Shown here: positions 1-64,000 of the stretch, piece after piece
Numbering within the stretch: position 1 is the first letter of the stretch
Layout: the number at the start of each line of letters is the position of its first letter
Source: Brevibacterium epidermidis NBRC 14811
Lineage (GTDB): Bacteria > Actinomycetota > Actinomycetes > Actinomycetales > Brevibacteriaceae
Length of the DNA: 64,000 bases
Direction of reading: 5' to 3'
Assembly: GCF_001570805.1 (NCBI RefSeq)
Contig: NZ_BCSJ01000003.1
Span: 372,001-436,000 of the forward strand
Notes under the pieces: generated by a model
Database searches by the model: none
What the model saw: only the letters and a program-made list of their open reading frames with translations
Told to the model about the DNA's origin: nothing
Program-made: the position numbers and the translations under genes

Positions 1-327
1 GGCGCGACGACCTTCGAAGGCGACCTCAAGGCCCTGCGCACTCGCGGGACCCTCGTTGTCGTCGGCAATGCCAGCGGCCCTGTTCCCGCCGTCGAGGTCA
101 ACACCCTCAGCGCCTCCGGCTCCCTCTTCCTCACCCGACCGACCGTCGTTGACCACGCCAGGACGCCCGAGGAGCTGCGCTCGCGCACCGACGAGATCTT
201 CGAATGGATCCGCAGCGGAGACCTCACCGTTCACATCGGCGACCGGTTTCCCCTCACCGAGGTGGCCGCCGCCTTCACAGCACTCGAATCCCGGGCGACG
301 ACCGGAAAGATCATCCTCGAACACTGA
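1..327 (+). CDS. Quinone oxidoreductase (MDR family), C-terminal fragment
   Basis: This is the last 108 codons of a gene that begins before the window; the reading frame is open from base 1 to the TGA at 325-327. The translation has the C-terminal part of a zinc-independent NADPH:quinone reductase of the medium-chain dehydrogenase family: a GTLVVVGNASGPVP strand and loop of the nucleotide-binding fold, then FLTRPTV, a helix with EIFEWIRSG, and the usual ending TEVAAAFTALESRATTGKIIL followed by a short tail. Family members reduce quinones or enones with NADPH in the cytoplasm. The downstream gene is convergent, only 18 bases away. I cannot judge substrate or full length from the fragment. Confidence 0.85.
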   Translation, partial: GATTFEGDLKALRTRGTLVVVGNASGPVPAVEVNTLSASGSLFLTRPTVVDHARTPEELRSRTDEIFEWIRSGDLTVHIGDRFPLTEVAAAFTALESRATTGKIILEH

Positions 328-345
328 TCGAGGAGGAGCAGAGAC

Positions 346-1407
346 TCAGCGCAGCACGAACCCGGGCACGAGATCATCGAGCGGGTCGACCTCGAACGTC
401 GAGGTGGCTACCCGGTAGGCGCTGCCGGTGACGACCGGGACGACGCTGTCATCGGTCTCTTCGAGCACTCGCGCCCGGAACGTCGTGCCGACGATCGACT
501 CATGGACGAGCGTCTGCCCCGGGCGAAGCTCACCGGCGGCGTGGAGAGCGGCGACTCGAGCCGCCGTTCCCGATCCGCACGGCGAGCGGTCGACCTGACC
601 GTCGGCGAAGACCGTGACATTGCGCTGATGCAGTTCGCCGCCGGGCAGAGTGCCGAACCGGTCGACGAAGATCGTGCCGTACACCCCGGAGAGCCGGTCA
701 TCCTCGGGGTGGACCGTGTCCCGGTGATCGGCGAGACCTGCCCTGATCTCCCGGCCCACGGCGATGAGCGCGGTGAGGTTCTCGGGCACGACTTCGCAAC
801 TCACCTCACCGAGGCGGCCCACCTCGTCGGCCTGAAAGGAACCGGCGGCAGCACCCAACTGAGCGACGTCGACGAGCGCATAGATCGCCCCGCCCCACGC
901 GAGGTCGACCGTCACCTGGCCCAGGCTCGTATCCACCGTGATCCCCGAGGCGACGAGCCGGCTGGGCACGTTGACGAAGTCCACCGAGGTGGCCCGCCCT
1001 TTGGTGTCCGTGTGCACCTGCGCGCGCACTCGACCCGAGGGTACGTCGATCGTGACCTCCGTGGTCCCGGACGGATCGACGGCGACGATCCCGGAGGACA
1101 CTGCCCATGCGCCGAGCGCCATCGTCCCGTGACCGCAGGCCGTGGAGAAGCCGTCCTTGTGCCAGAACAGGACCCCGAAATCGGCCCCGTCGTCATCGGG
1201 TTCGGTGATGAATCCGCCGTACATGTCCGCATGACCGCGCGGCTCGAAGCACAGCAGCCTGCGCAGATCATCGACTTCCGAGCCCGGCACGGCCAGTTCC
1301 CGCCGTTCTGCCACGCTCGCGCCGGGGATCTCGACCGGAGGTTCGGCGACGGTTCGGAACGGTTCGCCGGCAGTATGGAAATCGAAACTCGTGCAGATCG
1401 TCTTCAC
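346..1407 (-). CDS. Proline racemase / hydroxyproline epimerase family protein
   Basis: The 353-residue protein is normal for the proline racemase family. Both catalytic cysteines of the two-base mechanism are present: Cys91 in ACGHGTMALG and Cys276 in DRSPCGSGTAAR. Trans-3-hydroxyproline dehydratases have Thr at the second position, so this should be a true racemase or epimerase acting on proline, hydroxyproline or an N-methylated derivative. The start is GTG at 1405-1407; it overlaps the stop of the upstream demethylase as GTGA, so the two are translationally coupled. Coupling to a demethylase beside a ProP-like permease suggests it feeds L-proline or an epimerised betaine product into central metabolism. 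The exact substrate is inference. Confidence 0.88.
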   Translation of the reverse strand: MKTICTSFDFHTAGEPFRTVAEPPVEIPGASVAERRELAVPGSEVDDLRRLLCFEPRGHADMYGGFITEPDDDGADFGVLFWHKDGFSTACGHGTMALGAWAVSSGIVAVDPSGTTEVTIDVPSGRVRAQVHTDTKGRATSVDFVNVPSRLVASGITVDTSLGQVTVDLAWGGAIYALVDVAQLGAAAGSFQADEVGRLGEVSCEVVPENLTALIAVGREIRAGLADHRDTVHPEDDRLSGVYGTIFVDRFGTLPGGELHQRNVTVFADGQVDRSPCGSGTAARVAALHAAGELRPGQTLVHESIVGTTFRARVLEETDDSVVPVVTGSAYRVATSTFEVDPLDDLVPGFVLR

Positions 1408-3530
1408 AGTCCCATTCCCACTCTCAGTCCTTCCAAAACTGCCGCATGCACATTGCGGGAGGCGACGGCATCACCGATCCGGTACAGCGAAAACTTCGGC
1501 CCCGCCTCGGTGTCGGCGGATGATTGATCCGAACCGGCACCGGTATCCGGCTGGGGCTGTCCGCGCACCCACGCCTCAAGATCTGTAGCTCCGTGGTTCG
1601 TCGACTGCGACTTGAGCTCCACGTAGACCTCATCGTTCGGGGTCGTCCCGAAATCGACGACCACCGCATCCGTGACGAGCTCGGACTCCCGATCCGAATA
1701 GTCATTGCGCAGCAGCGCCACGATCTCTTTCCCCTCGATCCGCGGCTTCTGCGTCAGGCGCTCGCCGAGGCGGACCTCGACTCCGAATTCGGAGAACACC
1801 TGCAGATAAGCCGGGGAATTCATCGACCCCACGTCGATGCCGATCGTGCGTTCGGGACTGACGTAGGTGACCTGCTGGCCGTTTCGAGCCAATCGTTCGA
1901 CGGCATCGAGTGCCGGGTAGAATCCGTGGTCGTCGAAGACGAGTACCCGCTGCTTCGACTTCAGCCGGTCGTCCATGACGTCCCAGACGTCGAAGCTCGG
2001 TCCCTGCTCACGGAAGGGATACCCGGCATCGGGGACCCCTCCGGTGGCGACGATGACGACGTCGGGGTCGAGCGCGAGGATGTCGGCCGCCTCGGCGAAG
2101 GTGTTCAACCGCAGGTCGACACCGTGCTTCTTACACTGCTGGACGCGCCAGTCGATGATGCCGATGAGGTCGCGGCGACGCTGCGAGCGAGCGGCGATGC
2201 GGACCTGGCCGCCGGGAGCGTCCTCGGCCTCGAGCAGGGTCACTCGGTGCCCGCGGACGGCGGCAACGCGGGCGGCTTCGAGCCCGGCGGGACCGGCGCC
2301 GATGATGACGACTTGCTTTGGCCCGGTCGTGACGTCGTGGGGAACCTCCTGCGGCAGATCGGCCTCCCGCCCGGAGGCTGGATTGTGGATACAGGTGGCC
2401 GAACCGGAGGTGTAGATCGAGTCGAGGCACATGTTCGCGCCAACGCAGGGGCGGATGTCATCCTCGCGTCCTTCGGCGACTTTTCGCGCGAGGTGCGGGT
2501 CGGCGAGCTGGGCGCGGGTCATCCCGACAAGGTCGAGGCAGCCGTCGCTGATCGCGAACCGGGCGGTCGCGGCATCGGAGATGCGCGCGGCATGGAGGAC
2601 GGGGATGTCGATGGCCTCGCGGATTCGGCGGCAGCTCTCGAGCCAGGGCGCCGAGGGGGTGCCCATGCCGGGGATCGCCTCGGCGAGCTGACGATCCGAA
2701 TTGATCATCCCGACATTGAGGTTGAGGAAGTCGATGCCGTGGTCGGTGTAGGTCCGCAAGATCTCGGTGGCCCTAGTTTCGTCCATGCCGTCCTCGCGGC
2801 GTTCGTCGACGGCCATGCGGATGCCGAGGACGAAGTCTTCTGGAACTGACGAGCGCACGGCGTCGATGATGCGCGTCGGGAACTTGATGAGATTCTCCAG
2901 CTCGCCGGAGAACTCGTCGTCGCGGTCATTGAGCCACGGGGCGAGGAAGGAGTCGAGCAGGTGGCCGGCGTGCATGACCTCGAGCCCGTCGAATCCGGCG
3001 GCGGCCACGCGTTCGGCAGCGGCCGCGAAGTCCGCGACGATGCGATCCATATCGAAATCCTCGAGCGCCTTGGTGAAGGACCGGTGCGCTGCCTCCCGCG
3101 TCCGAGAGGCCGAGACCAGCGGCAGCCAGTCGCCGGCGAAGTTCGACGACCGGTGGCCCAGGTGAGTCGCCTGGATCATGATCGCCGCGCCTTCGTCGTG
3201 GCAGTCTCCGGCGATCGCGGACAGCCACGGAACCACCTCGTCGGTGGACAGGTCGATATTGCCGAACGCGGCGGGGGAGTCCTTCGACACGATGGCCGAA
3301 CCGCCGATCATCGTCAGACCGACACCGCCGCGGGCCTTCTCCCGCTGATAGAGGCGGTAGCGGTCCTTCGGCATGCCGAGCTCGGTGTACGCGGGCTCGT
3401 GCGAGGTCGAGACGATGCGGTTGCGCAGCGTGAGTCCGCCGAGCTCGAATGGTTGGAGCAGCGGATCGGCAGACGCGTCCATCGCAGACGTGGTCGGTGC
3501 CGGTGCGCCGGTTGCGGGTTCGACGGTCAT
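1404..3530 (-). CDS. OYE-type FMN/FAD oxidoreductase, probable N-methylproline (stachydrine) demethylase
   Basis: The protein has 708 residues from the ATG at 3528-3530, chosen because AAGGAGGAA lies five bases upstream; longer readings have no such site. Residues ~15-340 form an old-yellow-enzyme TIM barrel (HEPAYTELG, HAGHLLDSFLAPWLNDR). A cysteine cluster lies at 362-380, and an FAD/NAD domain starts at VVIIGAGPAGLEAA. This is the layout of trimethylamine dehydrogenase, dimethylglycine demethylase DgcA and N-methylproline demethylase StcD. The context (racemase, ProP-like permease, FCD-type GntR regulator) favours a methylated proline as substrate. Oddity: the second Fe-S ligand is Ala365, leaving Cys362, Cys368 and Cys380. 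Other 2,4-dienoyl-CoA reductase-like roles remain possible. Confidence 0.8.
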   Translation of the reverse strand: MTVEPATGAPAPTTSAMDASADPLLQPFELGGLTLRNRIVSTSHEPAYTELGMPKDRYRLYQREKARGGVGLTMIGGSAIVSKDSPAAFGNIDLSTDEVVPWLSAIAGDCHDEGAAIMIQATHLGHRSSNFAGDWLPLVSASRTREAAHRSFTKALEDFDMDRIVADFAAAAERVAAAGFDGLEVMHAGHLLDSFLAPWLNDRDDEFSGELENLIKFPTRIIDAVRSSVPEDFVLGIRMAVDERREDGMDETRATEILRTYTDHGIDFLNLNVGMINSDRQLAEAIPGMGTPSAPWLESCRRIREAIDIPVLHAARISDAATARFAISDGCLDLVGMTRAQLADPHLARKVAEGREDDIRPCVGANMCLDSIYTSGSATCIHNPASGREADLPQEVPHDVTTGPKQVVIIGAGPAGLEAARVAAVRGHRVTLLEAEDAPGGQVRIAARSQRRRDLIGIIDWRVQQCKKHGVDLRLNTFAEAADILALDPDVVIVATGGVPDAGYPFREQGPSFDVWDVMDDRLKSKQRVLVFDDHGFYPALDAVERLARNGQQVTYVSPERTIGIDVGSMNSPAYLQVFSEFGVEVRLGERLTQKPRIEGKEIVALLRNDYSDRESELVTDAVVVDFGTTPNDEVYVELKSQSTNHGATDLEAWVRGQPQPDTGAGSDQSSADTEAGPKFSLYRIGDAVASRNVHAAVLEGLRVGMGL

Positions 3531-3591
3531 GGGTTCCTCCTTCATTGCAGGAACGTCACTGTGGGTACGACTCCGCGGGGGAGTCCGGGTG

Positions 3592-3605
3592 GGTAATCGA
3601 TTACC
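3592..3605. promoter_or_regulatory. Perfect 14-bp palindrome, probable GntR operator
   Basis: GGTAATCGATTACC is a perfect palindrome in the 207-bp divergent region between the demethylase gene and the gntR-type gene. FadR-subfamily GntR regulators bind inverted repeats with GT...AC half sites, which this has (GT-N8-AC). It lies about 60 bases upstream of the demethylase start and about 130 bases upstream of the regulator start, so one site could control both directions. The assignment is inferred from position and symmetry. Confidence 0.6.
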
Positions 3606-3737
3606 GACTACATGCCTCAATGGTGCGATCTCGCGGTTATGCTGTCAATAGTCGGCGAGCAGATCGTCGCCGAAGAAAGCCACCGGAGACGGTGTGCAGC
3701 TTCTGGCTGCCGACCACGATTCGAAGGGGAGTGTGAG

Positions 3738-4451
3738 ATGGAGCGAGTGAGAGCGCAGTCCGAATCGCTGCGCGAGCAGGCATTGGGCATCATCCGCGAC
3801 GCCATCACCGCTGGTGAGCTCGCCGAGGATCGCATCTATTCGGCCGCTGGCCTGGCCAAGCAGCTCGGTATGTCACTCAGCCCCGTCCGTGAGGCGATGA
3901 TGGCGCTCGTGACCGAGGGGACCGTCGAAGCCGTGCCCAATCGCGGCTTCCGTCTGGTCACCATCACCGAGGCGGACCTCGAGGAGATCATCGCCATCCG
4001 CGTCCTCCTCGCCGTTCCGGCCGCCCGCAGCCTGGCCGAGGCGGGCAGCGATGACATCGTCGGACGCGACCAGGGTGAAGGCGCGGACGCGTCTAGCGGA
4101 TCGACGACCAAGGCAGACGCGGTGATCCGGCTGCGCGGCCTCGCCGAGGAGACCCTGGCGGCGGCCGAGGCCGGCGAACTCGCCGAGTTCTATACGCACG
4201 ACCGCAGGTTCCATGAGGCCCTGCTCGAGCACGGCCTCGGCGGGAGAGCTGCAGCGATCAGCCTGCGCCTGCGCGATCAGTCGCGCCTCTACAGGCACGA
4301 GGATCAGATCGGGGCCATCGCGCTCGATTCCGCACGTGAGCTGCCAGCCATCGTCGACCTCATCGAGGAGGGCCGGACCGACGGGGTCGCCGACCTCGTG
4401 ACGTCGAACCTCTACTTCTTCAAGCGCGTACCGGCCGAAGCCGACGGCTGA
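3738..4451 (+). CDS. GntR-family regulator (FCD/FadR subfamily)
   Basis: The protein has 237 residues from the ATG at 3738, preceded by AAGGGGAG. The N-terminal winged helix carries AAGLAKQLGMSLSPVREAMM followed by LVTEGTVEAVPNRGFRL, standard for GntR proteins. The C-terminal half is a helical FCD ligand domain with RFHEALLEHG near residue 160 and LVTSNLYFFKR at the end. A Gly/Ser/Asp-rich stretch near residue 115 looks like a loop insertion. It is divergent from the demethylase-racemase operon with a perfect palindrome between them, and convergent with the permease gene. Probably it senses the methylated amino acid or a product; the ligand is inference. Confidence 0.85.
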   Translation: MERVRAQSESLREQALGIIRDAITAGELAEDRIYSAAGLAKQLGMSLSPVREAMMALVTEGTVEAVPNRGFRLVTITEADLEEIIAIRVLLAVPAARSLAEAGSDDIVGRDQGEGADASSGSTTKADAVIRLRGLAEETLAAAEAGELAEFYTHDRRFHEALLEHGLGGRAAAISLRLRDQSRLYRHEDQIGAIALDSARELPAIVDLIEEGRTDGVADLVTSNLYFFKRVPAEADG

Positions 4452-4483
4452 CCTCCGCCACGTTCTGGGGCGTGTCAGCACCC

Positions 4484-4541
4484 GCGGGTTCAAGATTCAT
4501 ACGCACTGATGGAGATCACCACATATGAATCTTGAACCCGC
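4484..4541. repeat. Inverted repeat with perfect 18-bp arms
   Basis: The arms at 4484-4501 (GCGGGTTCAAGATTCATA) and 4524-4541 are exact reverse complements separated by 22 bases. The element starts 32 bases after the stop of the GntR gene. No T-run follows either arm, so it is not a standard intrinsic terminator. It could be an mRNA-stabilising hairpin, a binding site for a dimeric protein or a remnant of a small mobile element. A separate terminator-like hairpin follows at 4564-4600. Confidence 0.7.
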
Positions 4542-4563
4542 TCATGCACGCGTCGTTCAAGAC

Positions 4564-4600
4564 GACGCTGGGCCGCCCCGTAACGGGACGCCCCAGCGTC
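4564..4600. terminator. Bidirectional terminator hairpin
   Basis: A 17-bp stem with two mismatches begins GACGCTGGG and closes on a 3-base TAA loop; on the plus strand it is followed by TTATGTATT. It lies between the convergent GntR and permease genes and could end transcription from both sides. Confidence 0.7.
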
Positions 4601-4646
4601 TTATGTATTCGATCGGCGAGCTCTGCCGATCAGGTATCGACTTCGA

Positions 4647-6185
4647 TCAGGCGGGTGCCTTGTCGGGGTCGACGTCGACGATCGGCATGGACTCGATGTC
4701 CAGATCCGGGTTGTCCGTCTGAGTGCGAGCCAGTTCTTCGGCCTCTTCGTGGGTGTTCACCGTCGGGAACGAGCCCGGCAGCGGCTTGTGCGCCGATTCC
4801 TTCATGAGCAGCACGGCGACGAGCGCGACGACCGAGAAGAACAGGATGTAGAACGCGGGCATGTACGAGTTGTCGGTGAGATCGATGAGAGCCTGGGCGA
4901 ACAGAGGCGTGGTGCCGCCGAACAGGGAGACGCCGAGGTTGAACGTCAGGCCCATCGCACCGTAGCGCGACGCGGTCGGGAACAGGGCCGGCAGCGTCGA
5001 GGCCAGGCAGGCGATGTAGAACCCGGCGGGCAGGGCGACCATGAACAGCGCCACCATCACAGCCCACATCTCACCGATCTGCATGACGGCGAAAGCGGGG
5101 ACGATGAGGACGATCGTCATGATCGCGGCAGTGAGGAAGACGAACTTGCGTCCCAATCTGTCGGAGAGCCTGCCGATGAGCGGCAGGCACAGCGACATGA
5201 TGACGAGGACCGGGATCGTGGCCACGGCGGCCTGGACGTTCGAGACCTTGACGGTCTCCTCCAGATAGGTGGGCATGAAGCTCGTCAACGCATAGCCGAC
5301 GGTCTGAGAACCCGCGACGACGGCGATGCCGATGAGGATCTCTTTCCAGAAGTGGCGGATGACACCGATGAGGCCGTGGCGGGCGTACTTGTCGTCCTTG
5401 ACCTTGATGTCGCGGCCGGCTTCCTCGCTCGATTCGAAGCTCGGGGTCTCCGGGATCTTCAGACGGAACCAGATGGCGACGATGCCGAGCGGAATGGCGA
5501 GGAGGAACGGGATCCTCCAGCCGCCGTCGAGCATCGCGTTCTCGCCGTAGATGGACGTGGTGATCACGGTCGTGATGGCCACGGTCCCGGCACCGGCAGC
5601 GAAGCCCAGGTAGGAGCCGACATCGAGCCAAGAAGCCCAGTAGCCACGGGACTTGTCCGGAGCGAACTCGGAGACGTAGGTGGTGGCGCCGGCGTACTCG
5701 CCGCCGGTGGAGAAGCCCTGGATCATCTTGAGCAGGTAGAGGGGGATGATCACCCACAGGCCGACCTGAGCCGAGGTGGGCAGGACGCCGATGAGGGCGG
5801 TGGCGGTGGCCATCGTGGCCATAGTGAAGAACAGGACTTTCTGCCGACCGATTTTGTCACCCAGTGGTCCTAGCACCATGCCGCCGAGCGGGCGAACGAG
5901 GAAGGACACGGCGAAGCCGAATAGGGTCACGAGCAGACCCATCTGCTCGTCCATACCCGAGGTGAACACGGAGGTCATCGTCACGGCCAGGTAGCCGTAG
6001 ACACCGAAGTCGAACCATTCCATGAAGTTACCGACTGTGGTGCCGCCGATGGCGGTGCGGATCGATTTGGTTTCGACGACGATGCAGTCATCGGCCTCGA
6101 ACCGCTTCTGTTTCTTTATTGCACGCCGTTCCTTGCGGGTCGGCTTCTTGTCTTTCTGCGCGGGTCTGTCGTGGCCTTCTGACAT
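4647..6185 (-). CDS. MFS permease of the metabolite:H+ symporter type (ProP-like)
   Basis: The 512-residue membrane protein has twelve predicted helices. Its motifs are those of the MHS group that contains ProP and related betaine, proline and dicarboxylate symporters: GNFMEWFDFGVYGYLA in the first helix, GDKIGRQKVL between helices 2 and 3, and GFSTGGEYAGATTYVSE in helix 4. The first ~40 residues are a lysine/arginine-rich cytoplasmic extension. The start at 6183-6185 is preceded by GAGGAA. It is convergent with the GntR gene and next to an N-methylproline-type demethylase, so uptake of proline betaine or a similar osmolyte is likely. A good -35/-10 pair lies upstream at 6292-6320. Confidence 0.88.
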   Translation of the reverse strand: MSEGHDRPAQKDKKPTRKERRAIKKQKRFEADDCIVVETKSIRTAIGGTTVGNFMEWFDFGVYGYLAVTMTSVFTSGMDEQMGLLVTLFGFAVSFLVRPLGGMVLGPLGDKIGRQKVLFFTMATMATATALIGVLPTSAQVGLWVIIPLYLLKMIQGFSTGGEYAGATTYVSEFAPDKSRGYWASWLDVGSYLGFAAGAGTVAITTVITTSIYGENAMLDGGWRIPFLLAIPLGIVAIWFRLKIPETPSFESSEEAGRDIKVKDDKYARHGLIGVIRHFWKEILIGIAVVAGSQTVGYALTSFMPTYLEETVKVSNVQAAVATIPVLVIMSLCLPLIGRLSDRLGRKFVFLTAAIMTIVLIVPAFAVMQIGEMWAVMVALFMVALPAGFYIACLASTLPALFPTASRYGAMGLTFNLGVSLFGGTTPLFAQALIDLTDNSYMPAFYILFFSVVALVAVLLMKESAHKPLPGSFPTVNTHEEAEELARTQTDNPDLDIESMPIVDVDPDKAPA

Positions 6186-6497
6186 CAGTGGTTCCTCGTT
6201 TCAGCTGCTGCTGGGCAAGTTGCAGGGCCGAGTCGCCGGAATGGTGCGAACTCTGCGCGGCAGTTGCTGTCGGATTTCGACAATGCAGAACATCCTGGCT
6301 TGGTACTCAGGGAGTGTCAATAAAAATTGTGACACAGTTCACGGCGAATGCGCCCGAGGGTAGTTGCCTTCGTTGAAATTCGTCCAGTGATCCAGAAAAT
6401 ACGCAAGCAAGATGTTGCCTATTTAGCAGCGCTCCTTGTCCAGTGGTGTTGTCGGCTGAGACCGGCGGGCACGGGGCGGACGGTGACTGCGCGCCGA
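6186..6497 (-). promoter_or_regulatory. Permease promoter region with two inverted repeats
   Basis: This 312-bp gap holds no gene. On the minus strand a perfect TTGACA (6315-6320) is followed after 17 bases by CAGGAT (6292-6297), a plausible promoter for the ProP-like gene with a leader of about 100 bases. GTGTCA-N10-TGACAC (6314-6335) overlaps the -35 box, and TGTCG-N5-CGACA (6268-6282) lies just downstream of the expected transcription start. Both are operator candidates. The remainder up to the decarboxylase stop shows nothing I can name. Confidence 0.55.
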
Positions 6498-8042
6498 TCA
6501 GTTCCTGATGACGCGATAGGTCTCGAGGCCGGGATCGACGGCGCCGCGGACGTGACCGGACGGGCTTGCCGCCACGGCCTGGAGGAAGTCGACGGTGTCG
6601 GCGGTGATCTCCTCGCCGGGCATGACATTGGGGATCCCGGGCGGGTACGCGGCCAGCGAGCTCACACTCACTCTTCCGACCGCCTCGGCGGCGGTGACGA
6701 GTTCGGAATCGGCGAAGTAGGCCTCACGCGGGGTCATCACCAGTCGCCCGGCCGTGGGCAGGGGTGGGAGGGCAACTGCCGGGCTCGTCTCCGTGGCGGA
6801 GTCTGCGGTTTCGAGGCGCAGGGTCTCCAAGGCGTCGATGAGGCGGCCGATATCCGGGGATTTTCCGATGCCGATGAGCGCGACGAGGGTGGTCGCCGTC
6901 GACATCTCGGGGAAGATGTCGAACTCCTCGGCCAGGCGCTTGCGCACCGTGTGGCCGTCGAGGCCGGTGGCGGTGATGTCGATGGGCAGGCGGAACGGGT
7001 CGATGTCGACGACGTCGGCATGGCCGAGGAATTCGCCGGACAGCAGATGATAGCGATCGGTGGCCTCGATCTGCGCACGGATGTGGCGGATGTTGTCCAG
7101 CGAATCCGTGATCGCCTCGGTCGAGGTCATGAGTGCGCGGCGGGCCAGATCGATCGAGGCCATGAGGTGTGCGTTCTCACTCGTCGAGGCGGTCATCATG
7201 AACGCGCGTGCCAGTGCCGGTTCGAGGCGACCGGCGAATTCGGTGTCGCCGAGGTGGAGCAGCGCGGACTGAGTGAGCGAGCCCGCGAGCTTGTGCGTGC
7301 TCATGATGACGATGTCGGCGCCCTGGGTGACAGGGGAGGCCGGCAGATCCGGGTGGAAGCCGAAGTGGGCACCCCAGGCGGCGTCGATGATCAGTGCCGC
7401 ACCCGCTTCGTGGGCCGCCTCGGCGAGGGCTTCGACGTCGGCGACGGCGCCGAAGTAGCTCGGGGTCACGAGGTAGACGGCGGTCACCGGTTCGGGGTGG
7501 TTGCGGATGGCCTGGCGCAGGGCGTCGGGGGTGACGCCGTGGGCGATGCCGTTGACCTCGTCGACGTTGGGGCAGACGAAGCCGGGGTTGAGTCCGGCCA
7601 GCACGATGCCGTCGATGAAGCTCGAATGGGCGCTGCGCTGGGTGACCACGCCGGAGCCGAGGGTGCCGACGGCGAGTGCGGCCATGCGGTTGCCCTGCGA
7701 TGAGCCGTTGGTGAGGAACCAGGTGCGGCGGGCGCCCCAGGCCTCGGCGGCCAGTTGCAGGGCTTCGTCCTTCGGGGTGTCGGCACCGAGGTCGATTCCG
7801 TCGAAGAGCGGGGGGATGTCCAGGGAGAGGGTGTGCTCGCCGAAGAATTCGGCTTGACCTGCGGAGATGCCTTCGGTCGTGCCTCCGTGTCCGGGGGTGG
7901 ACAGGAACAGCGAATTGCGGTCGGCCGCGTGCGCCAGGGCTTCGGCGTAGGGCGCGCGGGACTGCGTGAGGGCGGGATGCATCGGCGACCCCGAGGAGGA
8001 GTGCGGGGCCGGGGGCATGGGGGAGTCCTGGTGCACGGTCAT
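6498..8042 (-). CDS. Orn/Lys/Arg decarboxylase family protein (PLP-dependent)
   Basis: The 514-residue protein matches the short Gram-positive type of fold-I basic amino-acid decarboxylase. It has STPGHGGT near residue 47, LTNGSSQGNRMA for phosphate binding, DAAWGAHFGFHP (PLP aspartate) and STHKLAGSLTQSALLHL with the Schiff-base lysine. The C-terminal domain ends with YPPGIPNVMPGEEIT, typical of the family. It would decarboxylate arginine, lysine or ornithine to the polyamine or diamine in the cytoplasm; the specificity cannot be read here. It is divergent from a LysR gene across 91 bp, which suggests direct control. No strong ribosome site precedes the first ATG, so the start could move a few codons. 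Confidence 0.88.
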   Translation of the reverse strand: MTVHQDSPMPPAPHSSSGSPMHPALTQSRAPYAEALAHAADRNSLFLSTPGHGGTTEGISAGQAEFFGEHTLSLDIPPLFDGIDLGADTPKDEALQLAAEAWGARRTWFLTNGSSQGNRMAALAVGTLGSGVVTQRSAHSSFIDGIVLAGLNPGFVCPNVDEVNGIAHGVTPDALRQAIRNHPEPVTAVYLVTPSYFGAVADVEALAEAAHEAGAALIIDAAWGAHFGFHPDLPASPVTQGADIVIMSTHKLAGSLTQSALLHLGDTEFAGRLEPALARAFMMTASTSENAHLMASIDLARRALMTSTEAITDSLDNIRHIRAQIEATDRYHLLSGEFLGHADVVDIDPFRLPIDITATGLDGHTVRKRLAEEFDIFPEMSTATTLVALIGIGKSPDIGRLIDALETLRLETADSATETSPAVALPPLPTAGRLVMTPREAYFADSELVTAAEAVGRVSVSSLAAYPPGIPNVMPGEEITADTVDFLQAVAASPSGHVRGAVDPGLETYRVIRN

Positions 8043-8133
8043 GCGTCCAGATTAAGGAGGCGAGCAGGTAGGAGAGAATAGCAACTTTCCTCCCTTGTTC
8101 TATAGTCAGTATTGAACTCGATGGAGGAGATCA
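8043..8133. promoter_or_regulatory. Divergent decarboxylase/lysR promoter region
   Basis: The 91-bp region contains an imperfect dyad, ATAGCAA near 8078-8084 against TTGTTCTAT near 8095-8103, with a TATAGT hexamer at 8101-8106. LysR regulators usually bind such T-N11-A dyads between themselves and their target. The lysR ribosome site is GGAGGAGATCA directly before its ATG. Confidence 0.4.
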
Positions 8134-9138
8134 ATGGAACCACTCGATACTCGCGGGCTCACCGCTCTCCGGGCCGTCGCCGAGACCGGATCCGTCGCCG
8201 CGGCCGCTGCTCAGCTGCAGTGGAGCCAGCCGACGGTCAATCATCATCTGCGCAATCTCGAGCGCGCTCTGGGTGCCACTCTGCTCGATCGCACTCCGCG
8301 CGGATCGCAGCCGACGACGGTGGGCCGCCTCGTTGTGACCCGTGCCGTGGAGATCCTCGGTCTGTGCCAGCGCCTCGGCGCCGAGGTGTCGCTGTGGCGG
8401 GAATCCCAAGCGGTGCCAGTGCGCATCGGGGCTGTGCCGACGGTCGGAGCCCGCGTCATCCCGCGTCTGCATGATCAGCTGCAGGCTCGGCCCAGGTGGC
8501 AGACCCGAGATGAGGCGGTTGCCGGTGACCGGACCGACGTACTCACGGCGGCCCTGGACGTGACGATGGACGAGCATGCGAAGCTCGTCTCCCGACTCGA
8601 ATCCGGGGACCTCGACCTCGCGTTGCTCGTGTCGACCGACCTCGACCGAACGTGGATTCCGGCGACGCTCAATGCCGCGCACCTGTATTCGGAGCGGCTG
8701 TTCCTGTGCGTTCCGAAGTCCATCGGTCCGATCAGCGTGGACGACCACGGGCGGCCGGACCTCACGGCTCTGGTCTCACAGACCTGGGCGTTCAGCATCG
8801 ACCCGGGTGATGCCATCGACGAGGTCGTCCGCTCGTTCTGTCTGTCTGCCGGCTTTGAACCCCGCGTGGGGATGCGGATGGATGACTATGCGGCCATCAA
8901 TCGGATGATCTCGGCCGGTTTGGCGGTGGCGATGATCCCCGAATCATCGCTGTCGACCGACCCGGACATCACCGTCATCCCGATGCCGCTCAGCGACTGC
9001 CGCCGTGACGTTCTGCTCGTCTCCCGGGCGGCACGGCCGCAGGTGCGCGTCCGCCACGATCCGATCGTCGATGCGCACAACTCCGCCATCGCCGAGGTGG
9101 TCGCCGACGTCCGCACGGTCACCCGGCAGTGGCGGTGA
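8134..9138 (+). CDS. LysR-family transcriptional regulator
   Basis: The 334-residue protein starts with a LysR winged helix: LRAVAETGSVAAAAAQLQWS then QPTVNHHLRNLERALGATLL, and RTPRGSQPTTVGRLV closing the wing. A two-lobed periplasmic-binding-type effector domain follows (VRIGAVPTVGARVIPRLH; DYAAINRMISAGLAVAMIPE). The ATG at 8134 has GGAGGAGATCA immediately upstream. It is divergent from the Orn/Lys/Arg decarboxylase gene, which is the likely target, with a basic amino acid or polyamine as likely effector (inference). Confidence 0.9.
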   Translation: MEPLDTRGLTALRAVAETGSVAAAAAQLQWSQPTVNHHLRNLERALGATLLDRTPRGSQPTTVGRLVVTRAVEILGLCQRLGAEVSLWRESQAVPVRIGAVPTVGARVIPRLHDQLQARPRWQTRDEAVAGDRTDVLTAALDVTMDEHAKLVSRLESGDLDLALLVSTDLDRTWIPATLNAAHLYSERLFLCVPKSIGPISVDDHGRPDLTALVSQTWAFSIDPGDAIDEVVRSFCLSAGFEPRVGMRMDDYAAINRMISAGLAVAMIPESSLSTDPDITVIPMPLSDCRRDVLLVSRAARPQVRVRHDPIVDAHNSAIAEVVADVRTVTRQWR

Positions 9139-9156
9139 CGCTCGGTCTCAGAGCTA

Positions 9157-9175
9157 GGTGAGTCGAGGTCTCACC
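9157..9175 (+). terminator. Terminator hairpin after the lysR gene
   Basis: GGTGAG and CTCACC pair around a 7-base loop, and GCGGTTTT follows. It lies between the convergent lysR and permease genes. Confidence 0.55.
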
Positions 9176-9204
9176 GCGGTTTTACAGGGGGTTGAGCCGC
9201 CTTC

Positions 9205-10590
9205 TCACAGCGCGAGGATGGCGGGCACGGTGAGCACGGCGACGTAGTAGCCCATGAACTGGACGCCGGCGTGCATGCCGATCATCCGGTTGAACAAACC
9301 GCCGACGAGGCCGACGGTGATCGTCACACCGAGTGCCAGCAGTCCGCCTTCGTAGAGGCAGATGACGCATATGAGGGCCGCGAATCCGGCGATGATCGCC
9401 TCGTGGGAGACCGATCGCATCACCCAGGTCGCCGCCCGGTGGGCGTTCGTCATGACGAAGGGGTAGGCGATGGCGACGGCGATGACCGCTGCGATCACGG
9501 AGAAGAGTGCGAACTGACCCGTCGTGAGCAGGTCGTGGAGATTGTTCGTCGTCCCCGCCTCCGCGTCGAGAGTATAGACCGGCGGAGCATTGAACAGGGG
9601 TGCCGCCGGACCGGCGGCCATCGGCGAAAGCGGCAGCCCGATGGCGATCAGTGGAATAAGAGTTTCGGCGATATAGGTCGATTCCGTTGTTCCATTCCTG
9701 ACAGTGATGACAGTCGTCAGTCGCTCATAGCCATTCTTGATTCGGCTGCCGACGACTTCGCCCATGAGCACGGCCATGGCCACGGGTGAGAACACGAAAG
9801 TTGCGCTGGTGATCGCTGCCGATCCGCTGGTGTAGGCGAGTTGTTTGCCGCTCAGAGCCTTGAACGGGTTAAGCAGTCTCCTGTCGCCTCTCGGTCGAAC
9901 ATCAGGCGCAAGGTTGAACGCCCGCTTGCCTTCCTGACGCATGGCCCGACGGCCGACAGGCGACATTGCGGAGAACAGGTCGAAGATGAGCGGACCGGTG
10001 GCGATTCCCAAGAAGAACGACGTCGTAAAGGTCGCTTCCTTCTGTTCCATAATGAAGGCCTGGAGTCCGACGATGAGCAGAACGAAGGGGATGAGCGCAG
10101 CAACGGCGGCTAGTTTTCCCTTTGAGGTATAGGCGACGAGGACGGCGGCAGCGATGAAGATCCACGGAGCGGCGGCACCGATCGCATCAGCGAATGGCGT
10201 GAGTACGAGAGCAAAGACAATCGACAGCGGAACTGCTATCGCAACCGATATGACACCACCAGAGATCGCCTTCTGCAAAGCGATGTGAGGGACGCCCAAA
10301 GAGCGCAGAAGCTGAGCTTCGCGCAACATGGGAACGGCGGTGGTATCCCCTGGTATGCCCAGAAGCGTAGTGGGCACAGCGTGGGAAATATGTTTGGAAA
10401 TGATCGCTGCAAGGAAGAATGCGATGACGCCCGAGGGCGGAACGCCAATAAGGATCACCAAGAGCGCAAGCGGTGCAACGATGGCTGTTTCGTCTGTGCC
10501 GGAGATCAGGCCGATCCCTGTGAAGAGCACTCCGGCAAGGACCGCCATTCCAATTGCCCACAGGACGGGTTCGATGAGTTCTGCGCTCAC
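9205..10590 (-). CDS. TctA-like permease, putative mevalonate transporter
   Basis: The 461-residue polytopic protein belongs to the large-subunit family of tripartite tricarboxylate transporters. It shows the family loop TTLLGIPGDTTAVPML near residue 78 and a second-half repeat with ETLIPLIAIGLPLSPMAAG. It starts with GTG at 10588-10590, overlapping the stop of the upstream small membrane protein as GTGA. It is the last gene of an operon with class II HMG-CoA reductase and HMG-CoA lyase, so uptake of mevalonate is the best inference. No TctC-type binding protein is encoded nearby, which is unusual for this family. Confidence 0.82.
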   Translation of the reverse strand: MSAELIEPVLWAIGMAVLAGVLFTGIGLISGTDETAIVAPLALLVILIGVPPSGVIAFFLAAIISKHISHAVPTTLLGIPGDTTAVPMLREAQLLRSLGVPHIALQKAISGGVISVAIAVPLSIVFALVLTPFADAIGAAAPWIFIAAAVLVAYTSKGKLAAVAALIPFVLLIVGLQAFIMEQKEATFTTSFFLGIATGPLIFDLFSAMSPVGRRAMRQEGKRAFNLAPDVRPRGDRRLLNPFKALSGKQLAYTSGSAAITSATFVFSPVAMAVLMGEVVGSRIKNGYERLTTVITVRNGTTESTYIAETLIPLIAIGLPLSPMAAGPAAPLFNAPPVYTLDAEAGTTNNLHDLLTTGQFALFSVIAAVIAVAIAYPFVMTNAHRAATWVMRSVSHEAIIAGFAALICVICLYEGGLLALGVTITVGLVGGLFNRMIGMHAGVQFMGYYVAVLTVPAILAL

Positions 10591-11009
10591 TTCTCCCCGC
10601 CCTTCTCCTGGGCGCGAGCCTCATGATTCTCGACAAGCGCGTCGAAGAGGCCGAGGGCCCGGACCTCTTCTTGGACCGCAGGACGCAGTTCGCGGGGGTC
10701 GCCCAGGTCCCCGTATTCCTCGACGATTTCGTCGAGGATCTCCTGGCGATTTCGAGTGTCAGAATCGGATGTAGTGATGACTCGCTTGGGCTTGAACAGC
10801 ACTCCTGTGATGACCGCGCCGATGATGCAACCGACGATTCCGATGAGGAGTGCATAGGAATGGCCCAGAGTCTCGTCGCCTCGGGAAGCAAAGTACTGAT
10901 CTGAGATCAGGTAGGCCGGGACAGCGATCCCGACTCCGATGGCTATTCCTCCGATGAGATGTTTGGGGTCGACGGTGTCATTCCACACCTCGAGCAATTG
11001 CGGCATCAT
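10587..11009 (-). CDS. Small membrane protein, probable small subunit of the TctA-like transporter
   Basis: The 140-residue protein has two predicted helices (LIGGIAIGVGIAVPAYLIS; SYALLIGIVGCIIGAVITGVL) and a charged C-terminal tail of about 65 residues ending in AQEKGGEK. Canonical TctB proteins have four helices, so this is not a clear TctB, but position and coupling (GTGA overlap with the permease) point to a partner subunit. The start is one of two adjacent ATG codons at 11004-11009, with AAGGCAGG upstream. I do not recognise a named family. Confidence 0.7.
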   Translation of the reverse strand: MMPQLLEVWNDTVDPKHLIGGIAIGVGIAVPAYLISDQYFASRGDETLGHSYALLIGIVGCIIGAVITGVLFKPKRVITTSDSDTRNRQEILDEIVEEYGDLGDPRELRPAVQEEVRALGLFDALVENHEARAQEKGGEK

Positions 11010-11057
11010 TGCCTGCCTTCTGTCGGCCGACGGCTGTCGGGAACGTGAATGATGGAA

Positions 11058-11993
11058 CTACCGGCCGAGGACGGCCGAGGACGTTTCGGATGGAAGCGGG
11101 ATGTCGAGCTGCTCGCCCAGCCACTGGCTGGCCGTCGCCACGGCTTCGAGGTCGACGCCGGTCGAGATGCCCAGGCCCTGGAGCATCCAGAGGAGGTCCT
11201 CAGTGGCCAGATTTCCGGAGGCGGTGCGAGCGAAGGGGCAGCCACCGATCCCTCCCGCCGATGCGTCGAACTGACTGACACCTGCTTGGAGCGCGGAATA
11301 GACATTCGCAAGCGCCTGGCCATAGGTGTTGTGGGTGTGCAGGGCGATCCGATCGATCGGAATCCCGGCGCCGACCAGGCTATCAAGAACCGCGGTCACA
11401 TGACCGGGCGTTGCGGTCCCGATGGTATCGCCGAGTGAGATCGTCAGGCAGCCGGCATCGACGAGGCGGCGCGCAGCCGCCGCGACGTGCTCAGGGTCGA
11501 CCGCGCCCTCCCAGGGATCCCCGAAGACCATGGACAGATAGCCGCGCACCCGCATGCCCGCCGCAGTCGCTGCGCGTGCCACTTCGAGGCTGCGTTCGGT
11601 GGTGTGCTGAAGTGGACCGCCGAGGTTGGCCTGCGAGAACGATTCGGTGACGCTGATGAAGACCGAGGCATCTTTCGCTCCCGCCGCGACGGCATCATCG
11701 AGACCCCGACTGTTCGGGACGAGGACGGGGAACGCGATATCGGAGTCCAGATCGAGCCCTGCGAGCACCGATCGGGTGTCGGCCATCTGCGGAACAGCCT
11801 GCGGAGAGACGAAGCTTCCGGCTTCGATGGTCTTCAGGCCGGCTTCGGAGAGCCGCCGGATCAGTTCGAGCCGGGTTGAGACAGGAAGTGTGCGTGCTTG
11901 CGACTGCAGACCATCTCGAGCGCTGACTTCGCAGACGCTGACCTCGGTCGGCAGGTTCGACGGCACGAACTGCTGTGGGAGCTGTGCCGTCAT
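11058..11993 (-). CDS. mvaB: Hydroxymethylglutaryl-CoA lyase
   Basis: The 311-residue protein has the DRE-TIM metallolyase signatures of HMG-CoA lyase: SARDGLQ (Arg26, Asp27), the metal-binding HTHNTYGQ and the active-site loop GGIGGCPFA with its catalytic cysteine. It cleaves HMG-CoA to acetoacetate and acetyl-CoA in the cytoplasm. Its ATG overlaps the stop of the HMG-CoA reductase gene as ATGA, so both steps are made together. Leucine degradation also uses this enzyme, but the coupled reductase places it in mevalonate degradation here. Confidence 0.93.
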   Translation of the reverse strand: MTAQLPQQFVPSNLPTEVSVCEVSARDGLQSQARTLPVSTRLELIRRLSEAGLKTIEAGSFVSPQAVPQMADTRSVLAGLDLDSDIAFPVLVPNSRGLDDAVAAGAKDASVFISVTESFSQANLGGPLQHTTERSLEVARAATAAGMRVRGYLSMVFGDPWEGAVDPEHVAAAARRLVDAGCLTISLGDTIGTATPGHVTAVLDSLVGAGIPIDRIALHTHNTYGQALANVYSALQAGVSQFDASAGGIGGCPFARTASGNLATEDLLWMLQGLGISTGVDLEAVATASQWLGEQLDIPLPSETSSAVLGR

Positions 11994-13264
11994 CGCGATG
12001 CACCGGAGCGGAGTTCGTCGAGGATGGACTGGACCCTGTCGAACCGGAATGCCTTCTCTTCGATGAGGCGGTCCACGATGATCGCGGTCTCCTCGGCGTT
12101 CGCTCCGGCAGAGGCAGCGAGGTTCTTCGCATGCAGAGACATGTGTCCGCGCTGCACACCCTCGGTGGCGAGAACTCGCAGTGCCGCGAGGTTCTGCGCC
12201 AAGCCGGCGGCGACGATCATCTCGGCGAGATCCTGTGCGGTCGCCACCTCGGCGATCTGCAGAGCAGTGCGCGCGGCGGGATGGACCTTGGTGGCGCCCC
12301 CGACGAGGCCGACGGGCATGGGCATCTCGAGGGTGCCGATCAGGTCGCCGTCGGCATTCCTCTCGAACGTCGAGAGAGAAGAGTATCGGCCGTCGACGAG
12401 CGCATGGGAATGCGCTCCGGCCTCGACCGCACGAGTGTCGTTGCCCGTTGCGAGGACGACCGCGGAGATGCCGTTCATGATGCCTTTGTTGTGAGTGGCC
12501 GCTCGATAGGGGTCGGCTGCGGCGAGTTCGTAGGCATGGAGGATGTTGTCGATGACCTCATTCCCGCCGAGCAGATCCCTGTCGAAGACTGCCCGTGCCC
12601 GAGACAGTCGACGGTCCGCCTTGTTGGTGAGGATGCGCAGGAGTGCGTCGCCTCCGGCGATGGCTGCCACGGCTCCGGAGACCGCCTCAGCCATCGTGTT
12701 GACCGCATTCGCCCCCATCGCGTCTCGGACATCGACGAGGAGGTGGACGAGAACGTACGTGGTCGTCCGCGCTTCGACGAGACGGACCTCGAGGCCCTTG
12801 ACTCCGCCGCCGACCTCGACGAGCTTGGGGTCCTGCGCATTGGCCAGGTCGATGATCTCGGCTTGCCGTTCGAGGACACGTATCCGAGCGGCCTGCGGAT
12901 CCGCCACGTTGATGAGCTGAATCTGTGCCTGCATGATGGGCTCGGTCGAACTTGTGAAGAAGCCGCCGTGCGGACGTGCCATGCGTGCTGCGTTGCTGGC
13001 GGCGGCGATGACGGAGGCCTCTTCGGTCGCCATGGGAACGAGGACGTCGGTGCCGTTGATCGTGAAGTTGGTGGCTGCGCCGAGAGGAAGCGAGAACACT
13101 CCGAAGATGTTCTCGCTGAGGTTCGCGGCATCTTCGGGGCCGAAGGCATCCGCATCGATCTGGCTGAACAGGTCGGCGTCGAGACCGGTCGAAGCCGCGA
13201 CGGCTTCCCTGCGGTCATCGACCGACATGTTTCTGAAGTCGGCAATTCGGCTGTTCTCTGCCAT
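11990..13264 (-). CDS. mvaA: Class II (degradative) HMG-CoA reductase
   Basis: The 424-residue soluble protein matches the class II reductases of mevalonate-degrading bacteria. Catalytic landmarks are present: ENIFGVFSLPLG at 51-62, MATEEASVIAAASN (Glu81/82), DAMGAN at 181-186, THNKGIMNG with Lys260, Asp276 in ATGNDTRA, and the general-acid histidine in SLHAKN (His378). In this class the enzyme normally oxidises mevalonate with CoA to HMG-CoA. The ATG at 13262-13264 follows GGAGA. It heads the operon reductase, lyase, small membrane protein, permease, directly downstream of a PucR-type regulator gene. A biosynthetic role is less likely because the lyase is translationally coupled. Confidence 0.92.
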   Translation of the reverse strand: MAENSRIADFRNMSVDDRREAVAASTGLDADLFSQIDADAFGPEDAANLSENIFGVFSLPLGAATNFTINGTDVLVPMATEEASVIAAASNAARMARPHGGFFTSSTEPIMQAQIQLINVADPQAARIRVLERQAEIIDLANAQDPKLVEVGGGVKGLEVRLVEARTTTYVLVHLLVDVRDAMGANAVNTMAEAVSGAVAAIAGGDALLRILTNKADRRLSRARAVFDRDLLGGNEVIDNILHAYELAAADPYRAATHNKGIMNGISAVVLATGNDTRAVEAGAHSHALVDGRYSSLSTFERNADGDLIGTLEMPMPVGLVGGATKVHPAARTALQIAEVATAQDLAEMIVAAGLAQNLAALRVLATEGVQRGHMSLHAKNLAASAGANAEETAIIVDRLIEEKAFRFDRVQSILDELRSGASR

Positions 13265-13363
13265 CGTAAGTCTCCAGTCAGGTCGTCTTCGGCCGGCATC
13301 GGCCGTCAGTCGGAGTTCCTCCGCAGAGATCAGTCAACCAAGGCATCCACGAACTTGCCATGT

Positions 13364-13408
13364 CTCTTTCGGACATGAAATCTTCTCAGCTATAGCTCTT
13401 CCGGACAT
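13364..13408 (-). promoter_or_regulatory. Direct repeats upstream of the mevalonate operon
   Basis: Read on the minus strand, ATGTCCGRAAGAG occurs twice (13396-13408 and 13364-13376), 32 bases apart, about three helical turns. The nearer copy is also half of a dyad (CATGTC...GACATG). They lie between the PucR-type regulator gene and the HMG-CoA reductase gene and are the best candidates for its activator sites. Confidence 0.55.
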
Positions 13409-13420
13409 AGCGACAGCGAT

Positions 13421-15319
13421 CTAGAGGAACGACTTCAGCTTGTCCAGACGGAGAGCGACCTGAAGGCGGAATGCCCGCTCCGGTGCCCTCCACCCCTGAC
13501 CGAGTACGAGATCGGCTCTCTCCAGGCGTTGCTTGACGGTGTTGACATGCACCGACATTCGGGTCGCGGTGCTGCGGATGTTCATGCCGGATTCGAAGTA
13601 CTCCCGCAGCGTCGAGAGCAGCTCGGCTGAATGGGTTCGGTCCCATCGGCGCAGCGGCCCGAGCATCCGTTCCATGAATCTCTCCACCTGCTCCGGCGCG
13701 GTGCCGAACATTGCGGTATAGGGTGCGAACTCCTCGGTGGGAAAGATTCCTTCGCTGATGCCGAGGGAATTGAGAATGCGGATGCATGACCACATTTCGT
13801 CCTCGGCGGTGCGCAGCTGCTTCCGGTCGTAATCGGTGTCGGAGATGATCACCAACGAACTGTCGAGGGCGCCCGACTCCTCGAACAGGGTGTCCAGGGT
13901 GGGCCTGTCGCGGAACACGGCGCTGGGAAGGAGCACCGTGATCCCGGGGGATCGCTGCGTCATGAGAATGCGCGGCTCGATGCGGACCAGGTGGGCGCCG
14001 AGGCGGTCATCGTTATCGCTGTCGCCCTGAATCGTCATCAGTCTCCAGGGTCCGGAGAGGCTGAAGCTGCCGATTCGGGAACGGGCCTCGAGCTCACTGA
14101 GATCACGAGTGCCGGCAATGATGTCGACTGCGAGTTCTCCACGGACTCGGTTCTCGGCATCGGCCCGGGCTTGTTCGTTCATTCGGATGAGCGCGAGCGT
14201 CTGCGCCGCCTGAGCGACGATGTTCGCGTCACCGTCCGCCGGTTCGTCGGTGAAGCGGACGAACAGTCCGCTGTGCTGTCGGCGGTGGGAAGCCACCGAG
14301 GCGACATACAGGTGCTGTCCTCCATCGACCTGTGCGCTTCGGCCCGTCGCCCGGCTGTGACTCAGCGCCGCGTGGACGTCAGCATTGTCCACCGCGATGC
14401 CGTCGAAGAATTCCTCGTCGGCGGGGAAGTTCGGAGAGCCGAGGCGTCCACTGTCGACGACGATCACGTCGGCCTGGAGCAATTTGGAGATGGCGTCGAG
14501 AACTGCGGGGACTCCTTGTCCCTGCAGGACGAGCTGCGTCAGCTGCTCCTCGACCTCGACGAGCCGTTGGAGGGTGCAGGCCTGCGCGGCTGCCGTCTCC
14601 TCGGCTTCCGCGGAGGCTTGGGCCGCCTCTGCGAGGTCTCCCATCAGCTGCGCCGTCTTCAGCACCACGGAAGCGTGGTCTGCGAGAGCTGACAGCAGGG
14701 TGATCTCGTCGGTGGTGAAGTCATGTGGATAGCGGTTGGCCGCGAAGAGTGCGCCGAGGACTTCGCCGTCGACGACCATCGGCACTCCGAGGAGTGATTC
14801 CATGCGCTCGGCCTTCACCGCGGAGTCGACGCGTCTTTCGTGAGGCAGTCGGGTCAGATCGTAGTTCGACGTCCACTGTGCGGCGCGATCACGCACGACC
14901 TGTCCGGCCAGTCCGACGCCGGGAGGCACTCGCAGTTCTTTGAGATTCGCCGAGATCGCTCCGCGACTTGCCTGAACACGTAGGTCGTCGGTCTCTGGAT
15001 AGTACTGGGAGAGGTAGGCGATATCGCATCCGATGAGTGTTTGGGCACGGTCGACGAGCTTCTGCAGCAGCTTCTCGGTGTCTCGCACACGGATGAGCTC
15101 CGAGGCGCTTTCGAGCAGGGCCGAACGCTCTCGATCCTTCTGCTTCCACCGGGTCATGGTCGAAGAGAGATCGGAGAAGGAGTCGATGAGGTCGGGGTGG
15201 TGCTCGAGACCGCGGGCCAGCGCCGTGCGGTCGAGATCGACTCCGCGAGAGAGAGCTCGGACGATCTCGGCCACGGCGGCCGCGGACACGGTCCCCGATT
15301 CATCTTCGATCTCAGTCAT
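13421..15319 (-). CDS. GAF-domain PucR-type transcriptional regulator
   Basis: The 632-residue protein has a short N-terminal helical part, a GAF domain at about 75-225 (LIGCDIAYLSQYYPETDDL, VPMVVDGEVLGALFAANRY), an alanine-rich coiled-coil stretch near 230-265, a central region I cannot assign, and a C-terminal PucR/CdaR helix-turn-helix (TLREYFESGMNIRSTATRMS, VHVNTVKQRLERADLVLG). Such proteins activate adjacent catabolic operons on sensing a small molecule. The gene lies directly upstream of, and on the same strand as, the mevalonate operon, so mevalonate or an HMG-CoA-related compound is the likely signal (inference). Confidence 0.85.
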   Translation of the reverse strand: MTEIEDESGTVSAAAVAEIVRALSRGVDLDRTALARGLEHHPDLIDSFSDLSSTMTRWKQKDRERSALLESASELIRVRDTEKLLQKLVDRAQTLIGCDIAYLSQYYPETDDLRVQASRGAISANLKELRVPPGVGLAGQVVRDRAAQWTSNYDLTRLPHERRVDSAVKAERMESLLGVPMVVDGEVLGALFAANRYPHDFTTDEITLLSALADHASVVLKTAQLMGDLAEAAQASAEAEETAAAQACTLQRLVEVEEQLTQLVLQGQGVPAVLDAISKLLQADVIVVDSGRLGSPNFPADEEFFDGIAVDNADVHAALSHSRATGRSAQVDGGQHLYVASVASHRRQHSGLFVRFTDEPADGDANIVAQAAQTLALIRMNEQARADAENRVRGELAVDIIAGTRDLSELEARSRIGSFSLSGPWRLMTIQGDSDNDDRLGAHLVRIEPRILMTQRSPGITVLLPSAVFRDRPTLDTLFEESGALDSSLVIISDTDYDRKQLRTAEDEMWSCIRILNSLGISEGIFPTEEFAPYTAMFGTAPEQVERFMERMLGPLRRWDRTHSAELLSTLREYFESGMNIRSTATRMSVHVNTVKQRLERADLVLGQGWRAPERAFRLQVALRLDKLKSFL

Positions 15320-15397
15320 GAGACCAGTGTCGCAGGGCTCCGTCTTCTCCGCTGCACCCGATGGCGGACGGGCGCAGCACCTGAGCGGTCGTCGCCG

Positions 15398-16699
15398 TCA
15401 GCCGGCTGCTACGGATCCGGCGTGTGCGGGTTCGCGCACGATGGGCAGCTCACACGTCGTCGGAGCGACCTGCCGGTAACCGGAGAGGAACGTGTCGAGA
15501 CGTTCGATCGCCTCGGAGAGCACCTCGACCGACGGCAGGGTGACGAGTCGGAAATGATCGGGCTTGGGCCAGTTGAAGGCCGTGCCGTGGGAGACGAGGA
15601 TCTTCTGTTCGCGCAGCAGGTCGAGGGCGAACTGCTCGTCATCGGTGATGCCGAACTTCTCGACATCGAGCTTCGCGAACATGTACAGGGCGCCGTCGGC
15701 GCGGTGGGCCGAGACCCCGTCGATCGAGTTCAGCCCCTCGTAGGCGACCTGCATCTGGTGGCCGAGGCGGCCCGTCGGCAGGATGAGGTCGTCGATCGAC
15801 TGCTTTCCGCCCAGGGCCGCCTGGATAGCGTGCTGGGCCGGAACATTCGAGCACATGCGCATATTCGCAAGCAGTTTGATGCCCTCGAGGTAGCTGTGCG
15901 CTTCGTCCAGCGGCCCGGTGATCGCCAGCCAACCGGAACGATAGCCGGCGACCCGGTAGGCCTTCGACAAACCCGAGAAGGTCAGGCACAGAACGTCGTC
16001 GCCGGTGAGCGTGGCCATATTGACCAGTTCGACGCCGTTGTAGGTGATCTTCTCGTAGATCTCGTCGGAGAAGACGATGAGGCCGTGGCGGCGGGCGATG
16101 TCGGCGATCTTCTGCAGCGTCTCCTTCGAGTACACCGCTCCGGTCGGGTTGTTCGGGTTGATGACGACGATTCCGCGGGTACGTTCGGTGATCCGGGACT
16201 CGAGGTCGTCCAAATCCGGCTGCCACGCATCTTCTTCCGCGCAGCGGTAGTGGACGGGGGTGCCGCCGGACAGCGCCACCGAGGCGGTCCACAGCGGGTA
16301 GTCCGGTCCGGGCACGAGGATCTCGTCCTCCGGGTTGCACAGGGCCTGCAGACTGAGCGTGATGAGCTCGCTGACCCCGTTGCCGAGGAAGACCTCATCG
16401 GTGCCGAGATTGTGGATGCCGCGGGTCTCGTAGTACTGGACGACGGCGCGGCGGGCGGAGAGGATTCCCCGCGAGTCGGAATAGCCCTGCGTCACGGGCA
16501 GGTTCGCGGCGATGTCCTGGACGATCGCCTCGGGGGCTTCGAATCCGAAGGGGGCAGGGTTGCCGATGTTGAGCTTGAGGATCGTGTGCCCGGCGGCTTC
16601 CATCGCCTGGGCCTCTTCGAGGACGGGTCCCCGAATGTCATAGAGGACATTGGCCAACTTCGACGACTGCCTGAACATGTGAACCGAAAAACCTTTCAT
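15398..16699 (-). CDS. alaT: Alanine/glutamate aminotransferase, AlaT type
   Basis: The 433-residue fold-I aminotransferase has the AlaT-style N-terminus SSKLANVLYDIRGPVLEEA, INPNNPTGAVYSKE, FSDEIYEKI and the PLP lysine motif FSGLSKAYRVAGYRSGW. It would interconvert pyruvate plus glutamate and alanine plus 2-oxoglutarate. The ATG at 16697-16699 lacks a ribosome site; the second ATG at 16676-16678 is equally possible and begins exactly where the conserved family sequence starts. A short C-terminal extension after the family end (VAPTTCELPIVREPA...) is unremarkable. It is divergent from a TetR gene. Confidence 0.88.
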   Translation of the reverse strand: MKGFSVHMFRQSSKLANVLYDIRGPVLEEAQAMEAAGHTILKLNIGNPAPFGFEAPEAIVQDIAANLPVTQGYSDSRGILSARRAVVQYYETRGIHNLGTDEVFLGNGVSELITLSLQALCNPEDEILVPGPDYPLWTASVALSGGTPVHYRCAEEDAWQPDLDDLESRITERTRGIVVINPNNPTGAVYSKETLQKIADIARRHGLIVFSDEIYEKITYNGVELVNMATLTGDDVLCLTFSGLSKAYRVAGYRSGWLAITGPLDEAHSYLEGIKLLANMRMCSNVPAQHAIQAALGGKQSIDDLILPTGRLGHQMQVAYEGLNSIDGVSAHRADGALYMFAKLDVEKFGITDDEQFALDLLREQKILVSHGTAFNWPKPDHFRLVTLPSVEVLSEAIERLDTFLSGYRQVAPTTCELPIVREPAHAGSVAAG

Positions 16700-16767
16700 A
16701 CGACTGCTGCTACATCCACGCTAGGACCCCCGCAGAGGTGGTTCTGACCAAACAGAGGCCCGTTTCC

Positions 16768-16811
16768 CAGACCTTTGCTCGGTTCGGAGGACCGTTGTGC
16801 AGACCTTTTGC
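16768..16811. promoter_or_regulatory. Repeated CAGACCTTT(T)GC motif upstream of tetR
   Basis: CAGACCTTTGC (16768-16778) and CAGACCTTTTGC (16800-16811) are direct repeats 32 bases apart in the alaT/tetR divergent region. A CGGTTC...GGACCG dyad lies between them at about 16780-16794. Either could be an operator for the TetR protein. Confidence 0.4.
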
Positions 16812-16839
16812 AACTGGGCCACACGATACTCTGGGGAGC

Positions 16840-17475
16840 ATGGCGGATGTGAAGCCGGGGCCCCGCCGGAGGGGGCGCCCACCTAAGGAAAGCGGCAGTG
16901 ACGCTCGGACAGCGATCACCGATGCCGCTTCGGCCGAGTTCGCCGAAAAGGGCTATGACAAAGCGTCGATCCGCGGCATCGCCCGTCGTGCCCAGGTCGA
17001 CTCCGCACTCGTTCACCACTATTTCGAGTCCAAAGCCGGGCTCTTCGCCGAGGTGGTCAAGCTTCCCGTGCGACCTGACCACATCGTCCGCTCGGCTTTG
17101 GACGTACCGGATGACCGCCTCGGCGAGTCTCTCGTACATACGGTGCTCAGCGCCTGGGAACGCTCGAGCGTGAAATCGATCGGGGTGACCGTTCTGCGGT
17201 CTGCGGTGAGCGACTCGGCGGCCGGCCGTCTGATCAGGCAGTTTCTGCTGCGTGAGCTCAAAGGGTCGGTGATGCGCAGGATCGAGGCCAGCGGTGTCGA
17301 CAGTGCCGAGGCTGACCTGCGAGCCAGCCTCGTCCTCACTCAGATGGCGGGCGCGCTCATTTTTCGCCACGTCCTCGACCTCGAACCCCTGGCGTCGATG
17401 TCGGTCGACGATCTCACTGCACGCCTGTCGCCCGCCGTGCAGGGCCATCTCGACGGGGTCAGCGACGCGAAGTGA
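16840..17475 (+). CDS. TetR-family transcriptional regulator
   Basis: The 211-residue protein begins with a basic leader (GPRRRGRPPK) and a TetR helix-turn-helix: AITDAASAEFAEKGYDKASI, RGIARRAQVDSALVHHYF, ESKAGLFAEVV. The rest is a helical ligand domain. The ATG at 16840 was chosen because the family homology begins just after it; GGGGAG sits unusually close upstream and a GATACT box lies nine bases upstream, so a nearly leaderless mRNA is possible. The gene is followed after 108 bp by an ABC exporter pair, the usual target of such repressors. Confidence 0.88.
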   Translation: MADVKPGPRRRGRPPKESGSDARTAITDAASAEFAEKGYDKASIRGIARRAQVDSALVHHYFESKAGLFAEVVKLPVRPDHIVRSALDVPDDRLGESLVHTVLSAWERSSVKSIGVTVLRSAVSDSAAGRLIRQFLLRELKGSVMRRIEASGVDSAEADLRASLVLTQMAGALIFRHVLDLEPLASMSVDDLTARLSPAVQGHLDGVSDAK

Positions 17476-17548
17476 GCCGAACGGCTCCAGCACGATTGCG
17501 CCTCACCAGCGGTGGGGCGGCAGTCATGAAATCTCTCCCTGAGAACCC

Positions 17549-17577
17549 TTGACCGAAGCACCCTCGGGTGTCATATT
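17549..17577 (+). promoter_or_regulatory. Promoter of the ABC exporter operon, leaderless
   Basis: TTGACC (17549-17554), a 17-base spacer and CATATT (17572-17577) are followed after six bases by the ATG at 17584. That spacing places the transcription start at the first codon, so the mRNA should be leaderless. Confidence 0.6.
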
Positions 17578-17583
17578 CAGCAC

Positions 17584-18402
17584 ATGATGAATAATTCGGT
17601 GGAGGCACGAGGGCTGACGATCCGCAGGGGTCGAAAGACAGTGATCGACTCACTGGACCTCGAGTTGCCCAGGGGCGCGATCGTCGGGCTGTTGGGGCCC
17701 AGCGGCAGCGGAAAGACGACACTCATGCGGGCCGTCGTCGGGGTCCAGATCGTCGCAGGCGGACGGGTCCAGGTGCTGGGCCGACCTGCCGGATCGGCAG
17801 ATCTGCGCCACCGAGTCGGCTATATGACGCAGTCGGCGAGCATCTATGACGACCTCAGCGTGCGGGCGAATCTGCGCCACTTCGCACGAGTGCAGGGCGC
17901 TCCGAAGACCGATGTCGACCGAGTCCTCGAACGCACGGACCTGACAGGGCAAGCCGATCAGCTGGCACGGACGCTCTCCGGAGGTCAGGCCAACCGAGTG
18001 TCACTGGCCGCGGCGATGCTCGGATCCCCGGACCTGTTGGTCCTCGACGAACCGACCGTGGGTCTCGATCCTGTGCTGCGCAGTGATCTGTGGGACCTCT
18101 TCCGCGGCCTCGCCGTGGAGGGAACGACGCTGCTGGTCTCGAGCCACGTCATGGATGAGGCCACACGCTGTGACCGACTGCTGCTCATGCGGGAGGGCGC
18201 GATCATCGCCGATACGACACCGCGCGATCTGCTCTCCAGCACGGGGGCCGCCTCGGCGGAAGAAGCGTTCCTCGACATCATCGAAGCGGACACGGCTGGA
18301 AGGGGATCTTCCGGGCGGAGCCGGCGATCGGGGACCCATCTGCTCTCGCGAGGCGGTCGCGTTGGCAGGGTCCGCGGCGCGGAAAAGGGAGGTCGGCGAT
18401 GA
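17584..18402 (+). CDS. ABC exporter ATP-binding protein
   Basis: The 272-residue protein has Walker A GPSGSGKTT near residue 41, the Q-loop region GYMTQSASIYDDLSV, signature LSGGQANR, Walker B LLVLDEPT, and the switch histidine in SSHVMDEA. This is the DrrA/CcmA-like group that pairs with ABC-2 permeases for drug or lipid export. An arginine/glycine-rich tail of about 40 residues follows the domain. Its stop overlaps the permease start as ATGA. The preceding TetR gene probably controls it. Confidence 0.92.
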   Translation: MMNNSVEARGLTIRRGRKTVIDSLDLELPRGAIVGLLGPSGSGKTTLMRAVVGVQIVAGGRVQVLGRPAGSADLRHRVGYMTQSASIYDDLSVRANLRHFARVQGAPKTDVDRVLERTDLTGQADQLARTLSGGQANRVSLAAAMLGSPDLLVLDEPTVGLDPVLRSDLWDLFRGLAVEGTTLLVSSHVMDEATRCDRLLLMREGAIIADTTPRDLLSSTGAASAEEAFLDIIEADTAGRGSSGRSRRSGTHLLSRGGRVGRVRGAEKGGRR

Positions 18403-19133
18403 ACCCGATGCGCACTCTGGCGACAACGGGACGCGTCCTCGTCCAGATCCGGAATGATCCGCGCACGATCGCCCTGCTGCTCATCGTCCCGAGCCTCCTG
18501 ATCGGCCTGGTGGCGTGGATCTTCGATGAGACCGAGGTGTTCGCCGATATCGGGCCGGCGATGCTTGCGCTCTTCCCGTTCATCGTCATGTTCCTCGTCA
18601 CCAGCATCGCGACCCTGCGCGAACGCCGCAGCGGAACGCTCGAGAGGCTGCTGTCGATGCCGTTGGGGCGCGGTGACTTCATCCTCGGCTACACCTTGGC
18701 GTTCGGACTGCTTGCCGTCGTGCAGACGGCCGTGGCCGTCGGCTACGCGACCCTGGTGTGCGGTCTGGAGATCGAAGGGCCGGTCTGGCTGCTATTCGTC
18801 GTGGCGATCGCCGATGCGCTGCTTGGTACGGCTTTGGGCCTGCTGGCCAGCGCTTTTGCACGTACCGAGTTCCAGGTCGTGCAGTTCATGCCCGTATTCG
18901 TCTTCCCACAGATCCTCCTCGGCGGGATCTTCCTCCCGCGTGATCAGCTGCCCGATGTGCTCGAGGTGATCGGCGACTGGCTGCCGCTCTCGCACGCGAT
19001 CGATGCACTGGACGCGGTGTCGACCGGTGACGAGGACACCGCCTATATCTGGCTGAGAGTGCTCTTCATCGCCTGCTGGATCGTCGGCGCCGTCATCGTC
19101 GGTTCGCTCACCCTTCGGCGTCGGACGCCGTGA
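18399..19133 (+). CDS. ABC-2 type exporter permease
   Basis: The 244-residue protein has six predicted membrane helices and the ABC-2 signature region TLRERRSGTLERLLSMPLGR between helices 2 and 3, followed by FVFPQILLGGIFLPRDQLP. It is translationally coupled to the upstream ATPase (ATGA), forming a two-gene exporter. Substrate is unknown; TetR-linked systems of this kind often export antibiotics or lipids. Confidence 0.9.
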   Translation: MNPMRTLATTGRVLVQIRNDPRTIALLLIVPSLLIGLVAWIFDETEVFADIGPAMLALFPFIVMFLVTSIATLRERRSGTLERLLSMPLGRGDFILGYTLAFGLLAVVQTAVAVGYATLVCGLEIEGPVWLLFVVAIADALLGTALGLLASAFARTEFQVVQFMPVFVFPQILLGGIFLPRDQLPDVLEVIGDWLPLSHAIDALDAVSTGDEDTAYIWLRVLFIACWIVGAVIVGSLTLRRRTP

Positions 19134-19169
19134 GGCGGGGCGGGGCCTGGGGTGCCACGAGCTGAGGCA

Positions 19170-20600
19170 TCAGTTCGCCGAGGACCCCATGGGCTCGGTG
19201 CGGTCACTGAGTTCGTGGGGTCGGCGACCGTCCCCGCGGACGAACGCGAGGTAGCACAGCCACAGGGCGAGAGCCCACAGCAGGCCGACCCACAGCGCCG
19301 GGCGCGAGTCGGGGACGATGCCGACCATGACCAGCACGAAGAGAATGAATGCCACGGTGAGCCAGGAACCGAGGGGCCATAAAGGCACGGGGAATTCGCT
19401 GGGCAGACGGTTCTCCCGGGTGATCGCGCGTTTCATCCGAAGGTGGGCGGCGAGGATGACCAGCCAGACCAGCAGCGTGGCGAAGGTGGCCAGTGCCCCG
19501 AGCAGGAACAGAGCCAGGTCGGGGTAGAGGTAATTGAGAAGCACTCCGACGAGCAGGGCGACGACCATGGTGATGACTGTCATCACGGGCACGCCATTGC
19601 GGGAGGTGCGGGCGAAGGACCGTGGGGCCTGCCCCTGTTCAGCCAGCCCATGGAGCATCCGGCCGGCGCCGTAGATATCGGCGTTCATCGCAGACAGCGC
19701 CGCAGTGATGAGGACGACTTGGAGGACGGCAGCGGCTGCCGTGAAACCGACGGAGTCGAAGATCGCGACGAAGGGACTGACGTCGGAGGTGATCTGGTTC
19801 CACGGCAGGATGCACATGATGACGCCGAGGGTGAGCACGTAGAACAGCAGAATGCGCACCGGCACCGAATTGATGGCTGCCGGGATCACCTTCTTCGGGT
19901 TCTGCGCCTCTCCAGCGGTGACGCCGATGATTTCGACGCCGCCGAAGGCGAACATGACAATGGTGAACGAAGTGAGCAGACCCCAGATTCCATTGGGGAA
20001 GAAGCCGCCGTGGTCGAACAGGGCCTGCGGTCCCATATGGTCGTGGTCGGCGATGCCGAAGCCGAAGATGATGATCGCGATGCCTGAGGCGATGAGGGCG
20101 ATGATCGTGACGATCTTGATGAGCGCGAACCAGAACTCAAGCTCACCGAAGACCTTCACTCCGATCATGTTGATCGCGGCAATGAAGAACACTACGGCGA
20201 GCACCCAGATCCACCGCGGCACCTCGGGGAACCAGAAGCCCATGTACACGCCGATCGCGGTGGCGTCGAAGACGGCGACAAGGACCATTTCGAAGGCGAA
20301 GGTCCAGCCGACGAGGAACCCGGCGAAGGGGTGGATGTAGCGGGAGGCATACTGGCCGAAGGACCCGGAGACGGGGTGGCGGACGACGAGTTCGCCGAGG
20401 GCGCGCATGACCATGAACACGGCGGCGCCGCCGATGATATAGGCGAGCAGCACTGCCGGCCCGGCAGCTTGGATCGACTCGGAGGAGCCCATGAAGAGGC
20501 CGGTGCCGATGGCCGAGCCGAGGGCCATGAAACGGATATGGCGAGCGGTCAGGCCTCTTTTCAGGCCTGCGTTCTCCCCGTGTTCGTCAGCTGAAACCAT
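19170..20600 (-). CDS. Amino acid permease (APC superfamily, AAT type)
   Basis: The protein has 476 residues from the ATG at 20598-20600, which has AAGGA eight bases upstream. It shows twelve helices and AAT-family motifs: GLTARHIRFMALGSAIGTGL at the first helix, MRALGELVVRHPVSGSFGQYA, and FAFGGVEIIGVTAGEAQNPKK in the middle. It most resembles proline, aromatic or D-alanine/glycine permeases (ProY, AroP, CycA group) acting as H+ symporters. Specificity cannot be told from sequence alone. It is convergent with the ABC permease gene. Confidence 0.9.
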   Translation of the reverse strand: MVSADEHGENAGLKRGLTARHIRFMALGSAIGTGLFMGSSESIQAAGPAVLLAYIIGGAAVFMVMRALGELVVRHPVSGSFGQYASRYIHPFAGFLVGWTFAFEMVLVAVFDATAIGVYMGFWFPEVPRWIWVLAVVFFIAAINMIGVKVFGELEFWFALIKIVTIIALIASGIAIIIFGFGIADHDHMGPQALFDHGGFFPNGIWGLLTSFTIVMFAFGGVEIIGVTAGEAQNPKKVIPAAINSVPVRILLFYVLTLGVIMCILPWNQITSDVSPFVAIFDSVGFTAAAAVLQVVLITAALSAMNADIYGAGRMLHGLAEQGQAPRSFARTSRNGVPVMTVITMVVALLVGVLLNYLYPDLALFLLGALATFATLLVWLVILAAHLRMKRAITRENRLPSEFPVPLWPLGSWLTVAFILFVLVMVGIVPDSRPALWVGLLWALALWLCYLAFVRGDGRRPHELSDRTEPMGSSAN

Positions 20601-20733
20601 GGGTGTCCTTGACTCTCGACTGCCCGGGGCCACCCTTCGAATCCGCGTTCTGTCTCGGCCCCACGGCCATCTCAGAATCTCATATGGACAAGGAGGTAGT
20701 AGACGGACCCCGGAGCAAAGAGTCAGAGATCAC

Positions 20734-21309
20734 TCAAGCCGTCTGCCTGTCACTGGCGAGCATTCCGAAGATGAGGGTGTCGGTCCACTCGCCCTTCGAC
20801 CACCAGTCCTTGCGCAGGTGTGCTTCCTCGCGCATGCCGATCCTGCGAGCCAACTTCGCCGAGGCTGTGTTCCGCGAGTCCATCTGTGCGAATACCCGGT
20901 GGAGGCCGTAGTGATCGAAGGCGACGTTGAGGACGGCGATGGCCGCTTCGGTGGCGAAGCCGTGGCCGCTGGCGGCCGGATCGAGGATCCAGCCGATCTC
21001 CGCTTTCTCATCACTGCCGTCTTCGAGCCACAGCGCGATATCGCCGATGACGCGTGAGCCTTCTAGGGAATAGAGACCGTCGGCAGTTTCGATGACCAGC
21101 GCCAGGGTACGGGATTCGGTCTCGAGCCCCGTGCGGGGGAGGCGTTTGGCGATCTCGGTCTCGGCCACCTTGGCGGTCCAGGGATCCTGGAGGAGGAACC
21201 GGGAGACGTCCTCACGGGAGTAGATCGGAAGGTGCGCCTCGGCGTCGGTCTCGCGATACGAGCGCAGGCGCAGTCGGTCAGTGGTCAGCGGGAGCTCGAG
21301 TGATTCCAT
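20734..21309 (-). CDS. GNAT-family N-acetyltransferase (RimJ/RimL-like)
   Basis: The protein has 191 residues from the ATG at 21307-21309, where family homology begins (LTTDRLRLRSYRETDAEA). The acetyl-CoA region is GWILDPAASGHGFATEAAIA, followed by FDHYGLHRVFAQMDSRNTAS and KLARRIGMREEAH. These are the RimJ-type signatures of enzymes acting on ribosomal proteins or small amines. No context links it to a pathway, and no strong ribosome site is present. Confidence 0.85.
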   Translation of the reverse strand: MESLELPLTTDRLRLRSYRETDAEAHLPIYSREDVSRFLLQDPWTAKVAETEIAKRLPRTGLETESRTLALVIETADGLYSLEGSRVIGDIALWLEDGSDEKAEIGWILDPAASGHGFATEAAIAVLNVAFDHYGLHRVFAQMDSRNTASAKLARRIGMREEAHLRKDWWSKGEWTDTLIFGMLASDRQTA

Positions 21310-21634
21310 GGGCTTACTCTGCCAGGTCGACCTGTGGGGATGACGAACGACGCCGGTGATCGGCGCGGGTTCGCCTATAAATTGTGGCGCTCGGCTTCTC
21401 CCAGCGAACGGGGAAATTGCCCTCTGCGAAGATACCGAGCACAAGCGAGTCCAGATTCGCCTCGTTGACGAAGTCGATTGAGTCGGAGGGTTCCGAGCAG
21501 CGCCGGAGGCTGGGCCCGGACGGGTGCGTGGATGAGGTGAGGGAGCGGACGGCCTCCAACCTACTCAGTACTCACGCGAAACGAGTGGAGGGAACATGAA
21601 GCGTCAGTTAACTCACTGTTCGGCCCGAGCATCG
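21310..21634. other. Gene-poor gap, possible short remnant
   Basis: This 325-bp gap between the GNAT gene start and the exporter permease stop contains no convincing gene. One minus-strand reading near 21375-21485 (SIDFVNEANLDSLVLGIFAE) looks more protein-like than the surrounding frames, but it has no good start, no ribosome site and low-complexity flanks. It may be a decayed gene fragment or chance. Confidence 0.35.
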
Positions 21635-22774
21635 TCACTTCTTCCGCGCCTGCCCCCACGTCAGCTTCGGCCCCGATTTCAGAATCGAGCGCTCGAAGAT
21701 CCTTGTGGCCAGCAGCAGCGCGAGCAACGTGGTGACGATGAGGATGAGCAGGGACACCAGCGGCTCCCACCAGGCGATGGTGCCGAGGAAGACGCGCATC
21801 GGCACTGCCACCGCTGCCGAGAACGGAATGTAGGACAGCACCGCCATGACCGTTTCGTTCGAGGAGAAGATGATGACGCCCATATAGGGCAGGAAGATGA
21901 GCATCATGATCGGTGTGCTCGTCGATGGCAGGTCCTCGGTGCGCGAGACCATCGAGGCGGCGGCCGCATAGAGGGCGGCGACCATGACGAAGCCGACGAT
22001 GAAGAGCGGGATGAACCAGGCGATCGGTTCGGCGACCTTGCCCAACACCATGTCGTTTCCGCTGATGGCGGCACCCGCGAGGACCGCGACCGCGGTGAGC
22101 CCGATCTGCGCGAAGGCGAGGATCGTACACGCGATGACCTTGCCGAACATGAGCACTCGCGCCGAGGTGGACGCGAGCAGGATCTCGACGATCCGCGACT
22201 GCTTCTCCTCCACCACGGACGAGGCGATCGTGTTCCCGAACGTCATCGCCGCCATGAAGAACACCAGACCTAGGCCGAGCCCGATGAAGTAGGTGAGAGC
22301 CGGGTCCGGGGCGTCGGGATCGAGGAGTTCGACCTCAGGAGTGAGACTGAGTGCGCCGATGAGCGATTCCGGTGCCGAACGCAGGGACAGCACCGCCACC
22401 CCGGTCGGCGAATCCTCCGATTCGACGACGGCAGATTCGACCTCCTCGGAGTTGATCAGGGCTTTTGCCTCGTCGACGTCATCCACTTCGACGGTCTCGA
22501 TACCGTCGATCCCCTCGATTGCCTTCGCCCCCGCCGAGGTGACCGCCACCTTGTCCGTGGAGGAGAACAGTGAGGGCAGCGCTCCGGAGACCCCGACGAG
22601 TACGCCGAAGAGGACGATGCTCAAGATCGTCGAGACCATGAAGGCCTTCGACTTCAGCCTGACCATGATCTCGCGTTCGATGACGAGTCCGATCGCGGTG
22701 GTGAATCCGGCGCGGTTCGCCCCGGTCTGCGTCGTGTGGGCGCTATCAGTGCTGGTCGTGTCGGTAGCGCTCAT
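21635..22774 (-). CDS. ABC-2 exporter permease, NatB-like
   Basis: The 379-residue protein starts at the ATG 22772-22774, with AGGAGG ten bases upstream and an ATGA overlap with the ATPase gene. One N-terminal helix (MVSTILSIVLFGVLVGVSGA) is followed by an external domain of about 130 residues and five or more C-terminal helices. NTIASSVVEEKQSRIVEILL is the hallmark of NatB-type permeases. Together with the upstream ATPase it should export Na+ or a small toxic molecule. The minus-strand frame stays open well upstream of this start, but that part is only a shadow of the ATPase. Confidence 0.88.
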   Translation of the reverse strand: MSATDTTSTDSAHTTQTGANRAGFTTAIGLVIEREIMVRLKSKAFMVSTILSIVLFGVLVGVSGALPSLFSSTDKVAVTSAGAKAIEGIDGIETVEVDDVDEAKALINSEEVESAVVESEDSPTGVAVLSLRSAPESLIGALSLTPEVELLDPDAPDPALTYFIGLGLGLVFFMAAMTFGNTIASSVVEEKQSRIVEILLASTSARVLMFGKVIACTILAFAQIGLTAVAVLAGAAISGNDMVLGKVAEPIAWFIPLFIVGFVMVAALYAAAASMVSRTEDLPSTSTPIMMLIFLPYMGVIIFSSNETVMAVLSYIPFSAAVAVPMRVFLGTIAWWEPLVSLLILIVTTLLALLLATRIFERSILKSGPKLTWGQARKK

Positions 22775-23658
22775 GACTGTGTGACCTCCTGGAAGAGACG
22801 ATTGAGGGCGACTTCGTGCGGGGTGAAGGATGACACCGAGGAGACGGTGAGCGCTTTGCGCAGGACCGCCTCGGCGGAATCGGCGTTCGGGGCTGTGAAC
22901 CGGGCCCAATTGCCGTCGAATTCGACGACGGAGATATCGGGTAGTCCCCGCACCCAGCCGAGGTCGGAATCCGTCTGCAGCGTCCATTCGGGCAGGCTGC
23001 GTTGGCGGCGCAGGTCCGAAGTGGTGCCGGCGGCGACGAGCCGGCCGTCGTTGATGATGATGAGGTCGTCGACGAGACGTTCGACGAGGTCGAGCTGGTG
23101 GCTGGAAAACAGAACCGGAGCACCGGAGGCAGCGAAAGAGGTGAGGACGTTCAGGGTGCGGTCGACGGCGACAGGGTCGAGTCCGGAGAACGGTTCGTCG
23201 AGGATGAGGGCCTGCGGATCGTGGATGAGGGCCGCGGCGATCTGGACCTTCTGCTGATTGCCGAGGCTGACCGATTCGAGAGTATCGGTGGGTTCGCCTT
23301 TGAGGTCGAGCTGGTCGAGGAGCTCGAGACCGCGCTTCTTCGCGGCCTGACGGGTGAGTCCGTGGAAGCGGGCGAGGTAGACGAGCTGATCGATGATCGG
23401 CATCTTCGGGTAGAGGCCGCGTTCCTCGGGCATGTAGCCGATCGTGCTGCGGTGGCCGGCGGTGATGGGAGTGCCGTCGATGAGGATGCGCCCGGAATCG
23501 GCGGCGAGGACGCCGAGGATGATACGCATGGTCGTGGTCTTGCCGGAGCCGTTCGAACCGACGAATCCGGTCATCCGGCCGTCGCTGATGTCGAAGCTGA
23601 GGTCGTGCAGCACCTGCTTGTCGCCGAAGCTGCGGTTGATGTTCTCCAAGGTGATCAT
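22771..23658 (-). CDS. ABC exporter ATPase, NatA-like
   Basis: The 295-residue protein has Walker A GSNGSGKTT, GYMPEERGLYPKMPIIDQL, the NatA-type variant signature SLGNQQKVQ instead of LSGGQ, Walker B ALILDEPF and the switch histidine in SSHQLDLVE. A C-terminal domain of about 80 residues follows, as in NatA proteins. It is coupled to the NatB-like permease downstream. Function is ATP-driven export, possibly Na+; the substrate is inference from the family. Confidence 0.9.
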   Translation of the reverse strand: MITLENINRSFGDKQVLHDLSFDISDGRMTGFVGSNGSGKTTTMRIILGVLAADSGRILIDGTPITAGHRSTIGYMPEERGLYPKMPIIDQLVYLARFHGLTRQAAKKRGLELLDQLDLKGEPTDTLESVSLGNQQKVQIAAALIHDPQALILDEPFSGLDPVAVDRTLNVLTSFAASGAPVLFSSHQLDLVERLVDDLIIINDGRLVAAGTTSDLRRQRSLPEWTLQTDSDLGWVRGLPDISVVEFDGNWARFTAPNADSAEAVLRKALTVSSVSSFTPHEVALNRLFQEVTQS

Positions 23659-23844
23659 GTCTCAACGCTATGTGGAGGGCGGCGTGAAGGGATCAGCCGC
23701 AAGGATGAAATCGAGACCCGCTGTGCGAGGGAATGCAGCGCCTCAGGTTGCAGCCTCGACTCCCATCTGCCACCCATAGCTGCGACTGCGAAAAGTCCGG
23801 ATATCCCCTGTTGCCCGGGGCCGCCCGCGTGCTGAATTCAGCCC

Positions 23845-24351
23845 ATGACTCGACCGAGCGAAATTCTCGGCAGCGTAGTCGCCGCCAGTGAACGCGAACA
23901 GCTTGATACGTTCCTGGACTATCTGCGCGACGCCGTCGTGCGCAAAGCCCGCGGCGTCTCGGAAGAGGACGCCCGGCGCAGCCCGGTTCCGACCGGCACC
24001 AACCTCGGCGGCCTGATCAAACACCTGCGGTGGGTGGAACTGGGCGCATTCGCCCGGCAGATAGGGCAGATCCCCGCCGCGGTACTGCCGACACCGCCGT
24101 GGTCCGAGGAAGACCCGGAAGCCGATCTGCAGCTGGAGCCGCACGAGAATCTGGACGACGTCATCGGTGCCTACCAGGCGGAGTGCGACCGCTCCCGAGA
24201 GATCGCCGCCCAACATAGCCTCGACTACTCGCCGCAGGGCCCGGAGCTGACGTTGCGGTGGGTGTACCTGCACCTGATCCTGGAGACCGGCCGGCACGCG
24301 GGACACGCAGACATTCTGCGCGAGATGATCGACCGTACCGTCGGCGACTGA
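23845..24351 (+). CDS. DinB-like / DUF664 family protein
   Basis: The 168-residue helical protein is of the DinB superfamily, DUF664 type. The three metal-ligand positions are visible as His in GGLIKHLRWVE and the two histidines in LETGRHAGHADILREM. Actinobacterial relatives include mycothiol-dependent enzymes, so a thiol-transferase role is possible, but the specific reaction is unknown. A TGAATT box lies six bases upstream of the ATG, and no ribosome site is seen, so a leaderless mRNA is possible. Confidence 0.8.
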   Translation: MTRPSEILGSVVAASEREQLDTFLDYLRDAVVRKARGVSEEDARRSPVPTGTNLGGLIKHLRWVELGAFARQIGQIPAAVLPTPPWSEEDPEADLQLEPHENLDDVIGAYQAECDRSREIAAQHSLDYSPQGPELTLRWVYLHLILETGRHAGHADILREMIDRTVGD

Positions 24352-24392
24352 CTGCTCGCCGCGCGGCGGCGCCAACGGCAGTGGCGACCTGT

Positions 24393-25049
24393 CTAGCCCC
24401 CGACTTTCGCCACTCCGTTCTCATACGCCCAGATCACTGCGTGGATGCGATCGCGGATGCCGAGTTTCGACAGCAGGTTCGACACGTGGGTCTTCACGGT
24501 CGCCTCACCGACGAAGAGGTTGTTGGCGATCTCGGAATTGCTGGCCCCGGTCGCCACCAATCGCAGAACCTCGAGCTCGCGGTCGGTGAGGTGGTCGAGC
24601 TCAGGAGCTGTCGGCGTCGCAGGTTCCGGGGTGGACACGGATCGTTCGATGACACGGCGAGTGACCTCGGGGGAGAGCAGACCGTCTCCGGCGGCCAAGG
24701 CGGTCACTGCGTCGATGAGCTGCTCGGCCTCGGCGATTTTGAGCAGAAAACCGCTTGCGCCGGCATCGAGTGCACGAAACAGGAAGTCGTCGCGGTTGAA
24801 GGTCGTGAGCATAAGGACCGCTCCGGCAGCGCCGCGGCGGACGATCTCCTCTGTCGCCTCGAGCCCATCCATAACCGGCATCTGCACATCCATGCAGATG
24901 ACATCGGGTGACAGTTCAAGTGCCCTGTCGATGGCGATCTGCCCGTTCTCGGCCTCGCCGACAACGGCGATCCCGTCCTCGCTTTCGAGGATCGTGCGGA
25001 AGCCGGTGCGGACCATGGACTGGTCGTCAACGAGGAGGACTCGGATCAT
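24393..25049 (-). CDS. LuxR/NarL-type response regulator
   Basis: The 218-residue protein has a receiver domain ([16 protein letters not shown]; phosphoacceptor Asp in [14 protein letters not shown]; Lys in [13 protein letters not shown]) and a NarL-type helix-turn-helix ([15 protein letters not shown] region; [19 protein letters not shown]). It is coupled to the histidine kinase upstream by an ATGA overlap. The pair resembles DesK/DesR or LiaS/LiaR systems, which often control nearby ABC exporters; a NatAB-like pair lies 0.7 kb away on the same strand with a DinB gene between. Confidence 0.92.
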
Positions 25050-26470
25050 GTGGTTGCCTTTGCTGGAGTATCAGAGGACAAGTGATCTGCGGTGCTGCGC
25101 GGGTAGGGGATGCGGGCGCGGACGATCCATCCTCCGCGGGACTTCGGTCCTGCCTCGAGGTTGCCGCCGAGAGCGGTCATGCGTTCCCTCATGCCGACGA
25201 TGCCCAGTCCCAATCCTTCGCTCTTTGCTAGCCCCTTGACCTCGGCCCGGGTCTCAGTGGAACCGGACGTGACCGAACCTCGTGACGGGCGCGAATCGCT
25301 GACCTCCACCTCGAGATCGGTGCTGCCGTAGCGCAGCCGCACAGCCACCTCGGCGCCGGTGCCCGCGTAACGAGAACAGTTGGTCAGGGATTCCTGAATC
25401 ACGCGGTAGATCGACATCTCGGTGATCGGAGTGAGCGGGCGAGGGTTCCCGATCGTCGCGTACTCGACGGTTTGGTCGAATCGTCGGGCCGATTCGATGA
25501 GTTCCGGAAGGTCGCCGAGGCTGGGGTTGCCTTTCGTCGATGCCGCCGTAGCGGCGTCAGCCAGCTTTTCAGCCGTTTGGCCGCCGGTCGCGGCTGTGCC
25601 GTCCGTGGCGGCGGTGACGTCGGTCGACGAGTCCGTTTCGCGCAGCGTATAGACGAGGGCTCGGAGTTCGTCGACGGTCTCGCGAGTCGAGGATTCGATG
25701 ACTTGGAGCGATTCCTTGGCCTTGGCGGGGTTCTTCTCAAGGCTGCGACGTGCGGCAGCGGCGTGGATGCCGACCCCGGCGATATGGTGGGCGACTCCAT
25801 CGTGGAGTTCCCGCGCGATGCGGACGCGTTCGAGGTCGAGAGCCTGCCGAGTCAGCTGCTGCTCCTGTTCACGGACCTCTTCGTTGGCCGCACGGAGTTC
25901 CTCTAGCAGTCGCCGCTGCTTCCACGCCCGGTTGCCGAAGAGCCACGCTCCACCGAAGAAGACCGTGTTGATCAGGAAAGTCACCCCGGTAGCCGCGGCG
26001 AACTGGACGAAAGTCAGGTCGCCGAGATCCTGGAACTGCAGGGCCGCCGAGACGATGACATAGATGAGGATGGCCAGGCACAGCAGACAGCGTGAAATGA
26101 ACGCGGCACGTTGACTGTAGCGAAACGCGCCGATCGCATAGACCGATGTGAAGAGGACGATCTGAGAGACGCCGGGTTCCATCATCTGCAGGATCTGCGC
26201 GGTGACGTAGAGCGTGGTGATGAACCATGCGATGAAATTCGGGAACCGACGACGCCACACCAGGGGCACGGTGACAACGACGGAGAGGATGCAGACGACC
26301 CACAGAGGGGCCTTGAATTCCCAGAACCCGCTGCCTTCATAGAGGATGGCGAAGATGAGCGAGCCGACGGTAAGGGCGGCAACGAGCCAGAAGTCGGAAC
26401 GGTTCGGCTTGCGAGCCGCGGCCGACAGGCGTGCCGAGGTCCGTGGTTCGCTCGTTCTGTCCTCCGTCAT
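25046..26470 (-). CDS. Sensor histidine kinase (HisKA_3 / DesK type)
   Basis: The 474-residue protein has about five N-terminal helices without a large external domain, a short coiled coil ([17 protein letters not shown]), the HisKA_3 phosphorylation motif [20 protein letters not shown], a threonine/alanine-rich insert near residue 295, and an ATPase domain ([32 protein letters not shown]). It phosphorylates the coupled NarL-type regulator. A TAAGCT box lies six bases before the ATG, consistent with a leaderless mRNA. Signal unknown; membrane stress is a common one for this architecture. Confidence 0.9.
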
Positions 26471-26583
26471 CCTTCCAGCTTAGACAGTGCCGTGCCCCGC
26501 CGGTATCCGCCGCAATGGGGAATTCGCGGAGTGGTGCTCCCACGGGTGGTGGAGCAGGGGAACCGAGACCTCAGCGCTGTCTC

Positions 26584-27174
26584 TCAACTCTGCTTTTCAG
26601 CGACGACGACTGCCAGATCACGGTGCTGCCAGTGCACGTGGGTGGTCAGTCCCGCCTCGGCGAGCCAGGTCAGCTGCTCATCGAGGGAACTGGGAGTGTC
26701 ATCGATCCAGTCGATCGGAGTGACGACGTCCGCCGGATCGGCGGGCACGACGAGGTCTCCGAGGACGAACCTCCCACCGGGCTCGAGCACCGCGGCGATG
26801 CGGACGAAGAGGTCGGCCTTGCCGGAGCCGGAGAGGTGATGGACGGCGAGAGTCGACATGACGAGATCGAAAGGCCCGTCCGGCAACGGTTCTTCGAGGC
26901 GACCCATCCGCAGCTCGGTGCGTTCGGGGTTGAGGGTCGCTTCGGCGGCTGCAAGCATCTCGGAACTCGCGTCGACGCCCAGCAGGTGGGCCTCAGGGAG
27001 GGCTTCGAGGACGCGCTGTGCGGTCAGCCCGCTGCCGATGCCCAGATCGAGGATCGACGCAGGTGCTCCGGTGGCTGCCGCAGCGGCCACCTCGGTCTGC
27101 AGGCGCGGGTAGTCTGGGATCTCTTCGGCCATGAGCGCCAGGTAGGTCTCCGGGTCCCACTCGAAATCGGACAT
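26584..27174 (-). CDS. SAM-dependent methyltransferase
   Basis: The 196-residue class I methyltransferase has motif I ILDLGIGSGLTAQRVL, the acidic residue after strand 2 in LLGVDASSEML, motif II region FDLVMSTLAVHHLSG, and motif III VLEPGGRFVLGDLV. The ATG at 27172-27174 has AAGGAG at good distance. No neighbour reveals the substrate. It could be a small-molecule O- or C-methylase like other short stand-alone members. Confidence 0.88.
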   Translation of the reverse strand: MSDFEWDPETYLALMAEEIPDYPRLQTEVAAAAATGAPASILDLGIGSGLTAQRVLEALPEAHLLGVDASSEMLAAAEATLNPERTELRMGRLEEPLPDGPFDLVMSTLAVHHLSGSGKADLFVRIAAVLEPGGRFVLGDLVVPADPADVVTPIDWIDDTPSSLDEQLTWLAEAGLTTHVHWQHRDLAVVVAEKQS

Positions 27175-27220
27175 ATCAGCTCCTTCGCCGCCGATGCGAC
27201 GAAGCTTACTCGCTTGTCCG

Positions 27221-28108
27221 CTAGAGGTCGATGGCGACGATCGGATCCGTGGTCGGCTGCTTCGAACCGCCCTCGGGTTCGACGGTGATACCGAAGACGC
27301 TGCCGTCGGTGAACTTTTCGCCGGTGATGGTCACCGGCTCATCCGCCATCAGGCCGGCGTTTTCCGGGCCGTCGGCACCGATGACCCACATCTGCATCGA
27401 CTTTCCGGCCGGTGGCTGTCCGATGTCTTTGGGGCTGAGGCGGATGAGCTGCTCGCTCTTGGAAGAGAGAACAGTGACAGAGCCGCCCTCGGGCAGCTTC
27501 TCGGTGTGCGTACGCAGATCACTGGCCTCCATGAGACGGGCAGAATCATCCAACTGCTGCTGAGTCGCGGCCAGCTCCTCTTCCAGGGCGTTCTGCCGCT
27601 GTTGCTGCTGCCAGAGGGTCCCGCCGAGACCGGCGGCGACAACGATCGCGGCCGCGGCCGCGACCCACGGCAACCAGGAGATGCGGCGAGGCTGTGGATC
27701 TCCTGCGCCTTCAGCGCGGGGGTCGGGCCTGCGTGCCTGTCGATGGTCGCTCAGCGACGTCGGTGCCGGCTGAGGATCGTTGGAGGCATCAGCGGCGATG
27801 GGCGGAGCCGAGGTCTCACCGGCCGGTGGGGCCTTCGCCTCGGCGGCTGACGACGTCTCCGGAGCCGGTTCCTGTGCCGACTCCTGGGCGTGGTTCTCAG
27901 GGATCGACAGAATCGCCTCGCGAGTCGCCGAGCTGACTTCGACCGGTTCATCGGACTCGGCTGCTTCGGCCATGACGTCTGAGTAGGAAGCGACCTCGGC
28001 GCGGAAGTCGGCATCGGACTCGGCAAGCGCCTGAGCCTCGGCGAGTTCGGAGTCGCTCAGCCCGCCCAAGGCCAGGCCGGCGGCCAGATAATCACGATCG
28101 GTGCTCAT
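27221..28108 (-). CDS. rskA: Anti-sigma-K factor
   Basis: The 295-residue protein has an N-terminal cytoplasmic helical segment without the zinc-binding cysteines of ZAS-type factors, a long Pro/Ala/Glu-rich linker (~75-140), one membrane helix (WLPWVAAAAAIVVAAGLGGT, about 150-170), and an extracytoplasmic RskA domain (MQMWVIGADGPENAGLM, FGITVEPEGGSKQPTTDPIV). It should hold SigK inactive at the membrane until cleaved. Its start overlaps the sigK stop (ATGA), as in mycobacteria. The long linker is larger than in Mycobacterium tuberculosis RskA as I remember it. Confidence 0.92.
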   Translation of the reverse strand: MSTDRDYLAAGLALGGLSDSELAEAQALAESDADFRAEVASYSDVMAEAAESDEPVEVSSATREAILSIPENHAQESAQEPAPETSSAAEAKAPPAGETSAPPIAADASNDPQPAPTSLSDHRQARRPDPRAEGAGDPQPRRISWLPWVAAAAAIVVAAGLGGTLWQQQQRQNALEEELAATQQQLDDSARLMEASDLRTHTEKLPEGGSVTVLSSKSEQLIRLSPKDIGQPPAGKSMQMWVIGADGPENAGLMADEPVTITGEKFTDGSVFGITVEPEGGSKQPTTDPIVAIDL

Positions 28109-28767
28109 CGACTCGCCTCCAACTCGTCTCGCAGCTTCTTCATTCCGTCTCTGATCCGTGACTTGATGGTACCCAGCGGCACCTTGAGATCCTCCGAGAT
28201 CTGAGCGTGGGTCAGACCCTGATAGAAGGCCATGACGATCGGCGTGCTCTGTTCCTCGGGGAGGATCTTCAACGCGGAGACCGTGCGGTCCGACTCCGCC
28301 CGATCGATCACGGTCTGCTCGACTCCGTCCGCAGCTTCCGCGGAGGTGCGCAGCCCGTCGGCGAAGTCACGGTCCTGCTGGGACTGAACGCTGCGCACAC
28401 AGTCGATGGCTCGTCTGCGACACAGGGTGACCAGCCATGCCCTGCCCGTTCCCCGGGCCGGGTCGAAGCCCGAACACCGCGTCCACACCTCGGTGAAGCA
28501 TTCCTGCAGGACCTCCTCGGCGAGTGATCGGCTCTTGACGATCCGGAGGATCACGGCCATGAGGATGCGCGATTGGGTGGTGAAGAGCTCGTCGAACGCG
28601 GACCGATCGCCTGCGGCGATCCGCAGCAGCAGGTCACCGCTGGGATCCGGTGCGGTGGCCGCCTCCGCCGAGGCGATTCCGGAGTCGGCGGCGACTGGTG
28701 GGCGGTTTTCCTGCCGATCGGACCCTGGGGGTCCGTACCGAAACGCCGTCGGTTCGTCTGAACTCAT
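28105..28767 (-). CDS. sigK: ECF sigma factor SigK
   Basis: The 220-residue protein has sigma region 2 (RIAAGDRSAFDELFTTQSRI; EVLQECFTEVWTRCSGFDP; GRAWLVTLCRRRAIDCVRS) and region 4 (LPEEQSTPIVMAFYQGLTHA; LKVPLGTIKSRIRDGMKKLR). Coupling to an RskA-type anti-sigma factor and the MPT70-like lipoprotein downstream identify it as the SigK group. The first ~35 residues are a disordered extension. In mycobacteria SigK drives mpt70/mpt83; here two matching promoters occur at 29672-29698 and 31351-31377. I see no such promoter in front of sigK itself. Confidence 0.92.
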   Translation of the reverse strand: MSSDEPTAFRYGPPGSDRQENRPPVAADSGIASAEAATAPDPSGDLLLRIAAGDRSAFDELFTTQSRILMAVILRIVKSRSLAEEVLQECFTEVWTRCSGFDPARGTGRAWLVTLCRRRAIDCVRSVQSQQDRDFADGLRTSAEAADGVEQTVIDRAESDRTVSALKILPEEQSTPIVMAFYQGLTHAQISEDLKVPLGTIKSRIRDGMKKLRDELEASR

Positions 28768-28897
28768 TGACCAATCATGTCATCCCTCGGACTGCGCGTC
28801 GTGCCACGTCCAGGGGGTGGGGGTAGACGACGGCGGCCAGGGCCCGATCGCGACAGCATTGATCGTTCCCCGGCCACCACCGTTCGGTGCGTCGTCG

Positions 28898-29593
28898 TCA
28901 CTTCCCGGGCATCATCACGGCGTCGACCATGTAGACCGTGGCGTTGGCGGTCTTGACGCCGCCGCAGACCAGTCCGGCATCGTCGAACTTCATGTCCTCG
29001 CCCTCACCGGAGATTGTCACCTTCGAACCTTCGACGGTCTCGTGCTCGCCGGCAATCTCATCGGGGGAGAGCTGACCCGGGATGACGTGATAGGTCAGCA
29101 CCTTCGTCAGCATGTCCGAATCCTTGGCCAGGGCGTCGAGGTCGTCCTTCGGCACGTCGGCGAAGGCGTCGTCGACCGGTGCGATGACCGTGAATTCGTC
29201 GCCGTTGAGGGTGTCGACGAGGTCGACATCGGGATTGAGCTTGCCCGAGACCGCCTTGGTCAGGGTCGTGAGCATCGGGTTGTTCGAGGCCGCAGTGGCG
29301 ACTGGATCCTGGCCCATGCCCTCGACAGATCCGGCCCCGTCCGGGTTCTCTTCCGCGTATGTCGAGCAGCCGGAGCCGACGAGATCGGAATCGGCCATCG
29401 AGGAATCGCCGGATTCGTCGGGCATCTCGGACTCGGTCGAGTCAGCGGGCTGAGATTCGGAGCTGGACGAATCCGAACCGGACTCCTCCCCTCCGGAACC
29501 GGAATCCATGCCACCGCAGCCGCTCAGAGCCAGAAGGCCGATGGCGCCGGCCGAGAGGATGGTGGCGGTGCGTGTGCGAAGCAGTGTCTTCAT
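28898..29593 (-). CDS. Fasciclin-domain lipoprotein, MPT70/MPT83-like
   Basis: The 231-residue protein starts at the ATG 29591-29593, with AGGAGA well placed. The signal peptide ends in lipobox LSGC, followed by a Ser/Glu/Asp-rich linker of about 50 residues. A single fasciclin (FAS1) domain follows: [51 protein letters not shown], and [20 protein letters not shown]. This is close to mycobacterial MPT70/MPT83, surface or secreted proteins of unclear adhesive function. It lies beside sigK-rskA and has its own SigK-type promoter about 80 bases upstream. Confidence 0.93.
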
Positions 29594-29671
29594 TGTTCTT
29601 CTCCTAATCAACAGTGATGCGTATTCGCGCACAGCTGTGAAGTGATCTCCATTGCTCGCTGTGTACTCGGT

Positions 29672-29698
29672 ATTCGGTGCGGTGCCCGGTTCGGATGG
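29672..29698 (-). promoter_or_regulatory. SigK-type promoter of the fasciclin gene
   Basis: On the minus strand CCATCC (29693-29698), a 15-base spacer and CCGAAT (29672-29677) match the mycobacterial SigK consensus as I recall it. A second CCATCC lies at 29701-29706. The leader to the ATG would be about 70 bases. Confidence 0.75.
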
Positions 29699-29753
29699 GT
29701 GGATGGGGAAGAAATATGAGAATTCCTTCGCCGAGGCGGCCCCGGAGGGACAG

Positions 29754-31343
29754 CTATTCGACACGGAATTGGATGTGGTGGTGGCCGGTGGCCGAGTTCG
29801 GGATCGAATCTCGACGTTTCCCCGTCTGGACGGTGCCGTCTTTGTCCGTGGCACGCACGGTGAGGGTATGAGAGCCCGCGGCCACCTCGGCGAAATCGGT
29901 CCGCCACTGTCGCCAGGTGTCGATCGTGACCTCCTCGGCGAGGTCGGCCCGTGTCCATTCGCCGTCATCGAGCTTGACCTCGACGCGGTCGATTCCCGAA
30001 TGCTGTGCCCAGGCGGTGCCCCCGACACTGATGTCCCCAGCTGGGACCTTGGCCAGGGGCTTGGGCACTTCGATGCGGGAGGCGACGAGGATGGGTGCTT
30101 TCGCGTCCCACCCGCGGTCGGTCCAGTAGGCGGTCTTCTCATCGAAGCGGGTGACCTCGAGCTCGGTCACCCATTTCGTCGCGGAGACGAATCCGTAGAG
30201 TCCGGGGACGACGAGGCGGGCGGGGAACCCGTGGATCGGTGTGAGCGGTTCGCCGTTCATTCCCACCGCCAGGAGTGCGGCGCGGTCATCGGTCAGTGCA
30301 CCGATCGGAGTTGAGGCAGTGAACCCGTCGAAGGAATGGGAGAGGACCATATCGGCTTGCGAGCTCGGGCGTGCTCGGGAGAGGAGTTCGCGGACGGGAT
30401 AGCCGAGCCAGGTCGCATTGCCGACGAGCTCTCCGCCGACGGGATTGGATACGCAGGTGAGCGTGATGTGGTGCTCTTCGAGGGGCAGGTCGAGCACGTC
30501 GTCCATCGTCAGGGTGAGCTCGTTCTCGACCATGCCGTGGATGCGCAGCGACCACTGTTCGGGGTCGATGACCGGTGGTGAGAGGACCGTGTCGATGCGG
30601 TAGAAGTCCTTGGCCTCGGTGACGAAGGGAACCGTGCCGTCGACGCCGGTGCTCGCGGCCGCAGGGACCGCGGCCGCCTTCTTCGCAGGGGTGGGCAGAA
30701 CGAGCTTGGCCACCGCGGCTCCGGCATCCTGAGCCAGCGAAGCAACGGTCTGACCGGCGGCGATGGTGACGGCCCCGATGGCGCCGAGGGCCCCGGCGAG
30801 GCCGAAGAAGCGACGTCGACTCAGCGGATCCGACGGCTGGGAGCCGCGGGCGATACTGGGGGCGATATCGGGACGGTCGACCGCCTCGGCGAGGGTTTGG
30901 GGTGTTCCGAGGCGCAGCAGCATGACGAAGACCGCGATGCCAGCCGCAATGCCGATGAGCGTAGGAATGACGTCGATGGCACCCGCTTCGGGGCGCAGGA
31001 CGATGACGATGACGGGGACGAGCCCGGCGACGACCAGCAGTGTCGTGGCCAGACGCCGGCGGGAAACCGCCAGTGCTCCGATGAGGCCGGCGACGACGAT
31101 CGCACCGAGGCCGGTGGAGAGGACGAGGACGAGTTTGTCGTTGTCACCGAACAAGGCGATGACGGGTTTGATCGCCGCCGGGGGAGCCAGTGGGATGATC
31201 GCCTGACCGAGGGTGAGCAGAGGTGCGGCGCTCGGGGTGAAGGCACGCGCGATGAGGTCTGCGAGACCGAACATCATGAGTGCGGCGGCGATGCCTGCCA
31301 CGACGCCGCGGAAACGGTGGGTTGCACGGGTTTTCCGATTCAT
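29754..31343 (-). CDS. Membrane molybdopterin oxidoreductase (sulfite-oxidase family)
   Basis: The protein has 529 residues from the ATG at 31341-31343. That start is preferred over the ATG at 31350-31352, which overlaps the -10 box. About four N-terminal helices (residues ~12-145) precede a twin-arginine segment ([18 protein letters not shown], near 175) and a sulfite-oxidase-fold Mo domain with the cysteine ligand in [23 protein letters not shown] and [16 protein letters not shown]-terminal dimerisation-like domain follows ([20 protein letters not shown]). It should face outside and pass electrons to or from the membrane; the substrate is unknown. It has a SigK-type promoter, making it a likely regulon member. 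Confidence 0.88.
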
Positions 31344-31350
31344 AGTGATC

Positions 31351-31377
31351 ATTCGGAGCCGCCGGGACGGCGGATGG
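31351..31377 (-). promoter_or_regulatory. SigK-type promoter of the molybdenum oxidoreductase gene
   Basis: On the minus strand CCATCC (31372-31377), a 15-base spacer and CCGAAT (31351-31356) repeat the layout found before the fasciclin gene. Seven bases separate the -10 box from the ATG at 31343, implying a leaderless mRNA. Confidence 0.75.
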
Positions 31378-31416
31378 GTCTGCGGGTTTTGTTACTGACC
31401 ATTCACTGAAACGCCA

Positions 31417-31445
31417 ATGACCTCGTTGCGTGCCTGTCGTAGCAT
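31417..31445 (+). promoter_or_regulatory. Leaderless promoter of the Ohr-like gene
   Basis: ATGACC (31417-31422), 17 bases, then TAGCAT (31440-31445), followed after six bases by the ATG at 31452. The spacing implies transcription starts at the first codon. Confidence 0.55.
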
Positions 31446-31451
31446 GGTGCA

Positions 31452-31955
31452 ATGACTGAGAAACCCGGATACGCCCAGCCGCAGGCTCCGACCGGAGATG
31501 CGGATGAGCCGAAGAGCCCGAGTGCGCCGATCTACACCGCGAAGGTCGAGAACCTCGGCGGTACCTCGGGCGAGGTGCGCGTCGAAGACGGCCAGACCCT
31601 GTCCACCGCCCCGACCTCACGGGTCGAAGAGGGCAACAACCCGGAACAGTTCCTTGCCATGGCCTGGTCGACCTGCCTTGGTGAAACGCTCAAGGTCGTT
31701 CTCGCGGTCAACGAGATCGAAGCACTCTCACGTGTGCGCGTCGAGGTCGAACTGCACAACGAACCCTCCGGCAACGGCTTCTACTTCGCTCCGAAGGCGT
31801 TCATCTCCATCGAAGGGGTCTCGGACACCGACGCCGAGAAGTACGCTGCCCGCGCCCACGCTCGCTGCCCCATCTCCAAACTGCTCATGGGCAAGGGCAC
31901 CCCGGTCGTCGAGATCGAACCGTACAAGAACCCGGACAACTTCCAACTCAGCTGA
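31452..31955 (+). CDS. OsmC/Ohr-family thiol peroxidase
   Basis: The 167-residue protein has the Ohr-type layout: a 25-residue Pro-rich leader, IYTAKVENLGG, and the two redox-cysteine motifs NPEQFLAMAWSTCLGETL and AHARCPISKLLMG. Ohr proteins reduce organic hydroperoxides in the cytoplasm, using lipoyl or low-molecular-weight thiols. It is divergent from the SigK-regulated molybdenum oxidoreductase and has its own conventional promoter. A strong hairpin follows at 31976-32004. No OhrR-type regulator is adjacent. Confidence 0.88.
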   Translation: MTEKPGYAQPQAPTGDADEPKSPSAPIYTAKVENLGGTSGEVRVEDGQTLSTAPTSRVEEGNNPEQFLAMAWSTCLGETLKVVLAVNEIEALSRVRVEVELHNEPSGNGFYFAPKAFISIEGVSDTDAEKYAARAHARCPISKLLMGKGTPVVEIEPYKNPDNFQLS

Positions 31956-31975
31956 ACCGGCTGAGCAGAGAACGA

Positions 31976-32004
31976 GAGGCCCCGACTGTCACGGTCGGGG
32001 CCTC
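31976..32004 (+). terminator. Intrinsic terminator after the Ohr-like gene
   Basis: An 11-bp perfect stem (GAGGCCCCGAC with its complement) with a 7-base loop is followed by TTCC. It lies between convergent genes and may serve both. Confidence 0.8.
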
Positions 32005-32023
32005 TTCCGTCGGCACCTGCGCT

Positions 32024-32896
32024 TTACCTGTCGGACTCCGCGGCAACGTCGGCGGCGATCTGCGCCATCTGCATGGCCGCCTCGGCGGGGCGGATCAGCC
32101 ATCCCACGTGGGACGACATGAGCGTGCGCACCCGGTAGGGATTGTCCGGGGTGAGCGCATCACCTTCGCGGATGAGGCGATCCTGCATCGCGGTCGGCAC
32201 GCTCCGATCCTCGCCGAGGCGGACAAACGTACGCGGAATCGTCCCCCACGTGCCCGCCTGCGCCCGGTGTTCGGGCCCTCCCGCGTCGAGGTTCTCATCC
32301 GGCTGCAGTGAGTTCAGGAAGATGCGGAATTCGTCATCGCTGACGTCGGCGCAGAAGAGTGCTTTCAACCCGTCGAGGACTTCCGGGTCGGCCTGGCGGA
32401 AATTGCAGCGCAGCAGTCCCAACTGCCCGGGATCACCGGCCAGGGCCCGAGCGAGAGCCGCATTGTCGACGGTCTTCATTTCGGGTTCGGCATTGTATTC
32501 GGCGGCCGGGAGGTCCACCGGTGCCCATGCGGAGACATAGACCATGTGGTCGATGAGCTCCGGATGCGCATTCGCCAGCGCGGTCAATGTGGCCCCGCCG
32601 CGGCTGTGGGCGACGATGACCACCGGTCCGTGCTCCTTGGCACGGGCCGCCGCCTCGGTGAGAGCCCGGACATTGTCGTCGACGGTCACACCCCTGATCG
32701 ATCCCGGCTCCGAGGTGAACCGGGCGAGGTCCTGAGGCGCCTGATACCCGAGCGGGAAGGTGGCGGCGAAACCGTGACCCGGCAGGTCAACCGCAGCCGA
32801 GCGCACTCCGTGGAAGGCGAGTTCGGCCTGCAACGGGGCGAAAGAGAAGGAAGTGGCGAAAGCGCCGTGGACGAGGATGAGCGTCGGCTGCGTCAT
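32024..32896 (-). CDS. Alpha/beta hydrolase
   Basis: The 290-residue protein has the oxyanion segment LVHGAFATSFSF, the nucleophile elbow AHSRGGATL (Ser) and a C-terminal SSHVGWLIRP with the catalytic histidine. It resembles small esterases related to salicylate- or hydroxynitrile-type hydrolases. Substrate unknown. The ATG at 32894-32896 has GAGGAG directly before it and a TAGGCT box six bases upstream, so the mRNA may be leaderless. Confidence 0.87.
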   Translation of the reverse strand: MTQPTLILVHGAFATSFSFAPLQAELAFHGVRSAAVDLPGHGFAATFPLGYQAPQDLARFTSEPGSIRGVTVDDNVRALTEAAARAKEHGPVVIVAHSRGGATLTALANAHPELIDHMVYVSAWAPVDLPAAEYNAEPEMKTVDNAALARALAGDPGQLGLLRCNFRQADPEVLDGLKALFCADVSDDEFRIFLNSLQPDENLDAGGPEHRAQAGTWGTIPRTFVRLGEDRSVPTAMQDRLIREGDALTPDNPYRVRTLMSSHVGWLIRPAEAAMQMAQIAADVAAESDR

Positions 32897-33032
32897 CTCC
32901 TCAGCCTAGCGGCCGCCTCGGCGATGGGGAACGGAACACCAGACAAATGGCTCACTGGATGTCGAAGCGGATTACAGTGGCTGGTAGGACGCTCGGCACC
33001 GGATCGGGCACGGAGCGACGAGAGGAGCCGAG

Positions 33033-33725
33033 GTGGAGATGAACTTGCAGGAGTTCCTGTTCCTCGCCCTCGACCTCACCGGCACTTTCGTCTTCGCAGT
33101 CTCCGGAGTGCTTCTGGCCGCGCGACGCAATTTCGACATCACCGGCGGGTTGGTGCTGGGCACGATGACGGGCATCGGCGGAGGCATGATCCGCGATGTG
33201 CTCCTCGACCGGGTGCCCAACGCCATCGGCCAACCGATCTACCTCGCCCCGCCGGTGATTGCGACCCTGCTCATCTACATCATCGGCTCCCACATCTCCC
33301 GGGCACGGATCTGGATCGTCGCCTTCGACGCGATGGGCCTCGGCCTCTTCAGCGTCACCGGAACGACGATTGCGCTGTCCGCTGGGACGAACTATCCGGC
33401 GGCGCTGCTCATGGGTGCGCTGACCGCGTGCGGCGGCGGACTCATGCGCGATGCCGTGGCCAGTGAGGATCCGGCGATCTTCCGCGGCACCGACCTCTAC
33501 CTCATCCCCGCCCTGTTCGGTTCGGGGCTGACGATCATCGCCGAGGTGACCGGACTGTTGGGTGCCATCGCCTCACTCATCATCGCGGCCGCCGCCTTCG
33601 GGTTCCGCATGCTCGCCTGGAAGCTGCAGTGGCGGGTGCCACAGCCGATGCGGCAATGGTCGTACCGGGACACCGGGCAGCGCGTGAAGAAGAAGCTGCC
33701 GTCGGTGTTCCGGAAACCGGACTGA
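33033..33725 (+). CDS. UPF0126/TRIC-type membrane protein
   Basis: The 230-residue protein has seven predicted helices in two repeats, each with the glycine-rich turn of the family: LGTMTGIGGGMIRDVLLDRV and MGALTACGGGLMRDAVASED. Bacterial TRIC proteins are trimeric cation (K+) channels. The start is GTG at 33033, five bases after AGGAG, or ATG at 33039; both read the same frame. A basic C-terminal tail of about 30 residues is cytoplasmic. No functional partner is adjacent. Confidence 0.85.
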   Translation: MEMNLQEFLFLALDLTGTFVFAVSGVLLAARRNFDITGGLVLGTMTGIGGGMIRDVLLDRVPNAIGQPIYLAPPVIATLLIYIIGSHISRARIWIVAFDAMGLGLFSVTGTTIALSAGTNYPAALLMGALTACGGGLMRDAVASEDPAIFRGTDLYLIPALFGSGLTIIAEVTGLLGAIASLIIAAAAFGFRMLAWKLQWRVPQPMRQWSYRDTGQRVKKKLPSVFRKPD

Positions 33726-33819
33726 GGGCGTCGGTGTCTCGCTTCGTCGAAATCAGCGGTGTCGAGGCTGACACATCGCTGCCTGTATGGGGCGCCTGTG
33801 GGTGTGCGACGATGAAATC

Positions 33820-34650
33820 ATGAGTGAGACACCGCCCGGACCGCCGCCACCGGGGCCACTTCCGTTGCATGAGGAGAAACCGGTTCCGACACGGACGCGT
33901 GACTTTGTGCGCGTCCTCGGGGTCTCGTTGTTCGGGGCACTGTTCTTCACCTTCTTCATCTGGCTCGCCTCGACGGGGCTGATGGTCAGCAACAACTTCG
34001 ACATCATCGAAGCGGATGCGATGTGGATGGGAATCTGTGCCGCAGGCCTCGCCTTCTTCTTCCCGTTCCTGTTCATGGAGCACAAACGACCGGATGACGG
34101 GTTCCGGCGTGAGGGTCTCATTCCTCTGATTCTCCTCGGCGTGGTCGCCTCCGCAGTGATCGTCTCCCTGGTGGCGCTGGTCTGGCCGTTCTTTCTCGGC
34201 GTGCGGGCCGTTCCCGGAACGGTTGCCGCGGAACTCAACGCCGATCCGGCAAGCTTCTTCCTCGTTCTGCTCTTCTTCATCGGCGGCATGGCGTGGAGCA
34301 CGTGCATGATGATGCCGATGATGATCGGCGGCTACAAAGTCGCGCTGTGGCTGCTGCTGCCGTATCTCGGATTTGCCTTCCTCATCTTCTTCGCCGGTGT
34401 GCAGGTCTTTGAGAACCCGCCGAGCCTGCTTGTCACGATGATCTGGGTGGCCGTGGCGCTGTCCGGTCTGGCGGTGCTGACGGCGCTCGCGGCGATGCGC
34501 AATGTCATTGACAAGCCGAAGCCGCAGATGACTGCGAGCGAACGCGATGCGGCCTACCAGGGGTACCTTGCGGACAGGCGTCTGCGCGGACTGACGAATG
34601 AGAATCCGCTGCCGGGTATCGACGGACCTCAGCAGCCGCCTCGGCGGTGA
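33820..34650 (+). CDS. Polytopic membrane protein of unknown function
   Basis: The 276-residue protein begins with a Pro/Gly-rich cytoplasmic leader (ETPPGPPPPGPLPLHEEKP) followed by six or seven predicted helices, including FFLVLLFFIGGMAWSTCMM and a methionine-rich stretch MMMPMMIGGYK. The C-terminal tail is Pro-rich and ends PPRR inside a copy of the common decamer GCCGAGGCGG. I do not recognise a family. The ATG at 33820 is the first after the upstream gene's end region; no clear ribosome site is visible. It lies between a TRIC-type channel gene and ppk2, all on the plus strand. Confidence 0.75.
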   Translation: MSETPPGPPPPGPLPLHEEKPVPTRTRDFVRVLGVSLFGALFFTFFIWLASTGLMVSNNFDIIEADAMWMGICAAGLAFFFPFLFMEHKRPDDGFRREGLIPLILLGVVASAVIVSLVALVWPFFLGVRAVPGTVAAELNADPASFFLVLLFFIGGMAWSTCMMMPMMIGGYKVALWLLLPYLGFAFLIFFAGVQVFENPPSLLVTMIWVAVALSGLAVLTALAAMRNVIDKPKPQMTASERDAAYQGYLADRRLRGLTNENPLPGIDGPQQPPRR

Positions 34651-34660
34651 GTTGTCGGTA

Positions 34661-34689
34661 TAGACGCGGCCCTTCCCACCTGGAAAGAT
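34661..34689 (+). promoter_or_regulatory. Leaderless promoter of ppk2
   Basis: TAGACG (34661-34666), 17 bases, AAAGAT (34684-34689), then six bases to the ATG at 34696. Moderate match; the fixed six-base gap repeats elsewhere in the window. Confidence 0.45.
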
Positions 34690-34695
34690 GAACGC

Positions 34696-35556
34696 ATGAG
34701 TGAGCCGACGAGCAACTGGACGACCGATCCTGCACCACTACTGCGCGCTGGGGAGGGATTCCGCCTCGGCGAGGTCGATCCCGAATCCACCCCCGGCTAC
34801 GACGGGGACAAGAAGAGCGGGAAGAAAGATCTCGAAGCGCTGTCTGCTGAGCTCAACGACCTGCAGGAGCGCCTCTTCGCCGCCCACCACGACGAGGACT
34901 CCGGTCCCGCCGTCCTCCTCGTCCTGCAAGCCATGGACACGGCGGGCAAAGGCGGAATCGTCCGCCACGTCGTCGGAGCCGTCGATCCGCAGGGTGTCGA
35001 GCTCGCCGCCTTCAAGAAACCGACTGAAGAGGAACTCGCCCACGACTTCCTTTGGCGCATCCGCTCACGCGTACCCGGGCCCGGCATGATCGGCGTCTTC
35101 GACCGCTCCCACTACGAGGATGTGCTCATCGGCCGCGTCCGCGAACTCGCCGACGGCGCCGAGATCGAGCGCCGCTACTCAGCCATCAACGACTTCGAAG
35201 CCGAACTCGTCGCGGCAGGGGTGCACATCGTCAAGGTCATGCTCCACATCTCCCCGGACGAGCAGAAGGAGCGCCTGGCCGAACGGCTCGACCGTGCCGA
35301 CAAACACTGGAAATACAATCCGGGAGACGTCGAGGAGCGACTCCTGTGGCCGGACTACATGGATGCCTACCAGGCCGCCTTCGACCGAACCTCCACCGAG
35401 GCGGCTCCCTGGTTCGTCGTGCCGGCGAACCGGAAATGGTACGCCCGGCTGGCCGTGCAGCGACTGCTGCTTTACGTCCTCAAAGGCATCGACCCGCAGT
35501 GGCCCGCCGCCGATTTCGACGTCGAGATCGAGAAGAAGCGACTCGCCGAGAGCTGA
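34696..35556 (+). CDS. ppk2: Polyphosphate kinase 2 family protein
   Basis: The 286-residue protein has the PPK2 Walker A MDTAGKGGIVRHVVG, the partner motif FKKPTEEELAHDFLWR, Walker B FDRSHYEDVLI, and the lid region RADKHWKYNPGDVEER. Length and motifs fit the single-domain polyphosphate:nucleotide phosphotransferases that make NDPs or NTPs from polyphosphate, closest to class III. The stop lies inside a 13-bp palindrome shared with the stop of the convergent OsmC-like gene five bases away. Confidence 0.9.
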   Translation: MSEPTSNWTTDPAPLLRAGEGFRLGEVDPESTPGYDGDKKSGKKDLEALSAELNDLQERLFAAHHDEDSGPAVLLVLQAMDTAGKGGIVRHVVGAVDPQGVELAAFKKPTEEELAHDFLWRIRSRVPGPGMIGVFDRSHYEDVLIGRVRELADGAEIERRYSAINDFEAELVAAGVHIVKVMLHISPDEQKERLAERLDRADKHWKYNPGDVEERLLWPDYMDAYQAAFDRTSTEAAPWFVVPANRKWYARLAVQRLLLYVLKGIDPQWPAADFDVEIEKKRLAES

Positions 35557-35561
35557 GGACC

Positions 35562-35984
35562 TCAGTCGCGACGGATGCTGAAGTCGACCTTCGTGGGGTG
35601 TTCGACCGTGCGTGAGACCGTGCAGTACTTGTCGTGAGAGAGCCCGACGAGCCGTTCGACGCGGGCATCGGCCTTCCTGCCCTCCTCGTCGTCGGGGAAC
35701 GCGAGGTCGAAGTCGAGGTGAACGTTGTCCACGCGAGAGGCTCCGTCCTCGTCGATCTTGTCCGCGGTCGCGGCGACGTCGAACTTCGTCGGTTCGGTGT
35801 GACGGCTGGTCACGGTGTCGACGTCGATCGACGAGCAGCCGGCAACGGCGGCCAGGAGCAGTTCGACGGGGGTCATGAGACCCTCGCCGCGGCCGAATTC
35901 GATGCTCGCTCCGCTCGGGGCGGTGGCGCGGTAGTGGTTCTCGGCGATGCGGGTCAGTTCGATGCTGCGAATGTCTTCACTCAT
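35562..35984 (-). CDS. OsmC-family protein
   Basis: The 140-residue OsmC-fold protein has MTPVELLLAAVAGCSSIDVD with the first cysteine and HDKYCTVSRTVEHPTKVDF with the second. Unlike the gene at 31452 it belongs to the shorter YhfA/OsmC-like branch. A peroxidase function is likely but unproven for this branch. Its ATG at 35982-35984 has no strong ribosome site. It is convergent with ppk2. Confidence 0.85.
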   Translation of the reverse strand: MSEDIRSIELTRIAENHYRATAPSGASIEFGRGEGLMTPVELLLAAVAGCSSIDVDTVTSRHTEPTKFDVAATADKIDEDGASRVDNVHLDFDLAFPDDEEGRKADARVERLVGLSHDKYCTVSRTVEHPTKVDFSIRRD

Positions 35985-36027
35985 GGACTAATGATGGCAG
36001 ACTTCCGGGTGGCAGGAGCTGGGACGG

Positions 36028-36597
36028 TCAAGGTTTGGTGAAGTCGACCTCACCCGATTCCTGCACACGAGCCTGCCGGCCGGGACCGGATTCGAACTGC
36101 CAGTACAGGTTCGTGTGGGAGACGACCTGCTCCGGTGGAGGAGCACCCCATTCGGTGAGATCCTCGGTGGTGTGGGCGTCGGTGACGAGGGTGACGTCGT
36201 AGCCGCGGGCGAAGCCGCCGTGGATCGTCGAGCGCACGCAGGCATCCGATTGGGCGCCGGTGACGACGAGGTGGCCGACGTCCTTCCCGGCGAGCACCTC
36301 CTCGAAGTCCGTGTCCTCGAAGGTGTTGCCGTGGGTCTTCTCGATGATGGATTCGCCGTCGGCGGGGGAGAGCGCGTCGACGATCTGCCATTGCGGGGAA
36401 TCGATCGGCAGCTCACCGGAGCTGTGCCGGACCCAGACCACCTCGGTGCCGGTCTTCCGGGCGCGGTCGACGAGATCGGCAATCGTGGAGACGACGGATT
36501 CGGAGTTCCAACTGGCCTGCATCACTCCGTTCTGGACGTCGATGACGACAAGGGCGGAGTTCGAGCGGGCGGACGTCGGCGGCTGAGCTGTGGACAT
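36028..36597 (-). CDS. Isochorismatase-family cysteine hydrolase
   Basis: The protein has 189 residues from the ATG at 36595-36597, with AAGGAGG six bases upstream. The catalytic triad positions are visible: Asp in ALVVIDVQNGVM, Lys in SIIEKTHGNTFEDTDF, and Cys in VVTGAQSDACVRSTI. Members hydrolyse isochorismate, nicotinamide or related amides; this short form is closest to uncharacterised nicotinamidase-like proteins. It is on the same strand as the OsmC-like gene and divergent from an MFS gene. Confidence 0.87.
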   Translation of the reverse strand: MSTAQPPTSARSNSALVVIDVQNGVMQASWNSESVVSTIADLVDRARKTGTEVVWVRHSSGELPIDSPQWQIVDALSPADGESIIEKTHGNTFEDTDFEEVLAGKDVGHLVVTGAQSDACVRSTIHGGFARGYDVTLVTDAHTTEDLTEWGAPPPEQVVSHTNLYWQFESGPGRQARVQESGEVDFTKP

Positions 36598-36691
36598 GTG
36601 ATCCTCCTTGATCAAGGATCATTGTCCTCGCCTCGATCCCAGCAGACAAGAGCTCGACGCCGGCCGGTTCCGCGGGTGTGAGAATGGGGGA

Positions 36692-38038
36692 GTGAGCGAT
36701 TTCTCCGAGGACAACGGTGCCGAGGCGGACCCCGATGAAGTGGGCGCCGGACGAGCTGGCGCGGGGCAAGCCGGCGCGGGCAGTGCGGCCGGTCCGCGAC
36801 GTTTCAGCGTGCTCCGCAGCTGGAAGACTGCGCCCTACTTAGTCGGGTCGGGCACGGCGATGATGGGCGACAACATCGAACACGTCATCACCTACTGGGT
36901 GCTGTGGCAGAAGTTCGAATCCCCGGCGCTCGTCGGGTTCCAACTCATCAGCCACTGGCTGCCGTTCCTGCTGCTGTCCGTCTATGCCGGGTCACTGGCC
37001 GAACGATTCGACTGCCGCCGCCTCATCCAGATCGGGCAGATCATGTTCATGGTCGTGTCCCTGTGCTGGGGGATCCTCTTCCTCACCGATTCCCTGCAGC
37101 TGTGGCAGGCCTGCGTGCTGCTCGTCATCCACGGGCTCGCCGGCTGCCTGTGGGGTCCGGCCGAGCAGATGATGCTCCATGATTTCGTCGACCGGAAGGA
37201 GCTGCCGAGCGCGGTCCGACTCAATGCCACGTTCCGCAGCCTCGGCATCCTCTTCGGTCCCGTCGTCGGTTCCGCTCTGCTGCTCGGGGTCGGTGCCACG
37301 TGGGGCATCTTCATCAACATCGTCTTCTATCTGCCGCTGACGATCTTCCTCATCCGCACCCCCTTCACCGGGCATCTGCGCAGCGGAGGAGTGCGCACTG
37401 CGCGGACGACTCTCATCCAGTCGCTGCGGGTGCTCATCGACGTCCGCCACAATCGCGCGATCGTCGGCATGCTGTTGCTGGCCGCGCTCGCCTCGACGAC
37501 GATCGGGGCGGTGCTGCAGACGGCGATGCCGGTGTTCGGCGACATCCTCAACCCGGTCGGCGGGGACAGCGACTTCACCTATGGCGTGCTGCTCTTCGCC
37601 ATGGGCGCCGGCGGGGTGCTCGGCGGCTTCGGGCTCGAAGCGACCGGGTGGATCAAGGCCGTTCCGGCTGCGGCTGCTCTGGCTGCTGCGGCGATGGGTG
37701 TCAGCTCACTGCTCTTCGCTCTGACCTCCCACCTGTGGGTGGCCGTGATCATGCTCGTCATCGCCGGAGTCTCGAAGATCACCGCCGAGTCGACCGAGAT
37801 GGCGATCATCCAGCTCGAGGCTCCGCCCGAGATCCGCGGTCGCGTCATCGGCTCTTATGCGACGTTCGGCCCCGGCATGCAGACCTTCTCCGGAGTCACC
37901 GTGGGAGTGCTCGGTACGATCGCCACGATCCCCGGAGCCGTCATCATCGGCGGCACGGTCCTGGCGATCGGCGCGGTGGCCATCGGAACCTACGCCGTCA
38001 CAGGAAGACGCAACCCCCATGCCCCAATTGCTACCTGA
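36692..38038 (+). CDS. MFS transporter, EntS/MdfA-like exporter
   Basis: The protein has 448 residues from GTG at 36692; an earlier frame-open stretch is not protein-like. A Gly/Ala-rich leader of about 30 residues precedes twelve helices with GSGTAMMGDNIEHVITYWVL, SLAERFDCRRLIQIGQ and WGPAEQMMLHDFV. These are features of the EntS-like exporter family. GAGAAT lies six bases before the start, so transcription may begin at GTG. The TGA stop (38036-38038) lies inside copy 1 of the palindromic repeat. Substrate unknown. Confidence 0.85.
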   Translation: MSDFSEDNGAEADPDEVGAGRAGAGQAGAGSAAGPRRFSVLRSWKTAPYLVGSGTAMMGDNIEHVITYWVLWQKFESPALVGFQLISHWLPFLLLSVYAGSLAERFDCRRLIQIGQIMFMVVSLCWGILFLTDSLQLWQACVLLVIHGLAGCLWGPAEQMMLHDFVDRKELPSAVRLNATFRSLGILFGPVVGSALLLGVGATWGIFINIVFYLPLTIFLIRTPFTGHLRSGGVRTARTTLIQSLRVLIDVRHNRAIVGMLLLAALASTTIGAVLQTAMPVFGDILNPVGGDSDFTYGVLLFAMGAGGVLGGFGLEATGWIKAVPAAAALAAAAMGVSSLLFALTSHLWVAVIMLVIAGVSKITAESTEMAIIQLEAPPEIRGRVIGSYATFGPGMQTFSGVTVGVLGTIATIPGAVIIGGTVLAIGAVAIGTYAVTGRRNPHAPIAT

Positions 38039-38085
38039 CGGCGCTGCAGCAACCTGGCGCCAGGTTGCTCCGCCCCCGTCACCTG
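38031..38085. repeat. Palindromic repeat, copy 1
   Basis: The core is the perfect 20-bp palindrome GCAACCTGGCGCCAGGTTGC at 38049-38068, flanked by diverged outer arms (CTACCTGACGG on the left, CCGTCACCTG on the right). It supplies the TGA stop of the MFS gene. Two further copies lie at 38876 and 40306. Confidence 0.9.
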
Positions 38086-38105
38086 CTCCAGCGCGGGAAT
38101 TCGGC

Positions 38106-38858
38106 GTGCCATCGATCGGCTTCGCCCATATCAAAGGCACCCGGCACGAGGCCCGACCGGGAGCGATCGTCGATGCTCAGGGGCCGGTCGGCGACCGCCC
38201 GTTCTGCTTCGTCGATGTCGAGCGAGCGCAGGTGCTCAAGACCGTGCAGAATCCGCGGCTCATCCGAATGACCACCTCACTCGTCGACGACACACTGACG
38301 GTCACCCTGCCCGACGGGCGCTCTGCCTCTGGGGAGCCAGCCGGCTCGGGCGAGCGCCTGACCTGCTCCTACTGGAAGCGACCGGTCGACCTGGAACTCA
38401 CCGACGGTCCGCATTCGGCGCTCGCCTCCGAGTGGCTGGGAAAGTCGGTCCGGCTGGCCCGCGCACACCGTGGGGACGTGATCTACGGAGCTGGCCTGTC
38501 GATCGTCACGACTGCTTCGATGAGGGAACTCGCCGATCAGTCCGGTCACCACGAGCTGCTAGATGAGGCCGCCCGCTTCCGTGCCACCCTCGTCCTCGAC
38601 ACGGACGAACCCTTCATTGAAGAGACCTGGCGAGGCAGGGATGTGATGCTGAACGTGCCGGACGTCGGCGCTCTGCGTGTGCGGATCGGGGAACCGATTG
38701 CGCGGTGCGCCATCCTCGATCTCGACCCGATCACCGGCGAGCGGGGCAGCAACCTGCTCAAGACGCTTGTCGCCAGCCGCCCGCGGAATGAGGCGGGTGA
38801 ACCGTACTTCGGCGTCAACGCCGAAGTCATCGAAACCTCTGCGGCTCCGGACACCTGA
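38106..38858 (+). CDS. MOSC-domain protein with N-terminal beta barrel
   Basis: The protein has 250 residues from GTG at 38106, where family homology begins (IGFAHIKGTRHEARPGA, the MOSC_N barrel). The MOSC part includes LGKSVRLARAHRG and FRATLVLDTDEPFIEETWRG, then RIGEPIARCAILDLDPITGE with the cysteine expected to bind sulfur or the molybdenum cofactor. Stand-alone MOSC proteins are linked to cofactor-sulfur handling or N-hydroxylated base reduction. An ATG at 38019 in the same frame would translate through the palindromic repeat, so the true start is uncertain. The gene is bracketed by two repeat copies. Confidence 0.8.
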   Translation: MPSIGFAHIKGTRHEARPGAIVDAQGPVGDRPFCFVDVERAQVLKTVQNPRLIRMTTSLVDDTLTVTLPDGRSASGEPAGSGERLTCSYWKRPVDLELTDGPHSALASEWLGKSVRLARAHRGDVIYGAGLSIVTTASMRELADQSGHHELLDEAARFRATLVLDTDEPFIEETWRGRDVMLNVPDVGALRVRIGEPIARCAILDLDPITGERGSNLLKTLVASRPRNEAGEPYFGVNAEVIETSAAPDT

Positions 38859-38875
38859 GTGGCCACGTTCCAACG

Positions 38876-38933
38876 CAGGTGACGGCGGCGGCCCAGATAC
38901 CTGGCGCCAGGTTGCTGCGCCGCCGTCAGGTAG
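38876..38933. repeat. Palindromic repeat, copy 2
   Basis: The 58-bp copy has the core CCTGGCGCCAGG and outer arms CAGGTGACGGCGGCG and CGCCGCCGTCAGGTAG. It lies between the convergent MOSC and kynureninase genes and ends three bases before the kynureninase stop, so it could act as a bidirectional terminator. Confidence 0.9.
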
Positions 38934-38936
38934 TAA

Positions 38937-40229
38937 TCAGGTGACGGCGCCGCGGACTTTGTGAGCGTCTGTGTCCCAGAGGTGGTTGTCGAGGATGTCG
39001 CGCAGGGCCTCGACGGTGTCCCACACCTCGGTGAACCCGATATAGAGCGGGGTCAGCCCGAACCGCAGCACCTCCGGTTCGCGGTAGTCGCCGATGATTC
39101 CGCGCTCGATGAGTGCGCTCATCACCGCAAACCCCTCCGGGTGCCGGATCGAGACCTGGGATCCGCGATGAGCGTGCTCACGTGGGGTGACGACCTCGAC
39201 CGGGTGATCGGCCAAACGCTCATCGACGAGGTCGATGAACAGGTCGGACAAGGCCAGGGACTTCTCCCGCACCAGGTTCATGTCCACCCGAGAATGGATG
39301 TCGAGGCCGAGCTCCGCCACCGACATCGACAAGATACCCTGCGTTCCGGTGAGGTACCGGCGGATGCCGTCGGCCGGTCGATAGTCCGGGGCCATCTCGA
39401 ACGGTTGGGCATGAGACCACCACCCCGACAGGGGTTGGCTGAATCGGTTCTGCAGCGCCTCGGCGACCCAGATGAACGCCGGTGAGCCGGGCCCGCCGTT
39501 GAGGAACTTGTACGTGCAGCCGATCGCCATGTCGGCACCCGAACCGGTGAGATCGATGGGCAGAGCACCCGCCGAATGGCACAGGTCCCAGATGACCATG
39601 GCCCCGCCGGCATGGATCGCCGAGGTGGTCGTGCCCATATCGAAGAGACGACCCGTCCGGTAGTTCACGTGGGTGAGCACGACGAGGGCCACCTCGTCGG
39701 ACATCGTCGTCGGGAACCCTGCGGTGACTTCCTCATCGTCGACGAGGCGGACTTTGTATCCGTCGCCGAGCTGTTCGGCCAATCCTTCGAGCATGTAGAT
39801 ATCGGAGGGGAAGTTCTCCCGCTGAGTGAGGATGACCCGCCGGTCCGGGGAGTCCTCGGCCTGCATCTTCAGCGCCGCCGAGGCGGCCTTGAACAGGTTG
39901 ATCGAGGTGGTGTCCGTGACGACGGTGGACCCGGCCCCGCCGCCGACGATCCCGGCGATCTTCTCACCCAATTTAGCGGGCAGGTCCCACCAGCTGGCGG
40001 AGTTCCATGACCCGATGAGGCCGGTGCCCCATTCGTCGGCGATGACGTCCTGGGCGCGCTCGGCCGCGCCTTTCGTGCGGGGACCGAGCGAGTTCCCGTC
40101 GAGGTAGATCGTGCCTTCCGGGAGCAGGAAATCGTCGCGGAAATCACGCAGGGGATCGTTCGCATCGCGTTGTTCGCAGTTCGCGCGGGTGATCGCCGAG
40201 GTGGTGGAGACCGGGTCAGGAGTCGTCAT
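38937..40229 (-). CDS. kynU: Kynureninase
   Basis: The 430-residue fold-I PLP enzyme has the kynureninase N-terminus EGTIYLDGNSLGPRTKGA, GTGLIGSWNSASWWDLP, IWDLCHSAGALPIDL and the PLP lysine motif GCTYKFLNGGPGSPAF, plus GWWSHAQPFEM. It cleaves kynurenine to anthranilate and alanine (or 3-hydroxykynurenine to 3-hydroxyanthranilate). GGAAGG precedes the ATG at 40227-40229. No tryptophan dioxygenase or kynurenine formamidase gene is in the window, so it looks unlinked from the rest of the pathway. Repeat copies flank it on both sides. Confidence 0.93.
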   Translation of the reverse strand: MTTPDPVSTTSAITRANCEQRDANDPLRDFRDDFLLPEGTIYLDGNSLGPRTKGAAERAQDVIADEWGTGLIGSWNSASWWDLPAKLGEKIAGIVGGGAGSTVVTDTTSINLFKAASAALKMQAEDSPDRRVILTQRENFPSDIYMLEGLAEQLGDGYKVRLVDDEEVTAGFPTTMSDEVALVVLTHVNYRTGRLFDMGTTTSAIHAGGAMVIWDLCHSAGALPIDLTGSGADMAIGCTYKFLNGGPGSPAFIWVAEALQNRFSQPLSGWWSHAQPFEMAPDYRPADGIRRYLTGTQGILSMSVAELGLDIHSRVDMNLVREKSLALSDLFIDLVDERLADHPVEVVTPREHAHRGSQVSIRHPEGFAVMSALIERGIIGDYREPEVLRFGLTPLYIGFTEVWDTVEALRDILDNHLWDTDAHKVRGAVT

Positions 40230-40305
40230 CGTCGCCTTCCAAGTAATCGAGAGGGCCGGTGGGCCCGTGCGCTTCTCAGGCTACCCCGTCACTTCCCTCC
40301 CAGAA

Positions 40306-40361
40306 CTACCCGACGGCGGCCCAGCAACCTCGCGCCAGGTTGCTGGGCCGCCGTCAGGTAG
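40306..40361. repeat. Palindromic repeat, copy 3
   Basis: This is the best-preserved copy: a 56-bp near-perfect palindrome with arms of 28 bases and about two mismatches, starting CTACCCGACGGCGGCCCAGC and ending in the complement. It lies in the divergent region between kynU and the VOC-family gene. Confidence 0.92.
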
Positions 40362-40485
40362 CAGGGTGTCGACTTGGGGTGGGTGTGCGGAGAGAATCAG
40401 ACTCCCATCGTTCAGCCGTCCGGCTGTCATGGTTCGTCTGGGCTCGCATCCGCTGATGCGTCGCCGTCACTGCAAGGGAGCAGTT

Positions 40486-40911
40486 ATGACCCAGATCTTC
40501 GTCAACCTTCCGACCACCGACCTCGAGCGTGCCAAGACCTTCTACCAGTCCATCGGCGCCGAGGTGGTGCCCGAGTTCACCGATGACAATGCGTCGTGCA
40601 TCAGATGGACCGACGACATCTTCTTCATGATCCTCACCCGGGACTACCTCGCCACTTTCACGGACAAACCGATTGCCGACCCGCACACCACAGCTCAGGC
40701 GCTCACTGCCATCAGCCGCGAATCCCGCGACGAGGTCGACGCAATGCGCGCCTCGATCCTCGACGCCGGCGGCGGGGAGAACAAAGAACCTCAGGACCTC
40801 GGGTTCATGTACGGCATCAGCATGACCGACCCCGACGGCAACATCCTCGAGTTCATGTGGATGGACCCGACGGCAGCCGAACAGGGCCCCGAGGCCTTCG
40901 CCGAAGGCTGA
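40486..40911 (+). CDS. VOC/glyoxalase-superfamily protein
   Basis: The 141-residue protein starts at ATG 40486 with AAGGGAG upstream. It has the N-terminal VOC strand FVNLPTTDLERAKTFYQSIG, IFFMILTRDYLATF, and the C-terminal GISMTDPDGNILEFMWMDP. The sequence fits the YitW/PhnB-like group of glyoxalase relatives, whose substrates are mostly unknown. It is divergent from kynU; a functional link is possible but unsupported. The stop codon is part of a palindrome shared with the recQ stop. Confidence 0.87.
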   Translation: MTQIFVNLPTTDLERAKTFYQSIGAEVVPEFTDDNASCIRWTDDIFFMILTRDYLATFTDKPIADPHTTAQALTAISRESRDEVDAMRASILDAGGGENKEPQDLGFMYGISMTDPDGNILEFMWMDPTAAEQGPEAFAEG

Positions 40912-40918
40912 GTCAGCC
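40894..40918. terminator. Hairpins over the VOC and recQ stop codons
   Basis: GCCTTC-N3-GAAGGC (40894-40908) is followed by the palindrome GGCTGAGTCAGCC (40906-40918), which contains both convergent stops. No T-run is present. The two stems share bases, so only one can form at a time. Confidence 0.45.
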
Positions 40919-42748
40919 AGCGTGGGCGGCGAGCACTTCGAGCACGGAATCGCCATAGCGGTCGAGCTTCTTCAAGCCCACACCGCTGACCTGGCCGAGT
41001 TCGCTGATCGTCGTCGGTTTGACCTCGACGATGCCGTAGAGCGTGGCATCGGGGAACACGACGTAGGCGGGCACGCCCTGCTCCTTCGCCTGCTCTCCGC
41101 GCCAGGAGCGCAGGGCCTCGAACAGGGAGGCATCGGCGGGGTCGAGCTCGACCTCGCGGCCGCCTCGGCGACGGGATCCGGCCTTCTTCGCCCCTGCCTT
41201 CTTCACCGGGTCGACGCGCAGTGAGATCTCCTCTTCTCCGCGCAGGACGGGGCCGGCGGCCTCACCGATCACGAGCACCCCGTAATCACCGTGGGATTCG
41301 AGGAGTCCGCGGGCGAGCACCTGGCGGATGACGGTCTTCCACTGACTCTCGGACAGGTCTTCGCCGACGCCCCAGACGCTCAGGCTCTCATGGTCCGAGG
41401 CTCGGGACCGGTCGTTGTGGTTGCCACGCAGCACGTCGATGACCTGGCCCGATCCGAAACGCTGCCCGCGTTCTCGGTCGAGTCGGATGACGGCCGAGAG
41501 CAGCTTCTGCACGGCGACGGTGGCGTCCCAGGTCACCGGGGGTGTCATGCAGGTGTCGCAGTTGCCGCACGGTGCGGATTCCTCGTCGAAGTAGCGCAGC
41601 AGCTGGACGCGTCGGCAGTCGACGGTCTCGCAGAGGGCGAGCATCGAATCGAGGTGGCTCATCTGACGGCGTTTGAACACCTGGTCGCCCTCGCCGGATT
41701 CGATGAGGCGGCGTTGGGAGACGACATCGCCGAGTCCGTAGACCATCCACGCATCCGCGGGCAGTCCGTCACGGCCGGCGCGACCGGTCTCCTGGTAGTA
41801 ACCTTCGACCGACCGTGGCAGGTCGAGGTGGGCGACGAAGCGGACATCGGGTTTGTCGATGCCCATGCCGAAGGCGATCGTGGCGACCATGACGATGCCG
41901 TCTTCGCGGAGGAATCTCGCCTGGTTCTCCGCGCGCACCTCACCGGGCAGCCCTGCGTGATAGGGCAGAGCGGTGATGCCGCGAGCTGCCAGCGCTTCGG
42001 CCAGCTGGTCGACACCGCGGCGGGACAGACAGTAGACGATGCCGGAGTCGCCGGAGTGTTCGGTGGTGATGAAGTTCAGCAGCTGTGACCTCGCCGAGGC
42101 CTTCGGTTCGATCCGATAAGTGATATTCGGTCGGTCGAAGCTCGCGACGAAGTGCTCGGCATCCTGGAGGTGGAGGCGCTCGGTGAGCTCGGCATGGGTC
42201 GCCGGTGTGGCCGTGGCTGTGAGCGCGATGCGCGGGACATCGGGGAACTGCTCGGCCAGCACGCCGAGTCCCAGATAGTCGCTGCGGAAGTCATGGCCCC
42301 ATTGGGATACGCAGTGGGCTTCGTCGATGGCGAACAGTGAGATCTGTGCCTGCACGAGCAGTCGCATGGTCCGCGGCAGGACGAGGCGTTCGGGCGCCAG
42401 ATAGAGCAGGTCGAGCTCACCGGCGAGCAGCTGCTGTTCGACCTGCTGGGCGGTCTCGAAATCGAGAGACGAGTTGAGATAGGCCGCCCGCACGCCGAGG
42501 TTCTCCAGGGCCGCGACTTGATCGGCCATGAGTGCGATGAGCGGGGAGATGACCACCCCGGTACCTGGTCTGACCAGGGCCGGAATCTGGTAGCACAGGG
42601 ACTTCCCGCCGCCGGTGGGCATGAGCACGACCGCGTCCCCGCCGCCGACGACCTGGTCGACGATGGCCGCCTGCTGACCCCGGAACTCCTCATAGCCGAA
42701 GACATCGTGGAGGACATCGAGGGCGGAGGTTGTGGCTGCGGAGGTCAT
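40913..42748 (-). CDS. recQ: ATP-dependent DNA helicase RecQ
   Basis: The protein has 611 residues from the ATG at 42746-42748. Helicase motifs are present: FGYEEFRGQQAAIVDQVV (motif 0), LMPTGGGKSLCYQ (I), IDEAHCVSQWGHDFR (II), ALTATATP (III), IVYCLSRRGVDQLA (IV), and ETGRAGRDG (VI). The zinc cluster appears as CGNCDTC preceded by a cysteine in ALCETVDCRRVQLL. A winged-helix RQC region and a C-terminal HRDC domain (LFEALRSWRGEQAKEQGVPA) follow. It unwinds DNA 3'-5' in recombination and fork repair. A Lys/Arg-rich linker lies before HRDC. Confidence 0.95.
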   Translation of the reverse strand: MTSAATTSALDVLHDVFGYEEFRGQQAAIVDQVVGGGDAVVLMPTGGGKSLCYQIPALVRPGTGVVISPLIALMADQVAALENLGVRAAYLNSSLDFETAQQVEQQLLAGELDLLYLAPERLVLPRTMRLLVQAQISLFAIDEAHCVSQWGHDFRSDYLGLGVLAEQFPDVPRIALTATATPATHAELTERLHLQDAEHFVASFDRPNITYRIEPKASARSQLLNFITTEHSGDSGIVYCLSRRGVDQLAEALAARGITALPYHAGLPGEVRAENQARFLREDGIVMVATIAFGMGIDKPDVRFVAHLDLPRSVEGYYQETGRAGRDGLPADAWMVYGLGDVVSQRRLIESGEGDQVFKRRQMSHLDSMLALCETVDCRRVQLLRYFDEESAPCGNCDTCMTPPVTWDATVAVQKLLSAVIRLDRERGQRFGSGQVIDVLRGNHNDRSRASDHESLSVWGVGEDLSESQWKTVIRQVLARGLLESHGDYGVLVIGEAAGPVLRGEEEISLRVDPVKKAGAKKAGSRRRGGREVELDPADASLFEALRSWRGEQAKEQGVPAYVVFPDATLYGIVEVKPTTISELGQVSGVGLKKLDRYGDSVLEVLAAHAG

Positions 42749-42837
42749 GGCACCCACCCTAGTTCACGTCACTGACTCGAACGTTCGCACCGCACGACCG
42801 CGGCCCCGCACGGCCCCACCACCCGGGAGCTCTGGCC

Positions 42838-44049
42838 CTACTGCACTGAGAACCTCCGGGCCGCCACGAGTCCCAACACGCACACCACGGCTACCGCGAC
42901 GGCGAAGATCACGGTCGCGTTCGCCAGTCCCACCGTGGCGGCGAGGAATCCGGCGCCGATGGCCGGCACCGACATGAATACGTAGGCGAGGATGAAGTAC
43001 GAGGTGGTCGCCTCGGTGCGGCGTTCGGGTGCGGTCACCGCGGTGATCGCGCGCATCCCGGTCATGAACACGAGTCCTTGCCCGGCCCCTGCCAGCACCG
43101 CGGAGGCGATGAGCACCGGCAGGGACCCCGCCATGATCGCGAACACGAGCGCGCCCATGCTCACGATCATGGTCACGGTCCCGCCGACGATGAGCCGGCG
43201 GTCGCTGATCTCGCGCAGCAGCACCTGCGCGGTCGCGGAGGCCCCGAAGAGGAGGAACACGACGGTGCCGGTGACCGCGGTCGACGTCACGTGCAGGGTC
43301 TGTCCGATGAAGCTCGGCGCGATCGCCGAATACAGCCCGCACACCGCGAATCCGGTGATCGCCCCAGGTGAGGCGGCCAGGAACATCCGTTTCGCCGAGG
43401 CGGGAATCCCCGGCAGCTGCAGTCGCACAGCCGTTGCCCCGCCCCGCGTCCGATCCCGGACGAGGAGAAGCGCCATCCCGGCGATGACCAGCATGATCGC
43501 GTTGACGAGGAACGGTGTGAGCAGGGGAGAGGGAGCGAAGCGGGCGAGCAGTCCGGAGGACAGGATTCCGAGCCCCAGCCCGCCCATGTTCGCCGCTGTG
43601 GCCAGGGAACCGGCGAGCCGTTCGCGTCCGGCAGGGGCGTTCTCGAGCACGGTGACGGTGGCCGTGGACGTGAAGATCCCCGCAGCCAGCCCGGACAGGA
43701 CCCGGCCGGTGAGCAGCAACCCGGTGTGGGAGCCGATGAGGAAGAGGGTCGCCGAGGCGATCGAGAAGACCACCCCGAGCCTGAGCATCGGACGCCGCCC
43801 CAGTCCCTCGGAGAGCCTCCCGAAGACGACGAGCGCGCCGATGACCCCGACCGCGTAGATCGCGAAGAGCTGAGTGGTGAACGCCGTCCCGAAATCGAAT
43901 CGCTGCTCATAGAGCGGGTAAAGGGGCGTCGGCAGGGTGGTGCCCATCATGACGACGGTGAACACGTACACCGAAGCGGCCAGACCCCATCCCGTCGCGA
44001 CGCGCGGTTCCGGACGCGGCTGGTGAGCTGCCGCCGTTTCGTCGGCCAC
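42838..44049 (-). CDS. MFS transporter (drug-efflux-like)
   Basis: The protein has 403 residues from GTG at 44047-44049, chosen because AGAGG lies upstream and upstream sequence is not protein-like. Twelve helices; the first cytoplasmic loop carries FGRLSEGLGRRPMLRLG and helix 5 TAANMGGLGLGILSSGLL. The sequence fits the broad drug-resistance or metabolite exporter group; substrate unknown. A GCCGAGGCGG decamer sits in its 5' region at 44084-44093. Confidence 0.87.
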   Translation of the reverse strand: MADETAAAHQPRPEPRVATGWGLAASVYVFTVVMMGTTLPTPLYPLYEQRFDFGTAFTTQLFAIYAVGVIGALVVFGRLSEGLGRRPMLRLGVVFSIASATLFLIGSHTGLLLTGRVLSGLAAGIFTSTATVTVLENAPAGRERLAGSLATAANMGGLGLGILSSGLLARFAPSPLLTPFLVNAIMLVIAGMALLLVRDRTRGGATAVRLQLPGIPASAKRMFLAASPGAITGFAVCGLYSAIAPSFIGQTLHVTSTAVTGTVVFLLFGASATAQVLLREISDRRLIVGGTVTMIVSMGALVFAIMAGSLPVLIASAVLAGAGQGLVFMTGMRAITAVTAPERRTEATTSYFILAYVFMSVPAIGAGFLAATVGLANATVIFAVAVAVVCVLGLVAARRFSVQ

Positions 44050-44262
44050 TGCCGCACCTCTTTTCCGTCCGCAATCGTCCCTCGCCGAGGCGGCCCACCG
44101 CACCCGTTCACCCGATCGTCCGAGGATCGGGCCGGTGCCACTCGAACCTGACAGGTGTCTGCAGGCGGTGAGTCGACTGCGATTGTACGCTGGAACTGCG
44201 AAGCCCATGCCTGCGTGAGCACATGGCGGATTGTGCGCACCCGCGAGAAGGAGCAGATTCCG

Positions 44263-44721
44263 ATGACGACGACCCCGAACAGCCCCGCCGAAGCCGACCA
44301 GGCCGCACTGGCGGATCCGAGCCGGCGCCGCATGATGAAGACGGCGGGCGTGGCCGGAACGGTGGCGGTCATCGGCGGCTCCGTGGCGGCCACCTCGGCG
44401 TGTTCGTCCGACGAGGAGGCGGAGCCGACGAAGGATGCGAGCCTGCCGACCTCCGACGTTCCCGTCGGTTCCGGCACCGTCATCGAGGACACGTACGTGA
44501 TCACTCAGCCGAAGGAAGGCGAGTTCTTCGCGTTCTCATCGGTGTGCACCCACCAGGGCTGCCAGGTCACCCGGGTCACCGAGGAGGCCATCATCTGCCC
44601 GTGCCATTCCTCGAACTTCTCGGTGACCACCGGAGAGGTGATGTCCGGTCCGGCCGAGGAACCGCTGCCGAAGTACGACGTCTCCGAAAGCGGCGGCACG
44701 TTGACGGTCAAGGGGCAGTAG
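44263..44721 (+). CDS. Rieske [2Fe-2S] lipoprotein
   Basis: The 152-residue protein starts at ATG 44263 with AAGGAG upstream. The N-terminus has a twin-arginine-like SRRRMMKTAGVAG, a hydrophobic stretch and lipobox TSAC, so it is probably exported folded by Tat and lipidated. The Rieske domain has CTHQGC and CPCHSSNF with both Cys/His pairs, and ends SESGGTLTVKG. It resembles the small stand-alone Rieske proteins of actinobacteria rather than the cytochrome bc subunit. Electron partners are not apparent. Confidence 0.9.
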   Translation: MTTTPNSPAEADQAALADPSRRRMMKTAGVAGTVAVIGGSVAATSACSSDEEAEPTKDASLPTSDVPVGSGTVIEDTYVITQPKEGEFFAFSSVCTHQGCQVTRVTEEAIICPCHSSNFSVTTGEVMSGPAEEPLPKYDVSESGGTLTVKGQ

Positions 44722-44802
44722 GGCACGTAGAGCCCGATGCGGGCCGCTGCCGGCCTACGCAGCCCGCCGCGGTCGGCCGTTCGCGGAGCCGGGCACTCTC
44801 CG

Positions 44803-45177
44803 TCAGAGGAAGAGCCCGGGGAGGACGAGGGCGCCGGCGATGAGGAGCGCGAGCAGGGCGGAGAAGCCGAGCCCGCTTGCTTCATTCCGGCGTGATTTCC
44901 TATCGTCGGCCCGCCACGGCAGGTCCGACCAGGTCAGCGCGGCCCTGAAGACGGAGACGACGATGACGGCCATCCCTGCCAGCCAGACATAGATGAACCA
45001 CTCGCTCCACCCGCCGAACGGTGTGATGAGGCGGATGAGCAGGACGAATACGACCGCCGTCACCATCCCCGAGAGCAGCCCGATCCGCGACGCCGCGCGG
45101 GGAGCTCGCCACGCGGTGAACGCGCCCCAGGCGACGATGAGTGCTCCGATGACGGTTGAGACGAGTTCGGGACTCAT
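44803..45177 (-). CDS. Small membrane protein in the serine-hydrolase operon
   Basis: The 124-residue protein has about four predicted helices (VIGALIVAWGAFTAW; LLSGMVTAVVFVLLIRLI; EWFIYVWLAGMAVIVVSVF; LLALLIAGALVLPGLFL). I do not recognise the family. It is coupled to the beta-lactamase-like gene by an ATGA overlap and so is made with it. Confidence 0.75.
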   Translation of the reverse strand: MSPELVSTVIGALIVAWGAFTAWRAPRAASRIGLLSGMVTAVVFVLLIRLITPFGGWSEWFIYVWLAGMAVIVVSVFRAALTWSDLPWRADDRKSRRNEASGLGFSALLALLIAGALVLPGLFL

Positions 45178-46286
45178 GAGCGTCCTCCCTTCGCTGAAGT
45201 TTCGGCCCCGACGAGTGCGGCGGCCGCGTCGACGTCATTGGCGGAGTCGTTGAGCACGATGATCCCGGCTCCGGACTTCGGGTCGAAGCCGAGGAACGAC
45301 CGGTAGCCGCCGGTGCCGCCGTTGTGCCAAGTGATGGTCGAGTCGCCGTGCGTCGTCGTGAACCACGCCCAGCCGATGCGGTCATCCTCGAAATCGGCAC
45401 GGGGTTCGGCCGCCTCGGCGCCGGGGGCGTTCCCGTCACGGACGGCCCGCAGCCAGATCGCCAGATCATGAGTCGTCGACCGGATCGCCCCGGCCGGAGC
45501 CGCACCACCGAGGGTCCACGGGGCGGCCGGCAGCCCCGATGCCGTGAACCCGTGGGACAGCCCATCGGCCGAGTCCGGGACGAACGTCTCCTTCATTCCC
45601 AGCGGCTCGGTGAGGCGGTCACGGACGAGCTCGGCATAGTTCTGCCCGGCCGCCTCGGCGAGTGCTTGGCCGAGAACGGCGAACCCGAAGTTCGAATACT
45701 CGGGCTCGGGTTCACCGACCTCCACGTCATCGAGGCTGGCCACGATGTCCCCGGCGTCCCCGCGATAGGGGTCGGTGTGGAGGTAGTTCGACAGCACGCT
45801 CATCACCCCGTCGCTGAAGCTCGGAGCGGGTTCCTGGGAGGGCAGACCGGAACGCTGCATCGCAATCGACTCGAGCGTCACCTCGGCGACCTTCCCCTCC
45901 AAATCAGGCCACACCTCGCCTAGGCGGGTGTCCGCCTCAACCTCGCCCCGGTCGATCGCATCGGCGAAGAGGGCGGCCGTGAACGTCTTCGTGATCGATC
46001 CGATCTCGAACTCCGTGTGCTCATCGGCTCCGGTGCCCGCGAAGGTCACCTCGTCACCGTTGACGCGAGCGGCGGCCACATGCTGCCAATGCTGACTGCC
46101 GAGCGCGTCCTCGAGCTCAGCCATCAGCTCGGCGTCACCCGTCGGCGCGCCTTGGAATCCGCGTGGCCACGGGGTGATTGCGGCAAGCACTGCGGCCGTG
46201 AGAGCGGCGGCAAGCAGGGCAATTCCCATTAGCCGAGGCGGTCGTCCGGCAGCCGCGGATGTGCGGTTGACGTCGATTTCGGTCAT
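45174..46286 (-). CDS. Beta-lactamase/class C-like serine hydrolase, membrane anchored
   Basis: The 370-residue protein has one N-terminal helix (LMGIALLAAALTAAVLAAIT) and an external serine hydrolase domain of the penicillin-binding fold: SxxK in GSITKTF, YxN in YSNFGFAVLG, and HxG in WHNGGTGGYRSFLGF. Members are D-aminopeptidases, esterases or carboxypeptidases. AGGAGG precedes the ATG. It follows a winged-helix regulator gene after 27 bp and overlaps a small membrane protein gene, forming a three-gene operon that may respond to a cell-wall or beta-lactam-like signal (inference). Confidence 0.9.
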   Translation of the reverse strand: MTEIDVNRTSAAAGRPPRLMGIALLAAALTAAVLAAITPWPRGFQGAPTGDAELMAELEDALGSQHWQHVAAARVNGDEVTFAGTGADEHTEFEIGSITKTFTAALFADAIDRGEVEADTRLGEVWPDLEGKVAEVTLESIAMQRSGLPSQEPAPSFSDGVMSVLSNYLHTDPYRGDAGDIVASLDDVEVGEPEPEYSNFGFAVLGQALAEAAGQNYAELVRDRLTEPLGMKETFVPDSADGLSHGFTASGLPAAPWTLGGAAPAGAIRSTTHDLAIWLRAVRDGNAPGAEAAEPRADFEDDRIGWAWFTTTHGDSTITWHNGGTGGYRSFLGFDPKSGAGIIVLNDSANDVDAAAALVGAETSAKGGRS

Positions 46287-46313
46287 CGTTCCTCCTGTTG
46301 TTCAGGGGTGGAG

Positions 46314-46883
46314 TCAGTGCGTTCCGATGAGGACGAGGGTGAGCAGCGGAACGATCCGCTGAGCAGGCACACGCCAGTGCCCGCGGCGGGCGCTCTCGAG
46401 CCAACCGGCTCCGGCGAGGGCGTGGACGTGGTGGTAGATCTGCCCGGAGGTGCCGAAGCGCTCATCCTTGCCCAGCTCGGCCACGGTGCTCGTGCCCTCG
46501 TAGATCGCCTGGAGCAGCTGCAGGCGCACCGGGTGACCGAGGGCTGCCAACGATCCGGCCGCCTCGGCGAAATCGATCTGCGCCAGGCCCGCGCTGGACA
46601 GGCCCATCTGCCACGCCACGGGATCGGTGCCGCCCGGCGGAGTCGTGTACCCGGTGTAGGTGACTCCGCCCTCCCTGCCGAGGTGGTCGACGAGCCCATG
46701 CAGCGCCCAAAACGTCTCCGTGTCGCCCGGCAGGGCAGCCCCCGTTTCGTCGGACCGTGCTGGCGATTCCGCAGTACCGGACGTCGCGACGGTCTGCTGT
46801 GGCGCAACGGCCGCCGCCTCGAGCTCGGCGACGCGCTGTTCGAGAGCGGAGAGGCGTTCTTCGGCCGAAGGAATTGATTCCAT
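46314..46883 (-). CDS. ArsR-like winged-helix regulator
   Basis: The 189-residue protein has an N-terminal coiled coil (SAEERLSALEQRVAELEAA), a variable segment, and a C-terminal winged helix: LAALGHPVRLQLLQAIYEGT, VAELGKDERFGTSGQIYHHV, HALAGAGWLESARRGHWRV. It is first in the operon with the serine hydrolase and small membrane protein. Three tandem octamers directly upstream of its start (46898-46921) are a likely autoregulatory site. Confidence 0.8.
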   Translation of the reverse strand: MESIPSAEERLSALEQRVAELEAAAVAPQQTVATSGTAESPARSDETGAALPGDTETFWALHGLVDHLGREGGVTYTGYTTPPGGTDPVAWQMGLSSAGLAQIDFAEAAGSLAALGHPVRLQLLQAIYEGTSTVAELGKDERFGTSGQIYHHVHALAGAGWLESARRGHWRVPAQRIVPLLTLVLIGTH

Positions 46884-46897
46884 ACCTCGACAGTACA

Positions 46898-46921
46898 GTA
46901 AATACGTAATTACGTAAATAC
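46898..46921. promoter_or_regulatory. Tandem octamer operator of the ArsR-like gene
   Basis: GTAAATAC, GTAATTAC and GTAAATAC follow one another without a gap, and TACGTAATTACGTA (46903-46916) within them is a perfect 14-bp palindrome. The block is strikingly AT-rich for this genome and lies 14 bases upstream of the regulator's ATG. Confidence 0.7.
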
Positions 46922-46969
46922 ATGAAATGCACAGCGGTGTGGCGTACCCGACCCTGAGCCGACGCTGAC

Positions 46970-46998
46970 CGGACAGACTCAGGCTGGCGACCTAGACT
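46970..46998 (+). promoter_or_regulatory. Leaderless promoter of the HdeD-like gene
   Basis: CGGACA (46970-46975), 17 bases, TAGACT (46993-46998), then six bases to GTG at 47005. Transcription would start at the first codon. Confidence 0.5.
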
Positions 46999-47004
46999 GG
47001 TGCC

Positions 47005-47853
47005 GTGATGAGTACCGAAGATCCGCGCACCGAATCCACACCCCCGCGAACCGAGGCCGCCCCGCAGGCCATTGCCGCAGCGAGCCGACTCGGCTGGCCC
47101 ATGGTCGTGCGCGGAATCCTCGGCGTCGCCTTCGGCATCGTCACTGTCTTCTGGCCCCGCGATTCGAGCAATCCGCTGCAGCTGAGCATGCCGACCGAGG
47201 TCGTCGACCACCTCGCCATCGGCTACCTCATCCTCTTCGCCCTGGCTCTGGTCTTCCAGGCCGTACGCTCGCCGTTGAACGTGCGCACCGCGATCTTCGG
47301 TCAGGCCGTCATCGCGATCCCGGCCATCGTCTTCCTGTTCTTCGCCGACCACCCCGCCGAACTGCGTGCGGCCCTGAGCATCTGGGCCCTGCTGCACGGT
47401 GCCCTCGAATTCTGGGCCTACCGACAGCTGCGATCCCAGCCCATGGCCTCGGACTTCCTCATCGCCTCCGGAGTCCACGTCCTGCTCGGCATCATCCTCG
47501 TCTTCGGCGACGGCATGGAGGCCCTGTCGATCCTCGGCTTCACGGGAGCCGCGACCCTTATCGCTGGCGTGATCTTCATCATCGGCGGCTACTCCCGCCT
47601 GAGCAAGGGTCGCCAGCTGGCGAAGCTCGGTGCACTGCCTGAGCAGATCGACACCCCCGCCGAGGCGGCCGACCCCGCCGACGCTGCCCCCTCGGGGGCC
47701 GCTGACGCCACCGACGCTGCGAGCTCGTCCGCTGCCGCGGACACGCCCGACTCAACGGACCCCGACGGCGCGGCCGATCGCACGGCCGATTCCGGTGATC
47801 CGGACGATCCGGACGATCCGGACAGCGACACCCGCGTGACGAAAGAGCCCTGA
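47005..47853 (+). CDS. HdeD/DUF308-family membrane protein
   Basis: The 282-residue protein has six predicted helices in paired repeats, with GWPMVVRGILGVAFGIVTVF, LSIWALLHGALEFWAYRQLR, and GVHVLLGIILVFGDG, typical of HdeD/DUF308 proteins. The C-terminal ~70 residues are a low-complexity Ala/Asp/Pro tail that includes DPDDPDDPD from a 9-bp tandem repeat (47799-47821). Start GTG 47005 or the adjacent ATG 47008. The Escherichia coli namesake is linked to acid resistance; the role here is unknown. Confidence 0.85.
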   Translation: MMSTEDPRTESTPPRTEAAPQAIAAASRLGWPMVVRGILGVAFGIVTVFWPRDSSNPLQLSMPTEVVDHLAIGYLILFALALVFQAVRSPLNVRTAIFGQAVIAIPAIVFLFFADHPAELRAALSIWALLHGALEFWAYRQLRSQPMASDFLIASGVHVLLGIILVFGDGMEALSILGFTGAATLIAGVIFIIGGYSRLSKGRQLAKLGALPEQIDTPAEAADPADAAPSGAADATDAASSSAAADTPDSTDPDGAADRTADSGDPDDPDDPDSDTRVTKEP

Positions 47854-47888
47854 CCGGCACCCGAGCCAACCGAGACATCCGAGGTGAG

Positions 47889-50534
47889 ATGAGCACTGTC
47901 GAGCACGAGAGCGCAACCGAATCCCGATTGGCCACCATTGCCGCCTCGGTGAGGTCCTCCGAATTATTGGGCGACTTGGCCGAAGCGAGCCGAGCACTCG
48001 ACCCCGTCCTCTTCCGGCGCCTCTTCGCGCTCTCCCGTTCCCCATCCCTGCTGGTGGCGACCGACTACGACGGGACGATCGCCCCCATCGTCGACGTCCC
48101 CAGCCAAGCCTTTCCCTTGGAGAGCTCGGTCGACTCTCTGCGCGCGCTCGCCCTGCTGCCGTCCACCTCGGCGGGGGTGATCTCTGGTCGCAGCCTGCGC
48201 GACCTCGCGGCGATGTCGCGCCTGCCCCGGGAGGTCCACCTCTTCGGGTCTCACGGCGGTGAGACCGACACATTCACCATCGACACGCTCACCGAAGAGC
48301 AGCGGGCGGTCCTCGCCGACTTCCGCGCCGACCTCACCCGCGCCCTGCCGCGCGATGTCATCGAGCACAAGACCACCGGCGCGGCCGTGCACCTGCGCGG
48401 ACTCGACGAGGCCGGCCGGCGGGAGATCGAAGCCGCTGTCGAGAAGCTCGCCGACGACCACCCGATCCACCCCACCCGCGGCAAGCAGGTCATCGACCTG
48501 TCCGTCGTACCGTCGTCGAAGGCCGACGCGCTGACCCGTCTGCGCAGCCAGACAGGGGCGGAAGCCGTCGTCTTCATCGGCGATGACACCGCCGACGAGT
48601 TCGCTCTCGAAACCCTCGGCGCCGATGACCTCGGGCTCAAGGTCGGAACTCAGACCGCACCAACTCACGCCGACTTCCGGCTGGACTCACCGGCCGAGGT
48701 CTCCACCGTCCTCAGTGCCCTGTTCGAGCTGCGCAAGTCCTGGCTCTTCGGCCGCCGCGCCACCCCGATCCAGCGGCACAGCCTCATCGGCAACGGACAG
48801 TCGACCGCGCTCATCGACCCCACCGGCAGCATCTGCTGGATGCCGCACCCGCTGCCGCATTCGGCGTCGATGTTCTCCGAGATCCTCGGCTCCGAGGCGG
48901 CAGGATTCTTCGCCGTGGCACCGGCCAACGGGGCCGCCCCGCTGACCCAGCGCTACCTCGGGAACTCGACCCTGCTCGAGACCCGGTGGGCCGGACTGAG
49001 CTGTGTCGACTACCTCGCTCCCGTCGACGGGCACAGCGATGACACGATCGTCGTCCGTGTGCTCACCGGCGACACCCCGACCCGCATCCGCTTCGCACCC
49101 AGGCTCGACTACGCCACGGTTCCCACCCGCATGACCCGGTCCGATGATGGTGTGGCGGTGCTCGGCACTGCCGAGCCGATCGAACTCCACGCCCCCGGAA
49201 TCGACTTCGACATCATCGAGAACGGAGACTCCCACACTGCCGAGGCGACCGTCGTCCCCTCGCAGCAGTCCGGCGGATCCGTCGTCCTCGTCCTCGCCTG
49301 CGGATCGGGCACAGGAGATGCCGGATATATGGCCACCGGCGGCGAGCATCATGTGCGCGAACGCGCGCTGAATTTCTGGACGAACTGGGTCGACTCGCTC
49401 ACCCTGCCCAGCCACCACCGTGAAGAGGTCATCCGCTCCGCGATCACCCTGCGCGCCCTGTGCCACGAACCCACCGGCGGAGTCCTCGCCGCCCCCACGA
49501 CCTCCCTGCCCGAGGGCATCGGCGGTGTCCGCAACTGGGACTACCGGTACACGTGGCTGCGCGACGGGTCGATGACCGTTCGGGCCCTGCTGGCCCTCGG
49601 ATCCACCGGTGAGGCCGAAGGTTTCCTCTCCTGGCTCTCCGGCATCCTCGAGCGAACGGTCTCTCCCGAGCAGCTTCATCCGCTCTACGCCGTCGACGGT
49701 TCGGCGCTGACTACCGAGGCGGTGCTCAACCACCTTCCCGGATACGCCGGATCACGGCCGGTGCGGGTCGGCAATGCCGCCGAACATCAGGTCCAACTGG
49801 ACGTGTTCGGCCCGGTTACGGAGCTCCTCGACGAACTCAGCGACCACCTCGGCGAGCTGCCCGAGGACTATTGGACTCTCACCTGTCAGATGGTCGAAGC
49901 CGTGGGCAAACGGTGGTTCGAGGCCGATCACGGGATCTGGGAGGCCCGGCGTGCGCCGAAGCACAACGTGTACACGCGGGTGATGTGCTGGGTGACGGTC
50001 GATCGGGCGCTGCGGATCGCGGACCGGTTCGACCGGGAGCCGCCCGGTGCGTGGAGGCAGCTTCGTGAGGAGATCGCCCACGACGTGCTCACCAATGGCT
50101 TCAACGAGGAGGTCGGGGCGTTCACCGTCGCCTACGGTGAAACGGACCTGGACTCGGCGGCGCTGTTCGTCGGCCTCTCGGGGCTGCTCGACGCCGACGA
50201 CCCGCGGTTCGTGTCCACCGTCGACGCGATCGAGCGCGAACTGCGCGTCGGCCCGACTGTCTTCCGCTACCGGTATGACGACGGGCTGCCCGGACTCGAG
50301 GGCGGATTCCACATCTGCACGACGTGGCTCATCGAAGCCTTCATCAAGGTCGGCCGCATCGACGATGCCTGGGATCTGTTCCGGCAGGTCGACGACCTGC
50401 TTGGACCCACCGGACTGCTGTCGGAGGAGTACGACCCCGTCGCCGAGATGCACTTGGGCAACCACCCGCAGGCGTACTCACACCTCGGCTACATCCGCGT
50501 CGCCCAGCAGCTCGACGCTCACCGCCCCAGCTGA
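47889..50534 (+). CDS. Trehalose-6-phosphate phosphatase fused to GH15 trehalase-like domain
   Basis: The 881-residue protein has two parts. Residues ~40-285 are a HAD phosphatase of OtsB type: VATDYDGTIAP (Asp59, Asp61), VISGRSLRDLAAM, LFGSHGGE, and FIGDDTADEFA. Residues ~290-881 are a glycoside hydrolase 15 domain of the mycobacterial-trehalase/glucoamylase group: GSICWMPHPLPHSASMFSEI, VRNWDYRYTWLRDGSMT, LEGGFHICTTWLIEAF. The fused enzyme could take trehalose-6-phosphate to trehalose and on to two glucose. GAGGTG precedes the ATG. No otsA is nearby. Confidence 0.9.
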   Translation: MSTVEHESATESRLATIAASVRSSELLGDLAEASRALDPVLFRRLFALSRSPSLLVATDYDGTIAPIVDVPSQAFPLESSVDSLRALALLPSTSAGVISGRSLRDLAAMSRLPREVHLFGSHGGETDTFTIDTLTEEQRAVLADFRADLTRALPRDVIEHKTTGAAVHLRGLDEAGRREIEAAVEKLADDHPIHPTRGKQVIDLSVVPSSKADALTRLRSQTGAEAVVFIGDDTADEFALETLGADDLGLKVGTQTAPTHADFRLDSPAEVSTVLSALFELRKSWLFGRRATPIQRHSLIGNGQSTALIDPTGSICWMPHPLPHSASMFSEILGSEAAGFFAVAPANGAAPLTQRYLGNSTLLETRWAGLSCVDYLAPVDGHSDDTIVVRVLTGDTPTRIRFAPRLDYATVPTRMTRSDDGVAVLGTAEPIELHAPGIDFDIIENGDSHTAEATVVPSQQSGGSVVLVLACGSGTGDAGYMATGGEHHVRERALNFWTNWVDSLTLPSHHREEVIRSAITLRALCHEPTGGVLAAPTTSLPEGIGGVRNWDYRYTWLRDGSMTVRALLALGSTGEAEGFLSWLSGILERTVSPEQLHPLYAVDGSALTTEAVLNHLPGYAGSRPVRVGNAAEHQVQLDVFGPVTELLDELSDHLGELPEDYWTLTCQMVEAVGKRWFEADHGIWEARRAPKHNVYTRVMCWVTVDRALRIADRFDREPPGAWRQLREEIAHDVLTNGFNEEVGAFTVAYGETDLDSAALFVGLSGLLDADDPRFVSTVDAIERELRVGPTVFRYRYDDGLPGLEGGFHICTTWLIEAFIKVGRIDDAWDLFRQVDDLLGPTGLLSEEYDPVAEMHLGNHPQAYSHLGYIRVAQQLDAHRPS

Positions 50535-50544
50535 GCGGCGAGCC

Positions 50545-50997
50545 TCACTCGACGAGGAGGGTGACCACCTCGGCGATGCAGGCAGGTCGTTCCTGGCCAT
50601 CGATCTCGATTGTCTGCTTGAGGATGACCTGCGTGCCCTTCTCGCCGCGGATGACGTCCTTGACCTCGACCTTTCCGCGCAGTCGCGAGCCGACGACGAC
50701 GGGCTGAAGGAAGCGGACCTTGTTGAGCCCGTAGTTGACGCGGATGGCCACGCCTTCGATGGTGAAGACCTCGGAGGAGAACTTCGGGATCAACGCGAGA
50801 GTGAAGAATCCGTGCACGATCGTCGCACCGTAGGGGCCCTCGGCTGCGCGCTCTTCGTCGACGTGGATCCACTGGTGGTCGCCGGTGACGTCGGCGAAGG
50901 CGTTGATGGCGTCCTGGTCCATCGTCAGCCACTCGGAGGAGCCGAGCTCCTGGCCGATGAGCGACTCGAACTCGTCGATGCCGTTGATTGTGCGCAC
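50545..50997 (-). CDS. MaoC-like acyl dehydratase
   Basis: The 150-residue hot-dog-fold protein starts at GTG 50995-50997, preceded by AAGGAG; an ATG ten codons upstream lacks such a site. The R-hydratase motif is DVTGDHQWIHVDEERAAEGP followed by IVHGFFTLALIP. These are the catalytic Asp/His of MaoC or NodN-like (R)-specific enoyl-CoA hydratases. It is convergent with the trehalase fusion, ten bases apart. No other fatty-acid gene is adjacent. Confidence 0.9.
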   Translation of the reverse strand: MRTINGIDEFESLIGQELGSSEWLTMDQDAINAFADVTGDHQWIHVDEERAAEGPYGATIVHGFFTLALIPKFSSEVFTIEGVAIRVNYGLNKVRFLQPVVVGSRLRGKVEVKDVIRGEKGTQVILKQTIEIDGQERPACIAEVVTLLVE

Positions 50998-51131
50998 GTG
51001 GTTCTCCTTTGATCCTGGCTCAGTCATTGAGCGGACATTCGATTGACGTCCGCTGTCCCTGGCATCATACGTGGCGGCCCGTCCGCCGTTGCAAGGCCGT
51101 CCGGACTGTGAGTCGCCCGGCCCGCGTCCGT

Positions 51132-51143
51132 TAGGTTGGAGGC
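51132..51143 (+). promoter_or_regulatory. -10 box and short spacer of the DUF1990 gene
   Basis: TAGGTT (51132-51137) is followed by GGAGGC and then the ATG at 51144. GGAGGC could be a ribosome site, but it is too close, and the six-base gap fits leaderless initiation. Confidence 0.4.
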
Positions 51144-51671
51144 ATGGCCGAACATGCACAGGAACGTCCGGAGACGCTGACGCATCCCCTCTCGCCGAGG
51201 TGGCTGGAGCGTCCCGACGGATACCGTCACTTCGAATCCGCGTACTTCGTCGGCCGTGGCCGGGACACATTTGATCGTTGCGCCGAGGAGCTGCTGCACT
51301 GGGAGGTCAAGATCCGCAGCGGTTTCGACATCGGTGTGGATGGAAGCGGTGATCGGCCGCCTCGCGTGGAGCGGGGGCAGGAGCCGACGATCCGTGTGCG
51401 CCTCGGACCGTTCCGCCTTCCCGAGCCGTCTCGTGTCATCGACGTCTTCGAAACGGAGGACCGGTGCGGTTTCACCTACGGCACGAAGCCGGGACATCCG
51501 ATCACAGGAGAGGAGTCCTTCATTCTCATCCGCACCGCCGATGACCGGGTGTTCCTGGTTCTGAGGTCGGTCTCGCGGGCAGGGATGGGAATCTGGCGAC
51601 TTGGTGAGCCCTTCGCCCGGCTCGCACAGATCGTCTACCGGCGTCGCTACGGACGGGCCTTGCGCAGCTGA
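51144..51671 (+). CDS. DUF1990 family protein
   Basis: The 175-residue protein matches the DUF1990 family: HFESAYFVGRGRDTFDRCAE near the start of the domain, LHWEVKIRSGFDIGV, FTYGTKPGHPITGEESFIL and a C-terminal RAGMGIWRLGEPFARLAQ. The fold is a START/SRPBCC-like barrel predicted to bind a hydrophobic ligand; the function is unknown. It is divergent from the MaoC gene with a 146-bp gap. Confidence 0.82.
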   Translation: MAEHAQERPETLTHPLSPRWLERPDGYRHFESAYFVGRGRDTFDRCAEELLHWEVKIRSGFDIGVDGSGDRPPRVERGQEPTIRVRLGPFRLPEPSRVIDVFETEDRCGFTYGTKPGHPITGEESFILIRTADDRVFLVLRSVSRAGMGIWRLGEPFARLAQIVYRRRYGRALRS

Positions 51672-51713
51672 TCCGGCAACGCTGAGGCGATTGCCGGACG
51701 GGCTGCTGTTCGG

Positions 51714-52772
51714 TCACTTGCCGGGGATCGAGCTCCGAGCAGGAGTGTATTCCCAGTGCCACGGCTCGTACATGCTCGCCTTGGCCCAGTCGGGGTTCTC
51801 CCAGCCGTATTCGTCACCGTGCTCGACGAGCCAGCCCCAGGCTCCCGTCTTGTTGGAGACTCCACCGCCCAAGTCGAGGGCGATTCCCCAACCGTGCAGT
51901 GAGGTTCCCGGCTTGGCCGACAGTCCCGGCTTCCGGCTGGCCACAGAGAGCTGGCCGGCCATGTCACGGTAGGAATCCGTGATCTCGAGTTCCTTGCCGG
52001 TGTCCTTCTTGTAGGCGGCATTCATCTTCGCGAAGGAGACGGCGGCATCTGCACGGAGTCGGTGGTCTTCCTTGCCGAGGTCGCACAGCCACTCATCGGG
52101 CAGCTCGCCGTTGCCGGCAGACTGATCGAAGTTCTGCTTCTCATCGCAACCGGGCAGAGCGCTCTTCTCAACCGCGCGAGAGGCGGCTTCGACCTTCTTC
52201 TGCTTAGCGCTCGGTACGCCGATCTCCATCGACGACTTGCCCTTGACCTCGGGAACGTCGGCGTTGACCTTCTCCGGGTTGATGGCGGCGGGTTCACTGG
52301 CGGCGGTCGGGTCGGTCTTGACCTCGGCACCTCCGCCGAGGTTGTTGACCAGCATGGTCACAGCAGTGGCGGCACCCGCCACGGAGACGGCAGCCAGGGT
52401 GGACACGGTCCGCAGCTTCCGCTTGCGCACGGACTTGAGCAGAGCACCATCGGACCCACGGCTCTCGGCGGCTCCTGCGCTGACCCGGCGGGCCGATGCA
52501 GAAGACGGTGAGCCGAAGGTCGCCGGGACTGCGGCGGCTTCACGGGCCATTGCGGCCCGACGCGGGGACGTCTGAGCCGCGCGGGCTTCGGCGGCCATCG
52601 CTGCGCGCCTGGGCGACAGGGTCTCCGTTGTGGAGTCAGCGGCTGCGGGGGCGGTCGGTGTCCCGGTGTCGCGCTTCGAGGTGTGTGCGCGAGAGAACGG
52701 GGACGATGAGCGACGCCTGTGCAGATCCCGTCGACGCACCTGTGGTTCCGTGGTCGATGATGACTCTGACAT
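51714..52772 (-). CDS. VanY-type D-alanyl-D-alanine carboxypeptidase
   Basis: The 352-residue protein starts at the ATG 52770-52772, after CGGAGAG. The first ~115 residues are basic and cytoplasmic, with two copies of SPRRAAMA. One membrane helix (VSTLAAVSVAGAATAVTMLV) and an external linker follow, then a C-terminal M15 peptidase domain with SYRDMAGQ, the zinc ligands in GTSLHGWGIALDLGGG, and EPWHWEYTP. It trims peptidoglycan stem peptides outside the membrane. The long repetitive cytoplasmic part is unusual for the family. Confidence 0.9.
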   Translation of the reverse strand: MSESSSTTEPQVRRRDLHRRRSSSPFSRAHTSKRDTGTPTAPAAADSTTETLSPRRAAMAAEARAAQTSPRRAAMAREAAAVPATFGSPSSASARRVSAGAAESRGSDGALLKSVRKRKLRTVSTLAAVSVAGAATAVTMLVNNLGGGAEVKTDPTAASEPAAINPEKVNADVPEVKGKSSMEIGVPSAKQKKVEAASRAVEKSALPGCDEKQNFDQSAGNGELPDEWLCDLGKEDHRLRADAAVSFAKMNAAYKKDTGKELEITDSYRDMAGQLSVASRKPGLSAKPGTSLHGWGIALDLGGGVSNKTGAWGWLVEHGDEYGWENPDWAKASMYEPWHWEYTPARSSIPGK

Positions 52773-52840
52773 AACTCTCCGTGTGGTGTGACTCCGCGAA
52801 GACCGCCGAGGTGTCGACGACTTCAATGCAACATCACAAA

Positions 52841-52870
52841 AGTGTAACGGGAATATATAGAACCTGTCAT
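52841..52870 (-). promoter_or_regulatory. Promoter of the VanY-type gene in an AT-rich patch
   Basis: On the minus strand ATGACA (52865-52870) and TACACT (52841-52846) are 18 bases apart. The region 52825-52880 is unusually AT-rich for the window. The leader would be about 65 bases. Confidence 0.5.
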
Positions 52871-52916
52871 ATTTAAGTGATGAGTCGCACGCGAAGGCGG
52901 TCAGCCGACGCACAGG

Positions 52917-52936
52917 CCGGGTTCAGGGGAACCCGG
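52917..52936 (-). terminator. Hairpin after the kinase gene
   Basis: CCGGGTTC and GAACCCGG form an 8-bp perfect stem with a 4-base loop, about 60 bases beyond the kinase stop. No T-run is present, so termination is not certain. Confidence 0.45.
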
Positions 52937-52997
52937 GAAACTCGGCATCGTCCGAGGTCAGCGCCCTGACGTAAAACGGGGACCCGCCTCGGCGAGG

Positions 52998-54284
52998 TTA
53001 TTCGGAATGACTCTCGATGTGCTGTCGGAGCGCGCGTTCCTGGGCTTCTTCGTCGGGGAAGACTACTTCGGTCCGGGCACCCCCTGTGACGGGATCGTTA
53101 CTGAAGATCAGCTTGATGCCGAGCAGGCGAGCCTGCCCCTGTGCGATGACGAGGCCGAGGCCCATGCCGCCGCCGCCTGCGGAGACGAAGCGGGTCGGGC
53201 CGGTGTTGACGATGTCCGGCGGATAGCCGGAGCCGGAGTCGGTGACGACGATGCTGCGCGTGCTCGTCTCCAAGCGGATGGGATCCCCGCCGTGCTTGAT
53301 CGCGTTGACGAGCAGGTTCGACACGATGCGCTCGAAACGGCGGACATCGGTGACCAGCGTCGAATTCAGCGCCGCCAGATGGGTGTCGATCTGGTGGCCG
53401 GCCAGGGCGCCGGAGGCCTCCATCGTGCCCAGCAGGGAACGGATCGCCTGATCGACGTCGACGCGGGTGAACTCGGGATTGGCGCGGCCGGCGTCGAGGC
53501 GGGAGACCTCGAGGAGATCCTCGACGAGGACCTGCATGCGCACGACCCGGTCCTTGACGAGTTCGGCGGGACGAGAATCCTCTTCGAGCAGGTTCGCGGC
53601 GTTGACCAGGCCGGTCAGCGGGGTGCGCATCTCGTGCGCGAGGTCGGCGGTGAAGCGCTGCTCGGAGTCGATGCGTTCGGTCAGTCGGGCCACCGCGGTG
53701 TCGACTGCCGTGGCGAAGGCCCACACCTCTTGGTCGGATTCGTCGATGACATCGGCGATGCGCGTGGTCGTGTCTCCCGCGGCGATCTTCCGGGCCGCCT
53801 GTGCACCGAGGGTCAGCCTGCGGGAGATGCGACCGGCGACGATCGAGCCGACGCCGCCGACGACGAGGGCGGATCCGATCATGCCGACCAGCAACGCCTG
53901 GTCGATGCGACCGATGAGCTCCTGGCTGTCCTTCGTCGAGGCTCGTACGGAGATCACCTGGGTGTGCGAGCCGATCTCGATCGGCGCCGCGGCCCATACG
54001 ATCTCGTCACCGTCGATCTCGGAGCGGATCGTCACGCTCTGTCCCTTGAGCGCGGACTTGCGCGCCTCCTTGGGCAGCTGCGGATCATCGATACGGGCGT
54101 TGAGGGTGAGCACCCCGGTCTCGGAGAAGATGGCCGTCGCGTTCGTCAGCTGTTCGGTCACCGTCGACCGCATCCGGTCGTCCTCGGCTCGGGCCGCGGA
54201 TTGGCGCAGCACGATCGAACACGACAGGACGGCGATGATCACCGAGGCGACGATGAGCAGAGAGATCTTCCAGCGCAGCGACAT
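52998..54284 (-). CDS. Sensor histidine kinase (CseC/MtrB-like)
   Basis: The 428-residue protein has two membrane helices flanking an external domain of about 95 residues, a HAMP segment (ISRRLTLGAQAARKIAAGD), the HisKA motif FTADLAHEMRTPLTGLVNAA and an ATPase domain (RIVSNLLVNAIKHGGDPI; GGMGLGLVIAQGQARLLG). It starts five bases after the response regulator stop and is last in a lipoprotein-regulator-kinase operon. By layout it probably senses envelope stress. Confidence 0.92.
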   Translation of the reverse strand: MSLRWKISLLIVASVIIAVLSCSIVLRQSAARAEDDRMRSTVTEQLTNATAIFSETGVLTLNARIDDPQLPKEARKSALKGQSVTIRSEIDGDEIVWAAAPIEIGSHTQVISVRASTKDSQELIGRIDQALLVGMIGSALVVGGVGSIVAGRISRRLTLGAQAARKIAAGDTTTRIADVIDESDQEVWAFATAVDTAVARLTERIDSEQRFTADLAHEMRTPLTGLVNAANLLEEDSRPAELVKDRVVRMQVLVEDLLEVSRLDAGRANPEFTRVDVDQAIRSLLGTMEASGALAGHQIDTHLAALNSTLVTDVRRFERIVSNLLVNAIKHGGDPIRLETSTRSIVVTDSGSGYPPDIVNTGPTRFVSAGGGGMGLGLVIAQGQARLLGIKLIFSNDPVTGGARTEVVFPDEEAQERALRQHIESHSE

Positions 54285-54288
54285 GCGA

Positions 54289-55251
54289 TCAGCCTGCGAA
54301 GCGGTAACCGAATCCGCGAACGGTTTCGATCATGTTCGCCCCGATCTTCTTCCGCAGGCGCTGGATGTGGACGTCGACGACGCGGGAGTCGCCGGCCCAT
54401 TCGTAGCCCCACACCGTGAACGCGATCTTCTCCCGCGAGTACACGTGCTCGGGCTGCTCGGTCAGCAGCAGGAGGACACGCAGTTCGGTCGGGGTGAGGT
54501 GGACTTCCTCCCCGTCGACCTCGACGGTGAGCCGTCCGGTGTCGAGGACGAGGGATCCCAGTCGTGTGCGGAACGGACCCAGCCCGCCGTTGGAGCCAGA
54601 GGACTCCGCGGCCACCGTGGGGGATCCGCTCGGACGGGGCGGAACCGCTCCGCCGATGGCCTCTTCGTCGTCGTCCGCCTCGGGGGCGGTGGTGAACTTC
54701 CCACCGGCACCGAGGTAGGTGTCATCGGATTCGAGCTGCGCTCGCAGTCGATCCCGAGTGTCCATTCCGGGGCTGGCGCCGAGGACCTCGGGGATGCCGT
54801 CCCCGGTGACCATGCCTCCGGGACCGATCACGGTTTCGTGATGCTCATCCGCCTCAGGTGAGGGGGAGTAGCCGAACCGGTCCGTGCCGGTGGTGATGAA
54901 TCGGCGGACGACTGCGCGGATTCGGGCGTTGAGCACCTGCATGTCGAAGGGCTTGGTGAGGTAGTCGTCGGCTCCGGCTTCGAGAGCCTGGACGATGTCG
55001 ATGGCATCGGAGCGAGCGGAGATGATGATGATCGGAATCGTCGAACGCTCGCGCACGGCACGGCAGATGGAGGCGCCGTTCATCGTCGGCAGCATGAGGT
55101 CCAGCAGCAGGACGTCGGCGCCGTTGGCGGAGACGAACTCGTACCCCTCACGGCCGTCGGCAAATGCCGAGACCGTGTAATCGAAGCGTTCGAGTCCGAT
55201 CTGCGTCGTTTCGCGGATGACCTCGTCATCCTCGACCAGAACTATATGCAT
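54289..55251 (-). CDS. OmpR-type response regulator with long interdomain linker
   Basis: The 320-residue protein has a receiver domain at 1-115 (VLVEDDEVIRETTQIGL; phosphoacceptor Asp51 in LLLDLMLPTMNGA; Lys100) and an OmpR winged helix at about 230-320 (LTPTELRVLLLLTEQPEHVY; DVHIQRLRKKIG). The ~110 residues between them are acidic, Gly/Pro/Ser-rich and disordered-looking; usual OmpR regulators need only 10-20 there. The ATG shares one base with the lipoprotein stop (TAATG). It is coupled to the kinase downstream. The extension may be an interaction or signalling segment (inference). Confidence 0.92.
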   Translation of the reverse strand: MHIVLVEDDEVIRETTQIGLERFDYTVSAFADGREGYEFVSANGADVLLLDLMLPTMNGASICRAVRERSTIPIIIISARSDAIDIVQALEAGADDYLTKPFDMQVLNARIRAVVRRFITTGTDRFGYSPSPEADEHHETVIGPGGMVTGDGIPEVLGASPGMDTRDRLRAQLESDDTYLGAGGKFTTAPEADDDEEAIGGAVPPRPSGSPTVAAESSGSNGGLGPFRTRLGSLVLDTGRLTVEVDGEEVHLTPTELRVLLLLTEQPEHVYSREKIAFTVWGYEWAGDSRVVDVHIQRLRKKIGANMIETVRGFGYRFAG

Positions 55252-56048
55252 TACGTTTCTCCATTAAGCCGCGTGAAGCGTTGACCTGGTTCAAACCTAC
55301 CGTCGTGCAGGCGATACACCTGCACCGACCAGCCGGAGGGGCAGCAGGCATCGTCCCCGTCGGCGAACATGGCCTCCTGCACCACCAGTGTCCCATTTCT
55401 GCCGGGGCTGACCTTGAGCTGATTGCCCGTGGCGATGAGTTCGAGGCGGGGCTCGCCGTCGTGTTCGCTGATGACCGCGCCGGCGATGGTCTCATCTCGC
55501 TGTTTGGGGTTGGCCACCGTGACCAGCTGGAACTTCTGTTTGCCGCTGAGGAACGGCGACGAGAACTTCAGGCAGTCCTTGCAGTCGGCGACGACCTTCG
55601 CCGTCTCCGTGGCGCTGCCGGTGACGGCGATTCCCGACGCGGATTCGATGGCCTTGCGGACCTCGTCGAGTGAGAACGGTTCGTTCGGCTCGCCGGCGGC
55701 CGCGGTGTTCGGGGCGAAGAGCGAGGGGGAGGGATTGCCTTCGGGCGAGACCTTGAGGCCGCGATCGGGTCCGCATGCTGTGACGGTGAAAGTCATGGCT
55801 GCCGCGAGGAGGAGCGCCGTGAAGCCGCGGACGGTGCGACGGGGGGATTTCGAGTGGGGGTTGACGAGGGGGCTGGGGCTGACTGCTGCGATGCGTGCAG
55901 AAGTGGCTGTCTGGGCAACGGCGTCTGCGCATGGTTCACGGCCAGGCGGGGCCTGGCTGGAGTGAAACGAGCACAGCGCCTCCTCGGAGGCGCGTCTGAC
56001 GGTGACGGGCACACACTCATTTTTGCCTGTTCGGAGCCTGTAGTCCAC
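55251..56048 (-). CDS. Lipoprotein in a CseA-like position
   Basis: The longest reading has 265 residues with a GTG start at 56046-56048. The signal region PRRTVRGFTALLLAAAMTFT ends in lipobox VTAC near residue 92, so about 75 residues precede the signal peptide. No ATG, GTG or TTG nearer to it is visible, and no ribosome site supports any start. The mature part has a CKDC pair and DDACCPSG, so disulfide bonds are likely outside. It overlaps the regulator gene by one base. In Streptomyces the lipoprotein CseA has the same position and damps the CseB/CseC system; similarity here is by layout only. Confidence 0.7.
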   Translation of the reverse strand: MDYRLRTGKNECVPVTVRRASEEALCSFHSSQAPPGREPCADAVAQTATSARIAAVSPSPLVNPHSKSPRRTVRGFTALLLAAAMTFTVTACGPDRGLKVSPEGNPSPSLFAPNTAAAGEPNEPFSLDEVRKAIESASGIAVTGSATETAKVVADCKDCLKFSSPFLSGKQKFQLVTVANPKQRDETIAGAVISEHDGEPRLELIATGNQLKVSPGRNGTLVVQEAMFADGDDACCPSGWSVQVYRLHDGRFEPGQRFTRLNGET

Positions 56049-56272
56049 CTGATCATCGGCTCAGGCGAGTCAGCGCCATCGTCGGATCGGCCGCTTGCCG
56101 TGTTCTCCGTTGATTTCAAGGCGTCTTGTAGCCACTACGGTGCTGTGGGGATGAGCGGTCGGTCAGGGCCGCCTCGGTGTCGGTGGGATCGAGGTTCCGG
56201 GTCGAGCCGGCTGGGTTTGATCTCGGCCACAGGATGGGTCGGCTCTCAGGTCCGACCGGTAGAATGAGGGGC

Positions 56273-56554
56273 ATGGCGCCCACGAACACCCCGAAGAAGA
56301 AGTCCACAGGCGGCAAGCCCACCAGCACAGTGTCCTACAAGGACGCGATCAAGGTCGGCGCCGTCTGCGCAATCGTCACCCTCGTCCTCGCGATCATCGT
56401 CACCCGAGCGTGGCAGGACGGCCGTGCCTTCGGCTACGCCTTCGTCTACGCCGGAGCGGCATTCGTGGTGGTGTCAGGCTTCACGAGCTACCTCAACTGG
56501 ATGATGCGCAAAGATACGCAGAACCAGAATCAGTCCTACCCAGTCATGCGGTAG
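56273..56554 (+). CDS. Small membrane protein of unknown function
   Basis: The 93-residue protein starts at ATG 56273, seven bases after a TAGAAT box (56260-56265). A Lys/Thr-rich leader (NTPKKKSTGGKPTSTVSYKD) precedes two helices (VGAVCAIVTLVLAIIVTRAW; GYAFVYAGAAFVVVSGFTSY). I do not recognise a family. A strong terminator follows. Confidence 0.75.
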   Translation: MAPTNTPKKKSTGGKPTSTVSYKDAIKVGAVCAIVTLVLAIIVTRAWQDGRAFGYAFVYAGAAFVVVSGFTSYLNWMMRKDTQNQNQSYPVMR

Positions 56555-56590
56555 ATCGCTCCAGTCATCCGCTGAGGCATCAGACTCCGA

Positions 56591-56632
56591 AAGCGCCATA
56601 ACGCCCTGCTCGTGCAGGGAGTTATGGCGCTT
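56591..56632. terminator. Strong bidirectional terminator
   Basis: A 12-bp perfect outer stem AAGCGCCATAAC with its complement and a 6-bp inner stem (CCCTGC/GCAGGG) form a long hairpin, followed by TCTTTGTG. It separates the convergent small membrane protein gene and copA. Confidence 0.88.
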
Positions 56633-56664
56633 CTTTGTGAGCGATGCTCGCGGCCTCCGCGCGC

Positions 56665-58974
56665 TTACTTGAAACGCAGCAGCCGGAGGCTGTTGAGGAC
56701 GACGAATACCGACGAGAACGCCATTGCGGCACCGGCGATCATCGGGTTGAGCAGTCCGAACGCCGCGATCGGGATCGCTGCGGTGTTGTAGGCGAAGGCC
56801 CAGAACAGGTTGCCCTTGATGAGCCCCAGGGTCCGGCGCGAGAGCCTGATCGCCTGCGGGATCTGCTGCGGATCGGACTTGACCATGGTGACGTCCGACG
56901 CCGCCATCGCCGCGTCCGTGCCCGACCCCATCGCGATGCCGAGATCCGCACCGGCCAGAGCCGCGGCGTCATTGACTCCGTCGCCGACCATGGCCACGGC
57001 CCGGCCTTGGCCCTGCAGTTCGCCGACCACGGAGACCTTGCCTTCCGGACGGACATCCGCGCGGACCTCGGTGATCCCGAGAGCCTCGGCGACCACCTCG
57101 GCGGCTTGAGCGTTGTCCCCGGTCAGCAGCACGGTGCTCAGTCCCAGCGAATGCAGTTCGGCGATCGCTGCCGCCGCCGTCGGCTTCGGCTCGTCGGAGA
57201 CGAAGCTCAGTCCGCGGAACTGACCGTTGATCGCCAGCGCGACGATCGTGGCTCCGCGCGGCACGGAATCGGCCGCGAAGTCGACCGCGATTCCACGCTC
57301 CCGGAGCAGGTCGGGACGACCGGCGAGCACCTCGGTGCCGTCGATCGTGGCCCTCAGTCCGCCGCCCGCGATGTTCTCGAAATCCAAGACCGATGACCCG
57401 ACCGCGGTTCCCATCGCCCTCGCCGAGGCGGCCCTGGCCGGTTCCTCGGCCGATCCCGTCGAATCGGGCTCAGTCGAGACGGACTCAGTTGGGACGGCTC
57501 CCGCCGAACTCGCCCCGACGATCTCGGGAGCGGCTGAGACGACGGCCCGGGCGATCGGATGTTCGCTGCGCGATTCCAATCGGGCCAGGACGTCGAAGTC
57601 CGCAGGCGAGAGCTCGGTTCCGGTCAGGCTCATCACGCCGGTGGTCAGGGTGCCTGTCTTGTCGAGGACGACCGTATCGATCGACCGCGTCGACTCCAGC
57701 GCCTCGGGTCCGGAGACGAGGATGCCCAGCTGGGATCCGCGCCCAGACGAGACAGCGAGGGCCGTCGGCGTGGCCAGACCCAAGGCACAGGGACAGGCGA
57801 TAATGAGCACTGTGAGTGCCGCGTGCAGTCCCGCCGCCCAATCGCCGGTGACGAAGCCCCAGATGAGCAGGGTGATAGCGGCGATGCCGAAGACGATCGG
57901 CACGAATACCGCCGAGATCCGGTCGGCCAAACGCTGCACGGCGGGCTTGCCGGTCTGCGCGCGACTGACGAGATCGGCCATGGCTGCCAGCGTCGTATCC
58001 GCACCCACTCGGGTGGCACGGACCTCGAGCACACCGGAGGTGTTGATCGTGGCGCCGGTGACGGAATCGCCGGGAGCGACCTCGACCGGGACGGATTCGC
58101 CGGTGAGCATCGCTTCGTCGATGGCCGAATGACCGGTCAGCACCTCACCGTCGGTGGCGATCTTCTCGCCGGGGCGGACGAGGAAGACATCGTCGACGAC
58201 CAACTCATCGATCGGCACCTGCACTTCGACACGGTCCCCGCTCGAAGGACCGGCCTCGCCCGCGCCAGCGCGCTCGCGCAGAACGGTCGCGGACTTCGCG
58301 CCGAGGTCGAGGAGTGCCTTGAGCGCGGCCGTCGCCCGGTTCTTCGCCCGATCTTCGGTGAGCTTGCCGATGAGCAGGAACACCGTGATCGCCGCGGCCG
58401 CCTCGAACCACACGTGGTAATCGCCTGGGATCGCCCAGCCATGGCCATCGGCGACGGCCCGGCCCAGCGTGAAGTAGGAGTACAGGCTCGCGACGGTGAT
58501 GCCGACGCTGACCAGAGTGTCCATGGTCGTCGACCCACCGCGCGCGGCCTTGAACGCCGCCGAATGGAACGGCCACGCACCCCACGTGACGACGGGCAGG
58601 GCGAGGATCGCGACGATCCACTGCCAGCCGGTGAAGTGCCAGCTCATGACCATCGAGATCGCGACGATCGGCACCGCCAGGATGAGTGAGCCGATGAAGC
58701 GCGGCCGCAGATGGCGGGGATCGTAGTCGACGATCTCGGGGCCGTCGCCGCCTCCGCCGGGGCTGCGCACCGTGGCGCTGTAGCCGGCCTTCTCGACGGC
58801 GGCGGTGATGTCGTCGTCGCTGAGCTCGGAATCGATGATCACATGCGCGGTCTCCAGCGGCAGGTTGACCTCCGCGGTGACCCCGTCGAGGCGGGTGAGC
58901 TTCTTCTCGATCCGCGCCGAACACGACGCGCAGGTCATGCCCGTGATGTCGAGCTCGAGCTCGCGCGGCATCAC
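56665..58974 (-). CDS. copA: Copper-translocating P-type ATPase
   Basis: The 769-residue P1B ATPase has one N-terminal metal-binding domain ([15 protein letters not shown]), the copper channel motif [14 protein letters not shown], phosphorylation site [12 protein letters not shown], the HP locus [18 protein letters not shown] and [10 protein letters not shown]. It exports Cu+ from the cytoplasm. The start is GTG 58974 or the adjacent ATG 58971, overlapping the copZ stop. A Ser/Glu/Ala-rich insert of about 35 residues sits in the nucleotide-binding domain near residue 500. It is third in the csoR-copZ-copA operon. Confidence 0.95.
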
Positions 58975-59183
58975 TTCACCTCGTAGCCGGCCTCATCGAC
59001 TGCGGCGCGGATCGCCGCGTCGTCGAGTGCGTCCGACGACGTGATCGTGACCGGGGAATCGCCGCCGGCGTTGAGGTCGACCGCGACCTCGGTCACGCCG
59101 TTCAGCGCGCCGAGCTCTTCCTTGACTGCGGCTTCGCAGTGTCCGCAGGTCATTCCCGAAACGGTGATGGTGGTGGTCGTCAT
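58971..59183 (-). CDS. copZ: Copper chaperone CopZ
   Basis: The 70-residue ferredoxin-like HMA protein has the metal motif [16 protein letters not shown]. It delivers Cu+ to the ATPase encoded immediately downstream, with which it overlaps. GGAGAG precedes the ATG at 59181-59183. Confidence 0.95.
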
Positions 59184-59270
59184 CGTGCTCTCCTATCAGC
59201 TGTGAAAGTGTCCCGATGTCCGGGCCTCAGGCGTCGTCGCACCCCGAACGGGCGGACGCGGCCGACCGGC

Positions 59271-59564
59271 TCAGCTCTTGATGAGTCGGGAGATGGCGGC
59301 TGATGCCTCCTCGACCTTCTTCCGCGCTTCCTCTTCGTCGCCGGACCCGGCGGCGTCAACCACGCAGTGAGCGATGTGCTCTTCGAGGAGGTTGATGGAG
59401 ACCGCGTGCAGCGCGGCTGTCGCGGCGGAGACCTGGGTGAGGATGTCGATGCAGTACTTATCGTCATCGATCATCTTCCCGATGCCGCGGACCTGACCTT
59501 CGATCCGCTTCATCCTCCGCGTGAGAGCGTCCTTCTGCGGGGTGTATCCATGTTGCTCAGTCAT
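59271..59564 (-). CDS. csoR: Copper-sensing repressor CsoR
   Basis: The 97-residue helical protein has the CsoR core RMKRIEGQVRGIGKMI and the copper ligands in CIDILTQV, LHAVSINLLEEHI and HCVVDA (Cys, His, Cys). It represses until Cu+ binds. The ATG at 59562-59564 is six bases downstream of a TACAGT box; an upstream GTG at 59568-59570 is the alternative. An inverted repeat ATACCCC...GGGGTAT lies exactly within its promoter spacer, so it regulates itself and the operon csoR-copZ-copA. Confidence 0.94.
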   Translation of the reverse strand: MTEQHGYTPQKDALTRRMKRIEGQVRGIGKMIDDDKYCIDILTQVSAATAALHAVSINLLEEHIAHCVVDAAGSGDEEEARKKVEEASAAISRLIKS

Positions 59565-59570
59565 GGTCAC

Positions 59571-59599
59571 ACTGTATACCCCTATGGGGTATGAATCAA
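59571..59599 (-). promoter_or_regulatory. csoR promoter with embedded CsoR operator
   Basis: On the minus strand TTGATT (59594-59599), a 17-base spacer and TACAGT (59571-59576), six bases before the ATG. The spacer is almost entirely the inverted repeat ATACCCC-TAT-GGGGTAT (59576-59592), a G/C-block dyad of CsoR type. Binding there would block RNA polymerase. Confidence 0.8.
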
Positions 59600-59665
59600 G
59601 ATCGACCCTCGCCGAGGTGGCTGTGCGTTTGCTCTCACCTCGACCCTTCCGTGTCGCCCGGCTCC

Positions 59666-59671
59666 TACAAT
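59666..59671 (+). promoter_or_regulatory. -10 box of the MOSC fusion gene
   Basis: TACAAT is followed by six bases and the ATG at 59678, the leaderless spacing seen several times in this window. No clear -35 is present. Confidence 0.45.
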
Positions 59672-59677
59672 CGAATT

Positions 59678-61522
59678 ATGCGTGCTGCCAGACTGTTCCG
59701 GTTCCCGGTCAAGGGATTCCCCGCCGAGGAGCTCACCGAGGCTCGGGTGGTCAGGGACCGCGGAATCCGCGGCGACCGGATCGCGGCGTTCACCAACGGC
59801 AGCCTCGACGTCCCCGCCGACGCCTGGCACTCGTACTCCGCCTTCACCGTGCTCAAGAACGACACCGACCTGCAGAAATGGCAGGTAGCAGCAACCCTCC
59901 CCGAGGCGACCGACACCGAATCCGCGATTGAGTCCGGTCCTGATGATCGGAACTCCACCGTCGAGGCGGCCGACCATGACTCCGCGACCGTGACCCTGAC
60001 GGCTCCGACGGGGGAGTCGACGACCTTCTCCACGGGCGATGATCAGGGCAGAGCCGCCTCGGCGAGCTTCCTCTCTGAGCGCATACCCCCTCAGGGTACA
60101 TTCCCGCGCTGCCTGGCCGTCGCCGATCAGGGGATGTTCGACTCGCAGCGCTCGGGGATCTCGCTCATCAACCCCGCCACGGTCGCCGCGATCGCCGAGA
60201 CGGACGAAGGACGGGCAGCCCTCGGCACTGATAACGATGAACTCGATCCGCTGAGGTTCCGCGGCAATGTCCTCGTCGAGGGACTCGCGCCGTTCGAGGA
60301 ATTCGCGCTCATCGGTTCGATCATCCGCCTCGGCGGGGTGCGCCTGGCGATCCGCTCGACGATCGAACGCTGTCCGGCGACCACCGTCAATCCGACCACC
60401 ACCGAGGTCGACGTCAATGTGCCGCGGCTACTCAACTCCGCCTGCGGGCATCTGCACTGCGGAATCTACGGGCAGATCCTCGAGACCGGCGATGTCAGAG
60501 CCGGCGACGAGATCACCGTCGAAGGCCCAGCCCCGCGCGAACTCGTCAAGGTCGCGCGCACGCCGCGCTTCATGACCGTCGTCGGACGTCAGCAGATCTG
60601 CAACGACATTGTCGAGGTGTCCCTGCGCGACGACCTCGGCTGGATCCGCGAGTTCGACGAACCGGGCACGAACCTGCGCGTCCACCTCGACCTCGGCGCC
60701 CCGTTCTGGCGGACCTATACGATCACCGACGTCGACGACGACATCGTCCGCATCGCCGTGCGCACCCAGGGCAAGGGCTCCCGGGCTGTGGCCTCATTGG
60801 AAGAGGGACAGCGGATCCTCACCTCCGGCCCGCACGGAACGATGACCGCCTCCCGGGTCTTCGGCGGCACAACGGCGCTGATCACCGCGGGCATCGGCAT
60901 TACTCCGAGCCTCGGACTGCTGCGCAGCGACGGTCTGGCCGACCTGCCCGCCACCGATCGGATCCGACTCTTCCATGTCGACCGCGACCACCGCACCGCG
61001 TGCCTGTGGAACCGACTGCAGGACCGAGCCCACTCGGGCGCCGTCCCCGTCGAGACCCACCACCGCGACACCGCGACGGCAGGCCGACCCGGACACCGGG
61101 ACCTCGTCGACTGGGTGGCCGGCTGCGACAACGTCATGGTCTGCGGACCCCGCGACTTCACCGCGGCCGTGCTCGCCGCCGCCGATGAGGCCGGCGTTCC
61201 CGCCGTCCACCAGGAGACTTTCGCCTCCCCGAACACGGGAATGAGCGAGGCCATCGCCGCCTGTTCCCCCGCCGAGGTGACCCTGGAGAACTCGGGAACG
61301 AGCTTCGTCTGGCAACCGCAGGAAGGAACCCTGCTCGAATCCCTGGAAGCGCGCGGATTCCGGTCACCGAGCTCCTGCCGAGGCGGATCCTGCGGAACCT
61401 GCTCGGTGTCCCTGGTCGCCGGATCCGTGCTCTACCCGATCGAACCGGCCACCCGAGTCGAGAGCGACGAAGTGCTCGTATGCTCTGCGGTCCCCGCCGG
61501 GCCCATCAGTCTGGCTCTCTGA
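59678..61522 (+). CDS. MOSC domain protein fused to ferredoxin reductase and [2Fe-2S] ferredoxin
   Basis: The protein has 614 residues from the ATG at 59678. Part 1 (1-~285) is a YcbX-like MOSC_N barrel (LFRFPVKGFPAEELTEARVV) and MOSC domain (RFRGNVLVEGLAPFEEF, HCGIYGQILETGDVRAGDEI). Part 2 is an FAD/NAD ferredoxin reductase (RVHLDLGAPFWRTYTITDV; ALITAGIGITPSLGLLRSDG). Part 3 is a C-terminal plant-type ferredoxin (SPSSCRGGSCGTCSVSL). The layout supplies its own electron chain from NAD(P)H to a molybdenum cofactor, as expected for reduction of N-hydroxylated compounds. An acidic insert of about 45 residues lies in the first barrel. Confidence 0.88.
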   Translation: MRAARLFRFPVKGFPAEELTEARVVRDRGIRGDRIAAFTNGSLDVPADAWHSYSAFTVLKNDTDLQKWQVAATLPEATDTESAIESGPDDRNSTVEAADHDSATVTLTAPTGESTTFSTGDDQGRAASASFLSERIPPQGTFPRCLAVADQGMFDSQRSGISLINPATVAAIAETDEGRAALGTDNDELDPLRFRGNVLVEGLAPFEEFALIGSIIRLGGVRLAIRSTIERCPATTVNPTTTEVDVNVPRLLNSACGHLHCGIYGQILETGDVRAGDEITVEGPAPRELVKVARTPRFMTVVGRQQICNDIVEVSLRDDLGWIREFDEPGTNLRVHLDLGAPFWRTYTITDVDDDIVRIAVRTQGKGSRAVASLEEGQRILTSGPHGTMTASRVFGGTTALITAGIGITPSLGLLRSDGLADLPATDRIRLFHVDRDHRTACLWNRLQDRAHSGAVPVETHHRDTATAGRPGHRDLVDWVAGCDNVMVCGPRDFTAAVLAAADEAGVPAVHQETFASPNTGMSEAIAACSPAEVTLENSGTSFVWQPQEGTLLESLEARGFRSPSSCRGGSCGTCSVSLVAGSVLYPIEPATRVESDEVLVCSAVPAGPISLAL

Positions 61523-61529
61523 ACCCGGC

Positions 61530-61547
61530 AGCCTGACCAAGCAGGCT
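61530..61547 (+). terminator. Short hairpin after the MOSC fusion gene
   Basis: AGCCTG and CAGGCT pair around a 6-base loop, within a short run of CAGGCT repeats (61530-61562). No T-run is present. Confidence 0.35.
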
Positions 61548-61628
61548 AACCAGGCAGGCTGACTCGGCGCTCTGACCCCGCCGGGTGAACCGGCAGAGGG
61601 CGCTCGACCGGGTGGCACAATGGTTTCC

Positions 61629-63506
61629 ATGCCGAAGAAGAAGCGTTCCGTACTGTCGAAGGGGCCCGCCGGACCGGTGGGCCGCCTGAGTCGGTGGGTC
61701 CGTCTCAGCGCGGCCGGGCGGATCATGTTCGCGAACTCGATCATGCTCGTGGGCATCATGGTGCTCACGACGAGTCTGCTCTACCTCCAGCTCTCCCAGC
61801 TGAACACGAAACGCGAACAGGACCTGCTGCGGTCGGCCGCGGACAACATCTCGATGTCGCTCGGCCTCGTCGGCACCGGTGAGGTCGGCCAAGACGACTA
61901 CCTCGACACCGAATCCCGCGACGATGTCCAGACGCTGCTCAACAACGTCATCAGCCAATACGGCTTCGACATCGCCGCGGTCGTGCCCATCGACTTCCTG
62001 CTCACCCCGCCGACCCTGGGCTCTCCCGGACGCCAGCAGGCGCTGGAAGCGAAGACCGCCTCGGCGGATTCCGGGAAGATCCCCGAGGACTCCATCGATC
62101 AGCTGGCCCAGGCCGTCGACGGACAGGCCCTGCAGGAGGGCAAGTCGACGGTGCGCTTCATCAACGACGGAGGCCCGGCCGACGGCACCATGTACGTCGT
62201 CACCCCGGTCTACGCCGAACACGTCGGCGTCGACGGAATGAGGTCCGACACGGTCGTCGGCGCCGTCATCGTCGGCAGCTCCGCCGATTCGGTCCGCGAG
62301 GGATTCATGGCACAGGGCAAATGGCTCATCGGCATCGCCGTGCTCACCCTCATCCTCGGCATCGGCTCGTCGTGGGTGACATCGCGAGGCCTGCGCCGGG
62401 TCACCGGCGACTACGGCGCCGACGAGCTGCGCAGCATGCTCGACTTCTACTCCTCCGTGCTCACGGCGGTCTCCGAAGGTCTGCTGCTCGTCGACCGAGC
62501 CCGCGGGATCGTGCTCATCAACACCGAGGCCCGGGAACTGCTGGGCATGCCTCCCGCCGGTGACGACGCGGACCCGGGCCCCACCTCGGCGGAGGAGATG
62601 CCGCTGCGCGAACTCGACCTGCCCGAGGCGCTGCACGATCTGCTCGCGTCCGGCCGGTGGGCCCGCGACGAGATCCACTACACCGACGACCGCGTCCTCG
62701 TCGTCAATCAGCAGCCCACCGAGGCGGCCAGCGATACGTGGGTCGTGACCATGCGCGATCACACGGAGCTGGCCGAACTCTCCGGCGAGCTCGTCTCCGT
62801 GCGGTCCTTCTCCGATTCCCTGCGCGCGCAGACCCACGAATACGCGAACCGGCTGCACATGGTCGTGTCCCTGCTCGAGACCGGGCACGTCGACGAGGCC
62901 ATCGACTTCGCGGCCAAGGACATCGACGATCTCAACCGGGTCAACGGGGACGGGTCGATGACCTTCGACCACCCCGTCCTCTCGGCCCTGCTGCTGTCCA
63001 AGATCTCCCAAGCCGCCGAGGCGGGCATCGAGATGACGGTGGACACCGCGGACCTCACGGGCAACCTCGGCGGAGATGATCGCGACCTCGCCACGATCCT
63101 CGGCAACCTCGTCGACAATGCCTTCGACGCTCTGAGCAGGCAGGATGTTCTGTCCGAAGACAAGAGGGTCCATGTCGAGCTCTCCGGTTCCGGCGGTCCC
63201 GGCGGATTCATGATCGAAGTCAGCGACGACGGTCCGGGCATCGATGAGGAGTACCTCGACGCGATCTTCGAACGCGGCTGGTCGACGAAGCACGACGGCG
63301 TCGAGACCGACCAGGGGCAGGGACGTCAGCAGACGGGGACCCGCGGAGTCGGGTTGTCCCTGGTCGTGCAGGCGGTCCGCCGCCTCGGGGGAGCCGTCGA
63401 CGTGCAGGGCCGTGGAGAGGACTGCGACCGATTCAAGGGCGCAGTGCTCACGGTGTGGCTGCCCGACCCCGGTAGTGCAGGCCAAGTCGAACACCACTCG
63501 ATGTAA
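61629..63506 (+). CDS. CitA/DcuS-type sensor histidine kinase
   Basis: The protein has 625 residues from ATG 61629; the ATG at 61620 overlaps a CACAAT -10-like box and is less likely. Helix 1 (MFANSIMLVGIMVLTTSLL), an external sensor domain of about 190 residues, helix 2 (GIAVLTLILGIGSSWV), a PAS domain (VSEGLLLVDRARGIVLINTE), and the SPOB-like phosphorylation motif LRAQTHEYANRLHMVVSLLE with the ATPase domain (ILGNLVDNAFDAL; GTRGVGLSLVVQAVRRLGG) follow. This is the layout of kinases for citrate or C4-dicarboxylates. Its partner regulator gene follows after 55 bp. The transporter it may control is not in view. Confidence 0.9.
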   Translation: MPKKKRSVLSKGPAGPVGRLSRWVRLSAAGRIMFANSIMLVGIMVLTTSLLYLQLSQLNTKREQDLLRSAADNISMSLGLVGTGEVGQDDYLDTESRDDVQTLLNNVISQYGFDIAAVVPIDFLLTPPTLGSPGRQQALEAKTASADSGKIPEDSIDQLAQAVDGQALQEGKSTVRFINDGGPADGTMYVVTPVYAEHVGVDGMRSDTVVGAVIVGSSADSVREGFMAQGKWLIGIAVLTLILGIGSSWVTSRGLRRVTGDYGADELRSMLDFYSSVLTAVSEGLLLVDRARGIVLINTEARELLGMPPAGDDADPGPTSAEEMPLRELDLPEALHDLLASGRWARDEIHYTDDRVLVVNQQPTEAASDTWVVTMRDHTELAELSGELVSVRSFSDSLRAQTHEYANRLHMVVSLLETGHVDEAIDFAAKDIDDLNRVNGDGSMTFDHPVLSALLLSKISQAAEAGIEMTVDTADLTGNLGGDDRDLATILGNLVDNAFDALSRQDVLSEDKRVHVELSGSGGPGGFMIEVSDDGPGIDEEYLDAIFERGWSTKHDGVETDQGQGRQQTGTRGVGLSLVVQAVRRLGGAVDVQGRGEDCDRFKGAVLTVWLPDPGSAGQVEHHSM

Positions 63507-63549
63507 CGGGACTGCAACACGATCCAGGGCGCTGTCAAAGCGGTGAAGA

Positions 63550-63555
63550 TAGACT
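63550..63555 (+). promoter_or_regulatory. -10 box of the response regulator gene
   Basis: TAGACT lies six bases upstream of the ATG at 63562, identical in sequence and spacing to the box before the HdeD-like gene. This suggests a separate leaderless transcript for the regulator. Confidence 0.45.
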
Positions 63556-63561
63556 GGCGGC

Positions 63562-64000
63562 ATGTCGGACACAACTACGCCTGAATCGAGCATCGGTGTG
63601 CTCGTCGTCGAGGACGAGGTGGTCGCCGCCCGTGCTCACGCGAAGTACATCGACCGCATCGAGGGCTATCACGTCGCGGGAGTGGCGAAGAACGCCACCC
63701 AGGCGATGGCTGCTGTCACGGGGCAGATCTACGGCCTCGACCCCTCCGGCATCCACCTCGTCCTCCTCGATATGAACCTGCCCGACGGGCACGGACTCCA
63801 GGTCTGCCGTGCCATCCGCGGTCAGCGCGTCGACGTCGACATCATCGCCGTCACCGCGGCCCGCGACATGCAGATCGTGCAGGAGGCTCTGTCCTATGGG
63901 GTCGCCCAGTACATCATCAAGCCCTTCACCTTCCCCGTATTCAAATCCAAACTCGAGGCATATTCGTCCTTCCGCAACCGCCTCGGCGGGGATTCGAACG
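63562..64000 (+). CDS. CitB/DcuR-type response regulator, N-terminal part
   Basis: The first 146 codons are present; the gene continues past the window. The receiver domain has VLVVEDEVVAARAHAKYI, phosphoacceptor Asp in HLVLLDMNLPDGHGLQV, TAARDM and the lysine in YIIKPFTFPVFKSKLEAY. The YIIKPFTF pattern and the linker after it are typical of the CitB family, which ends in a helix-turn-helix not yet reached here. It pairs with the CitA-type kinase just upstream. Confidence 0.9.
   Translation, partial: MSDTTTPESSIGVLVVEDEVVAARAHAKYIDRIEGYHVAGVAKNATQAMAAVTGQIYGLDPSGIHLVLLDMNLPDGHGLQVCRAIRGQRVDVDIIAVTAARDMQIVQEALSYGVAQYIIKPFTFPVFKSKLEAYSSFRNRLGGDSN

Follow-up and report, generated by a model that had tools for sequence, protein, structure and literature searches.

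Efficient termination of transcription by U-less hairpins is disputed. The mycobacterial "I-shaped" terminators, in the sections available of the study that describes them, are U-less hairpins, without a poly-U, located within about 50 bp of a stop codon (PMC12288462). IS110-family elements, according to the accessible portion of another report, insert in REP repeats (PMC1525189), and excerpts of the bridge RNA work give the left target guide as nine bases (PMC11208160, PMC11187229).

Here, we analyze a family of palindromes in Brevibacterium epidermidis NBRC 14811, of which three copies lie within a window of 64,000 nucleotides (contig NZ_BCSJ01000003.1, positions 372,001 to 436,000). Our literature searches found no published description of this family, and in the available part of the B. 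aurantiacum mobilome paper, "palindrom" occurs once, about CRISPR (PMC6579920).

Three palindromes in the window

An earlier note on the window had reported three near-palindromes of about 56 bp at gene boundaries, and all three are present in the contexts that it gave. Copy 1 (38031..38086, no strand assigned, centre 38058/38059) lies at the end of an MFS transporter gene (36692..38038, plus strand; Pfam MFS_3/MFS_1) whose translation ends in ...NPHAPIAT*. The left arm of this copy contains the TGA stop of the gene (38036-38038), which bears out the proposal that it supplies a stop codon, and its outer right arm has diverged. The MOSC domain gene that follows (38106..38858, plus strand; Pfam MOSC_N and MOSC) has a start chosen by our own gene caller. 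Copy 2 (38878..38933, no strand, centre 38905/38906) is placed between the convergent stops, at 38858 and 38937, of this gene and of a kynureninase gene (38937..40229, minus strand; Pfam KYNU_C and Aminotran_5). Copy 3 (40306..40361, no strand, centre 40333/40334) occupies a divergent region between the starts at 40229 and 40486, the latter belonging to a VOC/glyoxalase-superfamily gene (40486..40911, plus strand; Pfam Glyoxalase) that has a palindrome on each side in genomes G043, G026, and G038.

Relative to the 56-mer consensus, copies 1 and 2 have 10 mismatches each and copy 3 has 1, which makes the first two the poorer family members. Their RNA folds reach -27.5 kcal/mol (38024-38093) and -35.0 kcal/mol (38871-38940), and that of copy 3 reaches -55.2 kcal/mol, with a z of -7.73 (40293-40374). 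The suggestion that compensatory changes keep the stem of copy 3 did not hold, as its 28-nt arms are 93% complementary, with two mismatched pairs. Allowing up to 3 mismatches, we counted 3 instances of an 18-mer core in the window, where 100 shuffles averaged 0.02. By itself, the 14-nt outer arm gave 11 matches in the window for 11.0 expected, which is not beyond chance, and consequently, the signal resides in the core and the whole palindrome. When positions 37500-41000 were searched with Rfam, no family was found, the only hit being mir-1791 at 25.9 bits against a gathering score of 75.

Size and range of the family

The family consists of near-identical, almost loop-less units of 56 to 70 bp. 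Its 144 rows over both strands of the genome correspond to about 72 places, 12 of which are at contig ends, some being halves of one copy, and a module tied to no single gene, as the earlier note had supposed, is thus what the search returned. Of 50 contig ends in this genome, no fewer than 14 fall within a copy, which accounts for many of the assembly breaks. Within Brevibacterium, the family was detected in 17 of 57 genomes, with 24 to 86 places each; the count was 0 in the 361 genomes that represent other genera of this order. The stem is conserved in relatives. The outcome that had been named as speaking against the proposed element, no further copies and no conserved stem, therefore did not occur.

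Spread by plasmids or phages was considered and rejected, as blastn with a 72-nt consensus (E<=0.01) matched none of 72,556 plasmid records and none of 50,697 from phages. A search for another repeated palindrome in a genome free of the family, G056, covered 140 kb and yielded only 2 hairpins that reached our score of 16, mutually unlike. A chance core match (L043) was removed ahead of the alignments.

Placement and structure at gene ends

Placement was assessed for 59 copies of the genome with context, using our own gene calls: 31 are tandem, 20 convergent, and 4 divergent (copy 3 and three others), with 3 at locus edges and 1 within a doubtful gene call. All 31 tandem copies are closer to the upstream stop than to the next start, and all 20 convergent copies lie within 60 nt of a stop. 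In all, 62 of 71 stop distances are 60 nt or less, and the palindrome centre follows the stop by a median of 37 nt. Some copies provide the stop codon of the gene, with 18 distances of exactly 31, where a TAA is within the outer TAATTA end, and 3 of exactly 20, where a TGA is within the arm. Compared with gaps of at least 70 bp in 397 kb (102 tandem, 37 convergent, and 57 divergent), copies are depleted in divergent gaps (p=0.0006) and differ in convergent gaps (p=0.010). In the relative G048, 37 of 37 tandem copies are closer to the stop, and the remainder of its 79 copies are 32 convergent, 5 divergent, and 5 unplaced.

Folds of 76 nt average -55.8 kcal/mol (range, -75.5 to -22.1). Across 33 copies of the wider family, two-sided changes are found in 4 of 26 pair columns and 26 of 858 cells. 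In the transcript sense of tandem copies, mismatches are G.U in 25 cases versus A.C in 8 (B. epidermidis and G048 together), a modest bias (17:6, p=0.035, in B. epidermidis alone; 8:2, p=0.11, in G048) from genomes that are not independent. In the 20 nt after the stem, the maximum is 5 T per 8 nt, reached in 1 of 74 cases and similar to background 3' regions. A canonical intrinsic terminator was rejected, because the U-tract is missing in these 74 cases. The arrangement found, with a stable hairpin no more than about 50 nt from a stop and no U-tail, matches that of a U-less (I-shaped) terminator.

Evolution of the copies

After removal of copies with a flank shorter than 150 nt, G048 was seen to carry a copy at the corresponding place for 54 of 57, with both flanks matched for 43. 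These shared places and flanks about 90% identical indicate that the copy positions are, as judged from the alignments, old. In 46 one-to-one orthologue pairs, which leave out 6 of the 54 with a frame slip or interruption (<45 of 56) and 2 with a reused partner, palindromes are 94.0% identical and flanks 90.0%. Both sides changed in 24 pair columns, of which 18 were paired before and after, and an orthologue in G053 has several two-sided changes. Pairing is not strictly kept, since 106 pair columns show a change on just one side. Species-specific changes, a GATACC/GCAACC change among them, are common to the copies within a species, which suggests conversion between copies.

The stop of the MFS gene and the start of the MOSC gene overlap in G040, G031, and G011, where the palindrome is absent, and copy 1 therefore looks like an insertion. 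No target-site duplication is visible by eye at the few empty places read (copy 1 against these three genomes, and the G048 copy L261:8157 against B. epidermidis), comparisons that have diverged. At L261:8157, between convergent stops, B. epidermidis instead has an unrelated but equally stable hairpin between the same stops (-63.5 kcal/mol, z -8.47). In a hunt for recent insertions, four G048-only copies in two stretches were followed into B. epidermidis: one falls at a contig break, one is replaced by the other hairpin, and two were lost in one deletion.

IS110-family insertions

Of 30 fetched IS110-family insertions, 24 sit in the palindrome, at three positions. For two groups, a 9-nt stretch in the noncoding end matches the palindrome segment beside the insertion point; the match is exact over 9 nt in 7 of 7 elements of the centre group, and in the outer-arm group, where length was used to place one IS end in 4 of 13, it is exact in 5 of 13, with one mismatch in 6 and three in 2. 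A guide match for the mid-arm group was rejected, as its one element reached 8 of 9 only after the junction was moved by one, which is not beyond chance. The palindromes are landing sites for related jumping genes that would be RNA guided, with the matching stretch as a candidate guide RNA. Deletions with ends in palindromes were also observed. These insertions, the concerted change among copies, and the palindrome-bounded deletions go beyond what the earlier note expected.

Interpretation

The family exists in part of one genus, sits beside stops at positions conserved between species, and has kept its structure through two-sided changes. Our favored explanation, which we hold to be probable, is a bidirectional 3'-end hairpin that lacks a U-tract, was once mobile, has since become mostly fixed, and would serve in termination and/or mRNA protection. 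Genus-specific loop-less palindromes may act at transcription unit ends, where reading from either side would give a very stable RNA hairpin directly after the stop codon, often together with the stop itself. Because it would be stable either way and directly after the stop, such a hairpin could end or fence transcription from both neighbors and/or protect the mRNA 3' end. Any termination, given the lack of a U-tract, would either follow the U-less type or involve Rho. The family would have spread by insertion or copying, now being largely fixed in place, with sequence exchange between copies as the likely source of concerted evolution. Among the proposals of the earlier note, a termination module appears to be the best supported. 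Placement, shared positions, structure, interchange with an unrelated hairpin, and G.U over A.C speak for a 3'-end hairpin; the missing U-tract, the weaker folds of copies 1 and 2, the divergent copies, and one-sided pair changes speak against it.

A possible but less probable alternative is that of selfish REP/MITE-like repeats without host function, found at 3' ends through selection against insertion in genes or promoters. Such repeats would fit a copy number that is high in two clades with few or none elsewhere, the inserted appearance of copy 1, and IS110 elements that treat the palindrome as a REP-type target. They fit less well with positions common to relatives, conservation of the palindrome beyond its flanks, and the lack of visible target-site duplications. 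Nor does the genome have a Y1 transposase: PF01797, positive in 5 of 14 control genomes, gave 0 matches in it at E<=0.001. The REP-type label of the earlier note thus stands for an extragenic palindrome in tens of copies that is an IS target, and is weakened in the strict, RAYT-associated sense.

A DNA-level dyad bound by a chromosome-organizing or regulatory protein might account for the perfect symmetry, the strongly conserved core, and the presence in all large stretches examined, and is improbable given that copies adjoin stops, are depleted in divergent gaps, have been replaced by an unrelated hairpin at one place, and show a G.U excess on the transcript strand. Slightly less probable still is upkeep and homogenization mainly by docking IS110-type recombinases with host function secondary, which the insertions, guide-like matches, and palindrome-ended deletions would favor, as many-copy genomes (e.g., G048, G028, G025, G023, and G041) have no such IS at E<=1e-60 and REP-type targets elsewhere, in the part available of PMC1525189, occur independently of IS.

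As an extension of the 3'-end hairpin, it can be speculated, tentatively, that the palindrome has a dual use, as the host's standard, interchangeable end-of-gene hairpin and as a docking site split among several RNA-guided IS110 elements, with every guide directed at a segment of its own. Recombination there, IS110 or RecA driven, might then homogenize dispersed copies within a species and delete the gene blocks between them.

Comparison with known systems

In this high-GC actinobacterium, whose own genome showed no REP transposase, the REP-like family appears fixed between species yet evolving in concert. Its dozens of near-identical natural copies offer a way to test if transcription in actinobacteria stops at long U-less hairpins, and the family likewise opens to testing how RNA-guided IS110 elements have arrived at a common landing site that is repeated and harmless. 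The stem-loop families surveyed across bacterial genomes are similar in being intergenic structured repeats, and Brevibacterium is absent from the genomes listed in the part of that survey available (PMC2267715). REP/BIME elements with RAYT transposases in enterobacteria and pseudomonads are alike in their dispersed extragenic palindromes at gene ends and IS110-family insertions, whereas the Brevibacterium palindrome is 56 to 70 bp long, almost loop-less, and found in an actinobacterial genus, in a genome without a PF01797 match. It shares with mycobacterial I-shaped terminators a U-less hairpin near the stop, but is a repeated, bidirectional sequence family in which termination is putative. 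Finally, as with the targets of IS110/IS621 bridge RNA or seekRNA, a 9-nt target match lies in the noncoding DNA that precedes the transposase gene; the Brevibacterium case differs in that each of three related IS groups has its own position within a single palindrome family, with a putative RNA.

Distribution of the palindrome family

The palindromes at 38031-38086, 38878-38933 and 40306-40361 (copies 1 to 3; n=3) proved real, as the earlier note had proposed, and beyond chance; the 14-nt outer arm, taken alone, was not beyond chance within the window. Each is ~56 bp long and nearly loop-less, with the consensus CTACCTGACGGCGGCCCAGCAACCTSGC followed by its complement, and many copies extend outward as TAATTR or CAGAA and then a C-rich left or G-rich right flank. 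The expectation of further copies genome-wide was borne out: a covariance model built from 33 copies returned 144 rows, on both strands, at ~72 places in the window's own genome (G000), of which contig ends truncate 12. This figure may over- or understate the true number, since the search scored only 150 candidates and two contig-end pairs look like halves of one copy (the same odd variant appears at the C6 start and at the C17 end; the C6 end and C7 start flank a single copy in G048, a high-copy relative).

The core pattern (≤2 mismatches) matches in 30 of the 57 genomes of the genus, with 24-86 copies in 17, 1-10 in 13 and 0 in 27; counts of 1-3 mean little, because a reversed control gave 1 match in 11 genomes. 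A longer core matches in 15 of 396 genomes of the order, all Brevibacterium (35 of the 396 belong to the genus), and is absent from all 361 outside it (control, 2/396). The palindromes are a real, genus-specific, REP-like family. By a tree of the MFS gene, one gene only, the high-copy genomes form two groups, and zero-copy G031 and G011 adjoin the window's group. A sub-family at G053:C1:3925727 and 10875 has different inner arms (GGGCCCCCAGCACCC..., GGCGCCCCAGC...), mostly still complementary. G020 has a shorter hairpin downstream of the MFS stop (L134:1320-1520); its arms resemble AGCAACCC/GGGTTGCT, and it may be distantly related to the core.

Placement and a probable 3'-end role

With gene contexts from our own codon-based gene caller, 31 of 59 G000 copies were tandem, 20 convergent and 4 divergent; 3 lay at locus edges and 1 fell within a doubtful gene call. 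Against background gaps (102 tandem, 37 convergent, 57 divergent), divergent placement is rarer (p=0.0006) and convergent placement commoner (p=0.010). In all 31 tandem cases the stop is closer than the start. Stop distances are ≤60 nt in 62/71 (median, 37), and 18 are exactly 31, with TAA in the outer end of the palindrome. Copy 1 does supply a stop codon, as first noticed, through a TGA in its arm at a distance of exactly 20 (3 such cases in G000). Copies in G048 give the same picture.

Folds of 76 nt have a mean energy of -55.8 kcal/mol and span -75.5 to -22.1; no U-tract was found after the hairpin. Mismatches in tandem copies, read in transcript sense, are G.U in 25 versus A.C in 8 (G000, 17:6; G048, 8:2), with 9:6 and 3:2 in convergent copies. 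Between orthologues, both sides differ in 24 pair columns, 18 of which are paired before and after, and only one side differs in 106. Strong hairpins at 3' ends are not confined to the family: 26/157 non-family 3' regions reach -35 kcal/mol, as against 0/211 5' regions. Most telling, at a single site, is L261:8157, between convergent stops, where G048 has a palindrome and G000 an unrelated hairpin (-63.5 kcal/mol, z -8.47). The family probably acts as a U-less 3'-end hairpin. An unrelated perfect inverted repeat (32-bp arms, 2-nt loop) lies at ~567056-567121 of G000:C3.

Possible gain, loss and exchange of copies

G040, G031 and G011 lack the palindrome, and their MFS stop and MOSC start share four bases; in the window the palindrome occupies this junction and provides a new MFS stop. 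No target-site duplication was visible by eye in this comparison, or at L261:8157 against G000, though the sequences compared are diverged. Because G041, G023 and G003, which belong to the other clade, also have a palindrome here, copy 1 may equally reflect gain, loss or transfer. Another long hairpin, CGAGAC...GTCTCG, lies at nearly the same place in G023 (L128:4270-4335) and G003 (L129:4268-4335).

Of 57 G000 copies, 54 are matched in position by a G048 copy (52 distinct partners in all), both flanks matching in 43; of 79 G048 copies read, 27 have no internal G000 partner, and in 13 of these a flank matches a contig-end or near-end G000 locus. Over 46 one-to-one pairs, identity is 94.0% in the palindrome and 90.0% in the flanks. 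Arm-wise, 119/154 differences lie between two states both common in the family, compared with 8/84 possible substitutions from the major base, and one dinucleotide is AT in G000 versus CA in G048 in 21/92 arms (reverse in 1). Since repeated independent double changes are unlikely, we infer conversion between dispersed copies. Homogenisation is partial, as paralogues, agreeing at 49.7 of 56 positions within G000 and 49.1 within G048, are no closer to one another than orthologues are (51.2).

To the right of copy 3, the VOC gene has a palindrome on both sides in G043, G026 and G038; in G048, G018 and G025 a single palindrome marks the junction and the gene is absent there; in G000 and G053 the gene is present and the far palindrome absent. 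Similarly, a 7.2-kb block between two G048 palindromes is absent from G000, where half a palindrome is left. We infer deletion as the direction of both differences.

IS110 insertions and their guide-like stretch

Copy 1 of G053 carries a 1.38-kb insert encoding an IS110-family transposase, relatives of which (E≤1e-60) gave 38 matches in 15/57 genomes. Of 30 loci fetched, 24 lie inside a palindrome. Fifteen are outer-arm insertions at CCGTCAG^GTAG (for L292 a single side was read), 7 are in the centre at CCTC^GCGC or one-base variants and 2 mid-arm at GGCC^GCCGTC (L286, at G000 C2:95151, and L293). Five lie outside (L284 and L287-L290, in genomes with 0, 4, 0, 10 and 68 copies), and L300 was assigned to neither class. 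One palindrome holds two elements (L295/L305), and the same kind of IS110 end interrupts copy 3 in B. sediminis (L089); in B. iodinum (L090), alignment to L093 stops at the palindrome edge. The family serves as an IS110 landing site. Left of the IS110 end in L297 and L301 (G053, G043), a second sequence ending ...GGGGACCASTCCAC splits the palindrome centre. A reading-frame start beside the IS110-like end at L089:1-300 resembles, by eye, an IS3-type OrfA.

A putative guide lies between GACTC and TGAC in the ~300-nt noncoding end of these elements. In 7/7 centre elements it is identical to the 9 nt adjoining the insertion; outer-arm guides are exact in 5/13, with one mismatch in 6/13 and three in 2/13. 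L281, with the putative guide CAGAACTAC, is inserted in a CAGAACTAC palindrome end. Shuffled guides reached the consensus match in 3/20,000 and 26/20,000 cases for the two main guides. The mid-arm match was set aside as evidence, as shuffled guides equalled it in 8,436/20,000. Published accounts of seekRNA and bridge RNA put the target guides at this same position (PMC11187229, PMC11208160).
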